This document shows positions 1 through 38,187 of a stretch of DNA of 38,187 nucleotides, one piece after another; the stretch's first letter is position 1, and each line of letters begins with the position of its first letter. The stretch is from Sulfurimonas sp. (GTDB lineage: Bacteria > Campylobacterota > Campylobacteria > Campylobacterales > Sulfurimonadaceae). The notes beneath the pieces were generated by a model. That model had not been told where the DNA came from, made no database searches, and worked only from the letters and a program-made list of their open reading frames with translations. The stretch covers positions 1-38,187 of the forward strand of contig JADGEZ010000021.1 in NCBI GenBank assembly GCA_016744115.1, in the 5' to 3' direction. Made by a program: the position numbers and the translations under genes.

Positions 1-471
1 TATTATAAATAAAATCACAATAGATACACTGAATTTTTTTAAAACTTTGTGATTATAGTTAGATTTTAAAATAAATTTAAATAAAAATAAAAGTATTAAA
101 AAAAAATATAATATAAAAAAATAATCTCTATAATCAACATAGGTACTTAAATATTCAAAAATTTCATAATCAGGAGATTGTAGGGATACATTTATCCGAG
201 ATGATAAATCACCTGTATAATTTCCCCAATGTATTACAATATTTAGTAAAAAAATATTGATTAAATTTAAATAAATTATAAATATTGCAAATAGTGTTTT
301 ACTTAATTTTGATAATAATATTAAAAAAATAAACAAGACAATAAGCAAAGCACCATGTTGTAAAGATGGAGAAGTTAGTAACTGTGGAGTTATTGTAAGT
401 ACTACTAATAGTAAACTTTTAAATATAAAAATTTTATTCTCATATAATTCTTGTTTAATTTTTAAAATCAT
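1..471 (-). CDS. Membrane protein, N-terminal part only (possibly phosphoethanolamine transferase/sulfatase-like)
   Basis: An open reading frame starts at the ATG at 471 and stays open for 157 codons to the window edge, so the gene is partial. The codon just upstream of this ATG is a stop, which fixes the start. The visible part is almost entirely hydrophobic, with about four membrane segments (residues roughly 13-30, 37-55, 60-78 and 112-135). A periplasmic-type loop holding H-W-G-N and a S-P-D-Y-E-I-F-E-Y-L stretch lies between the third and fourth. This layout recalls the membrane half of EptA/sulfatase-like lipid A modification enzymes, but the catalytic domain is outside the window. It lies 22 nt after the hydrolase gene on the same strand. 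The family call is a weak inference; that it is a real membrane protein gene is well supported. Confidence 0.55.
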   Translation of the reverse strand, partial: MILKIKQELYENKIFIFKSLLLVVLTITPQLLTSPSLQHGALLIVLFIFLILLSKLSKTLFAIFIIYLNLINIFLLNIVIHWGNYTGDLSSRINVSLQSPDYEIFEYLSTYVDYRDYFFILYFFLILLFLFKFILKSNYNHKVLKKFSVSIVILFII

Positions 472-493
472 CTATTTGATACTGTTCTTATAA

Positions 494-1090
494 CTAAGAT
501 AAGTTTTCTATCCAGTAGTCTGAATACTGTTGTTCTTGTTTTATAGTTGTTGTTCCTCCGTGACCTGGATACATTGTTTTGTCATAAGATATTTCTTTAA
601 ATCTAGCCAGTGAGTCTTTCATATCATCAGGTGATGAGTAAGGAAAATCTGTTCTACCGATAGAGCGTTCAAATATAAAATCACCGCTAAACATAGCATC
701 ATCTATTTCTATAGTTGAACATCCTGGACAATGACCTGGAAAATGACGAAATTTTACTTTAACACCCTCGAAATCAAACTCTTGATTTGGCTCAACTTCT
801 ATATCTGGCACAGATGGAGGTAGGTCTGGCATCCAATCACTCGAAGTTAAAAGCATCACATCACCTTTAGGCGTATAAAGAGGAATCTTTAACTTTCTTT
901 GAAGCTCACTGTTTGACCATACATGATCAAAATGTCCATGCGTATTTAAAATCGCTACTGGATTTTCAACATTAGCAATAACCCACGGAGTAGCATTTAC
1001 ACCTGGATCGATGATAAAGTCTTTTCCCTCTACTGTAATTATGTAACAGTTTGTTTCATAAACGCCCATAGGCCTTACTTTGATACTCAT
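494..1090 (-). CDS. Metallo-beta-lactamase-fold hydrolase, glyoxalase II-like
   Basis: A 198-residue cytoplasmic hydrolase of the metallo-beta-lactamase superfamily. The metal-binding signature T-H-G-H-F-D-H is at residues about 50-56, followed by the H of F-P-G-H (about 119), the D of F-S-G-D (about 136) and the H of Y-P-G-H-G (about 176). This is the complete set of dinuclear metal ligands. The short single-domain form matches the YcbL group of glyoxalase II-like proteins, which hydrolyse thioesters such as S-lactoylglutathione in some bacteria; the substrate here is unknown. It starts 9 nt after the small gene upstream, with a purine-rich stretch (AAGG) in front, so it is likely cotranscribed downstream of gltBD. 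No sign of damage. Confidence 0.88.
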   Translation of the reverse strand: MSIKVRPMGVYETNCYIITVEGKDFIIDPGVNATPWVIANVENPVAILNTHGHFDHVWSNSELQRKLKIPLYTPKGDVMLLTSSDWMPDLPPSVPDIEVEPNQEFDFEGVKVKFRHFPGHCPGCSTIEIDDAMFSGDFIFERSIGRTDFPYSSPDDMKDSLARFKEISYDKTMYPGHGGTTTIKQEQQYSDYWIENLS

Positions 1091-1099
1091 ATTTTAGCC

Positions 1100-1357
1100 T
1101 TATATCTCATCATTATTCCAAGCTTCAACAGCTTTTATAAGGTTTTCAAACCCACTTATACTTCCTACAATAAAGACTTCATCTAAGACATAACAAGAGA
1201 TTCTTCCATTGAGTTCTTGTAAAAATACTGCATATTCATCATCTGCTCTTTTGTCTGTTGAGATAACTCTCATTCCATCTACTGTATCATTTATCTTAGG
1301 AATTGCATCATATTCAACATTGATTAATTTTTTGCCATCACTTGTATAGTTTATCAT
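1100..1357 (-). CDS. Small conserved protein of unknown function
   Basis: An 85-residue acidic protein with no signal peptide or membrane segment. An AAAGG ribosome binding site lies about 6 nt before the ATG, and the gene sits between gltD and the hydrolase on the same strand. Predicted strands alternate with short charged turns, as in a small beta-rich domain, and the C-terminus is a short acidic helix (N-L-I-K-A-V-E-A-W). I do not recognise a named family. Location after gltD suggests cotranscription but does not show a nitrogen-related role. Confidence 0.7.
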   Translation of the reverse strand: MINYTSDGKKLINVEYDAIPKINDTVDGMRVISTDKRADDEYAVFLQELNGRISCYVLDEVFIVGSISGFENLIKAVEAWNNDEI

Positions 1358-1434
1358 AGTAACCTTTTAAAATAGTGTATTATCTTCCTTGAAGTTATTT
1401 GAGACTTCTAAGCTAAGTAATAGCTTAGAGATTG

Positions 1435-2820
1435 TTATTTAAGCAAAGACTTAGAAATATTTCTAGCTGCTTCTCGTCCATCAAGTGCTGCTGTTACAAC
1501 TAAGTCAGCCCCTCTAAAACAATCACCTCCAGCATAAATACCAGCGGTCGTTGTCTCATAAGTTTCTTCGTTTATGATTATCCCTCCCCAAGAATTTGTT
1601 TCAATTCCGTTTTCAGCTAAAAATAATGGTACAAGAGGGTTAAACCCTAAAGACATTATGACTACATCTGCATTGACTCTAAACTCACTCCCTTTTATCT
1701 CTTCCATTTTTTGACGACCGGATTCATCTTTTGCACCAAGATTTGTTTTAATAACTTCAACGGAGATAGCTTTTGCACTTTCATTTAAGATAATCTCTTT
1801 AGGAGATGCAAGGAAAACAAAATCAACACCCTCTTCCATAGCGTTTTTATACTCTTTTCTACTTCCAGGCATATTTTTTTCATCTCGTCTATAAAGACAT
1901 GTTACAGATTTAGCACCCTCACGCTTTGCAGTTCTAAGACAATCCATAGCAGTATCACCCCCACCAATAACCACAACATTTAAATCTTTAAAATCAAACT
2001 TTTTATCGTAGTTTAATTTAAAGTTCTTTTTTTGAATGGCTGTTAAATAATCCATAGCAGCATAAACATTAGAAGCTTTTTCACCTGCTAAACCTGCGTT
2101 TTTACCTTTTGTTGCACCAACAGCGATAAACATTGCGTCATGGGAATCAGCAATCTCTTCAAAGGTAATATTTCCACCAACTTTTGTATCAAGTACCAAC
2201 TTAAGACCTGCCTCTTGTAGTAAAGATACACGCCTATTAACTATTTTTTTATCTAACTTAAAATTAGGGATACCATAGGTTAAAAGTCCCCCAGCACGAT
2301 CAGCACTTTCATACATAGTGACAGCAATACCTGAACGAAGAAGATAGGTTGCCGCAGAAAGACCAGCAGGACCACTTCCTATAACAGCTACTTTTTTGTC
2401 TCTTGTAATTCCTGGAAATTCTGGTTTATATCCAGCTTTAAATCCAGCTTCTGTAATATGTGTTTCAATTGAACCAATGGTAATAGCACCATGACCATCA
2501 TTAAGAGTACAATCACCCTCACAAAGTCTATCATGAGGGCATACTCTTCCCATGACTTCAGGAAAAGGTGAAGGCTCGTTTGAGAGCTTAAATGCAAATT
2601 CTAAATCTTTCTCAGCAATAGACTTTAACCATTGAGGGATATAGTTATGTAGTGGACACTTATTTAAACAAAATGGATCTCCACATTGAATACATCTCTC
2701 ACTTTGACTTGAGGCATCAGCTATATTAAATATATCATAAATTTCACCAAAATCTTTTGTTCTCTCAACTACTAATCTTTTTTCAGGGTTAATTCTCTCT
2801 GTTGTTAAAAATTCTTTCAT
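1435..2820 (-). CDS. gltD: Glutamate synthase small subunit (NADPH, beta chain)
   Basis: The 461-residue beta subunit of glutamate synthase passes electrons from NAD(P)H through FAD to the large subunit. The N-terminal third carries two cysteine clusters (C-I-Q-C-G-D-P-F-C at about 43-51 and C-P-H-D-R-L-C-E-G-D-C at about 94-104), which hold the [4Fe-4S] centres. Next come the FAD-binding G-S-G-P-A-G-L at about 148 and the NADPH-binding G-G-G-D-T-A-M-D at about 287. A C-terminal G-G-D-C-F-R-G-A motif completes FAD binding. It is slightly shorter than the Escherichia coli protein but has all domains. It starts 1 nt after the gltB stop, so the two subunits are translated as a pair. Cytoplasmic. 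Confidence 0.96.
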   Translation of the reverse strand: MKEFLTTERINPEKRLVVERTKDFGEIYDIFNIADASSQSERCIQCGDPFCLNKCPLHNYIPQWLKSIAEKDLEFAFKLSNEPSPFPEVMGRVCPHDRLCEGDCTLNDGHGAITIGSIETHITEAGFKAGYKPEFPGITRDKKVAVIGSGPAGLSAATYLLRSGIAVTMYESADRAGGLLTYGIPNFKLDKKIVNRRVSLLQEAGLKLVLDTKVGGNITFEEIADSHDAMFIAVGATKGKNAGLAGEKASNVYAAMDYLTAIQKKNFKLNYDKKFDFKDLNVVVIGGGDTAMDCLRTAKREGAKSVTCLYRRDEKNMPGSRKEYKNAMEEGVDFVFLASPKEIILNESAKAISVEVIKTNLGAKDESGRQKMEEIKGSEFRVNADVVIMSLGFNPLVPLFLAENGIETNSWGGIIINEETYETTTAGIYAGGDCFRGADLVVTAALDGREAARNISKSLLK

Positions 2821-2821
2821 A

Positions 2822-5800
2822 TTAATTTCCCTTCTCTATATTTAGCGGTAGTTTTGTTAAATTTTTAGGTTTAATCAACCAAAAGTTTCTGACTTCTACT
2901 CTAAAGTTATCAAGTAACTCATGAGCTTTTTTACTTTCCGTCTCAACTACATAATCTTTGAGTAATTTTTTCAGAAGATGTCTCGCATCTGAACCCTCAT
3001 CTGTATCAATTCTTACAGCCTCAACTAGTTCATGATTTACATTTTCAACAAAACTATGATCTTCGTCATATACAAAGGCAATACCCCCTGTCATACCTGC
3101 ACCAAAGTTAATACCTGTGCGTCCTAAAATGGCTACTATACCACCTGTCATATACTCACAAGCGTTATCTCCTGTTCCCTCAACAATGGCTAAAGCACCA
3201 GAGTTACGAACAGCAAACCTTTCACCTACAGAACCTGAGATGTAAAGTTTTCCACCAGTAGCACCATAAAGACAAGTGTTCCCACCAGCTGCAAACTCTT
3301 CACCTTCATTTTTAGAAGCTATGATAATCTTACCACCATGCATACCTTTACCAAGATAATCATTTGCAACACCATCAAGATAAATTGAAACACCATGAAT
3401 TAAAAATGCTCCAAGTGCTTGACCTGCTATGCCTGTAAGGTTTATTTTTATAGTATCAGCATTAAGCCCCACATCACCATAGTACTGAGCAATTTCGCCC
3501 GAAACCAAAGCACCAAAACTTCTGTGAATATTTTTAATCTCACGGTTTATACGAATAGGATGTTCGGGGTGTTTAATAGCAGTCATTGCCTCTTTTAAAA
3601 CACTTCTTTCAAAAGTATTATCATCAAAAGGGTGGTTAAATTTTTGCTGATGAGTGTTTACACCTGCTTCTTCATGTAAGATAGAAGAAAAGTCAAATTT
3701 TTGTGCGAAAGGTTCTTTTTTTACTTTTAAAATACTTACTTGACCTATCATCTCTTCCATAGTTCTATATCCAAGTGTAGCCATAATAGAGCGAATATCT
3801 TCAGCTAAAAGAGTGAAAAAATTGATGATTTGATCAACATGTCCTTTGAAAAATTCTTCACGAAGCTTGTCATTTTGTGTTGCGATACCAACTGAGCATT
3901 TATTAACATGGCAAATTCGGAGCATTTTACAACCAACAATTGTAAGAACACCTGTACCAAATGCAAAAGACTCAGCACCTAAAAGTGCTGCTTTAATAAC
4001 ATCAAGACCAGATTTTAAACCACCATCTGTTTGTAGTTCTACAAGAGAACGCAACTTATTTGCTTTAAGAGCATTGTGAGCTTCACTTAAACCTATCTCC
4101 CATGGATTACCAGCAAACTTGATAGAAGTAAGAGGAGCAGCACCAGTACCACCATCACCACCTGATATGATGATTTTATCTGCATAAGCCTTTGCAACAC
4201 CCGCTGCAATTGTTCCAACACCGATAGTTGAAACAAGCTTAACCGCTACTCTAGCCTTTGGATTTACTTGTTTACAGTCAAAAATAAGCTGTGCTAAATC
4301 TTCAATAGAGTAAATATCATGATGTGGAGGAGGCGAGATAAGTGTAACACCTGGAACAGTATGACGAAGTTTACCGATTAAAGCACTTACCTTATGTCCA
4401 GGTAATTGCCCACCTTCTCCTGGTTTTGCACCCTGAGCTACTTTAATCTGAATCTCATCAGCAGAACGCAGATACGCTGGAGTTACACCAAATCTACCTG
4501 ATGCAATTTGTTTTATTTTTGAAACTCTATTTGTGCCAAATCTATCTTTATCTTCTCCACCCTCACCTGAGTTTGACTGACCACCGATAGTGTTCATCGC
4601 CATTGCGATTGTTTCATGTGCTTCTGGGGAGATTGAACCCAAACTCATAGCAGCGGATGCGAAGCGTTTAAAGATTTTTTCTTTAGGTTCAACCTCAGAA
4701 ATATCTATAGCTTCTCTCTTTGATTTTAAGTCAAAGAAATCACGAATATATTTAAGTCCACGATTATTTATGAGTCCTTTGAGTGTATCAAAATCTTCTT
4801 TTTTTCCTGAACTTGCAACTTCATGGATAGCATGGATAACGGCAGGTCCAAAGTCATGATGCTCTTGACCTGAATAAAACTTATAAAATCCACCAATATT
4901 AAGTGGAAAAATCTTTTTAAAACCATCTTCAACAAAAGCATCCCCATGGTATGAAGATATTTTTTTCTCAATATCTTCATAAGTTAAACCACCAAGTTCT
5001 GAATTTGAATGTTCAAAACAATCTCTTACAATCTCATCATGTAAACCTAAAATATCAAATAATGCCGAATTTCTATACGATGCAATTGTAGCGATTCCCA
5101 TTTTTGACATGATTTTGAGAAGTCCACCGTTTAAAGCTGTATGAACAGCTTTGATACCTTCTCTACACTCTATGTTAATAACATTGGAGTTTTCAACCTT
5201 ATCTATAACTGTTGCGAAAAGTAAGTTAGGATAAATGGCACTTGCCCCATATCCTATAAGTACAGCTGCACTGTGAGAATCTACCACTTCACCTGTGATA
5301 CATATCATAGAAGTGAGATGTCTAATTTTTTCTTTTAACAAGGCAATATTTAAACGCCCAACAACCATAGCCATTGGAATTATTTTGTTTTTTAGTGAAA
5401 ATTCATAATCATCTAAAATGATAATTCTTGTGCCTTTATTTTTTACAGAATTTATTACTGTTATAACTAAAGCATCAAGTGCATCTTTTAAAGACTCTGT
5501 ATATGCAGTTGAAAATGTGGTGTTATGATAAAAAGCTTGATATCGTGGTGATTTTTTGTCACCAAAAGATTTTAAAACCTCTAGTTTTTCACTCGTTATA
5601 ATAGGCGAAATTGATTTTAGTCTATGTGCGTGAGTTGGAATCTCATCTAAGATATTGTGTACTTCTCCAAAACCAGTATTTAAACTCATAACAACTTTTT
5701 CACGGATGGGGTCAATAGGTGGATTTGTTACCTGAGCAAATTTTTGTTTAAAGTAGTCTGTAAAAGATCTTTGTTTATTTGAAAAAGCAGCTAGAGGAGT

Positions 5801-7261
5801 ATCATCTCCCATAGAACCAACTGCTTCTTTTGAGTCAATAATCATAGGCTCAATCACTTGTTCAACTACTTCTTGCGTGATATTAAAATATCTTTGTCTT
5901 TTAATGAAATTTTCACGAGAAAACTCACAGTTTGCAGCATATTGAACTTCTACATGTTCTTGAAGATAAATCATATGCTCATTTAACCATTTCATATAAG
6001 GATTGGATGATTTGAGATAATCATTGATTTGTTCATTTTTAAGAATTTTACCAAATTTTAGATCAAGTCCTAACATCTCGCCAGATTGTAAGCGACCACG
6101 CTCTTTAATATCTTCTTCTGCAATATCTACAACACCATACTCTGAGGCGATTAAAAGATTATCATCATTGGTAATTATATACTTTGATGGACGAAGACCA
6201 TTACGATCGAGGACACACCCAATATAGCGACCATCAGTTACAGACAGTGCTGCTGGACCATCCCACGCTTCAAAAACTGTTGAGTGATACTCATAAAAAG
6301 CACGAAGTTCAGGATCCATGTGTGGAGCATTTTGCCATGCTGAGGGGACAATTGCACGGACTGCTTTAAAAAAGTCCATACCATTGACAATAAGAAATTC
6401 AAAAAAGTTATCAGCTGAGGCAGAATCTGAAGAATTGAGCTGAAGTATCGGAAGTATTCTATCTATCTCTTCTGGAGTAAAGACCTCTGATTTAATTGAT
6501 TCAGACTTAATCTCTACATTTAAACGATTTCCCTCAACTGAGTTAATTTCTCCATTATGTGCAACTGTACGAAAAGGTTGTGCTAGTCTCCATTCAGGAA
6601 GTGTGTTTGTTGAAAATCTTTGGTGAAAAAGAGAAAAAGAAATTTTAAAAGACTCATCATTAAAATCCTTATAAAACTCTTTAATATGAGTAGGCATTAC
6701 AAGCCCTTTATAAGAAAGAACACTTGAACTCATAGAAGAGATATAAAAATCTCTCTCCCCAATTAATCTATGCTCCGTTTCTTTACGAGAGAGATATAAA
6801 AGTGCATCAAAACGGTTTGTTGCCATAATAGAGTTTGGAGTAATAATAAGTTGCACTATATTTGGCAAAGTCTCTATGGCTTGATCGCCAAGTGCATTAA
6901 TATCAATAGGTACATCTCTTTGCATCACTACTTTAAGGTCATTGTTCACACAAATAGCTTCCATAATTTCTAAATGAGTTTTATCTTTAGTAAATACAGA
7001 TGCCACTGCAAATTGTTTTGGCAATTCAACACCATTTTGCGATGTAACCTTTCTGATAAACTCTTCTGGCATAGAGAGTAATAAACCACTTCCATCACCA
7101 GTCTTGCCATCTGCTGCAACCGCACCACGGTGCATCATTCTCTCTAAGGCGGTAACAGCGTCATCTAAAACTTTCCGTGATGCTTTGTTCTTAATATTGG
7201 CAACAAGACCAAAACCACAGTTATCTTTAAATGATCTTAATAAATCATGATGTTTAACCAT
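2822..7261 (-). CDS. gltB: Glutamate synthase large subunit (alpha chain)
   Basis: This 1479-residue large subunit makes two glutamates from glutamine and 2-oxoglutarate. The class II glutamine amidotransferase domain begins at the D-N-C-G-F-G segment, so Cys15 is the expected catalytic residue after removal of a short propeptide. The central domain is followed by the FMN-binding synthase barrel (E-G-G-E-D at about 900; G-G-D-G-G-T-G-A at about 1035). The [3Fe-4S] cysteines lie in C-x5-C-x4-C (C-K-M-L-R-I-C-H-V-N-K-C, about 1123-1134). The C-terminal beta-helix domain is rich in G-G and G-A-T-G-G turns. Length and order are those of full bacterial GltB. A TTGGAG ribosome binding site precedes the ATG, and a dyad lies about 70-95 nt upstream. 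Confidence 0.97.
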   Translation of the reverse strand: MVKHHDLLRSFKDNCGFGLVANIKNKASRKVLDDAVTALERMMHRGAVAADGKTGDGSGLLLSMPEEFIRKVTSQNGVELPKQFAVASVFTKDKTHLEIMEAICVNNDLKVVMQRDVPIDINALGDQAIETLPNIVQLIITPNSIMATNRFDALLYLSRKETEHRLIGERDFYISSMSSSVLSYKGLVMPTHIKEFYKDFNDESFKISFSLFHQRFSTNTLPEWRLAQPFRTVAHNGEINSVEGNRLNVEIKSESIKSEVFTPEEIDRILPILQLNSSDSASADNFFEFLIVNGMDFFKAVRAIVPSAWQNAPHMDPELRAFYEYHSTVFEAWDGPAALSVTDGRYIGCVLDRNGLRPSKYIITNDDNLLIASEYGVVDIAEEDIKERGRLQSGEMLGLDLKFGKILKNEQINDYLKSSNPYMKWLNEHMIYLQEHVEVQYAANCEFSRENFIKRQRYFNITQEVVEQVIEPMIIDSKEAVGSMGDDTPLAAFSNKQRSFTDYFKQKFAQVTNPPIDPIREKVVMSLNTGFGEVHNILDEIPTHAHRLKSISPIITSEKLEVLKSFGDKKSPRYQAFYHNTTFSTAYTESLKDALDALVITVINSVKNKGTRIIILDDYEFSLKNKIIPMAMVVGRLNIALLKEKIRHLTSMICITGEVVDSHSAAVLIGYGASAIYPNLLFATVIDKVENSNVINIECREGIKAVHTALNGGLLKIMSKMGIATIASYRNSALFDILGLHDEIVRDCFEHSNSELGGLTYEDIEKKISSYHGDAFVEDGFKKIFPLNIGGFYKFYSGQEHHDFGPAVIHAIHEVASSGKKEDFDTLKGLINNRGLKYIRDFFDLKSKREAIDISEVEPKEKIFKRFASAAMSLGSISPEAHETIAMAMNTIGGQSNSGEGGEDKDRFGTNRVSKIKQIASGRFGVTPAYLRSADEIQIKVAQGAKPGEGGQLPGHKVSALIGKLRHTVPGVTLISPPPHHDIYSIEDLAQLIFDCKQVNPKARVAVKLVSTIGVGTIAAGVAKAYADKIIISGGDGGTGAAPLTSIKFAGNPWEIGLSEAHNALKANKLRSLVELQTDGGLKSGLDVIKAALLGAESFAFGTGVLTIVGCKMLRICHVNKCSVGIATQNDKLREEFFKGHVDQIINFFTLLAEDIRSIMATLGYRTMEEMIGQVSILKVKKEPFAQKFDFSSILHEEAGVNTHQQKFNHPFDDNTFERSVLKEAMTAIKHPEHPIRINREIKNIHRSFGALVSGEIAQYYGDVGLNADTIKINLTGIAGQALGAFLIHGVSIYLDGVANDYLGKGMHGGKIIIASKNEGEEFAAGGNTCLYGATGGKLYISGSVGERFAVRNSGALAIVEGTGDNACEYMTGGIVAILGRTGINFGAGMTGGIAFVYDEDHSFVENVNHELVEAVRIDTDEGSDARHLLKKLLKDYVVETESKKAHELLDNFRVEVRNFWLIKPKNLTKLPLNIEKGN

Positions 7262-7332
7262 TTCTACTCCAAATATTATTATTTACTCAAATTCTTTTTT
7301 AAATTTTACTTATTTAAGCAAAATTTAATCTA

Positions 7333-7354
7333 ACTTAGTCTATTTAGACAAAGT
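7333..7354. promoter_or_regulatory. 22-bp dyad between divergent gltB and recO
   Basis: The 22-bp sequence is an imperfect palindrome in which 9 of 11 positions in each half match (ACTTAGTCTAT facing TTAGACAAAGT). It lies in the 196-bp AT-rich region between the divergent gltB and recO starts and has the size of an operator for a dimeric regulator. The regulator is unknown. A TAGAAT hexamer at 7399-7404 could be the recO -10 box. Confidence 0.35.
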
Positions 7355-7457
7355 GGATTAATTATAGTAGATAAAGGTTTAAAAAAGCATAATTTTAGTA
7401 GAATATTTTAAAGAAATTTTAATTTTGTGTAATAAAGAAGCATATAAAAGTGAGTAA

Positions 7458-8075
7458 ATGCAAGGTTTTATTATTAATCTTAACAAAGTCAAAGAAGAGG
7501 ACTTGATTGTCACGATAATATCTCAGGGTTGCTTAGAAACTCTTTATAGATTTTATGGTGCTCGTCATGGAACTATTAATATTGGTTTTAAAATTGATTA
7601 TGAGATTGAGGAATCTACTAAATCCACTCTAAATAGATTAAAAGATGTAGTTCATATTGGCTATCCTTGGATCAACAATTATAAAGCATTAGGATTATGG
7701 CAAGAATATCTATCATTATTTCATAAACATCTGCGAGATGCAGAAGATATAGGAAATTTTTATTATGATTTAATTGATAATGCTTCAAAAAATTGGGCAA
7801 ATCAAAATCCAAAAAGAATAGCTATAGAGAGTTATGTTAAAATACTTCAACATGAAGGAAGACTTCATATAGAAAAAATATGTTTTTTATGTTCAAATAA
7901 AATAGAGAAAGATATTTCTCTCATAAGAGCCTACCTTCCAGTACATAAGGAGTGCGTATATAGTTTATCCTTTGATGCTAAATCTTTAGATGAACTCCTT
8001 AGAAATTATTCATCAATATTTTTAGATGATAAAGAGATCAATAGACTTTGGGATATTTTACTAGAGGGGTTATGA
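7458..8075 (+). CDS. recO: DNA recombination/repair protein RecO (short epsilonproteobacterial type)
   Basis: A 205-residue protein matching the short RecO of Campylobacterota. RecO helps load RecA on SSB-coated single-stranded DNA with RecR and anneals strands. The N-terminal OB-fold-like part (M-Q-G-F-I-I-N-L-N-K-V-K-E-E-D) is typical of the family. Further on, C-F-L-C at about 143-146 and a later H-K-E-C (about 163-166) form the usual zinc-type cysteine set. A purine-rich GTGAG precedes the ATG. The next gene begins 1 nt after its stop, so the two are probably cotranscribed. Confidence 0.82.
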   Translation: MQGFIINLNKVKEEDLIVTIISQGCLETLYRFYGARHGTINIGFKIDYEIEESTKSTLNRLKDVVHIGYPWINNYKALGLWQEYLSLFHKHLRDAEDIGNFYYDLIDNASKNWANQNPKRIAIESYVKILQHEGRLHIEKICFLCSNKIEKDISLIRAYLPVHKECVYSLSFDAKSLDELLRNYSSIFLDDKEINRLWDILLEGL

Positions 8076-8076
8076 T

Positions 8077-9114
8077 ATGGTTTATAAATGGAGTATTTTT
8101 TTACTTTGTTCTTTAACTTCACTCTATGGTGACATAGACTCTAATACAAGTACGCAATATAGCTATATAGATATTACACATGCTATGATTTCCGATCAGT
8201 TTGAGCATTTATCAAAATCTATTGACACAACTTTAAGTAGTAATTTTGAAAAACCTTATAGTAGCAAAATAGATAAGGTTCGTGCTAAAAGTGCCTCTTT
8301 AGATTCATTTTTTCAAACTAATAAATTCATTAATCAAACAGATGAAACATTCGTACGAATAAATTTGAAGTCATTTTTTTATTCAAAAGAAAAAGAGGAT
8401 TTCAAAGTTAAGGTTAGAGCTCATATCCCACTTAGTAGAACAAAAAAACATTATAATTTATTTTTTGAAGATATTACGCAAGATAATGTAAAAACTACTT
8501 TAAAAGACAACCTAGAAACTTCTAGTCCATCCATAGGTTTAAACTATTTCGCAGCTGAAACTTATGGTATAAAATCAAAATACTCAGTAGGAACATCAGG
8601 AATTAAACCTTTTCTCCGTGCTAGATATAACTTAAATTTTCAAACGAAAAACTGGATTATAGAGCTAATACAACAATTTAAATACTCCTCAGACAAGAAA
8701 TTTGAAGAAAAAAGCACTATCTACTTTGATAAGTTACTCTCTAGTTCTGAATTATTTCGTTTTCTAATATTTAGAGGCACACAAGAAAATGAAAACGGAA
8801 TGGATTATGGAACTTCATTAAAATACTTTTTTACTCTAAATAAAACAACAGCTATTAGTTTAAAACAATCATTTTTTGCCAATACTAAATACCAGCATAT
8901 AACAAGCAATCATGATTTAAATATAAAGCATAAAACTTTTAGCGGTGTTCATGATTATGAAACTCAGTTCAACTTAAGAAAAAATATTTGGAAAAAGTGG
9001 TTTTATTATGAACTAACTCCTGGAGTAAATTTTCATAAAAAGCATAGATACAAAGCAAATTATTCAATCTATTTCTCTATAGATATGTATTTTGGAAAAC
9101 TTTATAAAAAATAG
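8077..9114 (+). CDS. Predicted exported beta-rich protein, possible outer membrane protein
   Basis: A 345-residue protein with a plausible signal peptide (M-V-Y-K-W then a hydrophobic core ending near L-Y-G, cleavage about residue 18). After a polar helical section (about 20-95), the rest is made of alternating amphipathic strands with many aromatic residues, as in a small outer membrane barrel. An example is the closing strand Y-S-I-Y-F-S-I-D-M-Y-F. It ends in G-K-L-Y-K-K rather than a terminal Phe, which is atypical for BAM substrates. It follows recO by 1 nt. I do not recognise a named family; the outer membrane location is inference. Confidence 0.65.
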   Translation: MVYKWSIFLLCSLTSLYGDIDSNTSTQYSYIDITHAMISDQFEHLSKSIDTTLSSNFEKPYSSKIDKVRAKSASLDSFFQTNKFINQTDETFVRINLKSFFYSKEKEDFKVKVRAHIPLSRTKKHYNLFFEDITQDNVKTTLKDNLETSSPSIGLNYFAAETYGIKSKYSVGTSGIKPFLRARYNLNFQTKNWIIELIQQFKYSSDKKFEEKSTIYFDKLLSSSELFRFLIFRGTQENENGMDYGTSLKYFFTLNKTTAISLKQSFFANTKYQHITSNHDLNIKHKTFSGVHDYETQFNLRKNIWKKWFYYELTPGVNFHKKHRYKANYSIYFSIDMYFGKLYKK

Positions 9115-9160
9115 TTTCACTTTAAGAGTATTTTTAAGCTTAAAATTATTAATTTATGAA

Positions 9161-9166
9161 TATAAT
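9161..9166 (+). promoter_or_regulatory. Probable -10 box of the tRNA-Ser promoter
   Basis: A consensus TATAAT lies 31 nt before the first base of the tRNA, leaving a short leader. A perfect 14-bp palindrome (TTTTAAGCTTAAAA, 9132-9145) lies just upstream around the -35 position. No strong -35 hexamer is seen, which is usual in Campylobacterota promoters. Confidence 0.5.
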
Positions 9167-9196
9167 CTCGTTCTCAAATGTAATATTGAGACTTTT

Positions 9197-9286
9197 GGAG
9201 AATTGGGTGAGCGGTTGAAACCACATCCCTGCTAAGGATGCGTAGGAGTAATCCTACCGAGAGTTCGAATCTCTCATTCTCCACCA
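9197..9286 (+). tRNA. tRNA-Ser (anticodon GCU), CCA encoded
   Basis: The gene folds as a class II tRNA. The 7-bp acceptor stem is GGAGAAT paired with ATTCTCC. The D-arm contains GGGTGAGCGGTTGAAACC. The anticodon stem CATCC/GGATG has loop CTGCTAA, giving anticodon GCU that reads AGC/AGU. The long variable arm (GTAGGA...TCCTAC) is typical of serine tRNA, and the T arm is GAGAG-TTCGAAT-CTCTC. CCA is encoded at 9284-9286. The discriminator base is A rather than the G found in Escherichia coli tRNA-Ser. Confidence 0.97.
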
Positions 9287-9363
9287 CGACCAAACTTATT
9301 TACCTCCTTTTAACTCCTTTTAACATCTAAAAAGATATAATCCAACGAATTTAAAAAAGCTGA

Positions 9364-10827
<1,464 letters not shown>

Positions 10828-10836
10828 GTTTTGAAA

Positions 10837-11340
10837 ATGGATGAAGTAAGATATGCTGGATTTTGGATTCGTTTTACTGCTTCATTTTTGGACACCCTTT
10901 TTCTAGCCTTGCCTATAGCTATTGTTATATACTACTTAAGTGATGGAAACTGGTTTGATTTTGCACAGTACCAACAAAATATGCAATACGCTATGAGTGG
11001 AAATGCAAGTAAAGCTTTCTCAACTCAACCTCAAATGTCTATTAAATGGGAACTGCTTTTTGAAGTATCGGTTTTGATAGTTACTATGATTTTTTGGAGA
11101 AGGTGGCGTGGAGCTACTCCTGGGAAAAGACTTGTGCATATCAAAATAGTTGATGCTAAGACCTTTGAAGATATAAATAACAAACAAGCAATAACTCGTT
11201 CTTTTGGCTACATAGCATCAATCTTTTCTTTTCTTATGGGTTTTATCATGGTGGCATTTAGAAAAGATAAACGAGGGCTTCATGATCTTCTTGCATCTAC
11301 TGCTGTTATATACGAAAAGGATCAATCTTCTTCACAGTGA
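10837..11340 (+). CDS. RDD-family membrane protein
   Basis: A 167-residue inner membrane protein of the RDD family. The first helix carries the signature Arg and Asp residues (F-W-I-R-F-T-A-S-F-L-D). Two more helices follow (about 68-85 and 128-146), as does the motif W-R-G-A-T-P-G-K-R-L-V-H-I-K-I-V-D that marks the family. The last cytoplasmic segment contains the usual R-K-D-K-R-G-L-H-D-L-L-A. The function of RDD proteins is poorly known; some are linked to ion transport. The ATG at 10837 is taken as the start; an in-frame TTG at 10831 would add two residues. It probably depends on readthrough from guaB. Confidence 0.85.
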   Translation: MDEVRYAGFWIRFTASFLDTLFLALPIAIVIYYLSDGNWFDFAQYQQNMQYAMSGNASKAFSTQPQMSIKWELLFEVSVLIVTMIFWRRWRGATPGKRLVHIKIVDAKTFEDINNKQAITRSFGYIASIFSFLMGFIMVAFRKDKRGLHDLLASTAVIYEKDQSSSQ

Positions 11341-11471
11341 GAGAGTTGTAATTTTAATATTTGAATTTTTGCATCAATTTGTTCGTTTTTACTAGAGAAA
11401 TAATCAAATATTTCATATAATGAGGAGACAGTATTTATACTTTTTTCTAGGGACATTAAGTAATAGGGCAT
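11322..11471 (-). CDS. Possible 49-residue small protein or relic of a longer one
   Basis: A short frame begins at ATG 11471 (M-P-Y-Y-L-M-S-L-E-K) and ends in a charged amphipathic helix (K-N-E-Q-I-D-A-K-I-Q-I-L-K). Its last 19 nt overlap the end of the RDD gene on the other strand. The frame is the same as that of the DUF3108-like gene upstream and follows its stop codon, so it could instead be a decayed downstream segment. Its start lies within a 20-bp repeat found elsewhere in the window. No clear ribosome binding site is seen. Confidence 0.25.
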   Translation of the reverse strand: MPYYLMSLEKSINTVSSLYEIFDYFSSKNEQIDAKIQILKLQLSHCEED

Positions 11472-11476
11472 AAATA
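11457..11476 (+). repeat. 20-bp dispersed repeat, copy 1
   Basis: TAAGTAATAGGGCATAAATA occurs here and again, identical in all 20 bases and in the same orientation, at 17507-17526. A 16-bp inverted copy is at 14926-14941. The two direct copies bracket the DUF3108, two-component and restriction-modification genes. Confidence 0.6.
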
Positions 11477-11513
11477 ACTTATATTCAGAGTTAAGAGATT
11501 TAATCGAACTGTA

Positions 11514-12251
11514 TTAGTCTAAAAAATATTTTTCTTCTGAGAGTTTTGTTATATAAGCATCTCCATAAAAAGAGACGCCTATTGATTGAACTTTATGAAA
11601 AAAAATACTTTTATTATCATCTATCATACTTATTTTATAGTTATCCTCTCCAAAGTTTTTTTGTACTTCAAAAAGATTATTGCCTAAAAATAGAAGGGTA
11701 TCTTTATCTTTTTTATCAACATAAGGAACTTTCCCTCTTGAAATATTTCCTTTTTTAAGGTTCAAGTAAAGACTTAAATAATCATTACCTTCTAAGTCAA
11801 TATTTTCAGTATTTTCTTCAACAAATAATTTTCTTTCATCATCAAAAGAGAAATCAATGTGGTTAAAAGTACTTATTATTTTATATTCTTGAATTGTTTT
11901 AGTTTTAAGAACTGTGTGTTTTTCATAATCAAAGATATATACAGTAGTTTTATTATAATCAGTTTTAGATGTTTTTTTTGTAAACTTTAGAGGTTTATAA
12001 ACTCCCTTAGAAATAATACCCTCACTTATAAAAACATCTATTCTATTACTTGATAAGTACTGCACCAAACCTTGACTTGTGGTTGTTGCTTTAAAAAAGT
12101 ATGTTTTATTTTTTCTATCTTCTTTAAGTTTTAAATCCACAAAACCGATTTTTCCATATATCGAAATACCGCTTTGGTATTTAACTTTTTGTACTAAGGT
12201 AGAAGAAAATAAGCTAAGGCTGATGATGAAGAGTAAAAATATTTTTTTCAT
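11514..12251 (-). CDS. DUF3108-like periplasmic protein
   Basis: A 245-residue protein with a clear signal peptide (M-K-K-I-F then a hydrophobic run, cleavage near residue 17 before S-T-L-V-Q). The mature part is all-beta: a strand with Y-G-K-I-G-F-V-D-L-K-L, then a T-T-T-S-Q-G-L-V-Q-Y-L segment and an I-S-K-G-V-Y-K-P-L-K-F strand. This resembles DUF3108 proteins, periplasmic beta-clam domains near envelope genes; the match is by pattern only. It is divergent from the sensor kinase, sharing a 140-bp intergenic region, which may hint at common control. No catalytic motif is visible. Confidence 0.65.
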   Translation of the reverse strand: MKKIFLLFIISLSLFSSTLVQKVKYQSGISIYGKIGFVDLKLKEDRKNKTYFFKATTTSQGLVQYLSSNRIDVFISEGIISKGVYKPLKFTKKTSKTDYNKTTVYIFDYEKHTVLKTKTIQEYKIISTFNHIDFSFDDERKLFVEENTENIDLEGNDYLSLYLNLKKGNISRGKVPYVDKKDKDTLLFLGNNLFEVQKNFGEDNYKISMIDDNKSIFFHKVQSIGVSFYGDAYITKLSEEKYFLD

Positions 12252-12368
12252 AATATAATAATGTCCTTTAAATCATGTAATTTATATATCATTTTATAGT
12301 AGAAAATTATACCTAGCCTATCAAAGATATGGCTTAAAATTTTAATCAACTTTTCATTATTAAATAGA

Positions 12369-12387
12369 TATAATTTATATATTGAGG
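12369..12387 (+). promoter_or_regulatory. -10 box and ribosome binding site of the sensor kinase gene
   Basis: TATAAT at 12369-12374 is followed by a GAGG ribosome binding site at 12384-12387. The latter sits 7 nt from ATG 12395 but only 4 nt from the in-frame GTG at 12392, which favours the ATG. The leader would be very short. Confidence 0.45.
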
Positions 12388-12394
12388 TATAGTG

Positions 12395-14230
12395 ATGAAA
12401 TTTATGAAGTACCTTTTTCTTTTAATACTCTTAAACTCTTCTGTTCTATCCAAAACAATAGATATAAGTAAAATATCAAAAAAAATAGATTTATTGCCAA
12501 AAAGTTACCTTTATATTGACAATAACATAAAAGAACAAAATTTTGAGAAAATAAAAAAACAATCTTTTAAGAAAAATGATAAAACAATAATAAATTTTGG
12601 TATAAATAAAAATAAAGCCGTATGGATAAAATTTACCTTAGAAAATAAGAGTTTATTAGACAAGAGAGTTATACTAGAATATGTAAGTTCTATAACAAGA
12701 AAGATTGAACTCTATGAGAACGATGCTGTATACATAGATGGTCTCTCACAAATAAACAAAAATAGACACTCACTTAAACCAAGTTTTATTATAAACCTAA
12801 CTCCAAATAAAAAGCAAGTTTATTATATCAAAGCACAGTCAAATGGAGCTTCTTTATCTACAAAACTCAATCTTTGGGAAGAAGAAAAGTTTACAAAACA
12901 TTTTATTTATCAAAACAATATAACAAGCCTTTTTTTCGGGGCAATATTTATTTTATTTGTTTATAACTTATTTATTTATATTTTTACAAAAGATAAGGTT
13001 TACTTATACTATATATTCTATATTGCCTTTGTATCTTTACATTTATCTATTTATGTGGGCTATGCGAGTTTATACCTATTTGATCAAAATCAGATTGACT
13101 TTGTCATGGAGCAGAAATTTTTAATCGTCTCATTGGTTATGTACTTTATAGTGGAGTTTACTGTTAGTCTTTTAAACCTTAAGAGATTTAAAAAATTTCA
13201 TAGCTTTATATATGTTTGCTCAATAATGCTCATTTTCTTTAGTCTTATAAACTTCAATCTCTTGATATTATTTTTTATCCCTATTGTATTGCTTTTGTAT
13301 AAAGCTTCTTATTTAGCATTTGTAAAAAAAGAAGATATTTCGTATATATATCTAATTGCATGGTTTCCGATTTTTTTTATATTTGTAGGATGGATTTATT
13401 TTTCAACATCAAAAAATATTTTTAATGAAGCTTATGAAATTTTTCCATATATTTTACAATTTGTTCATCTTTTTGAAGCTATAACATTTTCTATTGCTTT
13501 AGCATATCGAATTAAGTTACTACAACAAACAAAAGAAAAACTTAATACACAACTTATATATGAACAACAAAACAGAGAAATCAACTTACATGAGCAAGTA
13601 AAAGACAAAACAAAACATCTCAACTTAGCCTTAGAAGAAAAAGTGCTTCTAATGCAAGAGCTTCACCATAGAGTAAAAAACAATCTACAAATGGTAAATT
13701 CTTTACTAAGATTGCAAAGTTTAGAAATTGTAAATGATGAAACAAAAGAGATATTTACACAAGCACAAAATCGTATAAAAGCGATTAGTTTTTTACATGA
13801 GCTTTTGTATAAACAACATAATATAACTTCTATAAGCACAAAAGAGTATTTTATAAAACTCATTGATGAAATGATTAAAACTTATGGCACAAAAGCTATA
13901 ATAAGAACAAATATAACTTGCGATATAAAACTAGAAAATATTATCTATTGTGGTTTAATTTTAAATGAGCTTGTGTTAAACTCTATAAAATATGCCTTTA
14001 GTAATGTAGAAAATTCTCATGCACAAATAGACATAATCTTAAAAAAGCAAAACAAATTATGTATGTTTATAATCAAAGATAATGGTGTAGGTTTTACTCA
14101 AAGCAAACAAAACAAAACCTTAGGTTTAACTCTAGTAAATACTTTAGTGAAAAATCAGCTAAAAGGGGATATTATCATCAAATCAGAAAAAGGAACGCAT
14201 ATAGAGATGTCATGGTTAGAAAATGGATAA
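12395..14230 (+). CDS. Membrane sensor histidine kinase, 7TM-DISM plus HisKA_2 type
   Basis: A 611-residue sensor with a signal peptide (about residues 1-19) and a periplasmic beta domain of the DISM extracellular type (about 20-165). A block of seven hydrophobic segments (about 172-375) follows, starting at the typical L-F-F-G-A-I-F-I-L-F-V-Y-N-L-F. A linker coiled coil precedes a HisKA_2 kinase core. The phosphoacceptor region L-H-H-R-V-K-N-N-L-Q lies at about 423-432, and the ATPase has N-E-L-V-L-N-S and D-N-G-V-G-F, with G-L-T-L-V-N-T as the G2 box. DISM domains are thought to sense carbohydrates or other small ligands; the ligand here is unknown. Its stop overlaps the response regulator start by 8 nt. 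Confidence 0.9.
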   Translation: MKFMKYLFLLILLNSSVLSKTIDISKISKKIDLLPKSYLYIDNNIKEQNFEKIKKQSFKKNDKTIINFGINKNKAVWIKFTLENKSLLDKRVILEYVSSITRKIELYENDAVYIDGLSQINKNRHSLKPSFIINLTPNKKQVYYIKAQSNGASLSTKLNLWEEEKFTKHFIYQNNITSLFFGAIFILFVYNLFIYIFTKDKVYLYYIFYIAFVSLHLSIYVGYASLYLFDQNQIDFVMEQKFLIVSLVMYFIVEFTVSLLNLKRFKKFHSFIYVCSIMLIFFSLINFNLLILFFIPIVLLLYKASYLAFVKKEDISYIYLIAWFPIFFIFVGWIYFSTSKNIFNEAYEIFPYILQFVHLFEAITFSIALAYRIKLLQQTKEKLNTQLIYEQQNREINLHEQVKDKTKHLNLALEEKVLLMQELHHRVKNNLQMVNSLLRLQSLEIVNDETKEIFTQAQNRIKAISFLHELLYKQHNITSISTKEYFIKLIDEMIKTYGTKAIIRTNITCDIKLENIIYCGLILNELVLNSIKYAFSNVENSHAQIDIILKKQNKLCMFIIKDNGVGFTQSKQNKTLGLTLVNTLVKNQLKGDIIIKSEKGTHIEMSWLENG

Positions 14231-14909
14231 ATTAAATATCTTGATTGTTGAAGATGAAACTATCATTGCCTTAGATCTAAAATACACTATCGAATCTTTT
14301 GGACATTCAGTATGTGATATTGCATCTAATCCACAAGAGGCTATACGCTATGCTAAAGAGTTTAAACCCCATCTTGTTTTTATGGATATTAATCTTGGGA
14401 GTTCTATAAATGGGATAGAGTGTTATAAAATCATCAAAAAAGAACAAGATCTTAAAGTGATCTATTTAACAGCTTATACAGATGACAAAACAATTGATAG
14501 TGCGATAGAGACAAACCCTTTAGCGTATTTGATAAAACCATTTAACGATGATGAGCTCAAAGCCGTCTTAAAATTAATGACTTTTAAAGTAAAGCAAAGT
14601 AATCGCGAGTATAAGGATGAAGAAATAATTATAGAGTTAAACAAAGATTATTACTACGACATACAAAAAAATGCACTTTTCTTTAAAGGGAGTCCAATAA
14701 GACTATCCAAAAATGAAAAAATTCTTTTAAACCTTCTTTTAGAAGCAAAAGGAAATCCACTTTCCTACGCTGATATAGAATGCAATATTTGGACAGACTG
14801 CATAGTAAATGGCGACACTTTAAGAGCTTTGGTGTATAGATTAAGAGCAAAATTAAAATTTGACCTCATACAAACCATCCCTTCTTTTGGATATAAACTT
14901 ATTTTTTAA
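14223..14909 (+). CDS. OmpR-type response regulator paired with the DISM sensor kinase
   Basis: A 228-residue two-domain regulator. The receiver has the acidic pair E10-D11, phosphoacceptor Asp55 in V-F-M-D-I-N, Thr83 and Lys105 in L-I-K-P-F. The C-terminal winged helix (about 130-228) has the OmpR/PhoB pattern L-S-K-N-E-K-I-L-L-N-L-L-L and ends Q-T-I-P-S-F-G-Y-K-L-I-F. Pairing an OmpR-type output with a HisKA_2 kinase is less common than with a HisKA kinase, but the 8-nt overlap makes them partners. A degenerate copy of its 3' end lies at about 17009-17067, beyond the restriction-modification genes. Confidence 0.93.
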   Translation: MDKLNILIVEDETIIALDLKYTIESFGHSVCDIASNPQEAIRYAKEFKPHLVFMDINLGSSINGIECYKIIKKEQDLKVIYLTAYTDDKTIDSAIETNPLAYLIKPFNDDELKAVLKLMTFKVKQSNREYKDEEIIIELNKDYYYDIQKNALFFKGSPIRLSKNEKILLNLLLEAKGNPLSYADIECNIWTDCIVNGDTLRALVYRLRAKLKFDLIQTIPSFGYKLIF

Positions 14910-14925
14910 AAGCTCATAAATATTG

Positions 14926-14941
14926 TATGCCCTATTACTTA
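14926..14941 (-). repeat. 16-bp dispersed repeat, inverted copy 2
   Basis: On the minus strand this reads TAAGTAATAGGGCATA, identical to the first 16 bases of the copies at 11457 and 17507. It lies in the 39-bp gap between the convergent response regulator and methyltransferase genes. Confidence 0.55.
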
Positions 14942-14948
14942 CTTATTA

Positions 14949-16142
14949 TTATCCTTTGAACATATTAAATATTTCTACGGATGGTGTTTTTAAAATATTC
15001 ATACCTGCATGATTAATATCTGTTTCAAATAATCCACTGTGATTTGTTTGTATAAGAATAGATTTTTTTGATTTTTTGATTTTCATTGCTTTAGCTAAAA
15101 GAGAAGCAGATTCCCTTAAAGTTTCTTTTTCTTTTTGCACTCTCACTAGAATAGGAGTACCTTCATATAATTCCATAAGTATTGCATCAATACCTTTATT
15201 TCTTTGCACTGCATTAAATTTTAAGCCATCAAGTAATTCTAATGCTTTCTTATCAGCACTTAAATAGGAGTCTCTACCTTTTTTTAATAGCTTTGATTCA
15301 GTTTTTATAGGGTTTTGTATTCTACTTTTTGACAATTCAATAGCTTCACTTGATTTATCTATTCCAATATAATTTCTATTTAATAGTTTGGCAGCTACAC
15401 ATGTTGTACCACTACCACAAAATGGGTCTAAAACAATATCATTTTTATCAGTAGTAAGTTCAATAATTCTCTCTAATAGCAGCAATGGTTTTTGTGTTGG
15501 ATAACCAACTCTCTCTTTTGCTTTTGGATTCAAATATGGTATATCCCAAACATCATTCAGGGGAACACCTTTCTTTTTATCTCCAAGTAAAACATTTCCT
15601 TCTTTATCTGTGTCATAAATTGATTTATTATCAGCATCTCTCGTTCTTCGTTGTAATATTTGATCAACATTCGTAGTCTCTGAATAAGGAGTGAACACTG
15701 TATTAAATTTAAAGTTTTTAGTTTTTGAGTAAAAATATATATTTTGATGGCTAGGGAGTAATCCCTTTTTTGAATTTGACCAGCGTTTATAGCTCCAAAT
15801 AATTTCAGACTGAAAATTCTTCTCTCCAAATACTTTATCTAGGACAGCTCTAATAATATGTTCTCCACTTTTATCACAATGCACAAATATTGAACCATCA
15901 TCTCTTAAAAGCTGATGCATTAATTTTATGCGTTCATATAAAAAGTGAGCATAGCCCTCACTACTTCCCCATGTATCCTCAAAACTAAACTCTTTTTTTC
16001 TATCTTTACTTTTTAGAGTATGTTTTTTTTCTGTGAAAAATGGAGGGTCTAAATATATTAAGTTAATAAAGTTTTTTTCAATTTCTTCCATTTTATCAAT
16101 ACAATCTCCTGCAAGAAAATAATTAGCTATATTTTTCATCAA
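14949..16142 (-). CDS. DNA methyltransferase of a type II restriction-modification system (N6-A or N4-C)
   Basis: A 397-residue amino-methyltransferase of the beta class. The catalytic motif D-P-P-F (residues 32-35, in I-Y-L-D-P-P-F-F) comes first, then a target-recognition region (about 60-210). The AdoMet-binding motif D-P-F-C-G-S-G-T is at residues 239-246. D-P-P-F/Y enzymes methylate the exocyclic amino group of adenine or cytosine. A C-terminal extension of about 120 residues (270-397) has no motif I recognise and may add specificity or dimer contacts. Its ATG overlaps the stop of the endonuclease gene by 4 nt, so the two are translationally coupled. The recognition sequence cannot be read from the gene; an ApaLI-like partner would suggest GTGCAC. 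Confidence 0.9.
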   Translation of the reverse strand: MMKNIANYFLAGDCIDKMEEIEKNFINLIYLDPPFFTEKKHTLKSKDRKKEFSFEDTWGSSEGYAHFLYERIKLMHQLLRDDGSIFVHCDKSGEHIIRAVLDKVFGEKNFQSEIIWSYKRWSNSKKGLLPSHQNIYFYSKTKNFKFNTVFTPYSETTNVDQILQRRTRDADNKSIYDTDKEGNVLLGDKKKGVPLNDVWDIPYLNPKAKERVGYPTQKPLLLLERIIELTTDKNDIVLDPFCGSGTTCVAAKLLNRNYIGIDKSSEAIELSKSRIQNPIKTESKLLKKGRDSYLSADKKALELLDGLKFNAVQRNKGIDAILMELYEGTPILVRVQKEKETLRESASLLAKAMKIKKSKKSILIQTNHSGLFETDINHAGMNILKTPSVEIFNMFKG

Positions 16143-16918
16143 GAAAGTTCTCTATTATCCGCTATTTCAGTTAATATTACTTTTAAATCATAGCCACTTA
16201 TTTTTGTCAAGTAGTCCCATGCATCATCTCCAGCATAATATTCTCCTTGAACACCTTTATATAAGGTTTTAAGTGTCTCTTGAATTTTAATAGTTTGTTC
16301 TCTTTGTGGATAGTAAAACATTACACGAACTGGATTATATCCATGAGCTTTTATAACTTTTACTCTTGTATGCTCTTTTGTGATGTGGTCTCCATCTGTT
16401 GTAGCATCTCTCCATTTTAATTCAACTGCATCATTAGCATTTAAAAAGTCAATTTCAAAAGTTTTTGGTTTTTTACCCTCTGTATTCTCAACAATCTTTT
16501 TCCCTCCGTTGCTATTTGAAAAGAAAATACATAATGATGCAGCTTCTTCTAAAAAAGAACCTGCATATTTATATAAAAATCGTCCAGTATTTTGATACTC
16601 ATCTATTAACATACCTTCTGTATCTGACATACCAAGTACTCTATAGATTAAATAGTGAGAGTTGTCATCTTTTTTCATTTCCTTTTTTCTTGAAGTGATT
16701 TTCAAATCTAAATTTCTTGTGTACTCATCTGCAATATTTTGTATTTTTGATTTTAAAAGGCTAAGGCAACTTCCATCTGCTATAGCATCATCAATTTCTT
16801 TTCTTTGATAATCATATATCGCTTGAATTAAATCATTTTTTTTCTTTTTTTTAATATTTATATTTAAAGTTTCGCAATAGCTTTTTAGCTCTGGCATTTT
16901 TAATTGTTCAATTTTCAT
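16139..16918 (-). CDS. ApaLI-like type II restriction endonuclease
   Basis: A 259-residue protein. Residues about 1-37 look like a SAP/Rho-N-type small DNA-binding helix pair (M-P-E-L-K-S-Y-C-E-T-L...K-K-N-D-L-I-Q-A-I). The C-terminal half carries a PD-(D/E)xK pattern: E155-I-D157, then E166-L-K168, followed by the W-R-D-A-T-T-D-G-D-H-I-T-K-E-H-T-R block that I associate with ApaLI-like endonucleases. It lies upstream of, and overlaps, the cognate methyltransferase. Having the nuclease first in the operon is the less usual order. Family assignment is from memory of the motif block. Confidence 0.8.
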   Translation of the reverse strand: MKIEQLKMPELKSYCETLNINIKKKKKNDLIQAIYDYQRKEIDDAIADGSCLSLLKSKIQNIADEYTRNLDLKITSRKKEMKKDDNSHYLIYRVLGMSDTEGMLIDEYQNTGRFLYKYAGSFLEEAASLCIFFSNSNGGKKIVENTEGKKPKTFEIDFLNANDAVELKWRDATTDGDHITKEHTRVKVIKAHGYNPVRVMFYYPQREQTIKIQETLKTLYKGVQGEYYAGDDAWDYLTKISGYDLKVILTEIADNRELS

Positions 16919-16942
16919 TTATAAATTCCTTTGACTATTGTA

Positions 16943-16948
16943 ATTATA
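16943..16948 (-). promoter_or_regulatory. -10 box of the restriction-modification operon
   Basis: On the minus strand TATAAT lies 24 nt before the endonuclease ATG, with an AAAGGAA ribosome binding site between them. No palindromic controller-protein site is obvious, and no small HTH controller gene accompanies the pair. Confidence 0.5.
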
Positions 16949-17008
16949 GCAAGTTGATGGAATAAAAAAACTTAGTTAAGTGGTCTTGACAATGGAGGAT
17001 ATTATAGA

Positions 17009-17067
17009 AAATTATACGCTTAAAACCTCCAAACCATCCCCACATTTGGGCATAAACTTATTTTAAA
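17009..17067 (+). pseudogene. Relic of the 3' end of a response regulator gene
   Basis: From 17030 one frame reads Q-T-I-P-T-F-G-H-K-L-I-L, against Q-T-I-P-S-F-G-Y-K-L-I-F at the end of the intact regulator (14871-14905). At DNA level 30 of 35 bases match (17030-17064), and weaker similarity extends upstream to about 17009. There is an in-frame stop at 17021 and no upstream domain. The relic and the intact gene flank the restriction-modification operon in direct orientation. Confidence 0.6.
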
Positions 17068-17070
17068 AAA

Positions 17071-17097
17071 AATCGTCACAAGAATCGTCACAAGAAT
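17071..17097. repeat. 12-bp tandem duplication
   Basis: AATCGTCACAAG is present twice in tandem (17071-17082, 17083-17094) and followed by a partial third start (AAT). It sits in the gene-free stretch just after the response-regulator relic. Confidence 0.7.
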
Positions 17098-17135
17098 GTC
17101 TTATACTTTGAAATATTATTTTATAGGATAAAGTT

Positions 17136-17496
17136 ATGTTAAAGCAAACTAAATATAAAACGATTGTAATGTCAATAGACTTCTTGCAAAACTCCTATAT
17201 GCCTCAGAGTGATAAGAAGTGCTAAGATTGTGTAAAACAAATTTTTATGCCTAGCCTAAGCTAAGGATAAAATATTTTTTTATGCAAGCTTGGCACTTCT
17301 TATCACTTCCGTAGGACACTTTATAGAGAGCTTTACTTGAGCGTAAATAACCCCAACCGTAGCTTTGGCTACGCTTGAGAATATTTGCCTTGATTAAAAC
17401 TCTCTATAAAGTGCTGAGACATATAGGAGTTTTGCAAGAAGTCTAATAAGAGTAAGTCTCTTAGCTATCACTTTTGGAGGGAATAGTAGTTTCTAA
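17136..17496 (+). pseudogene. Short signal-peptide-like frame interrupted by the inverted-repeat element
   Basis: ATG 17136 is preceded by GGATAAAG and opens M-L-K-Q-T-K-Y-K-T-I-V-M-S. It is cut by the element at 17177. Joining the two flanks with one copy of the 3-bp AAT keeps the frame open as I-R-V-S-L-L-A-I-T-F-G-G-N-S-S-F and then stop. The joined peptide looks like a signal sequence, similar in style to that of the lipoprotein downstream, but ends after 29 residues. It is probably a broken exported-protein gene; the stretch 16919-17640 otherwise contains no gene. Confidence 0.4.
17177..17444. mobile_element. 268-bp MITE-like element with 31-bp terminal inverted repeats and two internal arms
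   Basis: The ends 17177-17207 and 17414-17444 are inverted repeats matching at 30 of 31 positions (AGACTTCTTGCAAAACTCCT at the left tip). The element is flanked by AAT on both sides, a possible 3-bp target duplication; TA/TA is an alternative reading. Inside are two further stems that abut the termini: 17208-17222 with 17293-17307 (15 bp) and 17317-17330 with 17400-17413 (14 bp). Smaller hairpins lie in each arm (17243-17255/17260-17272 and 17358-17363/17368-17373). There is no transposase, so it would be moved in trans by a related insertion sequence. The whole could fold as a three-way junction. Confidence 0.75.
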
Positions 17497-17506
17497 TAAT
17501 CGAATA

Positions 17507-17526
17507 TAAGTAATAGGGCATAAATA
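17507..17526 (+). repeat. 20-bp dispersed repeat, copy 3
   Basis: Identical over 20 bases to the copy at 11457-11476, 62 bp beyond the right end of the inverted-repeat element. The surrounding bases differ between copies. Confidence 0.6.
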
Positions 17527-17640
17527 GTTCTCATAATCTAAAGCTTAAAAAATCTGTTTAAATTAGCTTTTGTGAAAATTATAAATCTTTGTAAACACTA
17601 GTAAATTTAAACATTTGCTCAATATATAAAAGGAAAAATC

Positions 17641-18372
17641 ATGAAATCTCAAAATAAAATCTTACACATAAGTTTAGCATCAGTTCTAGCCTTAGTTTTT
17701 ACGGCTTGTAATGGAAACTATCCAGTTATAGAAGACTCAGTAGGAGCGGATAGAGAGTGGTTTGTTGGTGAGTATAGGGGTGGAAATGGTATCTTGTCCT
17801 CAACATCTCATAGGAGTAAGATTGTAACTAAGTTAGCAGATTCTACTTTTTGTTCTGAACCTGAACCTACTACCGCTAGCAATCTAAAATCACTCTTTTA
17901 CACAGCACTCTCCGCTACAACCAAAGATGTAAATGCTACAGTAGATGTAGTTAGATCTATATCAAAAATGGCAGATCAACTCTTTAGCTCATCACAAGGA
18001 CTGCGTTTTTCTCAGGTTCAACATTATAATCTTTGCCAAGCGTTTAGAAATGGTGATTTAAATACAAGTGCTAAAGCAACAAGGTTTAAAGTTATGTTTA
18101 ACGACATTATGCAAAATTCTAAAGAGATAATCCTTGCAGAAACAAATGCTTCTGTACTCCACAACAAATGGGAACTAGAAGCATTACAAAAAGGAAATAA
18201 GACACTCCAAGAAACGAAAAAAGAACTTGACATTAAAGTCAAATCTTTAAGCAAAGATAACAACGCTTTGATACAAAAGAATTTTGATTTAAATGTTTCC
18301 AATCTAGTCTTATCTAACAAATTAAAACTTGTCACTAAATGTTCTGTTGATAAAAATGTTACTCAAGATTAG
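17641..18372 (+). CDS. Putative lipoprotein with C-terminal coiled coil
   Basis: A 243-residue protein with a lipoprotein-type signal (hydrophobic run then V-F-T-A-C, Cys at residue 23; the Phe at -3 is not ideal for a lipobox). The middle region (about 30-140) contains W-F-V-G-E-Y-R-G-G-N-G and conserved-looking Cys residues (C-S-E-P and N-L-C-Q). The C-terminal part (about 175-235) is a charged heptad-like coiled coil. An AAAGGAAAAA ribosome binding site precedes the ATG. I do not recognise a family; a periplasmic, membrane-anchored structural role is possible. Confidence 0.7.
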   Translation: MKSQNKILHISLASVLALVFTACNGNYPVIEDSVGADREWFVGEYRGGNGILSSTSHRSKIVTKLADSTFCSEPEPTTASNLKSLFYTALSATTKDVNATVDVVRSISKMADQLFSSSQGLRFSQVQHYNLCQAFRNGDLNTSAKATRFKVMFNDIMQNSKEIILAETNASVLHNKWELEALQKGNKTLQETKKELDIKVKSLSKDNNALIQKNFDLNVSNLVLSNKLKLVTKCSVDKNVTQD

Positions 18373-18446
18373 CGTATCTTCAAGCTATTAATGGACTTGA
18401 AGTTACTTCAATGTTGTATGATTTTCTTGGGGTAGTATATTCTTTT

Positions 18447-18511
18447 GTCACCCTGAACTTGATTCAGGGTCTGATCTTTTATACTAGATTCTCAATCAAG
18501 TTCACAATGAC
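18447..18511. repeat. 65-bp palindromic repeat element
   Basis: The ends are imperfect inverted repeats of about 20 bp (GTCACCCTGAACTTGATTCA facing TCAATCAAGTTCACAATGAC; 16 of 20 positions match). The left half has its own hairpin, ACCCTGAA/TTCAGGGT. The GTCA...TGAC ends and central CTAGATTC resemble the short palindromic repeats dispersed through many proteobacterial genomes. It lies between the lipoprotein and globin genes and may act in transcript ends. Confidence 0.6.
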
Positions 18512-18588
18512 TGTTAATCTCAAACCGCCGTGCTTTCAAATACGATATACTTGCATTATATTAAATATTTAAAGGCTAAAGAAATAGT

Positions 18589-18972
18589 ATGATAGAAAAT
18601 GAAGTAACAAAAGAAAATATAAATAAATTAGTGCTTAAGTTTTACGCTAAAGTTATCAAAGATGATCTTATTGGACCGATCTTTATAGATGTATTAGGAA
18701 AGGACTTAAAAAGTGATATTTGGAAAACACATATCAAATTATTAACTGATTTTTGGGCATCTATTGCATTAGGGGACTCTACTTATGCTGGTAATCCTTT
18801 TGCACCCCATATTAAACTACAAGACAGCTTAAGTATTAAAGCTTTTGAGCAATGGTTAAAGCTTTTTTTTCAAACTCTCAACTCTATTTATGAACCCCAA
18901 ATTGCTCAACAATTTCTTGCTAGAAGTAAAAATATTGCAGGTAATTTCATACGCAATCTAAATCTTTCTTAA
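18589..18972 (+). CDS. Group III truncated haemoglobin (first of a tandem pair)
   Basis: This 127-residue globin resembles Campylobacter jejuni Ctb. Tyr19 (position B10, which stabilises bound ligand), F-W at about 55-56, the proximal haem ligand His74 in F-A-P-H-I-K-L and Trp89 (G8) in F-E-Q-W-L-K-L-F are all present. Ctb has been linked to oxygen and nitric oxide physiology under microaerobic conditions; the role here is inferred. The ribosome binding site is weak (AAAGAAA). Only 10 nt separate it from the second globin, so they form an operon. Confidence 0.9.
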   Translation: MIENEVTKENINKLVLKFYAKVIKDDLIGPIFIDVLGKDLKSDIWKTHIKLLTDFWASIALGDSTYAGNPFAPHIKLQDSLSIKAFEQWLKLFFQTLNSIYEPQIAQQFLARSKNIAGNFIRNLNLS

Positions 18973-18982
18973 AGGAAAAAAT

Positions 18983-19375
18983 ATGCTTGCACAAACAGTC
19001 GATAGACAAACCGTACATAAAATGATTCATCATTTTTATGCAAAACTCCTTGAGGATAAGCTTGTGGGTCATTACTTTATAAATTCATTAGGCGACAATT
19101 TAGAAAATGAAAGGTGGAAAGATCATCTAACAACTTTAGATAACTTTTGGCTTAAAATGATGACAGGAAAAGGGGCTTATGGTGGACACCCTTTTCCTCC
19201 TCATGCATTTTTAGGTGAGATGTACATTGAAACATTTGAGCGTTGGTTAGAGCTATTTAAAGAAGCATTAAATCAGTTTTTTATTCCAAAAATAGCTGAT
19301 AAGTTTTACAAAAAAAGTGAGATACTAGCCGCACAATTTATGTATAACCTAGACATAGGCAATGAAGAAGACTAA
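18983..19375 (+). CDS. Group III truncated haemoglobin (second of a tandem pair)
   Basis: A 130-residue paralogue of the preceding gene with the same key residues: Tyr19 (B10), F-W at 55-56, proximal His74 in F-P-P-H-A-F-L, and Trp88 (G8) in F-E-R-W-L-E-L-F. The two proteins are clearly related but far from identical, so the duplication is old or one copy was acquired. Position about 30 is His (G-H-Y-F) where the first has Pro (G-P-I-F). A strong AAAGGA ribosome binding site precedes the ATG. A 7-bp stem GAAGACT/AGTCTTC (19367-19390) at the 3' end could be a weak transcript end, though it lacks a T tract. Confidence 0.9.
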   Translation: MLAQTVDRQTVHKMIHHFYAKLLEDKLVGHYFINSLGDNLENERWKDHLTTLDNFWLKMMTGKGAYGGHPFPPHAFLGEMYIETFERWLELFKEALNQFFIPKIADKFYKKSEILAAQFMYNLDIGNEED

Positions 19376-19403
19376 ATTAATTGAGTCTTCATAGCATTGT
19401 TGA

Positions 19404-19429
19404 TATAATCAATTGATTTAAATTTGGAG
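19404..19429 (+). promoter_or_regulatory. Promoter -10 box and ribosome binding site deciding a TTG start
   Basis: TATAAT at 19404-19409 is followed by TTGGAG ending near 19429. This is 7 nt before the TTG at 19436 and overlaps the earlier in-frame TTG at 19424, so the later TTG is the likely start of the next gene. Confidence 0.5.
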
Positions 19430-19435
19430 AATAGC

Positions 19436-20350
19436 TTGGACAAAAAAATAGTTTTGTATTGTGAAGAAAATTACACAGATAAAGAGATGGATAAAATCTT
19501 ATATAGCGTAGCTTTTATATTTATTCAAAAATATTTTTTAAAAACTACACTTAGCAATTTATTGTATGAAAAAAATGTTTTTCGTATTCTCAAAAAAATA
19601 ATGGCAAAAAAACTTTTAGATATTTCCAAACAAACAGAAGGATTTTGTCAAGAGTTATCGCTATACTTATTTAAAAAATATTTTAAACAGCTTTTTAGTT
19701 TAATAGCTCAACTATTATTAAAAGAGGTCGCTTACTCAAATCAAGATATAATCAACTTTTTAAAATACTATTCTCTGGATACTATCGTAATACAAGGTAT
19801 CAAATACAAAGTACCTCAACTCAAAGAAAAAGATGGGCCAAGATGGAATGTCACGGCAATGATGGGGATTTTAAAAACTTATATTAAGACTCAAGATTAT
19901 CTAAAAAATGCTGAAAAAGAGATACTGAAAATCCAAAAAAATTTAGAAGAATTTCATGTAAATGGAATAACACCAAAAGAACATAATGATAAAATTACTC
20001 TAAGATATAGCCTACTAGAAAAGGAAATTCTTACAAACTCAAAGCAAATAAATATACTTCGAGATTCAATAAATATCGAAAAAAATGAAGAAGTTACTTT
20101 AAATTTAATAGGAGAACTTACTTTATCTGAAGAAAAAAGATTGACACTTCGAGAGACTAAGTCTAAACTTCTTCAACTCAAAGTAAAACAAATAAAACTT
20201 TTACAATATGATGAACTCCTAAATAAGATAGAAGCAAATAAACACAATACAAAAGCCCATTATAAAATTTTAACTACAAATCAAGCTTCTTATGAATCAC
20301 TTAAAAATTCTCTAATTATCGCACTTATTTCCAAAAAAGAAGAAATTTAA
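19436..20350 (+). CDS. Uncharacterised helical protein with coiled coil
   Basis: A 304-residue Lys/Glu-rich protein read from a TTG start (M-D-K-K-I-V-L-Y-C). Residues about 1-125 are helical with several amphipathic segments, for example Y-L-F-K-K-Y-F-K-Q-L-F. A short conserved-looking patch, K-D-G-P-R-W-N-V-T-A-M-M-G, sits at about 133-145. From about 155 onwards it is a long charged coiled coil. There is no signal peptide or confident membrane helix. I do not recognise a family. It lies between the globins and plsY, with its own promoter, and may be lineage-specific. Confidence 0.65.
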   Translation: MDKKIVLYCEENYTDKEMDKILYSVAFIFIQKYFLKTTLSNLLYEKNVFRILKKIMAKKLLDISKQTEGFCQELSLYLFKKYFKQLFSLIAQLLLKEVAYSNQDIINFLKYYSLDTIVIQGIKYKVPQLKEKDGPRWNVTAMMGILKTYIKTQDYLKNAEKEILKIQKNLEEFHVNGITPKEHNDKITLRYSLLEKEILTNSKQINILRDSINIEKNEEVTLNLIGELTLSEEKRLTLRETKSKLLQLKVKQIKLLQYDELLNKIEANKHNTKAHYKILTTNQASYESLKNSLIIALISKKEEI

Positions 20351-20418
20351 ATCTAAATTTATATGACTATAATCATATAAATAGTAAAATTTCGCAAAAC
20401 AAAATTTAAGGTACTTTT

Positions 20419-21036
20419 ATGATGGAATTTTTTTATAATACTAATGTTCAATTTTTTATATTAGCTTATTTAGTCGGGGGAATACCATTTGGATTACTTT
20501 TAACAAAAAAGTTTGCTGGTATAGATATAAAAGCGAATGGTAGTGGCAGTATTGGGGCTACAAATGTTTTAAGAGTTGTCAAAGAGAGCAAACCTCAACT
20601 TGCAAATAAACTCAGCATTGCAACCTTAGTACTGGATGCTTTTAAAGGCGTACTTATACTAGGTATAGCTTACTTTGCAGGGATGAGTGAGGCTACCTTA
20701 TGGGGGATAGCTGTTTTAGCCGTCGTTGGACATTGTTTTTCACCATACTTAAATTTTGAGGGTGGTAAGGGTATCGCTACGGGTATGGGTGTAATGATGT
20801 TTATGCTACCTCAAGAGACTTTTATAGCTCTTGTAGTCTGGGCTATTGCAGTAAAAACTATACGCATCTCTTCAATCTCTTCATTACTCGGAGTTACTAC
20901 GCTTTTAATAGCTAGTTTTTATATCCATCCTGCTATGCCTCATGCTCCTGTTGTACTTATAGTCTTTATACTTTATTATAAGCATATACCTAATGTTATC
21001 CGCTTACTTAAAGGTGAAGAAACAAGAGTTGTCTAA
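20419..21036 (+). CDS. plsY: Acyl-phosphate:glycerol-3-phosphate acyltransferase
   Basis: A 205-residue inner membrane enzyme that transfers an acyl group from acyl phosphate to glycerol-3-phosphate, the first acylation in phospholipid synthesis. The three loop motifs are present: G-S-G-S-I-G-A-T-N-V-L-R (about 40-51), D-A-F-K-G (about 74-78) and G-H-C-F-S-P-Y-L-N-F-E-G-G-K-G-I-A-T (about 103-120). Five hydrophobic segments match the known topology. An AAGGTAC ribosome binding site precedes the ATG. The stop overlaps the folB start (TAATG), so the pair is coupled. Confidence 0.95.
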   Translation: MMEFFYNTNVQFFILAYLVGGIPFGLLLTKKFAGIDIKANGSGSIGATNVLRVVKESKPQLANKLSIATLVLDAFKGVLILGIAYFAGMSEATLWGIAVLAVVGHCFSPYLNFEGGKGIATGMGVMMFMLPQETFIALVVWAIAVKTIRISSISSLLGVTTLLIASFYIHPAMPHAPVVLIVFILYYKHIPNVIRLLKGEETRVV

Positions 21037-21365
21037 TGCTTATAACAATCCAAGATTTAAAATTTCAATGTATCATTGGTCTTTTGGATTTTGAGAGGAC
21101 TACTCCCCAAGATCTTATAGTAAACCTTGAAATACAATATATCTACACTCAAAAGTTCATAGACTATGCTCTTGTGCGTGACTTAATCAAGTCAGAGATC
21201 CAAAATGAAAAGTTTTTGCTCATAGAAGATGCTTTAAATCATCTTTTTATAAAACTTAAAGAAAAATTTTCACTTATAGATAATCTAAAAATAAAAATAA
21301 CAAAACCCTCCATACTCAATGACTGTGATGTGAGCGTAAGTCATTCAGTTTCTTTTAATTCTTAA
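21036..21365 (+). CDS. folB: Dihydroneopterin aldolase
   Basis: A 109-residue protein that converts dihydroneopterin to the hydroxymethyl-pterin precursor of folate. It has the family pattern C-I-I-G-L-L-D-F-E-R-T-T-P-Q near residue 14, with the catalytic-type Glu. The helix I-E-D-A-L-N-H-L-F at about 70-78 and the strand I-K-I-T-K-P, which holds the conserved Lys, follow. It is about 10 residues shorter than many FolB proteins but keeps both ends of the fold. It is coupled to plsY by a 1-nt overlap, a common Campylobacterota arrangement. Confidence 0.85.
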   Translation: MLITIQDLKFQCIIGLLDFERTTPQDLIVNLEIQYIYTQKFIDYALVRDLIKSEIQNEKFLLIEDALNHLFIKLKEKFSLIDNLKIKITKPSILNDCDVSVSHSVSFNS

Positions 21366-21372
21366 TCTAAAA

Positions 21373-21409
21373 TTAAAGTTTTTTTAAAGAAAATTGAAAA
21401 AAACTTTAA
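21373..21409. promoter_or_regulatory. Candidate operator upstream of the HsrA/CosR-type gene
   Basis: TTAAAG at 21373-21378 is repeated at 21384-21389 with exactly 5 nt between (one helical turn), and its reverse complement CTTTAA is at 21404-21409. Tandem TTTAAG-type half-sites one turn apart are, as I recall, the reported target style of Helicobacter HP1043, which binds its own promoter. A likely -10 region (TATGCTATCAT) lies at about 21423-21433. Confidence 0.4.
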
Positions 21410-21469
21410 ACTAAACTAAAATTATGCTATCATTCCAGCATAAAATAAATACAAAATAGGAAAATATTA

Positions 21470-22144
21470 ATGCGCATTCTTATCATTGAAGATGAAGTAA
21501 CATTAAACAAAATGCTTGCAGAGGGGCTCAAAGAATACGGCTACCAAAGTGATGTAGTTGAGAATCTTAAAGACGGAGAATATTATTTAGATATTCGTAA
21601 CTATGACTTAGTGCTTATGGACTGGATGCTTCCAGATGGTAACTCTATAGATATTATTGGTGATATTAAGTCAAACACTCCAAAAACTGTTGTAGTAGTG
21701 ATTTCAGCTAGAGACGATAATGAAAGTGAGATAGAAGCACTTCGTGCTGGTGCTGATGATTACATCAGAAAACCATTTGATTTTGATGTTCTTATCGCTA
21801 GAATTGAGGCTCGTTTAAGATTTGGTGGAAGTAATATCATCGAAATTGAAGACTTAACTATCAATCCTGAAGAGGAAAAAATAACTTATAAAGAAACAGA
21901 TATTGAACTCAAAGGGAAACCTTTTGAAGTTTTAACACACCTTGCTCGTCACCGTGATCAAATCGTTTCTAAAGAACAACTCCTTGACGCTATTTGGGAA
22001 GAACCTGAACTTGTAACTCCAAATGTAATTGAAGTTGCCATTAATCAGATTCGTCAAAAAATGGATAAACCCTTAGGGATTACAACGATTGAAACTGTTC
22101 GTCGTCGTGGATATAGATTTTGTTTTCCAAAAGAGCTTGACTAA
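21470..22144 (+). CDS. HsrA/CosR (HP1043)-type response regulator with intact phosphorylation site
   Basis: A 224-residue OmpR-family regulator. The C-terminal winged helix (about 125-220) is almost the same, by memory, as that of Helicobacter pylori HP1043 and Campylobacter CosR: K-G-K-P-F-E-V-L-T-H-L-A-R-H-R-D-Q and the run to R-R-R-G-Y-R-F-C. Those two proteins are orphan, phosphorylation-independent essential regulators. Here the receiver has the full active site: E7-D8, Asp51 in L-M-D-W-M, Ser79 and Lys101 in R-K-P-F. A histidine kinase gene follows 58 nt downstream, so this copy probably works as a classical two-component pair. Confidence 0.92.
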   Translation: MRILIIEDEVTLNKMLAEGLKEYGYQSDVVENLKDGEYYLDIRNYDLVLMDWMLPDGNSIDIIGDIKSNTPKTVVVVISARDDNESEIEALRAGADDYIRKPFDFDVLIARIEARLRFGGSNIIEIEDLTINPEEEKITYKETDIELKGKPFEVLTHLARHRDQIVSKEQLLDAIWEEPELVTPNVIEVAINQIRQKMDKPLGITTIETVRRRGYRFCFPKELD

Positions 22145-22157
22145 TCATTAAACTATT

Positions 22158-22179
22158 TTACAACCTTTTTTGGTTGTAA
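22158..22179 (+). terminator. Hairpin between the regulator and its kinase gene
   Basis: TTACAACC and GGTTGTAA form a perfect 8-bp stem with a TTTTTT loop. It lies 14 nt after the regulator stop and about 23 nt before the kinase start. The trailing TCTTTCTC is only weakly T-rich, so it may act as an attenuator or mRNA end stabiliser rather than a strong terminator. Confidence 0.5.
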
Positions 22180-22202
22180 TCTTTCTCAACTAAAGGAAAC
22201 AC

Positions 22203-23492
22203 TTGTTTTCAAAAAGAAGTATAAGAAGAGATTTTCTTATTCAACTCCTTATCGCTTCTGCTACTCTTATCGTTATTTTTTCATCTATTTTATACTTCTT
22301 TATCGAACAATCAATCTATGAAGAAAAACATCAAGAACTTATTATATATGCACAAAATATATCTAATGATCAAGAAGTTTTTTCCAACAATGCTGATGCC
22401 ATTTTTGGTTTAACAATTGAAGTAATACACCTCAAAAAAACACATAGAGAGGTTAATATCTATCAAAGCACAAAAAAAACCCGTACATATATGACTTTGA
22501 TATATCCTTTTTCACTTTATAAGCATAGTTATCTTAAAATCACAAAAGAAATATCTCAAACAAAACGCATCCTAGATAAGATATTAAACTATATATTTAC
22601 TATCAATATCGCTGGTTTTATACTGGTGATTTTGTATGCGATAGCTCTTTCTAAAATGCTTACAAACCCTCTTAAAACACTCAATTCAAAGCTTTCAAAT
22701 ATGGATGAGCATCTCATGCAAGCTATAAAAATCCAATCTCTACCTACAGAATTTGAGCCGCTTGGAGAAACAATTAACCATCTAATAAGCAGAATCCAAA
22801 CTTTCGTAAAGTATCAAAAAGAACTCTTTATAGGTACAGCACATGAACTCAAAACTCCACTTGCTGTGATAAAATTAAAAAATCAAGTTACCCTTATAAA
22901 AAAACGCTCATCTGAAGATTATATAGATGCCCTTAATGTTACAAATAAAACCATTGATGAAATGAATATCATTGTGTCAAATATCCTAAATATCGGTCGC
23001 CAAGAGGGTGCACAACTGGAAAAACCAGTTCTAGTTGATGTTATCGTATTTTTAGAAGAAAAAGCAAATAACTTTATACTTCTTGCAGAAAATGAAGGGA
23101 AAAAATTTTATATTGATTTTCAACCTAGCAGTTTTATGGCATATTTACAAGTCTCACTTTTAAACCAAATCATTCAAAATTTTCTACAAAATGCTCTTAA
23201 GTTTACATCAAAAGATGGGAGTGTAACTATAAAAAGTTTACATACTAAGGATGGCTTACTTATAGAAGTTGTTGATGAGGGTTGTGGCGTTGATGAAAGT
23301 CAAGATTTATTTGCTCCGTTTAAGCGTCAAGGAAATAAATCTGGCGTTGGTCTTGGTTTATTTTTGGCAAAAAGTGCCTCCGACGCATTGGGTGCAAAAA
23401 TTAGTATCAAAAATAGAGTGGATGGAGTAGATGGGACAATTGCTACTTTGCAGTTAAACGCTAAATTATCATGCACACTACCAAGAAAATAA
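22203..23492 (+). CDS. Sensor histidine kinase paired with the HsrA/CosR-type regulator
   Basis: A 429-residue membrane kinase. The first transmembrane helix is at about 10-33, a short periplasmic domain at about 34-130, and the second helix at about 133-155, followed by a HAMP-like linker (N-P-L-K-T-L). The HisKA domain carries His214 in T-A-H-E-L-K-T-P-L-A. The ATPase domain has N-F-L-Q-N-A-L-K-F, D-E-G-C-G-V-D and G-L-G-L-F-L-A-K. The start is TTG, supported by AAAGGA 5 nt upstream. Its periplasmic domain is small and has no motif I recognise. Confidence 0.93.
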   Translation: MFSKRSIRRDFLIQLLIASATLIVIFSSILYFFIEQSIYEEKHQELIIYAQNISNDQEVFSNNADAIFGLTIEVIHLKKTHREVNIYQSTKKTRTYMTLIYPFSLYKHSYLKITKEISQTKRILDKILNYIFTINIAGFILVILYAIALSKMLTNPLKTLNSKLSNMDEHLMQAIKIQSLPTEFEPLGETINHLISRIQTFVKYQKELFIGTAHELKTPLAVIKLKNQVTLIKKRSSEDYIDALNVTNKTIDEMNIIVSNILNIGRQEGAQLEKPVLVDVIVFLEEKANNFILLAENEGKKFYIDFQPSSFMAYLQVSLLNQIIQNFLQNALKFTSKDGSVTIKSLHTKDGLLIEVVDEGCGVDESQDLFAPFKRQGNKSGVGLGLFLAKSASDALGAKISIKNRVDGVDGTIATLQLNAKLSCTLPRK

Positions 23493-23562
23493 GCTCGTTT
23501 AAAAAATACTAAAGCTTTATTTTGATATAAATCGCATAGATAAAATAATATAAGGTTTTTTA

Positions 23563-23814
23563 ATGGCTCTGATAATAAATGATACATGTATCGCTTGCGA
23601 TGCATGTCGTGAAGAATGTCCAACTATTGCGATAGAAGAAGGTGATCCGATTTACTATATTGATCCAGATAGATGTACAGAGTGTGTTAGTATTTACGAT
23701 GAACCTGCTTGTATCTCGGTATGTCCTGTTGATTGTATAGTTCCTGATAAAGACAATGTAGAATCGATCGCTGAACTCCAATTTAAACTCAAAAATTTAG
23801 AAATAGAAGATTAA
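23563..23814 (+). CDS. 2[4Fe-4S] ferredoxin (Allochromatium-type)
   Basis: An 83-residue electron carrier. The first cluster motif is C-I-A-C-D-A-C-R-E-E-C-P (Cys 9, 12, 15, 19). The second is C-T-E-C, then an 8-residue insert, then C-I-S-V-C-P. This long second motif and the C-terminal helix are typical of the Alvin/Pseudomonas-type low-potential ferredoxins common in Campylobacterota. It ends 10 nt before the Ppx/GppA gene, and the two are probably cotranscribed. Cytoplasmic; partner enzyme not evident here. Confidence 0.94.
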   Translation: MALIINDTCIACDACREECPTIAIEEGDPIYYIDPDRCTECVSIYDEPACISVCPVDCIVPDKDNVESIAELQFKLKNLEIED

Positions 23815-23824
23815 GTAGTTAGTC

Positions 23825-25285
23825 ATGGCAAAAAGAGTATCTGTCATAGATATTGGTTCTAATTCGATAAGAATGGCGATTTATGAGAGAACTTCTAGAT
23901 TTGCTTTTCATATTCTTTACGAAACTAAGAGTAAGGTAAAACTATCTCAGGATACTTATACAAATAACTCCTACCTTCAAGAAGAACCAATGCAAAGAGC
24001 TATTAGTACTTTGAGAGATTTTTTGTCTATTTCAAAATCTTTTAATGCTCGCAAAACTTTATGTGTAGCAACCTCAGCTCTTCGTGAAGCTCCTAACAAG
24101 CAAGATTTTATATCCCAAGTACGCTCAACACTAAAGCTAAATATTAAAGTAATAGATGGACAAAGAGAAGCCTACCTTGGAGCAATTGCCTGTGCCAATC
24201 TACTCCCTGTACAAAAGAATGCCTTAAGTATTGATATTGGTGGAGGTTCTAGTGAATTTAGCCTCATAGATACAAACAATGTATCAAATACTTTTTCTTT
24301 AGAACTCGGCACACTAAGGTTAAAAGAATTATATTTTCAACATGACAATATACAAGGTGCTGTTGAGTATATAGACTTAAAATTAGAGTGTTTAAATCAC
24401 CTAAATCCTGATACACTCATCGGTATAGGTGGGACATTTAGAGCCCTCAGCAATGCTATTATGAAGAGCCTAGAATATCCTTTAAACAAGACACATGCTT
24501 TTGAATGCTCACCTCAAGAGTTTGTCCATTACATAGACTTGATTTTAAAATCTGATGAGAAAAATTTAGAAGTAATTGGTATCAAAAAAAATAGAGTTGA
24601 TCTAATTAAACCAGGTGTTTTAATCCTGCAAAGGCTTCTCAAAAAAATCTCTTTTAAGAAAATCATTACAAGTGGAGTTGGAGTAAGAGAGGGTGTTTAT
24701 CTTGGAGATTTACTAAGACACTCTAAAGATAAACTACCACATAATTATAATACATCCTTACGCTATATAATAGACTCAAATATAAACAACGCTAACTTCT
24801 CAAATAATTTAAGTAAACTCAGCAAAGAACTCTTTGATTTAAGCTATGAGTATCTAGGGATAAACAAAGCTTATAGATATGAGTTAGCAATAGCTTCTAA
24901 ACTCTATCCATCTGGAAGTAATATACACTTTTTTTCTCAAAATAGGCATACTTATTATCTTATTAAAAGTGCTTTGGAGTATGGATTTACCCATTCTCAA
25001 ATTATGCTTATAGCTACACTTACACGGTATGCAAAAAATAAATTACCATCTAAGAGACATATAAAAAAATATGAGTCTTTGCTACCTAAACAAGCAATTA
25101 TTAACTCACTCTCTTATATCATCTCTTTGAGTATAGCCCTACTCTCTCATAAACCAAGAAACTTAGACTTTAGTATCACTTTTAAAGAGGGTGTCTTTAA
25201 TGTCAATTCAAAAAACAAACTTTACCTTTGTAAAGAATCTGTCAAGAAAATAAACCAACACGATTCTCTTAAAGTAGTTTTTTAG
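23825..25285 (+). CDS. Ppx/GppA exopolyphosphatase or guanosine pentaphosphatase
   Basis: A 486-residue ASKHA-fold phosphatase. It has the phosphate-1 motif V-I-D-I-G-S-N-S-I-R-M (about 6-16), T-S-A-L-R-E-A-P-N (about 80), the catalytic-type I-D-G-Q-R-E-A (about 111), phosphate-2 motif I-D-I-G-G-G-S-S-E-F (about 138) and G-I-G-G-T-F-R-A-L at about 200. The C-terminal third (about 310-486) is helical and corresponds to the HD-like domain. Whether it acts on polyphosphate or pppGpp cannot be told from sequence; Campylobacter homologues degrade pppGpp. Its stop codon overlaps the opposing bamA stop by 3 nt. Confidence 0.93.
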   Translation: MAKRVSVIDIGSNSIRMAIYERTSRFAFHILYETKSKVKLSQDTYTNNSYLQEEPMQRAISTLRDFLSISKSFNARKTLCVATSALREAPNKQDFISQVRSTLKLNIKVIDGQREAYLGAIACANLLPVQKNALSIDIGGGSSEFSLIDTNNVSNTFSLELGTLRLKELYFQHDNIQGAVEYIDLKLECLNHLNPDTLIGIGGTFRALSNAIMKSLEYPLNKTHAFECSPQEFVHYIDLILKSDEKNLEVIGIKKNRVDLIKPGVLILQRLLKKISFKKIITSGVGVREGVYLGDLLRHSKDKLPHNYNTSLRYIIDSNINNANFSNNLSKLSKELFDLSYEYLGINKAYRYELAIASKLYPSGSNIHFFSQNRHTYYLIKSALEYGFTHSQIMLIATLTRYAKNKLPSKRHIKKYESLLPKQAIINSLSYIISLSIALLSHKPRNLDFSITFKEGVFNVNSKNKLYLCKESVKKINQHDSLKVVF

Positions 25286-27525
25286 AATCTTTGTCCCATC
25301 GTAAACTCAAAGGGAGCTAAGAGATCTCCTTTTTCATTTCCTATTGGTCGTGCAAATACTATTTGAACTGGTCCAACAGGTGAAAACCATTCTATCCCAA
25401 AACCATAACCAGCACGAACATATTCATCTATGTTAATATCACCTATCATCCCATAATCAACAAAGGTGACAAGTCTCATTTTTGCCTTTGGAATTAAAGG
25501 AAAGCTCAGTTCTATACTATTTGAAAAAGTTTTTACTCCCCCAATTCTAACAACTCTTAAAGAACCACTATCAACTGTCGTTGGTGAGATTGAATAAGAC
25601 TCATATCCCCTAACACTCCCTATTCCACCCATATAAAATTTTTCCGCTAAAGGTATGTAACCCTGCTTACTTGTTAAAAAGTTATATCTTGCTTTGTACC
25701 TAATAATAGCATCAAAACCCACTAAATCATCCAAGCCTGCAAAAATTCCAAAATTTGTTCTTGATTTAATAAACTTAACATCTCCAAAACCCATTCCAGC
25801 ATCTTCAAGACTTTGTGAGAGTGTAAATCCCTCTCTTGGAAGATAATAATCATCAGTATTGTCAAATTTCAAACTTGCTGTTATAGAACTTTTAGAATAA
25901 CTCTCCAGATACCTCCTATCAAGAAATTCCGATGCGTTATTATCTATCTCATAACTATTGTTAGAATAATTATAACTTAGATAGCCTGAGATATGTCGCG
26001 TAAACCTATGACCAGTTCCAAGCGTTATACCCTTTGAGAGAACTCTATAATCATTATAATCAATATCAGAGTTGTGAATAGAAAAATTACCAGAAAAGTC
26101 ACTATCATTTAACCTAGAATTACTTACATTAAATGAAGCCGTTTTTTGTACTTCAGACTTTTCTACTTGCAATCCAACAGATATACCCGAACCCCAAACA
26201 TTTTTATCACTTACCCCCAAGGTTACTAAAATACCTCCATAGCTTCCGTATCCACCACCAACTTGAATATTTCCCGTTGCAGCTTCTTTAACCTTAACTA
26301 CAAGATCCATACTATTAGCACCTACTCTTCTTTCTTCTATAGCATTTGCATCAAAAAAACCAAGTCTACCAAGTGAAGCACGAGAATCCTTTAAGTCAGT
26401 TAAAGAGTACATATCCCCTGCCCCTAAGAAAAGTTCTCTTCTTATAATCCTATCTAAAGTCCTAGTATTTCCAGAAATAATAACATTTCTAATGCGTACC
26501 TTCTCACCTGCAATAATTTTAAAAACTACATCCACAGTATTATTTTCTTTATTTTTTCTTAAATCTGGAATAACTTGAGTGTAAGCATAACTCATATCTG
26601 CTATTAAAGTTTTAATAATTTTAGCATTCTTACGAAAAGCTTTTATATTAAAAACTTCTCCCTCTTTTAGGCTCATAACTTCCATTATTTTGTTCTCTTC
26701 TATCACATAGTCTGCCTGATCTATGGATATACTGTTGATAGTATAGACAACACCTTCTTCAACCTGATAACTCATATCTGCCGTATAATCATCAAAATTT
26801 ACTCTTACAAAAGCTTGCTTAACTTTAGCGTCTAAATAACCATACTGCATATAATAATCACGGATTCTTAAATTGTCATATTCTAAATCAGCTAACTGCA
26901 TCTCTCCATCATTTCGACCAAAAAGCCAACCCATAAACTCATGCTCTTTGTTTGCTATAACCTCATCAAAATCATCACTATCTAAGCCATGAACACCATC
27001 ATATTGTAAATTTTTGATGATAATCTCTTCACCCTCATTTACAACAAAAGTGATTTTTATACTTCCATTATCTAAAATTTCTTTTTCTATTTCTACAACA
27101 CTGTCTATTTTTCCATCTTGTGATATTGCAGCGATAATTCTTTTTTTTGCGGCTTCAAGTTTTTTTTCATTATACAAAGAACCTTTTTTTATCTGAATAA
27201 TACTAGTAAGTATCTCCTCTTCTTCCGTTTCTTTCCAACCCTCTAAGGCAATTTTTGAAATAATAGCTTTTTCTACAAAATGAAAAGTTAAAATTCCATC
27301 ATCATAATCAATCCAAGCATCTTTAAAATATCCCTGTTTAAAATACATCCCTAAGGCATCATTAAGCATCCCATCATCAATATCACTATCAACTTCAAAA
27401 TCCAACATTCTTAATGCAACCGACTCAGATATATGTACAAGTCCTTCGTATTTAATAGATTTAATTGTCATTGCATGTGCAGAAATTGTGAGCAGGGTAA
27501 GTGTGAAAAATAAAAATAGTTTCAT
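25282..27525 (-). CDS. bamA: Outer membrane protein assembly factor BamA
   Basis: This Omp85-family protein inserts beta barrels into the outer membrane. From ATG 27525 it has a good signal peptide (M-K-L-F-L-F-F to S-A-H-A, about 19 residues); an upstream in-frame ATG at 27564 would add 13 residues that spoil it. Five POTRA repeats occupy about residues 20-410. The 16-strand barrel contains the lid-lock motif G-S-V-R-G-Y-E and ends in M-G-Q-R-F, with the C-terminal Phe expected of BAM substrates. The gene runs against ppx, and the two 3' ends overlap. Confidence 0.95.
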   Translation of the reverse strand: MKLFLFFTLTLLTISAHAMTIKSIKYEGLVHISESVALRMLDFEVDSDIDDGMLNDALGMYFKQGYFKDAWIDYDDGILTFHFVEKAIISKIALEGWKETEEEEILTSIIQIKKGSLYNEKKLEAAKKRIIAAISQDGKIDSVVEIEKEILDNGSIKITFVVNEGEEIIIKNLQYDGVHGLDSDDFDEVIANKEHEFMGWLFGRNDGEMQLADLEYDNLRIRDYYMQYGYLDAKVKQAFVRVNFDDYTADMSYQVEEGVVYTINSISIDQADYVIEENKIMEVMSLKEGEVFNIKAFRKNAKIIKTLIADMSYAYTQVIPDLRKNKENNTVDVVFKIIAGEKVRIRNVIISGNTRTLDRIIRRELFLGAGDMYSLTDLKDSRASLGRLGFFDANAIEERRVGANSMDLVVKVKEAATGNIQVGGGYGSYGGILVTLGVSDKNVWGSGISVGLQVEKSEVQKTASFNVSNSRLNDSDFSGNFSIHNSDIDYNDYRVLSKGITLGTGHRFTRHISGYLSYNYSNNSYEIDNNASEFLDRRYLESYSKSSITASLKFDNTDDYYLPREGFTLSQSLEDAGMGFGDVKFIKSRTNFGIFAGLDDLVGFDAIIRYKARYNFLTSKQGYIPLAEKFYMGGIGSVRGYESYSISPTTVDSGSLRVVRIGGVKTFSNSIELSFPLIPKAKMRLVTFVDYGMIGDINIDEYVRAGYGFGIEWFSPVGPVQIVFARPIGNEKGDLLAPFEFTMGQRF

Positions 27526-27689
27526 TAAAATCCATTTGTTTAAAATAAGAAAATATTCTACCAAGTATGTGGTTAAATGTAGTTTAGAAAGGAGAGTCTG
27601 TTTAATATTTAGTGAAATACTTGAATAAATTTTAAGTAAAAATATAAATTTAGTTTCATAAATATCATCATAATTAGAGCATTAAAAGA

Positions 27690-27950
27690 TCAAAATCATT
27701 CAGCAACCTTGTTTATGGCTTTATACTTTTTTAATCATGGCTAATCTTAGCATGGCAAATGGTGCTGTTTTCAACTTGTAGCGCAAAGATTTGCTAAATA
27801 TATAGGAATTATGACTGGTCTCGTTGGATGTGCTGGTGGTCTTGGTCAAACAGCTCTTATCCAAACCTTAGCTTATTCACAAGAGAAGTTTGGCGGATAT
27901 TGAGAAGGTTTTGTAAAAAAAGATGGAGAACTACTTGGGGAACACAATCA
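27690..27950 (+). pseudogene. Decayed fragment of a NarK-type nitrate/nitrite transporter
   Basis: From 27737 one frame reads M-A-N-L-S-M-A-N-G-A-V-F, and the next continues Q-L-V-A-Q-R-F...I-G-I-M-T-G-L-V-G-C-A-G-G-L-G. Together they match the G-N-G-A-V-F-Q-L-V-P-Q-R-F...M-T-G-L-V-G-A-A-G-G signature of NarK-type major facilitator proteins. A 1-nt deletion near 27771 breaks the frame, and a TGA at about 27901 sits where TGG (Trp) would be expected. Both ends of the gene are missing. It fills most of the 383-bp (27526-27947 region) gap between bamA and the polysaccharide locus. Confidence 0.7.
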
Positions 27951-29450
27951 AGTGGGATGATTTAATCTTTTAAGATACCACTCAATAGTTTTAACAATTC
28001 CAGAATCAAAGTTTTCATCTGCTTTGTAGCCAAGTGAGATTTCTAGTTTACTTGCATCAATTGCATATCGCTTATCATGTCCTGCTCTATCTTTTACAAA
28101 TGTGATTAAATCTTTATAGGATTTTTCTTTGGGGATTTTTTCATCAAGAATAGTACATATTTTTTCAACAATCTGTAAATTAGTTCTCTCATTGTTTCCG
28201 CCAATATTATATGTATTATCTTCAATTGCTTTATGATAGACTAGATCTATAGCTTTACAATGATCAAGTACATATAACCAATCTCGTATATTTTTTCCAT
28301 CACCATAAATAGGAATATTTTCATTTTTGAGTGCTTTTTTGATAATGCTTGGGATGAGCTTTTCTTCATGTTGTTTTGGTCCATAGTTATTTGAGCAATT
28401 AGTTATTACTGTGTTTAAGCCGTAAGTCTTTTGATAACTTCTCACTATCATATCAGAACTAGCTTTTGATGCACTATAGGGAGAGTTTGGAGCATAAGGG
28501 GTCTCTTCTGTAAACAAATCAGTTTCATTTAATGTGCCATAGACTTCATCTGTAGATATATGATGAAACCTACAGTTTATATAATCCTCTTTATAGCTAA
28601 ATGGTTTATCCATCCAATAGTTTTTTGCAACATCTATAAGAGTAAAAGTACCATTTACATTTGTTTGTATAAAAACACTTGGATTTTCAATGCTATTATC
28701 TACATGTGATTCTGCTGCAAAATGTATGACACCCTTTATGTTATATTCGTTAAAGATATATTCTACTAATTCCCTATCACAAATATCTCCTTTGATAAAT
28801 TTATATCTAGGATTATTTTCGCATTCTTGGAGATTTTTTAAATCTCCAGCATAAGTTAAAAGGTCTAAATTGACAATATTATATTCTTTATACTTATCTA
28901 AAAAATAGGGTACAAAGTTACTACCAATGAATCCCGCACATCCTGTGACTAATATGCTTTTATTATTTTTATTGACAAAAGTATTTTTAAATAGTATAAT
29001 TCCTTTACATTTCGGCAACTTCTTTGAAGAATGCCCGCTCCCTTTCTTTTTTTGGTTTGGGGTAACATCTATTAAATCAATTAGCTTACTTTTTAGATTT
29101 CCAAAATCATGATTTTTTATATACCCATGATAATATTCTGCTCTTTTAATATCAAAAACTCTTATCTGATTTAGTAAAGCTGTACTTTGAGTTTTTTCTG
29201 TATATCTAAAATTAAAAAAATAACTTCCAGTTTTTTCTTTAGAACTAAGGGGAATACCGATAAAAGTTTGTTTTGATAACTTTCTAAAAACTAATACTGG
29301 TCTTAAAAATAGTTCATCTTTGCCATATACTTCATGCCCAATATTCTTACCAACAGACATAAAATAGATTTCACCTTGTTTATACGGTATTAAATTTTTA
29401 TTTTCTATTTTTTGTTTTAATTCATTCCAAGTATTAAATTTATCAGTCAT
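27948..29450 (-). CDS. rmlB: MazF/PemK-like domain fused to dTDP-glucose 4,6-dehydratase (RmlB)
   Basis: A single 500-residue frame. Residues about 22-128 match a MazF/PemK-like toxin fold: Q-G-E-I-Y-F, R50-P-V-L-V-F, [19 protein letters not shown] basic low-complexity linker (129-163) follows, then a complete RmlB of about 337 residues. RmlB has the NAD motif T-G-C-A-G-F-I-G (169-176), S-T-D-E-V-Y-G (299-305) and Y-S-A-S-K (325-329). RmlB makes dTDP-4-keto-6-deoxyglucose. No ATG, GTG or TTG lies near the RmlB start, so the dehydratase seems to depend on the fused start at 29450, which overlaps the rmlA stop by 8 nt. No antitoxin gene is adjacent. Confidence 0.9.
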
Positions 29451-30312
29451 TTTGTACTAAGTCTTCCAAATACTTACCATATCCATTTTTACTAAGTGGC
29501 TTGGCTATCTCTAATACTTTAGCCTTATCTATCCATCCATTGCTGTAAGCTATCTCTTCAAGACAAGCTATTTTATAGCCTTGTCTATGTTCTATGGTTT
29601 GTACAAACTGCCCTGCTTCTATGAGGCTGTCATGTGTTCCTGTATCTAACCATGCGTATCCACGACCTAAAAGTTCAACTTTTAATTTTTCTCTTTTTAA
29701 ATACTCTTGATTTATGGATGTGATTTCAAGTTCCCCTCTATCTGAGGGTTTTACTTTCTTTGCAATACTTATCACATCATTATCATAAAAATATAGCCCC
29801 GTTACTGCAAAGTTTGATTTTGGATACTGAGGCTTTTCTTCTATAGATATAGCATTCATTTGTTTATCAAACTCAACTACTCCAAATCTATGAGCATCTT
29901 TAACCCCATATCCAAATACCATTGCACCCTCTTTAAGTCTTGTAGCATTTTTAAGTAAGGCTATAAATCCATCTCCGTAAAATATATTATCTCCAAGGAT
30001 TAAGCATACATTATCATTTCCAATAAACTCCTCAGCTAATATAAACGCTTGAGCAAGTCCATCAGGTGATGGCTGAATCTTGTATTGTAATTCTATTCCC
30101 CAGTCACTCCCATCACCTAGTAATTCTTTAAATTTTTCTATATCTCGTGGCGTTGATATTATTAGTATTTCTTTTATACCTGCTAAGAGTAAAACTGATA
30201 ATGGATAATGAATCATAGGCTTATCATATATAGGTAACAACTGTTTACTTATAGACTTCGTTATAGGATAAAGCCTTGTTCCGCTTCCCCCTGCTAATAT
30301 TATTCCTTTCAT
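29443..30312 (-). CDS. rmlA: Glucose-1-phosphate thymidylyltransferase
   Basis: A 289-residue enzyme that makes dTDP-glucose from dTTP and glucose-1-phosphate. It begins [16 protein letters not shown], the nucleotide-binding loop of the family, and contains D-N-I-F-Y-G-D, F-G-V-V-E-F-D and E-E-K-P, with [12 protein letters not shown] near residue 220. The ATG at 30312 overlaps the stop of the aminotransferase gene (ATGA), which fixes the start; an earlier in-frame ATG at 30321 is less likely. Length is standard. Confidence 0.96.
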
Positions 30313-31394
30313 TTTAACCATCCATTTATTGTTTTAACGACTTGTATTATCTCTTGTTTTGTATGAAAATAAGATATTGGTAAACTTAAAGTTGTGTCAT
30401 GTATCTCTTGACTTATTGGATACTCTCCACTTATAAATTTTTGCATAGATTTTTGTTTATTTGGAGCAAGAGGATAATGAATTTCAGTTTTTATACCCTT
30501 GTCAAATAAGTATTTTTTTAAAGCATCTCTTTTGCGATGGCGTATGTTAAATATATGATATACATCAAAATAATCAGCATCAACTACTGGCATTATGAAC
30601 TCCTTATCAAGGTGTTTGAGGTATATACTTGCTAGTTCTCTTTTATGATTTGTTATATCCTTTAATATTTTTAACTTTAGAGATAAAAATCCAGCCTGTA
30701 TCTCATCAAGTCTTGAATTATATCCTATCTCATCATTATAATATTTTTTATTACTGCCATAGTTTCTAAGTGACTTAATCTTATCTTTGTACTTAACACT
30801 ATCACATGTAATAGCTCCTCCGTCGCCTAATGCACCAAGATTTTTAGTAGGATAAAAACTAAAACATCCTATACCAAAACTACCGACTTTTTTATCTTTA
30901 AATTTTGCTCCATGGGCTTGGGCACAATCTTCTATAATCTCTAAATTGTATCTATCTGCGATAGTGAGTATTTTATCCATCTCACAAGCTTTACCATACA
31001 AATGCACAACTAAGATAGCTTTTGTCTTTTTTGTGATCGTTTTCTCAATTTGCGTAACATCAATATTATAAGTATTTATATTTGGCTCTACTAACACTGG
31101 CTTAAATCCATTTCTAATTATGGCTAAGATTGTAGCGATATATGTATTTGATGGTACTATTATCTCGCTATCTTTTGCAAACTTAAAAGCATCAATTGCA
31201 AGTATCAAGGCATCCAATCCTGATGCTACACCTACACAATAGTTTGCACCACAAAAGTGAGCAAATTCATCTTCAAACTTAGAAACTCTCTCTCCTAATA
31301 TATACCAACCACTCTTTAAAAATGTATCAAAACTATCCTTATACCGATCAAAAAGTTTCTCATTTACTTTTTGTAAGTTCTCATACTCTATCAT
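30309..31394 (-). CDS. DegT-family sugar aminotransferase (FdtB/QdtB-like)
   Basis: A 361-residue PLP enzyme of the DegT/DnrJ/EryC1/StrS family. It shows G-L-D-A-L-I-L-A (about 60), V-V-H-L-Y-G (about 127), E-D-C-A-Q-A-H-G (about 154) and the cofactor Lys in [15 protein letters not shown] (about 186). Directly after an FdtA/QdtA-type isomerase gene, it most likely aminates dTDP-3-keto-6-deoxyhexose at C3. This gives dTDP-3-amino-3,6-dideoxy-galactose or -glucose; sequence alone does not say which. The start shares one base with the isomerase stop (TGATG). Confidence 0.9.
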
Positions 31395-31753
31395 CAGTAT
31401 CTCTCATCAATATAGTCATTTTTATCATAAAATTCAGATGCAAAAACTAAAAGCGTTGAATCTTTTGAAAACTTATCCATGGTATGCCAATCTTTTGCTT
31501 CTACTATTAAACATTTATTTGGATTATCTAATAAAAAAACATCTTCTTGCACTCCATCATTTACATACACCTCACAAGTTCCACCTAAAGATATAAGTGC
31601 TTGAATAGTTTTTTTATGTCTATGTCCACCTCTTTGATTCTTTACACCATAGATATAATAAACTCTTTTTATATCAAAAGGCAGTAGCTTTTCAAGCACA
31701 CTTAAAACCCCTCTCTCATCTTTATATGTTGGTACATCTATCATATATGCCAT
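31394..31753 (-). CDS. dTDP-4-keto-6-deoxyglucose 3,4-ketoisomerase (FdtA/QdtA-like)
   Basis: A 119-residue single-domain cupin. Family marks are D-E-R-G-V-L-S-V-L-E (about 13-22), V-Y-Y-I-Y-G-V (about 31-37) and the active-site block R-G-G-H-R-H-K-K (about 41-48). A D-W-H-T-M segment (about 88-92) is near the end of the barrel. These enzymes shift the keto group from C4 to C3 before transamination. FdtA and QdtA differ in product stereochemistry and cannot be separated here. It begins immediately after the glycosyltransferase stop. Confidence 0.9.
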   Translation of the reverse strand: MAYMIDVPTYKDERGVLSVLEKLLPFDIKRVYYIYGVKNQRGGHRHKKTIQALISLGGTCEVYVNDGVQEDVFLLDNPNKCLIVEAKDWHTMDKFSKDSTLLVFASEFYDKNDYIDERY

Positions 31754-32710
31754 CTATCTTCCTAACAGTTCTTTTTTTTGAAAAATATTATATGTGCCAC
31801 TCATATATCTTTTTATTTTTCGCAAAGGTTCTTTCCAATAAAATGACTTGTTTTTTACAATTCCATTATAATCATTTATCTTATCAAATTTTTTAAGTTC
31901 TTGGGTCATATTTTGCAGGTGTTTCGTATAGGGAATGTATAATATCTCAATATCATTTTTATTTAACTTATATGTACCGAGTTCTATTTTAGAGTTTTGG
32001 AGTATTTTATAGTTATGAAAATGATAAAAAATTAGCTTAAAATTAGCATCACCTAAATCATACTGTTGAACATTCCAAGGGGCAACACCTCCTCCTAAGT
32101 TTTCTAGTACATGAACACCCTCAAATCTAGTAGTCCAATCATCAAGATATTTTTGATCACCAAATTTGCCATCTTCATTTCGTGCATAGCACCAGTCATT
32201 ACAAGCATCTCTCCACCAATCTAATGCTTTCATACCGTTTTTATCATTTTTAAATGTCATAAACTGTACACAGTATATCCCACTTGTAGCACTTTGATCA
32301 TACATAGGAGTATATCTATGCTCTGTTATCAAAACAGATTTTTCTTTCATTTCATCTATTAATACGGAGGGATTAGAGAAAAAATACAAATCTGCATCAA
32401 GATAAGTACAAGAAAATAAACTATAGGTTTCTATACAATATTTTATAATAGATGGTGTACAAGTCCAGCAATATTCCCCTGCACTTCTACTACTTTTAAG
32501 CTTTAATAACTCTTCATCTTCAAACTCTTCTAAAGATATTATTGTTACAAACTCTAAACTCAACTTATTAAGTAACTCATAACTTTTATCATCAAAAGCG
32601 AAAATATAAAGATGAAACTCCTCACTATATTTGTTAAGAGATTCATACATAGCTAGACCACGAGTAAGGTAATTGCTGTCAAATAAGGTGCAGTAGTTAT
32701 ATGATTTCAT
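31754..32710 (-). CDS. Glycosyltransferase-like protein, GT-A type
   Basis: A 318-residue protein that opens with C-T-L-F-D-S-N-Y-L-T-R-G-L-A-M-Y-E-S-L, typical of nucleotide-sugar transferases with a GT-A fold. Its metal-binding D-A-D-L-Y-F-F-S-N-P motif lies at about 100. Further conserved-looking blocks are F-G-D-Q-K-Y-L-D-D-W (about 184) and G-G-G-V-A-P-W-N (about 207), as in GT8-like enzymes. No signal or membrane helix. It probably transfers a sugar in the polysaccharide made by this locus; donor and acceptor are unknown. It starts 4 nt after the VapC-like gene. Confidence 0.8.
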   Translation of the reverse strand: MKSYNYCTLFDSNYLTRGLAMYESLNKYSEEFHLYIFAFDDKSYELLNKLSLEFVTIISLEEFEDEELLKLKSSRSAGEYCWTCTPSIIKYCIETYSLFSCTYLDADLYFFSNPSVLIDEMKEKSVLITEHRYTPMYDQSATSGIYCVQFMTFKNDKNGMKALDWWRDACNDWCYARNEDGKFGDQKYLDDWTTRFEGVHVLENLGGGVAPWNVQQYDLGDANFKLIFYHFHNYKILQNSKIELGTYKLNKNDIEILYIPYTKHLQNMTQELKKFDKINDYNGIVKNKSFYWKEPLRKIKRYMSGTYNIFQKKELLGR

Positions 32711-32714
32711 CTTA

Positions 32715-33077
32715 TTATAGTTTCAACAATTTTATTTTTAGTTTATCAATATTCTTAAGTCTTATATCATTTGTTACTAATGTAGCATTATTTAACATTG
32801 TTGTTGCACAAATAATTGCATCTGGCAATTTTATTTTATGAGTCGATTTTAATTCAATAACCTTTTTTGATATTTTTTCATCAATATATATTATATTCAA
32901 AAATGAACAAAAATCTTCAATAAATTTCTTCTCTCTTTCTGACTCAAAGTTATACCCCAATACTTCCATATAAGTTATAACAGAAATAGCATATTCTTTA
33001 TCATCATCAAAAATATCATCAAGACACAATAATTCTTTTGATAAATATATTATTGTGTTAGAATCTAAAAATATCAT
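32715..33077 (-). CDS. PIN-domain toxin, VapC-like
   Basis: This 120-residue PIN-domain ribonuclease is read from ATG 33077, which overlaps the antitoxin stop as TAATG; an ATG two codons earlier (33083) is possible. Numbered from that earlier ATG, the acidic active site is complete: Asp7 in F-L-D-S-N, Glu40 in T-Y-M-E-V-L, Asp88 in K-L-P-D-A-I and Asp106 in V-T-N-D-I-R. VapC toxins cut specific RNAs, often initiator tRNA or rRNA. It is intact and sits inside the polysaccharide gene string, in the same orientation. Confidence 0.88.
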   Translation of the reverse strand: MIFLDSNTIIYLSKELLCLDDIFDDDKEYAISVITYMEVLGYNFESEREKKFIEDFCSFLNIIYIDEKISKKVIELKSTHKIKLPDAIICATTMLNNATLVTNDIRLKNIDKLKIKLLKL

Positions 33078-33298
33078 TACCATTCATCTCTTTGTTTATT
33101 TTGCCATGACATAGGATTATCTATACTTTTAAATATTTCTATATCTTTTGATTTAAATAATTGCTTAATACTTTGCTTTGTATTTTTAGATACTTGTTTT
33201 TCTTCTTTTATAACCAAACCTTTTAAATTTAAATTATTCAGTAAAAACATAATGTTTTGATAAATATTATCTTCTATTTTTAATTTTACAGTATGCAT
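33077..33298 (-). CDS. Antitoxin partner of the VapC-like toxin
   Basis: A 73-residue protein directly upstream of the PIN gene with overlapping stop and start. The N-terminal M-H-T-V-K-L-K-I-E-D strand, followed by a helix, would suit a ribbon-helix-helix or similar DNA-binding end. The C-terminal part (about 45-73), with M-S-W-Q-N-K-Q-R-D-E-W, is the likely toxin-binding tail. Family not recognised; identity rests on gene order. A strong AAAGGAA ribosome binding site and a TATAAT box (33317-33322, minus strand) give the pair its own promoter. Confidence 0.75.
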   Translation of the reverse strand: MHTVKLKIEDNIYQNIMFLLNNLNLKGLVIKEEKQVSKNTKQSIKQLFKSKDIEIFKSIDNPMSWQNKQRDEW

Positions 33299-33316
33299 TT
33301 TTATTCCTTTTCACTT

Positions 33317-33322
33317 ATTATA
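33317..33322 (-). promoter_or_regulatory. -10 box of the toxin-antitoxin pair
   Basis: On the minus strand TATAAT lies 18 nt before the antitoxin ATG. The 103-bp gap 33299-33401 that contains it separates the pair from the methyltransferase gene upstream. Confidence 0.5.
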
Positions 33323-33401
33323 CTTGATTTCATGTTTGAGGTAAATATACCAAGACAAAAGACTTCATACTATAGTACAGAAATACCTAGCTCTGCCATA
33401 T

Positions 33402-34130
33402 TTATACATCTCTTACCTTTGTAGCTAAGACTATGTTGTCAAGATATAAATCATTGTTTTTAGGGAGTATTTTTGATAAGAGAAGACCAACGATATTCAT
33501 AGGTGCGATTAAGAGTAAGTTAATCATCAAATTTATATATACATATTTAGTTAGAGTAACTTTATATATATAAGCATTAAGAAGTTGAAATACCACTTCT
33601 AAGCCATTGTTACTTCTTCTATGTTCAAGTACCTCAAATCCATTTTCACTCAAAATATACTTTAATCCAAATGAAGAATATCTAGCATAATCATAAGGTT
33701 GCTCATGTTCATCCCATACAAATGGCACACTTATAAGAAATTTTCCGCCCATTTTAGTAACTCTATTTATCTCTTTTAAAAACTCATTTGGATTAAATAC
33801 ATGTTCAAATACCTGATTTGATAAAATACTATCAAATTCTTTATCCCTACAAGGTATCGCTTTACCATCATACAATATATCAGCAAATTTATCTTGTCGC
33901 TTGGCTCCATCATCAATCTCTAATCCGATATACTCATCCACATTTGATATACTTTCATAAGGTTTTGTTCCGCATCCAATATCCAATAGTTTTCCATTTA
34001 AATGAGAGATTAACTCTGATACATTTTTATATAAACCTTTTCTAGCAAAGTAAAAAGGGTTTATAAATAGTCCAATAATTTTTGGATTAAATTGTTCTTT
34101 GATATAGAGTTGTTTTAATTTTTTAAACAC
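33402..34130 (-). CDS. SAM-dependent methyltransferase (class I)
   Basis: A 242-residue methyltransferase with motif I L-L-D-I-G-C-G-T-K-P-Y (about 50-60), the acidic loop Y-I-G-L-E-I-D, and the post-motif region D-S-I-L-S-N-Q-V-F-E-H-V (about 104). F-L-I-S-V-P-F-V-W-D-E-H-E follows at about 132. A hydrophobic stretch near the C-terminus (about 200-225) might touch the membrane. It overlaps the preceding methyltransferase gene by 8 nt. Substrate is unknown; a sugar or lipid-linked glycan is likely from context. Confidence 0.88.
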   Translation of the reverse strand: MFKKLKQLYIKEQFNPKIIGLFINPFYFARKGLYKNVSELISHLNGKLLDIGCGTKPYESISNVDEYIGLEIDDGAKRQDKFADILYDGKAIPCRDKEFDSILSNQVFEHVFNPNEFLKEINRVTKMGGKFLISVPFVWDEHEQPYDYARYSSFGLKYILSENGFEVLEHRRSNNGLEVVFQLLNAYIYKVTLTKYVYINLMINLLLIAPMNIVGLLLSKILPKNNDLYLDNIVLATKVRDV

Positions 34131-34923
34131 TTATTTTCTCCATAATCATCCCTTTAAATTTATACTCATTATTTTGACCATCAAGAGCATCAAAATCTTC
34201 CAATACTCGATAATTTTTATTTTTAAAATACTCAATAAATATAGTTTCATTAAAAAATCTACAAGGATAACTAGCTTCATATATACTAGGAGGGACGATT
34301 TGAAGTGTTATTTTTTCATCTTTTTTGCTAAAGGGTGTTCTATCAATCAGTATATATTCAAAATCATTTTTTAAAATATCATCTAGTAATGTATAAGGTT
34401 CTTCTATATATTGAAGTACACTAGACAACAATAATAAGTTTGGATTTTCTTCTTTTAAACACGCATCTACATCATAAAAAAACTTCAACCTGTCATCTTC
34501 AAACTCTTTTTTACCAATATCTACAAAATGCTTTTGCTCTACTACATTCCAAGAAACACTCTGTATTTTATCTAAAAACTTTTTATTTTGATAATAACTA
34601 CTTCCTAAACTACCCCCAAAATCGAGCACACTTAATTTGCCTTTTTTGAAAGAAGATAATAATAAAGCACTTAAAAGCTCCCATGAATACTGTGTTTCAT
34701 CAAATAATACACTATCTCTTTCATAAACAGCTTCACCATTTTTAACCTTTAAAAGTGAGTTTTTTACAGTTTGTAAAATCTTATCTGTATCGTAACCTGT
34801 GGAGTCATTTTGTGCTTCTTGCCAAGTTTTATAGTCACCCTTCCAACCGTACTTATTTCTTTTTATACTTCTTAGAGTACTTAATATAATTGGTGGTATT
34901 AGTGGTTTTATAAATTGTTTCAT
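34123..34923 (-). CDS. Putative methyltransferase, TIGR04325-like
   Basis: A 266-residue protein with the N-terminal signature Y-G-W-K-G-D-Y-K-T-W-Q-E-A followed by T-G-Y-D. A Rossmann glycine motif L-D-F-G-G-S-L-G-S (about 96) and L-S-S-V-L-Q-Y-I-E (about 162) come next. This combination fits the TIGR04325 family of putative methyltransferases in polysaccharide loci. A conserved-looking I-D-R-T-P-F lies at about 190. Two nt separate it from the gene upstream. Activity is inferred from family only. Confidence 0.8.
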   Translation of the reverse strand: MKQFIKPLIPPIILSTLRSIKRNKYGWKGDYKTWQEAQNDSTGYDTDKILQTVKNSLLKVKNGEAVYERDSVLFDETQYSWELLSALLLSSFKKGKLSVLDFGGSLGSSYYQNKKFLDKIQSVSWNVVEQKHFVDIGKKEFEDDRLKFFYDVDACLKEENPNLLLLSSVLQYIEEPYTLLDDILKNDFEYILIDRTPFSKKDEKITLQIVPPSIYEASYPCRFFNETIFIEYFKNKNYRVLEDFDALDGQNNEYKFKGMIMEKISV

Positions 34924-34925
34924 TA

Positions 34926-36383
34926 TTATATTCCTTCAAAAAGTTTAATTTGGTTTTTATTATAATTTGACACGGCCTTATTTTGATTTAATACATATTT
35001 TTGAATATTTTGTATGTAATCACTAATTTTATTTGATAAAAAATCAGAACTATCTAAATTAGAAAATCCCAACTTTTCATAATCACTCATAAAACTTCTG
35101 CGATTTGTAAAATTTAATATCAATCCTAATTTTCCTTGTTTTAAACAATCAATAAAAGCATTAGAATATTCACTTAAAAATAAGTCATTTTCCCTAATAT
35201 CTTTATCTAATGTATTTTTTGAAACAGTTAAATTTTTGGAATTTATACTTTTAATATATTTTTTAATTCTTTTTATTGAATTTACACCTTCATGATGTGG
35301 ATGAGACATTATCGGATGAATTCTAATTACAAATTTCAAATTAGGAAATTTATTTGATAATGTGATAAAACTCTCAATCAAAATATCAGTATCACTTCTG
35401 TTGATAAGGGCACTCCAGTCACCTGAATGATTCAGCATTAATAAAATTTTTTTTATTTGGGTAGTTGATGTTTTAAGAAATAGTTCTTTTTTAAAAAATG
35501 AAAATGGTTTTAATGAGCTTTTAGCAAATTTATCAAACCATTTTTTATCTATAAAGTCTCTTACTATAAATATACTATTTTGACGGAACATATCTAAATA
35601 TGTTTTAGGCATATTACTTGGATTGTAGCCATCAATACAAATACAATACTTATTAGTATTATCATTTAATATAATATTAGCTAACTGATCATTATAATTA
35701 TGAATTGTACTTATAAAATAATCTGCTTTTATTAGACCAATTTTAAGTAAAAAAACAAACAAAATATAGTTATAATTTGTTTCTGAAATTATAATATTTT
35801 TTTCGAAATTTAAGCGATTAATATCTCCTAGAAATAAGTATTTTTTATCATCTTGTATAATATATCTTATTTGAATATTTTTCTTTATTTTAAGGAAAAT
35901 ATTTTTTACTATTTGAAATCTAAATTTGTAATTAATCTCTTGAATATTTATATTTAATAAACTAGATAATTCTACTCCCCATATTTTATTCGATATCCCT
36001 AATCCGCTAATATGAAATATATTAGAAATATCATATTCTTTTAATATTTTTTCTTTGACAATCATATTTTTATATAATGTGCTTGTAATCATAAAAATTG
36101 AGTTGTTGAAATTGTTTTCAAGGAAAGTAGCACTAGCTTTAATATCACATTGCTCCATCTCTTCGTCATTTAAATAGTCCGAAAATATTTTAAAATATAA
36201 ATTCTTATCAGTCGTATTGCTATTTATATATTTAATTTCATTATGAAATAATAGATTTGTAGATAAAATCAAAACATTTCTTTTTATATTAGAATTAATA
36301 TTACTACATAAATTAAATAAACTTATATTTTGATTTATAACATACAATGTATCAATCTTTATATTGATATATTTCTCAACCAT
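34926..36383 (-). CDS. Putative glycosyltransferase, GT-B-like, unassigned family
   Basis: A 485-residue protein, very rich in Ile, Asn and Lys. The C-terminal half contains the best clues. L-M-L-N-H-S-G-D-W (about 332), F-V-I-R-I-H-P-I-M-S-H-P (about 367) and S-E-Y-S-N-A-F-I-D-C-L-K-Q-G-K (about 417) resemble the donor-binding face of CDP-glycerol- or CMP-sugar-using GT-B enzymes. The N-terminal half is not recognisable. The start overlaps the cytidylyltransferase 3' end by 25 nt. Use of a CMP-activated sugar made by the upstream genes is a plausible inference. Confidence 0.6.
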   Translation of the reverse strand: MVEKYINIKIDTLYVINQNISLFNLCSNINSNIKRNVLILSTNLLFHNEIKYINSNTTDKNLYFKIFSDYLNDEEMEQCDIKASATFLENNFNNSIFMITSTLYKNMIVKEKILKEYDISNIFHISGLGISNKIWGVELSSLLNINIQEINYKFRFQIVKNIFLKIKKNIQIRYIIQDDKKYLFLGDINRLNFEKNIIISETNYNYILFVFLLKIGLIKADYFISTIHNYNDQLANIILNDNTNKYCICIDGYNPSNMPKTYLDMFRQNSIFIVRDFIDKKWFDKFAKSSLKPFSFFKKELFLKTSTTQIKKILLMLNHSGDWSALINRSDTDILIESFITLSNKFPNLKFVIRIHPIMSHPHHEGVNSIKRIKKYIKSINSKNLTVSKNTLDKDIRENDLFLSEYSNAFIDCLKQGKLGLILNFTNRRSFMSDYEKLGFSNLDSSDFLSNKISDYIQNIQKYVLNQNKAVSNYNKNQIKLFEGI

Positions 36384-37072
36384 CTTTCGCTTCTTTTAAT
36401 ATCATCCAATGTGTGCACATCAAAACATTCATTTACAATAATTGGCTTTATATTATTTCCTAAAAAAGTCCATGGTTTTTGTCCATTTTCTGAATAAAGC
36501 GAATTTTTCATATTTAATACCCAAAAGTTATGTCCTAAAAAATAGCAAGGTTCAAGCTCTTGTCTATTTGTAGATACCTCAATGTCTTTAAAATCAAAAA
36601 ATGTATCTAAACTTCCATTTTCATTTAATCGTTTAGCACGATAAGGATGATGATCTTGTTCTTGATAAACAGGAACTACTGCAGATATAGAATTGTCTTT
36701 TAAAATATCATTAATTCCTTTTTCTATCCATTCACTTTTTACTGTAGCAGAATTTGCTAAAAATACTATTAGAATATCTGGTATAATATTGTCATTTATT
36801 TTCATATACTCTACGGCATGTAAGATTGCATCAATATGTTTTGCAGTAGATGAAGCAAGTGATTTAGGCCTCAATATTTTTTTATAACCTAGATTAGCCG
36901 CAACATTTAAAATTTGATCATCATCACTGCTTATATAGAAATAATTGATTATATCTATTTTTTTTGCTGCATTTGCAGGATAACTAATAAGAGGTTTTCC
37001 TAAAACTGGCAAAATATTTTTATTTTCTAAGGTGTTATTTCCCCTACCTGTTAACAAAGCTACTATATTCAT
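36359..37072 (-). CDS. Cytidylyltransferase-like protein (acylneuraminate cytidylyltransferase family)
   Basis: A 237-residue nucleotidyltransferase. The N-terminus is A-L-L-T-G-R-G-N-N-T-L-E-N-K-N-I-L-P-V-L-G-K-P-L, related to the I-P-A-R-x-G-S-K-G-x-x-x-K-N-I loop of CMP-sialic/pseudaminic acid synthetases but with changed loop residues. Further on are Y-I-S-S-D-D, R-P-x-x-L-A-S-S-T-A-K-H-I-D-A-I, and the D of D-V-H-T-L-D-D at the end. The ATG at 37072 overlaps the epimerase stop (ATGA), which excludes an upstream in-frame ATG. It probably activates a sugar acid or related sugar with CTP; substrate unknown. Confidence 0.75.
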   Translation of the reverse strand: MNIVALLTGRGNNTLENKNILPVLGKPLISYPANAAKKIDIINYFYISSDDDQILNVAANLGYKKILRPKSLASSTAKHIDAILHAVEYMKINDNIIPDILIVFLANSATVKSEWIEKGINDILKDNSISAVVPVYQEQDHHPYRAKRLNENGSLDTFFDFKDIEVSTNRQELEPCYFLGHNFWVLNMKNSLYSENGQKPWTFLGNNIKPIIVNECFDVHTLDDIKRSERWLRNISI

Positions 37073-37992
37073 AGTAGCACTTTTTTTGCATAAATATACA
37101 TATTTTTCATTCCTACTAATAGAGGTACTTTTACTTTCCAACCTAGTTTTACTAACTTACCTGAATCAGAAATAGACCCAAATTGATCTCCATCATGAGA
37201 GCCAATATTTATAACTTTAAAATCATCTTTTGGTTTATCATTTATCTCTAATATTAAATCTATCAATTGAGCGACTGTCGTAGCTTCTTGTGAACCAACA
37301 TTGTAAATTGATAAATCTGTTTTTTCATCTATACCAAGGATTAATGCATTAACAACATCATCAATATATATAAAATCTCGATATCTAGAAAAAGACCCTG
37401 TGACTTTTATTTCATTTGACACAATAGATTGAGCCATAAAAATACTTGCCATACCTTGTCTGAGATTTAACATATCTTGACCAGGACCATACACATTAAA
37501 CAATCTAAAAATTGTATTTTTAATGCCAAATTGATTGTACATATTTATATAATATTCTCCTGAAACCTTTGAAACACCATAATTAGACAAAGGTATTTGT
37601 TTATTATTTTCAGTAACTTTACCTTTGACATTACCATATGTTGCCATCGAGGAAGTAAATATTATTTTCTTTGCATTACATTCTCTAGCAAAATTGCAAA
37701 TATTTAATGTCCCTTTGACATTTGTATCAACATCCAGTGTTGGTTCTACTTGAGATATAACACTTGATGTTTGAGCGGCGAGATGAAATATAAAATCATA
37801 ACTCCTACCTTTTAATATACTGAAATTTTTATAATCAATAATATCTAAAATATATTTATCAAATTCATTGTGAATAGAAGAAAATTTATTTTTTAAATCA
37901 ATAATTGTTATTTTATGGTTTAAAGTCAATAGCTTTTTTGCTAAAGCTGTACCTATAAATCCAGCTCCTCCTGTAATAAGAATATTATACAT
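37069..37992 (-). CDS. NAD-dependent sugar epimerase/dehydratase
   Basis: A 307-residue short-chain dehydrogenase of the extended type. It has the cofactor motif T-G-G-A-G-F-I-G (residues 7-14), L-A-A-Q-T-S (about 71), S-S-M-A-T-Y-G (about 115) and catalytic Tyr-Lys in Y-G-V-S-K (about 140). R-L-F-N-V-Y-G-P-G is at about 164. It lacks features diagnostic for one product, and UDP-glucose or UDP-GlcNAc C4-epimerase-like activity is possible. An AAAGGA ribosome binding site precedes the ATG. It overlaps the genes on both sides, so it belongs to the same operon as the cytidylyltransferases. Confidence 0.85.
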   Translation of the reverse strand: MYNILITGGAGFIGTALAKKLLTLNHKITIIDLKNKFSSIHNEFDKYILDIIDYKNFSILKGRSYDFIFHLAAQTSSVISQVEPTLDVDTNVKGTLNICNFARECNAKKIIFTSSMATYGNVKGKVTENNKQIPLSNYGVSKVSGEYYINMYNQFGIKNTIFRLFNVYGPGQDMLNLRQGMASIFMAQSIVSNEIKVTGSFSRYRDFIYIDDVVNALILGIDEKTDLSIYNVGSQEATTVAQLIDLILEINDKPKDDFKVINIGSHDGDQFGSISDSGKLVKLGWKVKVPLLVGMKNMYIYAKKVLL

Positions 37993-38187
37993 TTAATTCC
38001 TTTCTAAAATAAATTGAAATCATATCTTTAGCAATCAGATAATCATTTGGTTCCTTTATTTCAGTAGCAACAAAAGAATCAACTTCAAAAAAGTTTGTGT
38101 TTACTGTAATTAAATTTTTATTCTTTAATAAAATATTTTTATTTATAATGGAACAACCATTTGTAACAATATATACAGGCTCAATAC
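37985..38187 (-). CDS. C-terminal end of a second cytidylyltransferase-like protein (partial)
   Basis: The last 67 codons of a gene that begins beyond the right edge. The peptide runs I-E-P-V-Y-I-V-T-N-G-C-S-I-I-N, then V-D-S-F-V-A-T-E-I-K-E-P-N-D-Y-L-I-A-K, and ends N-V. The N-G-C-S-I-I pattern and the late D-Y-L-I-A-K helix are like the end of acylneuraminate cytidylyltransferases. Its stop overlaps the epimerase start by 8 nt. Family call is moderate because the active-site half is not visible. Confidence 0.6.
   Translation of the reverse strand, partial: IEPVYIVTNGCSIINKNILLKNKNLITVNTNFFEVDSFVATEIKEPNDYLIAKDMISIYFRKELNV

What the first reader, a model, noticed from the sequence alone, without database searches (positions are those of the whole stretch)
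14871..17067. Restriction-modification operon bracketed by direct copies of a response-regulator 3' end
The end of the intact regulator (14871-14905) and a relic at 17030-17064 share 30 of 35 bases and the same peptide pattern. They flank the restriction-modification genes in the same orientation. This looks like entry of the module with duplication of the target, as has been proposed for other restriction-modification systems, or replacement of a second two-component pair of which only the tail remains.
Basis: partly seen in the sequence, partly recalled or inferred. Interest (0 to 1): 0.6.

Follow-up and report, generated by a model that had tools for sequence, protein, structure and literature searches.

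The report
Restriction module beside decayed regulator remnant
A horizontally acquired DNA-cutting defence system sits next to a two-component gene pair; the matching "direct repeat" on its far side is most likely the leftover tail of a second, decayed regulator module cut off by an insertion-sequence scar, not a duplication made by the defence system, so this is ordinary genome debris.

Summary
In detail: 14871-14905 and 17030-17064 share 30 of 35 bases (46/63 over 14849-14911/17008-17070), in the same orientation, on either side of an ApaLI-like REase plus DNA-methylase operon. The main interpretation, R-M entry with target duplication, is not supported. DNA homology to the same operon in two Sulfurovaceae genomes ends at 14946 and at 16932-16958, so the mobile unit reaches neither repeat. 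Its right edge is fused, at a shared TTGAT, to a truncated IS3-family right end (about 16953-17006); the relic starts beyond that. Its left edge lies 4 bp from a solo terminal repeat of a high-copy MITE-like element. The relic runs on into a GTCACA-N6-GTCACA direct repeat and a lipoprotein pseudogene carrying another MITE-like insertion. A homologous box plus intact lipoprotein start lies elsewhere in the genome; in four same-genus genomes such a box precedes the related histidine kinase, and in two the related regulator is directly followed by a lipoprotein gene. No relative with an empty site is held, so replacement is inferred. Low interest.

The parts
12392..14230 (+). Histidine kinase: 7TMR-DISM sensor, HisKA_2, HATPase
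   Evidence: Pfam
14223..14909 (+). Intact response regulator (receiver plus OmpR-type winged helix); its 3' end is the left copy of the repeat (14849-14911)
   Evidence: Pfam; repeat
14926..14941 (-). Solo terminal repeat (TAAGTAATAGGGCATA) of a roughly 268-bp MITE-like family, outer end facing the R-M unit 4 bp away
14949..16142 (-). N6/N4 DNA methyltransferase; first ATG of the frame overlaps the REase stop codon
   Evidence: PF01555
16139..16918 (-). ApaLI-like restriction endonuclease
   Evidence: PF09499 RE_ApaLI
14946..16958 (-). Extent of the R-M unit by DNA homology to a Sulfurovum genome (L180, 85%); 14946-16932 against another Sulfurovaceae genome (L179, 81%)
16953..17006 (+). Truncated right end of an IS3-family element, fused to the R-M unit at a shared TTGAT (16954-16958)
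   Evidence: 94% to the C61 copy; 10 matches to the end motif in the genome; transposase of that copy matches NF033516
17008..17064 (+). Relic: 3' tail of a second response-regulator gene, with an in-frame stop
17075..17092 (+). Direct repeat GTCACA-agaatc-GTCACA; the same kind of box lies just upstream of the related histidine kinase in four same-genus genomes
17136..17177 (+). Start of a decayed lipoprotein gene (MLKQTKYKTIVMSI...), homologous to an intact start near G000:C27:46008 (L030)
   Evidence: 80% DNA identity over 98 bp; interrupted by a MITE-like element
17178..17443 (.). 266-bp inverted-repeat MITE-like element with ATA on both flanks, inserted in the lipoprotein pseudogene; many copies in the genome
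17507..17522 (+). Second solo terminal repeat TAAGTAATAGGGCATA

Best explanation
The relic is the 3' tail of a second, paralogous response-regulator gene that once stood directly upstream of its own target gene: regulator tail, GTCACA-N6-GTCACA box, lipoprotein start. That module decayed: an IS3-family end sits in the regulator and a MITE-like element in the lipoprotein gene. An ApaLI-like R-M unit of about 2.0 kb came in horizontally and was joined, by illegitimate recombination at a TTGAT microhomology, to the truncated IS3 right end; the body of the IS and whatever lay before it are now absent. On its left the unit abuts a solo MITE terminal repeat just after the intact regulator. R-M and repeat are neighbours, not cause and effect. 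Shown: the repeat, the unit limits, the IS3 end, the shared TTGAT, the box, and the lipoprotein pseudogene with its MITE. Inferred: that a whole second regulator (and perhaps kinase) existed, the recombination mechanism, and the order of events.
For: The R-M unit ends at 14946 and 16932-16958 by homology to L179/L180, whose outer flanks are unrelated to the window. The IS3 right end at 16953-17006 has close kin elsewhere in the genome, truncated at various places. Relic, box and lipoprotein start follow each other, and box plus start recur at C27 with 80% identity. Across the ATA-flanked MITE site the signal-peptide frame continues (MLKQTKYKTIVMSIRVSLLAITFGGNSSF, compare MLKRTVYKKIAISLAASMLLVACGGSSSGG of L030) and then stops. 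Regulator followed directly by a lipoprotein gene is seen in two relatives, L100 and L102. A GTCACA-N6-GTCACA box stands 40-70 bp upstream of the related kinase in G002, G028, G031 and G079. Divergence between the copies is uneven, 12/22 against 30/35 (Fisher p 0.014; permutation scan p 0.044), and only 2 of 17 differences are at second codon positions. The close full-length form of the REase is in no other of 135 same-genus genomes; three others carry a more distant one at 57-61%.
Against: No sequence of a second regulator upstream of the tail survives, so a tail-only duplication is not excluded. The relic is closer to the intact regulator than to any other tail compared, which also fits a local duplication. 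The test of whether relic differences fall at family-variable residues was not significant (p 0.27). The intact kinase's own promoter region has no such box. No empty-site relative is held.
Confidence: 0.72

Rival explanations
1. R-M insertion with long target duplication: the R-M unit inserted at the regulator's 3' end and copied about 60 bp of target to its other side.
For: Direct orientation, flanking position, and the relic being closest to the intact regulator. The mechanism has been proposed for R-M systems (PMC3031569 citing Nobusato et al. 2000; PMC4978471).
Against: The repeats do not abut the R-M unit: about 35 bp with a MITE terminal repeat on the left, an IS3 end of about 50 bp on the right. 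The copies are 73% alike, while the IS3 end wedged between is about 94% like its genomic kin and the MITE 100% like others, so a duplication made with R-M would have to be older than its neighbours. Divergence is uneven.
Confidence: 0.08
2. Local tail-only or partial tandem duplication of the regulator, made before and independently of R-M, for example through IS3 activity.
For: The relic is nearer to the intact regulator than to any other tail (42/57 against at most 32/57). The homology stops at the IS3 end on one side and near the stop codon on the other.
Against: The relic is followed by its own box and lipoprotein gene, as expected for a native module. The first 22 bases have diverged to 55%.
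Confidence: 0.12
3. Relic, box and lipoprotein start arrived together with R-M from another genome as one imported block.
For: They are adjacent and R-M is horizontally acquired.
Against: In L179 and L180 the homology ends at the R-M unit and the flanking genes differ. The box plus lipoprotein start has its paralogue in the window's own genome.
Confidence: 0.05
4. The repeat is chance or only a short conserved protein motif.
For: The end of OmpR-type regulators is conserved.
Against: 30/35 against at most 25/35 in simulations, and a DNA match extending over 63 bp.
Confidence: 0.02

Closest known systems
ApaLI-type type II restriction-modification system (PF09499 REase with an N6/N4 DNA methylase)
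   Same: Both proteins and gene order; DNA 81-85% identical to two Sulfurovaceae copies and about 70-75% to many marine Proteobacteria
   Different: Nothing notable except the location; recognition of GTGCAC was not tested
R-M insertion with long target duplication (Nobusato et al. 2000, as cited in PMC3031569)
   Same: R-M genes with direct repeats on either side
   Different: Repeats do not abut the unit, are unevenly diverged, and an IS3 end lies between
IS-linked R-M movement (PMC3031569)
   Same: R-M unit joined directly to an IS end; 1-3 bp of shared sequence at the joint also marked one class of products there
   Different: Only one truncated IS end was found here, and no second IS copy at the left edge
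7TMR-DISM/HisKA_2 kinase with OmpR-type regulator pair
   Same: Intact pair at 12392-14909 and related pairs in other genomes of the genus
   Different: Best same-genus regulators are only about 46% identical, so this pair has no close orthologue held

Membership tests
R-M insertion with long target duplication | Direct repeats abut both ends of the inserted R-M unit | tested here: not met
   The unit ends at 14946 and 16932-16958; repeats end at 14911 and start at 17008, with a MITE terminal repeat and an IS3 end between
R-M insertion with long target duplication | The empty site in a relative has a single copy | not testable with these tools
   No relative with this kinase-regulator pair at the syntenic place; relic DNA in no other of 135 same-genus genomes
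R-M insertion with long target duplication | The two copies derive from one sequence and diverge evenly | tested here: inconclusive
   73% overall; 12/22 against 30/35, p 0.014, permutation scan p 0.044
ApaLI-like type II R-M system | REase matches RE_ApaLI | tested here: met
   PF09499, E 2.6e-83
ApaLI-like type II R-M system | Adjacent amino-methyltransferase gene | tested here: met
   PF01555, E 7.2e-60
ApaLI-like type II R-M system | Cleaves and methylates GTGCAC | not testable with these tools
   62 GTGCAC sites in the genome, a count that decides nothing
Composite IS transposon carrying R-M | IS copies on both sides | tested here: inconclusive
   IS3 end only on the right; nothing IS3-like found at the left edge, but no complete IS3 copy with a left end was available for comparison

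The most novel reading that the evidence does not exclude
The R-M unit captured the outer end of an IS3-family element by microhomology and now uses it as part of its own upstream region, while the decayed neighbouring module left its operator behind as an orphan binding site for the surviving paralogous regulator.
Probability: 0.1. Interest if true: 0.35.

Novelty: new member of a known kind. Interest (0 to 1): 0.2.

Why it matters
It shows that direct repeats around an R-M system are not enough to call insertion with target duplication: the limits of the mobile unit, taken from homologous copies, and IS or MITE scars between unit and repeat should be checked first. It also points to a candidate operator (GTCACA-N6-GTCACA) for a family of sensor-regulator pairs.

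Tried and rejected
Synteny by plsY in 16 same-genus regions gave no locus with this pair in the stretches held, so no empty site; kinase and regulator searches gave only distant homologues. Relic DNA across 135 genomes found only the window, its own intact regulator, the C27 box and a few weak short matches. PDB sequence search for the REase: none. Family-variability test of relic residues: not significant. Idea that the two solo MITE terminal repeats (14926, 17507) carried the block as a composite: rejected, because their outer ends face inwards and such solo repeats are common in this genome. Idea that the C61 IS3 end also abuts a regulator tail (LVYRLLGYKLKK): weak, with no tblastn support. 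GTGCAC avoidance: nothing decisive. The 2010 survey of mobile R-M forms was not held.

Full report
What is there. The window belongs to a 2.05-Mb, 74-contig genome (contig C41). A histidine kinase (12392-14230; 7TMR-DISM, HisKA_2, HATPase) and an OmpR-type response regulator (14223-14909) are followed on the opposite strand by a DNA methylase (14949-16142) and an ApaLI-like REase (16139-16918). The finding's repeat is exactly as described: 30/35 between 14871-14905 and 17030-17064, extending to 46/63. Simulated sequences with the window's dinucleotide transitions reach at most 25/35 (60 runs).

Limits of the R-M unit. The REase is found in many phyla, but in the window's genus the close full-length form is in no other of 135 genomes, and three carry a more distant one. 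DNA homology to a Sulfurovum genome (L180, 85%) runs from 14946 to 16958, and to another Sulfurovaceae genome (L179, 81%) from 14946 to 16932; outside these limits the flanks are unrelated. So the horizontally moving unit is about 2.0 kb and includes neither repeat.

What borders it. On the right, from about 16953 to 17006, is the right end of an IS3-family element, 94% like the copy in contig C61 whose transposase matches NF033516. The end motif has ten matches in the genome, and the fragments are truncated at various distances. The R-M unit and the IS end share TTGAT at the joint (16954-16958), which suggests illegitimate recombination (inference). On the left, 4 bp from the unit, is a solo terminal repeat (TAAGTAATAGGGCATA) of a MITE-like family with 76 terminal-repeat matches at up to one mismatch.

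What the relic is. Immediately after the IS end comes the relic (KLYA*NLQTIPTFGHKLIL), then GTCACAAGAATCGTCACA at 17075-17092, then the start of a lipoprotein gene at 17136. Box plus gene start is 80% identical over 98 bp to an intact lipoprotein locus at C27:45943. The window's lipoprotein gene is broken by a 266-bp inverted-repeat element with ATA on both sides; read across the empty site the frame continues as a signal peptide and then stops. A GTCACA-N6-GTCACA box stands just upstream of related histidine-kinase genes in four same-genus genomes, G002, G028, G031 and G079. In two same-genus genomes the related regulator is directly followed by a lipoprotein gene. This fits a decayed regulator-lipoprotein module.

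Testing the duplication reading. A target duplication should abut the unit and diverge evenly. Neither holds well: the repeats are separated from the unit by mobile-element scars, identity is 12/22 in the first part and 30/35 in the rest (Fisher p 0.014; permutation scan p 0.044), and second codon positions carry only 2 of 17 differences. A further test, whether the differences fall at residues that vary in the family, was not significant (p 0.27). The relic is nearer to the intact regulator than to about 30 other tails, so the two regulators were probably close paralogues, and a tail-only local duplication remains possible.

What could not be tested. No held relative has this pair at this place: plsY and its downstream genes are conserved, but in the 16 regions read the upstream side holds other genes or runs off the contig. 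The contig passes through a MITE at which many other contigs of this assembly end, so a misjoin at 17178-17443 is possible; the matching ATA flanks and the continuing signal-peptide frame argue against one.

Verdict. Target duplication by R-M is not supported. A decayed second module next to an R-M unit joined to IS debris is the best reading (0.72). Literature for the duplication model and for IS-linked R-M movement was read in PMC3031569 and PMC4978471.

Noticed in passing
window 17178-17443; many other loci, e.g. L016, L017, L022: A MITE-like 266-bp inverted-repeat element (GACTTCTTGCAAAACTCC ends, 3-bp NTA flanks in several copies) is present in about 30 whole or partial copies, and many contigs end inside it.
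   Followed up: partly
window 11457, 14926, 17507; G000 genome-wide: TAAGTAATAGGGCATA is the terminal repeat of a second, roughly 268-bp MITE-like family; there are 76 matches at up to one mismatch, and many are solo rather than paired.
   Followed up: partly
window 17075-17092; L030, L029; G002, G028, G031, G079: GTCACA-N6-GTCACA direct repeat upstream of 7TMR-DISM kinase genes in relatives and of secreted or lipoprotein genes in this genome: a candidate operator for this regulator family.
   Followed up: partly
G000:C61 (L029): An IS3 right end followed by a peptide resembling a shortened regulator tail (LVYRLLGYKLKK), a GTCACA box and a secreted-protein gene, like the arrangement in the window; the regulator match is weak.
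   Followed up: partly
G000, ten places: IS3-family right ends survive as orphan fragments of about 38-160 bp, each cut at its inner side, while bodies of the element are mostly gone.
   Followed up: partly
window 18589-19375: Two adjacent globin-like genes (identified by eye from the sequence only).
   Followed up: no
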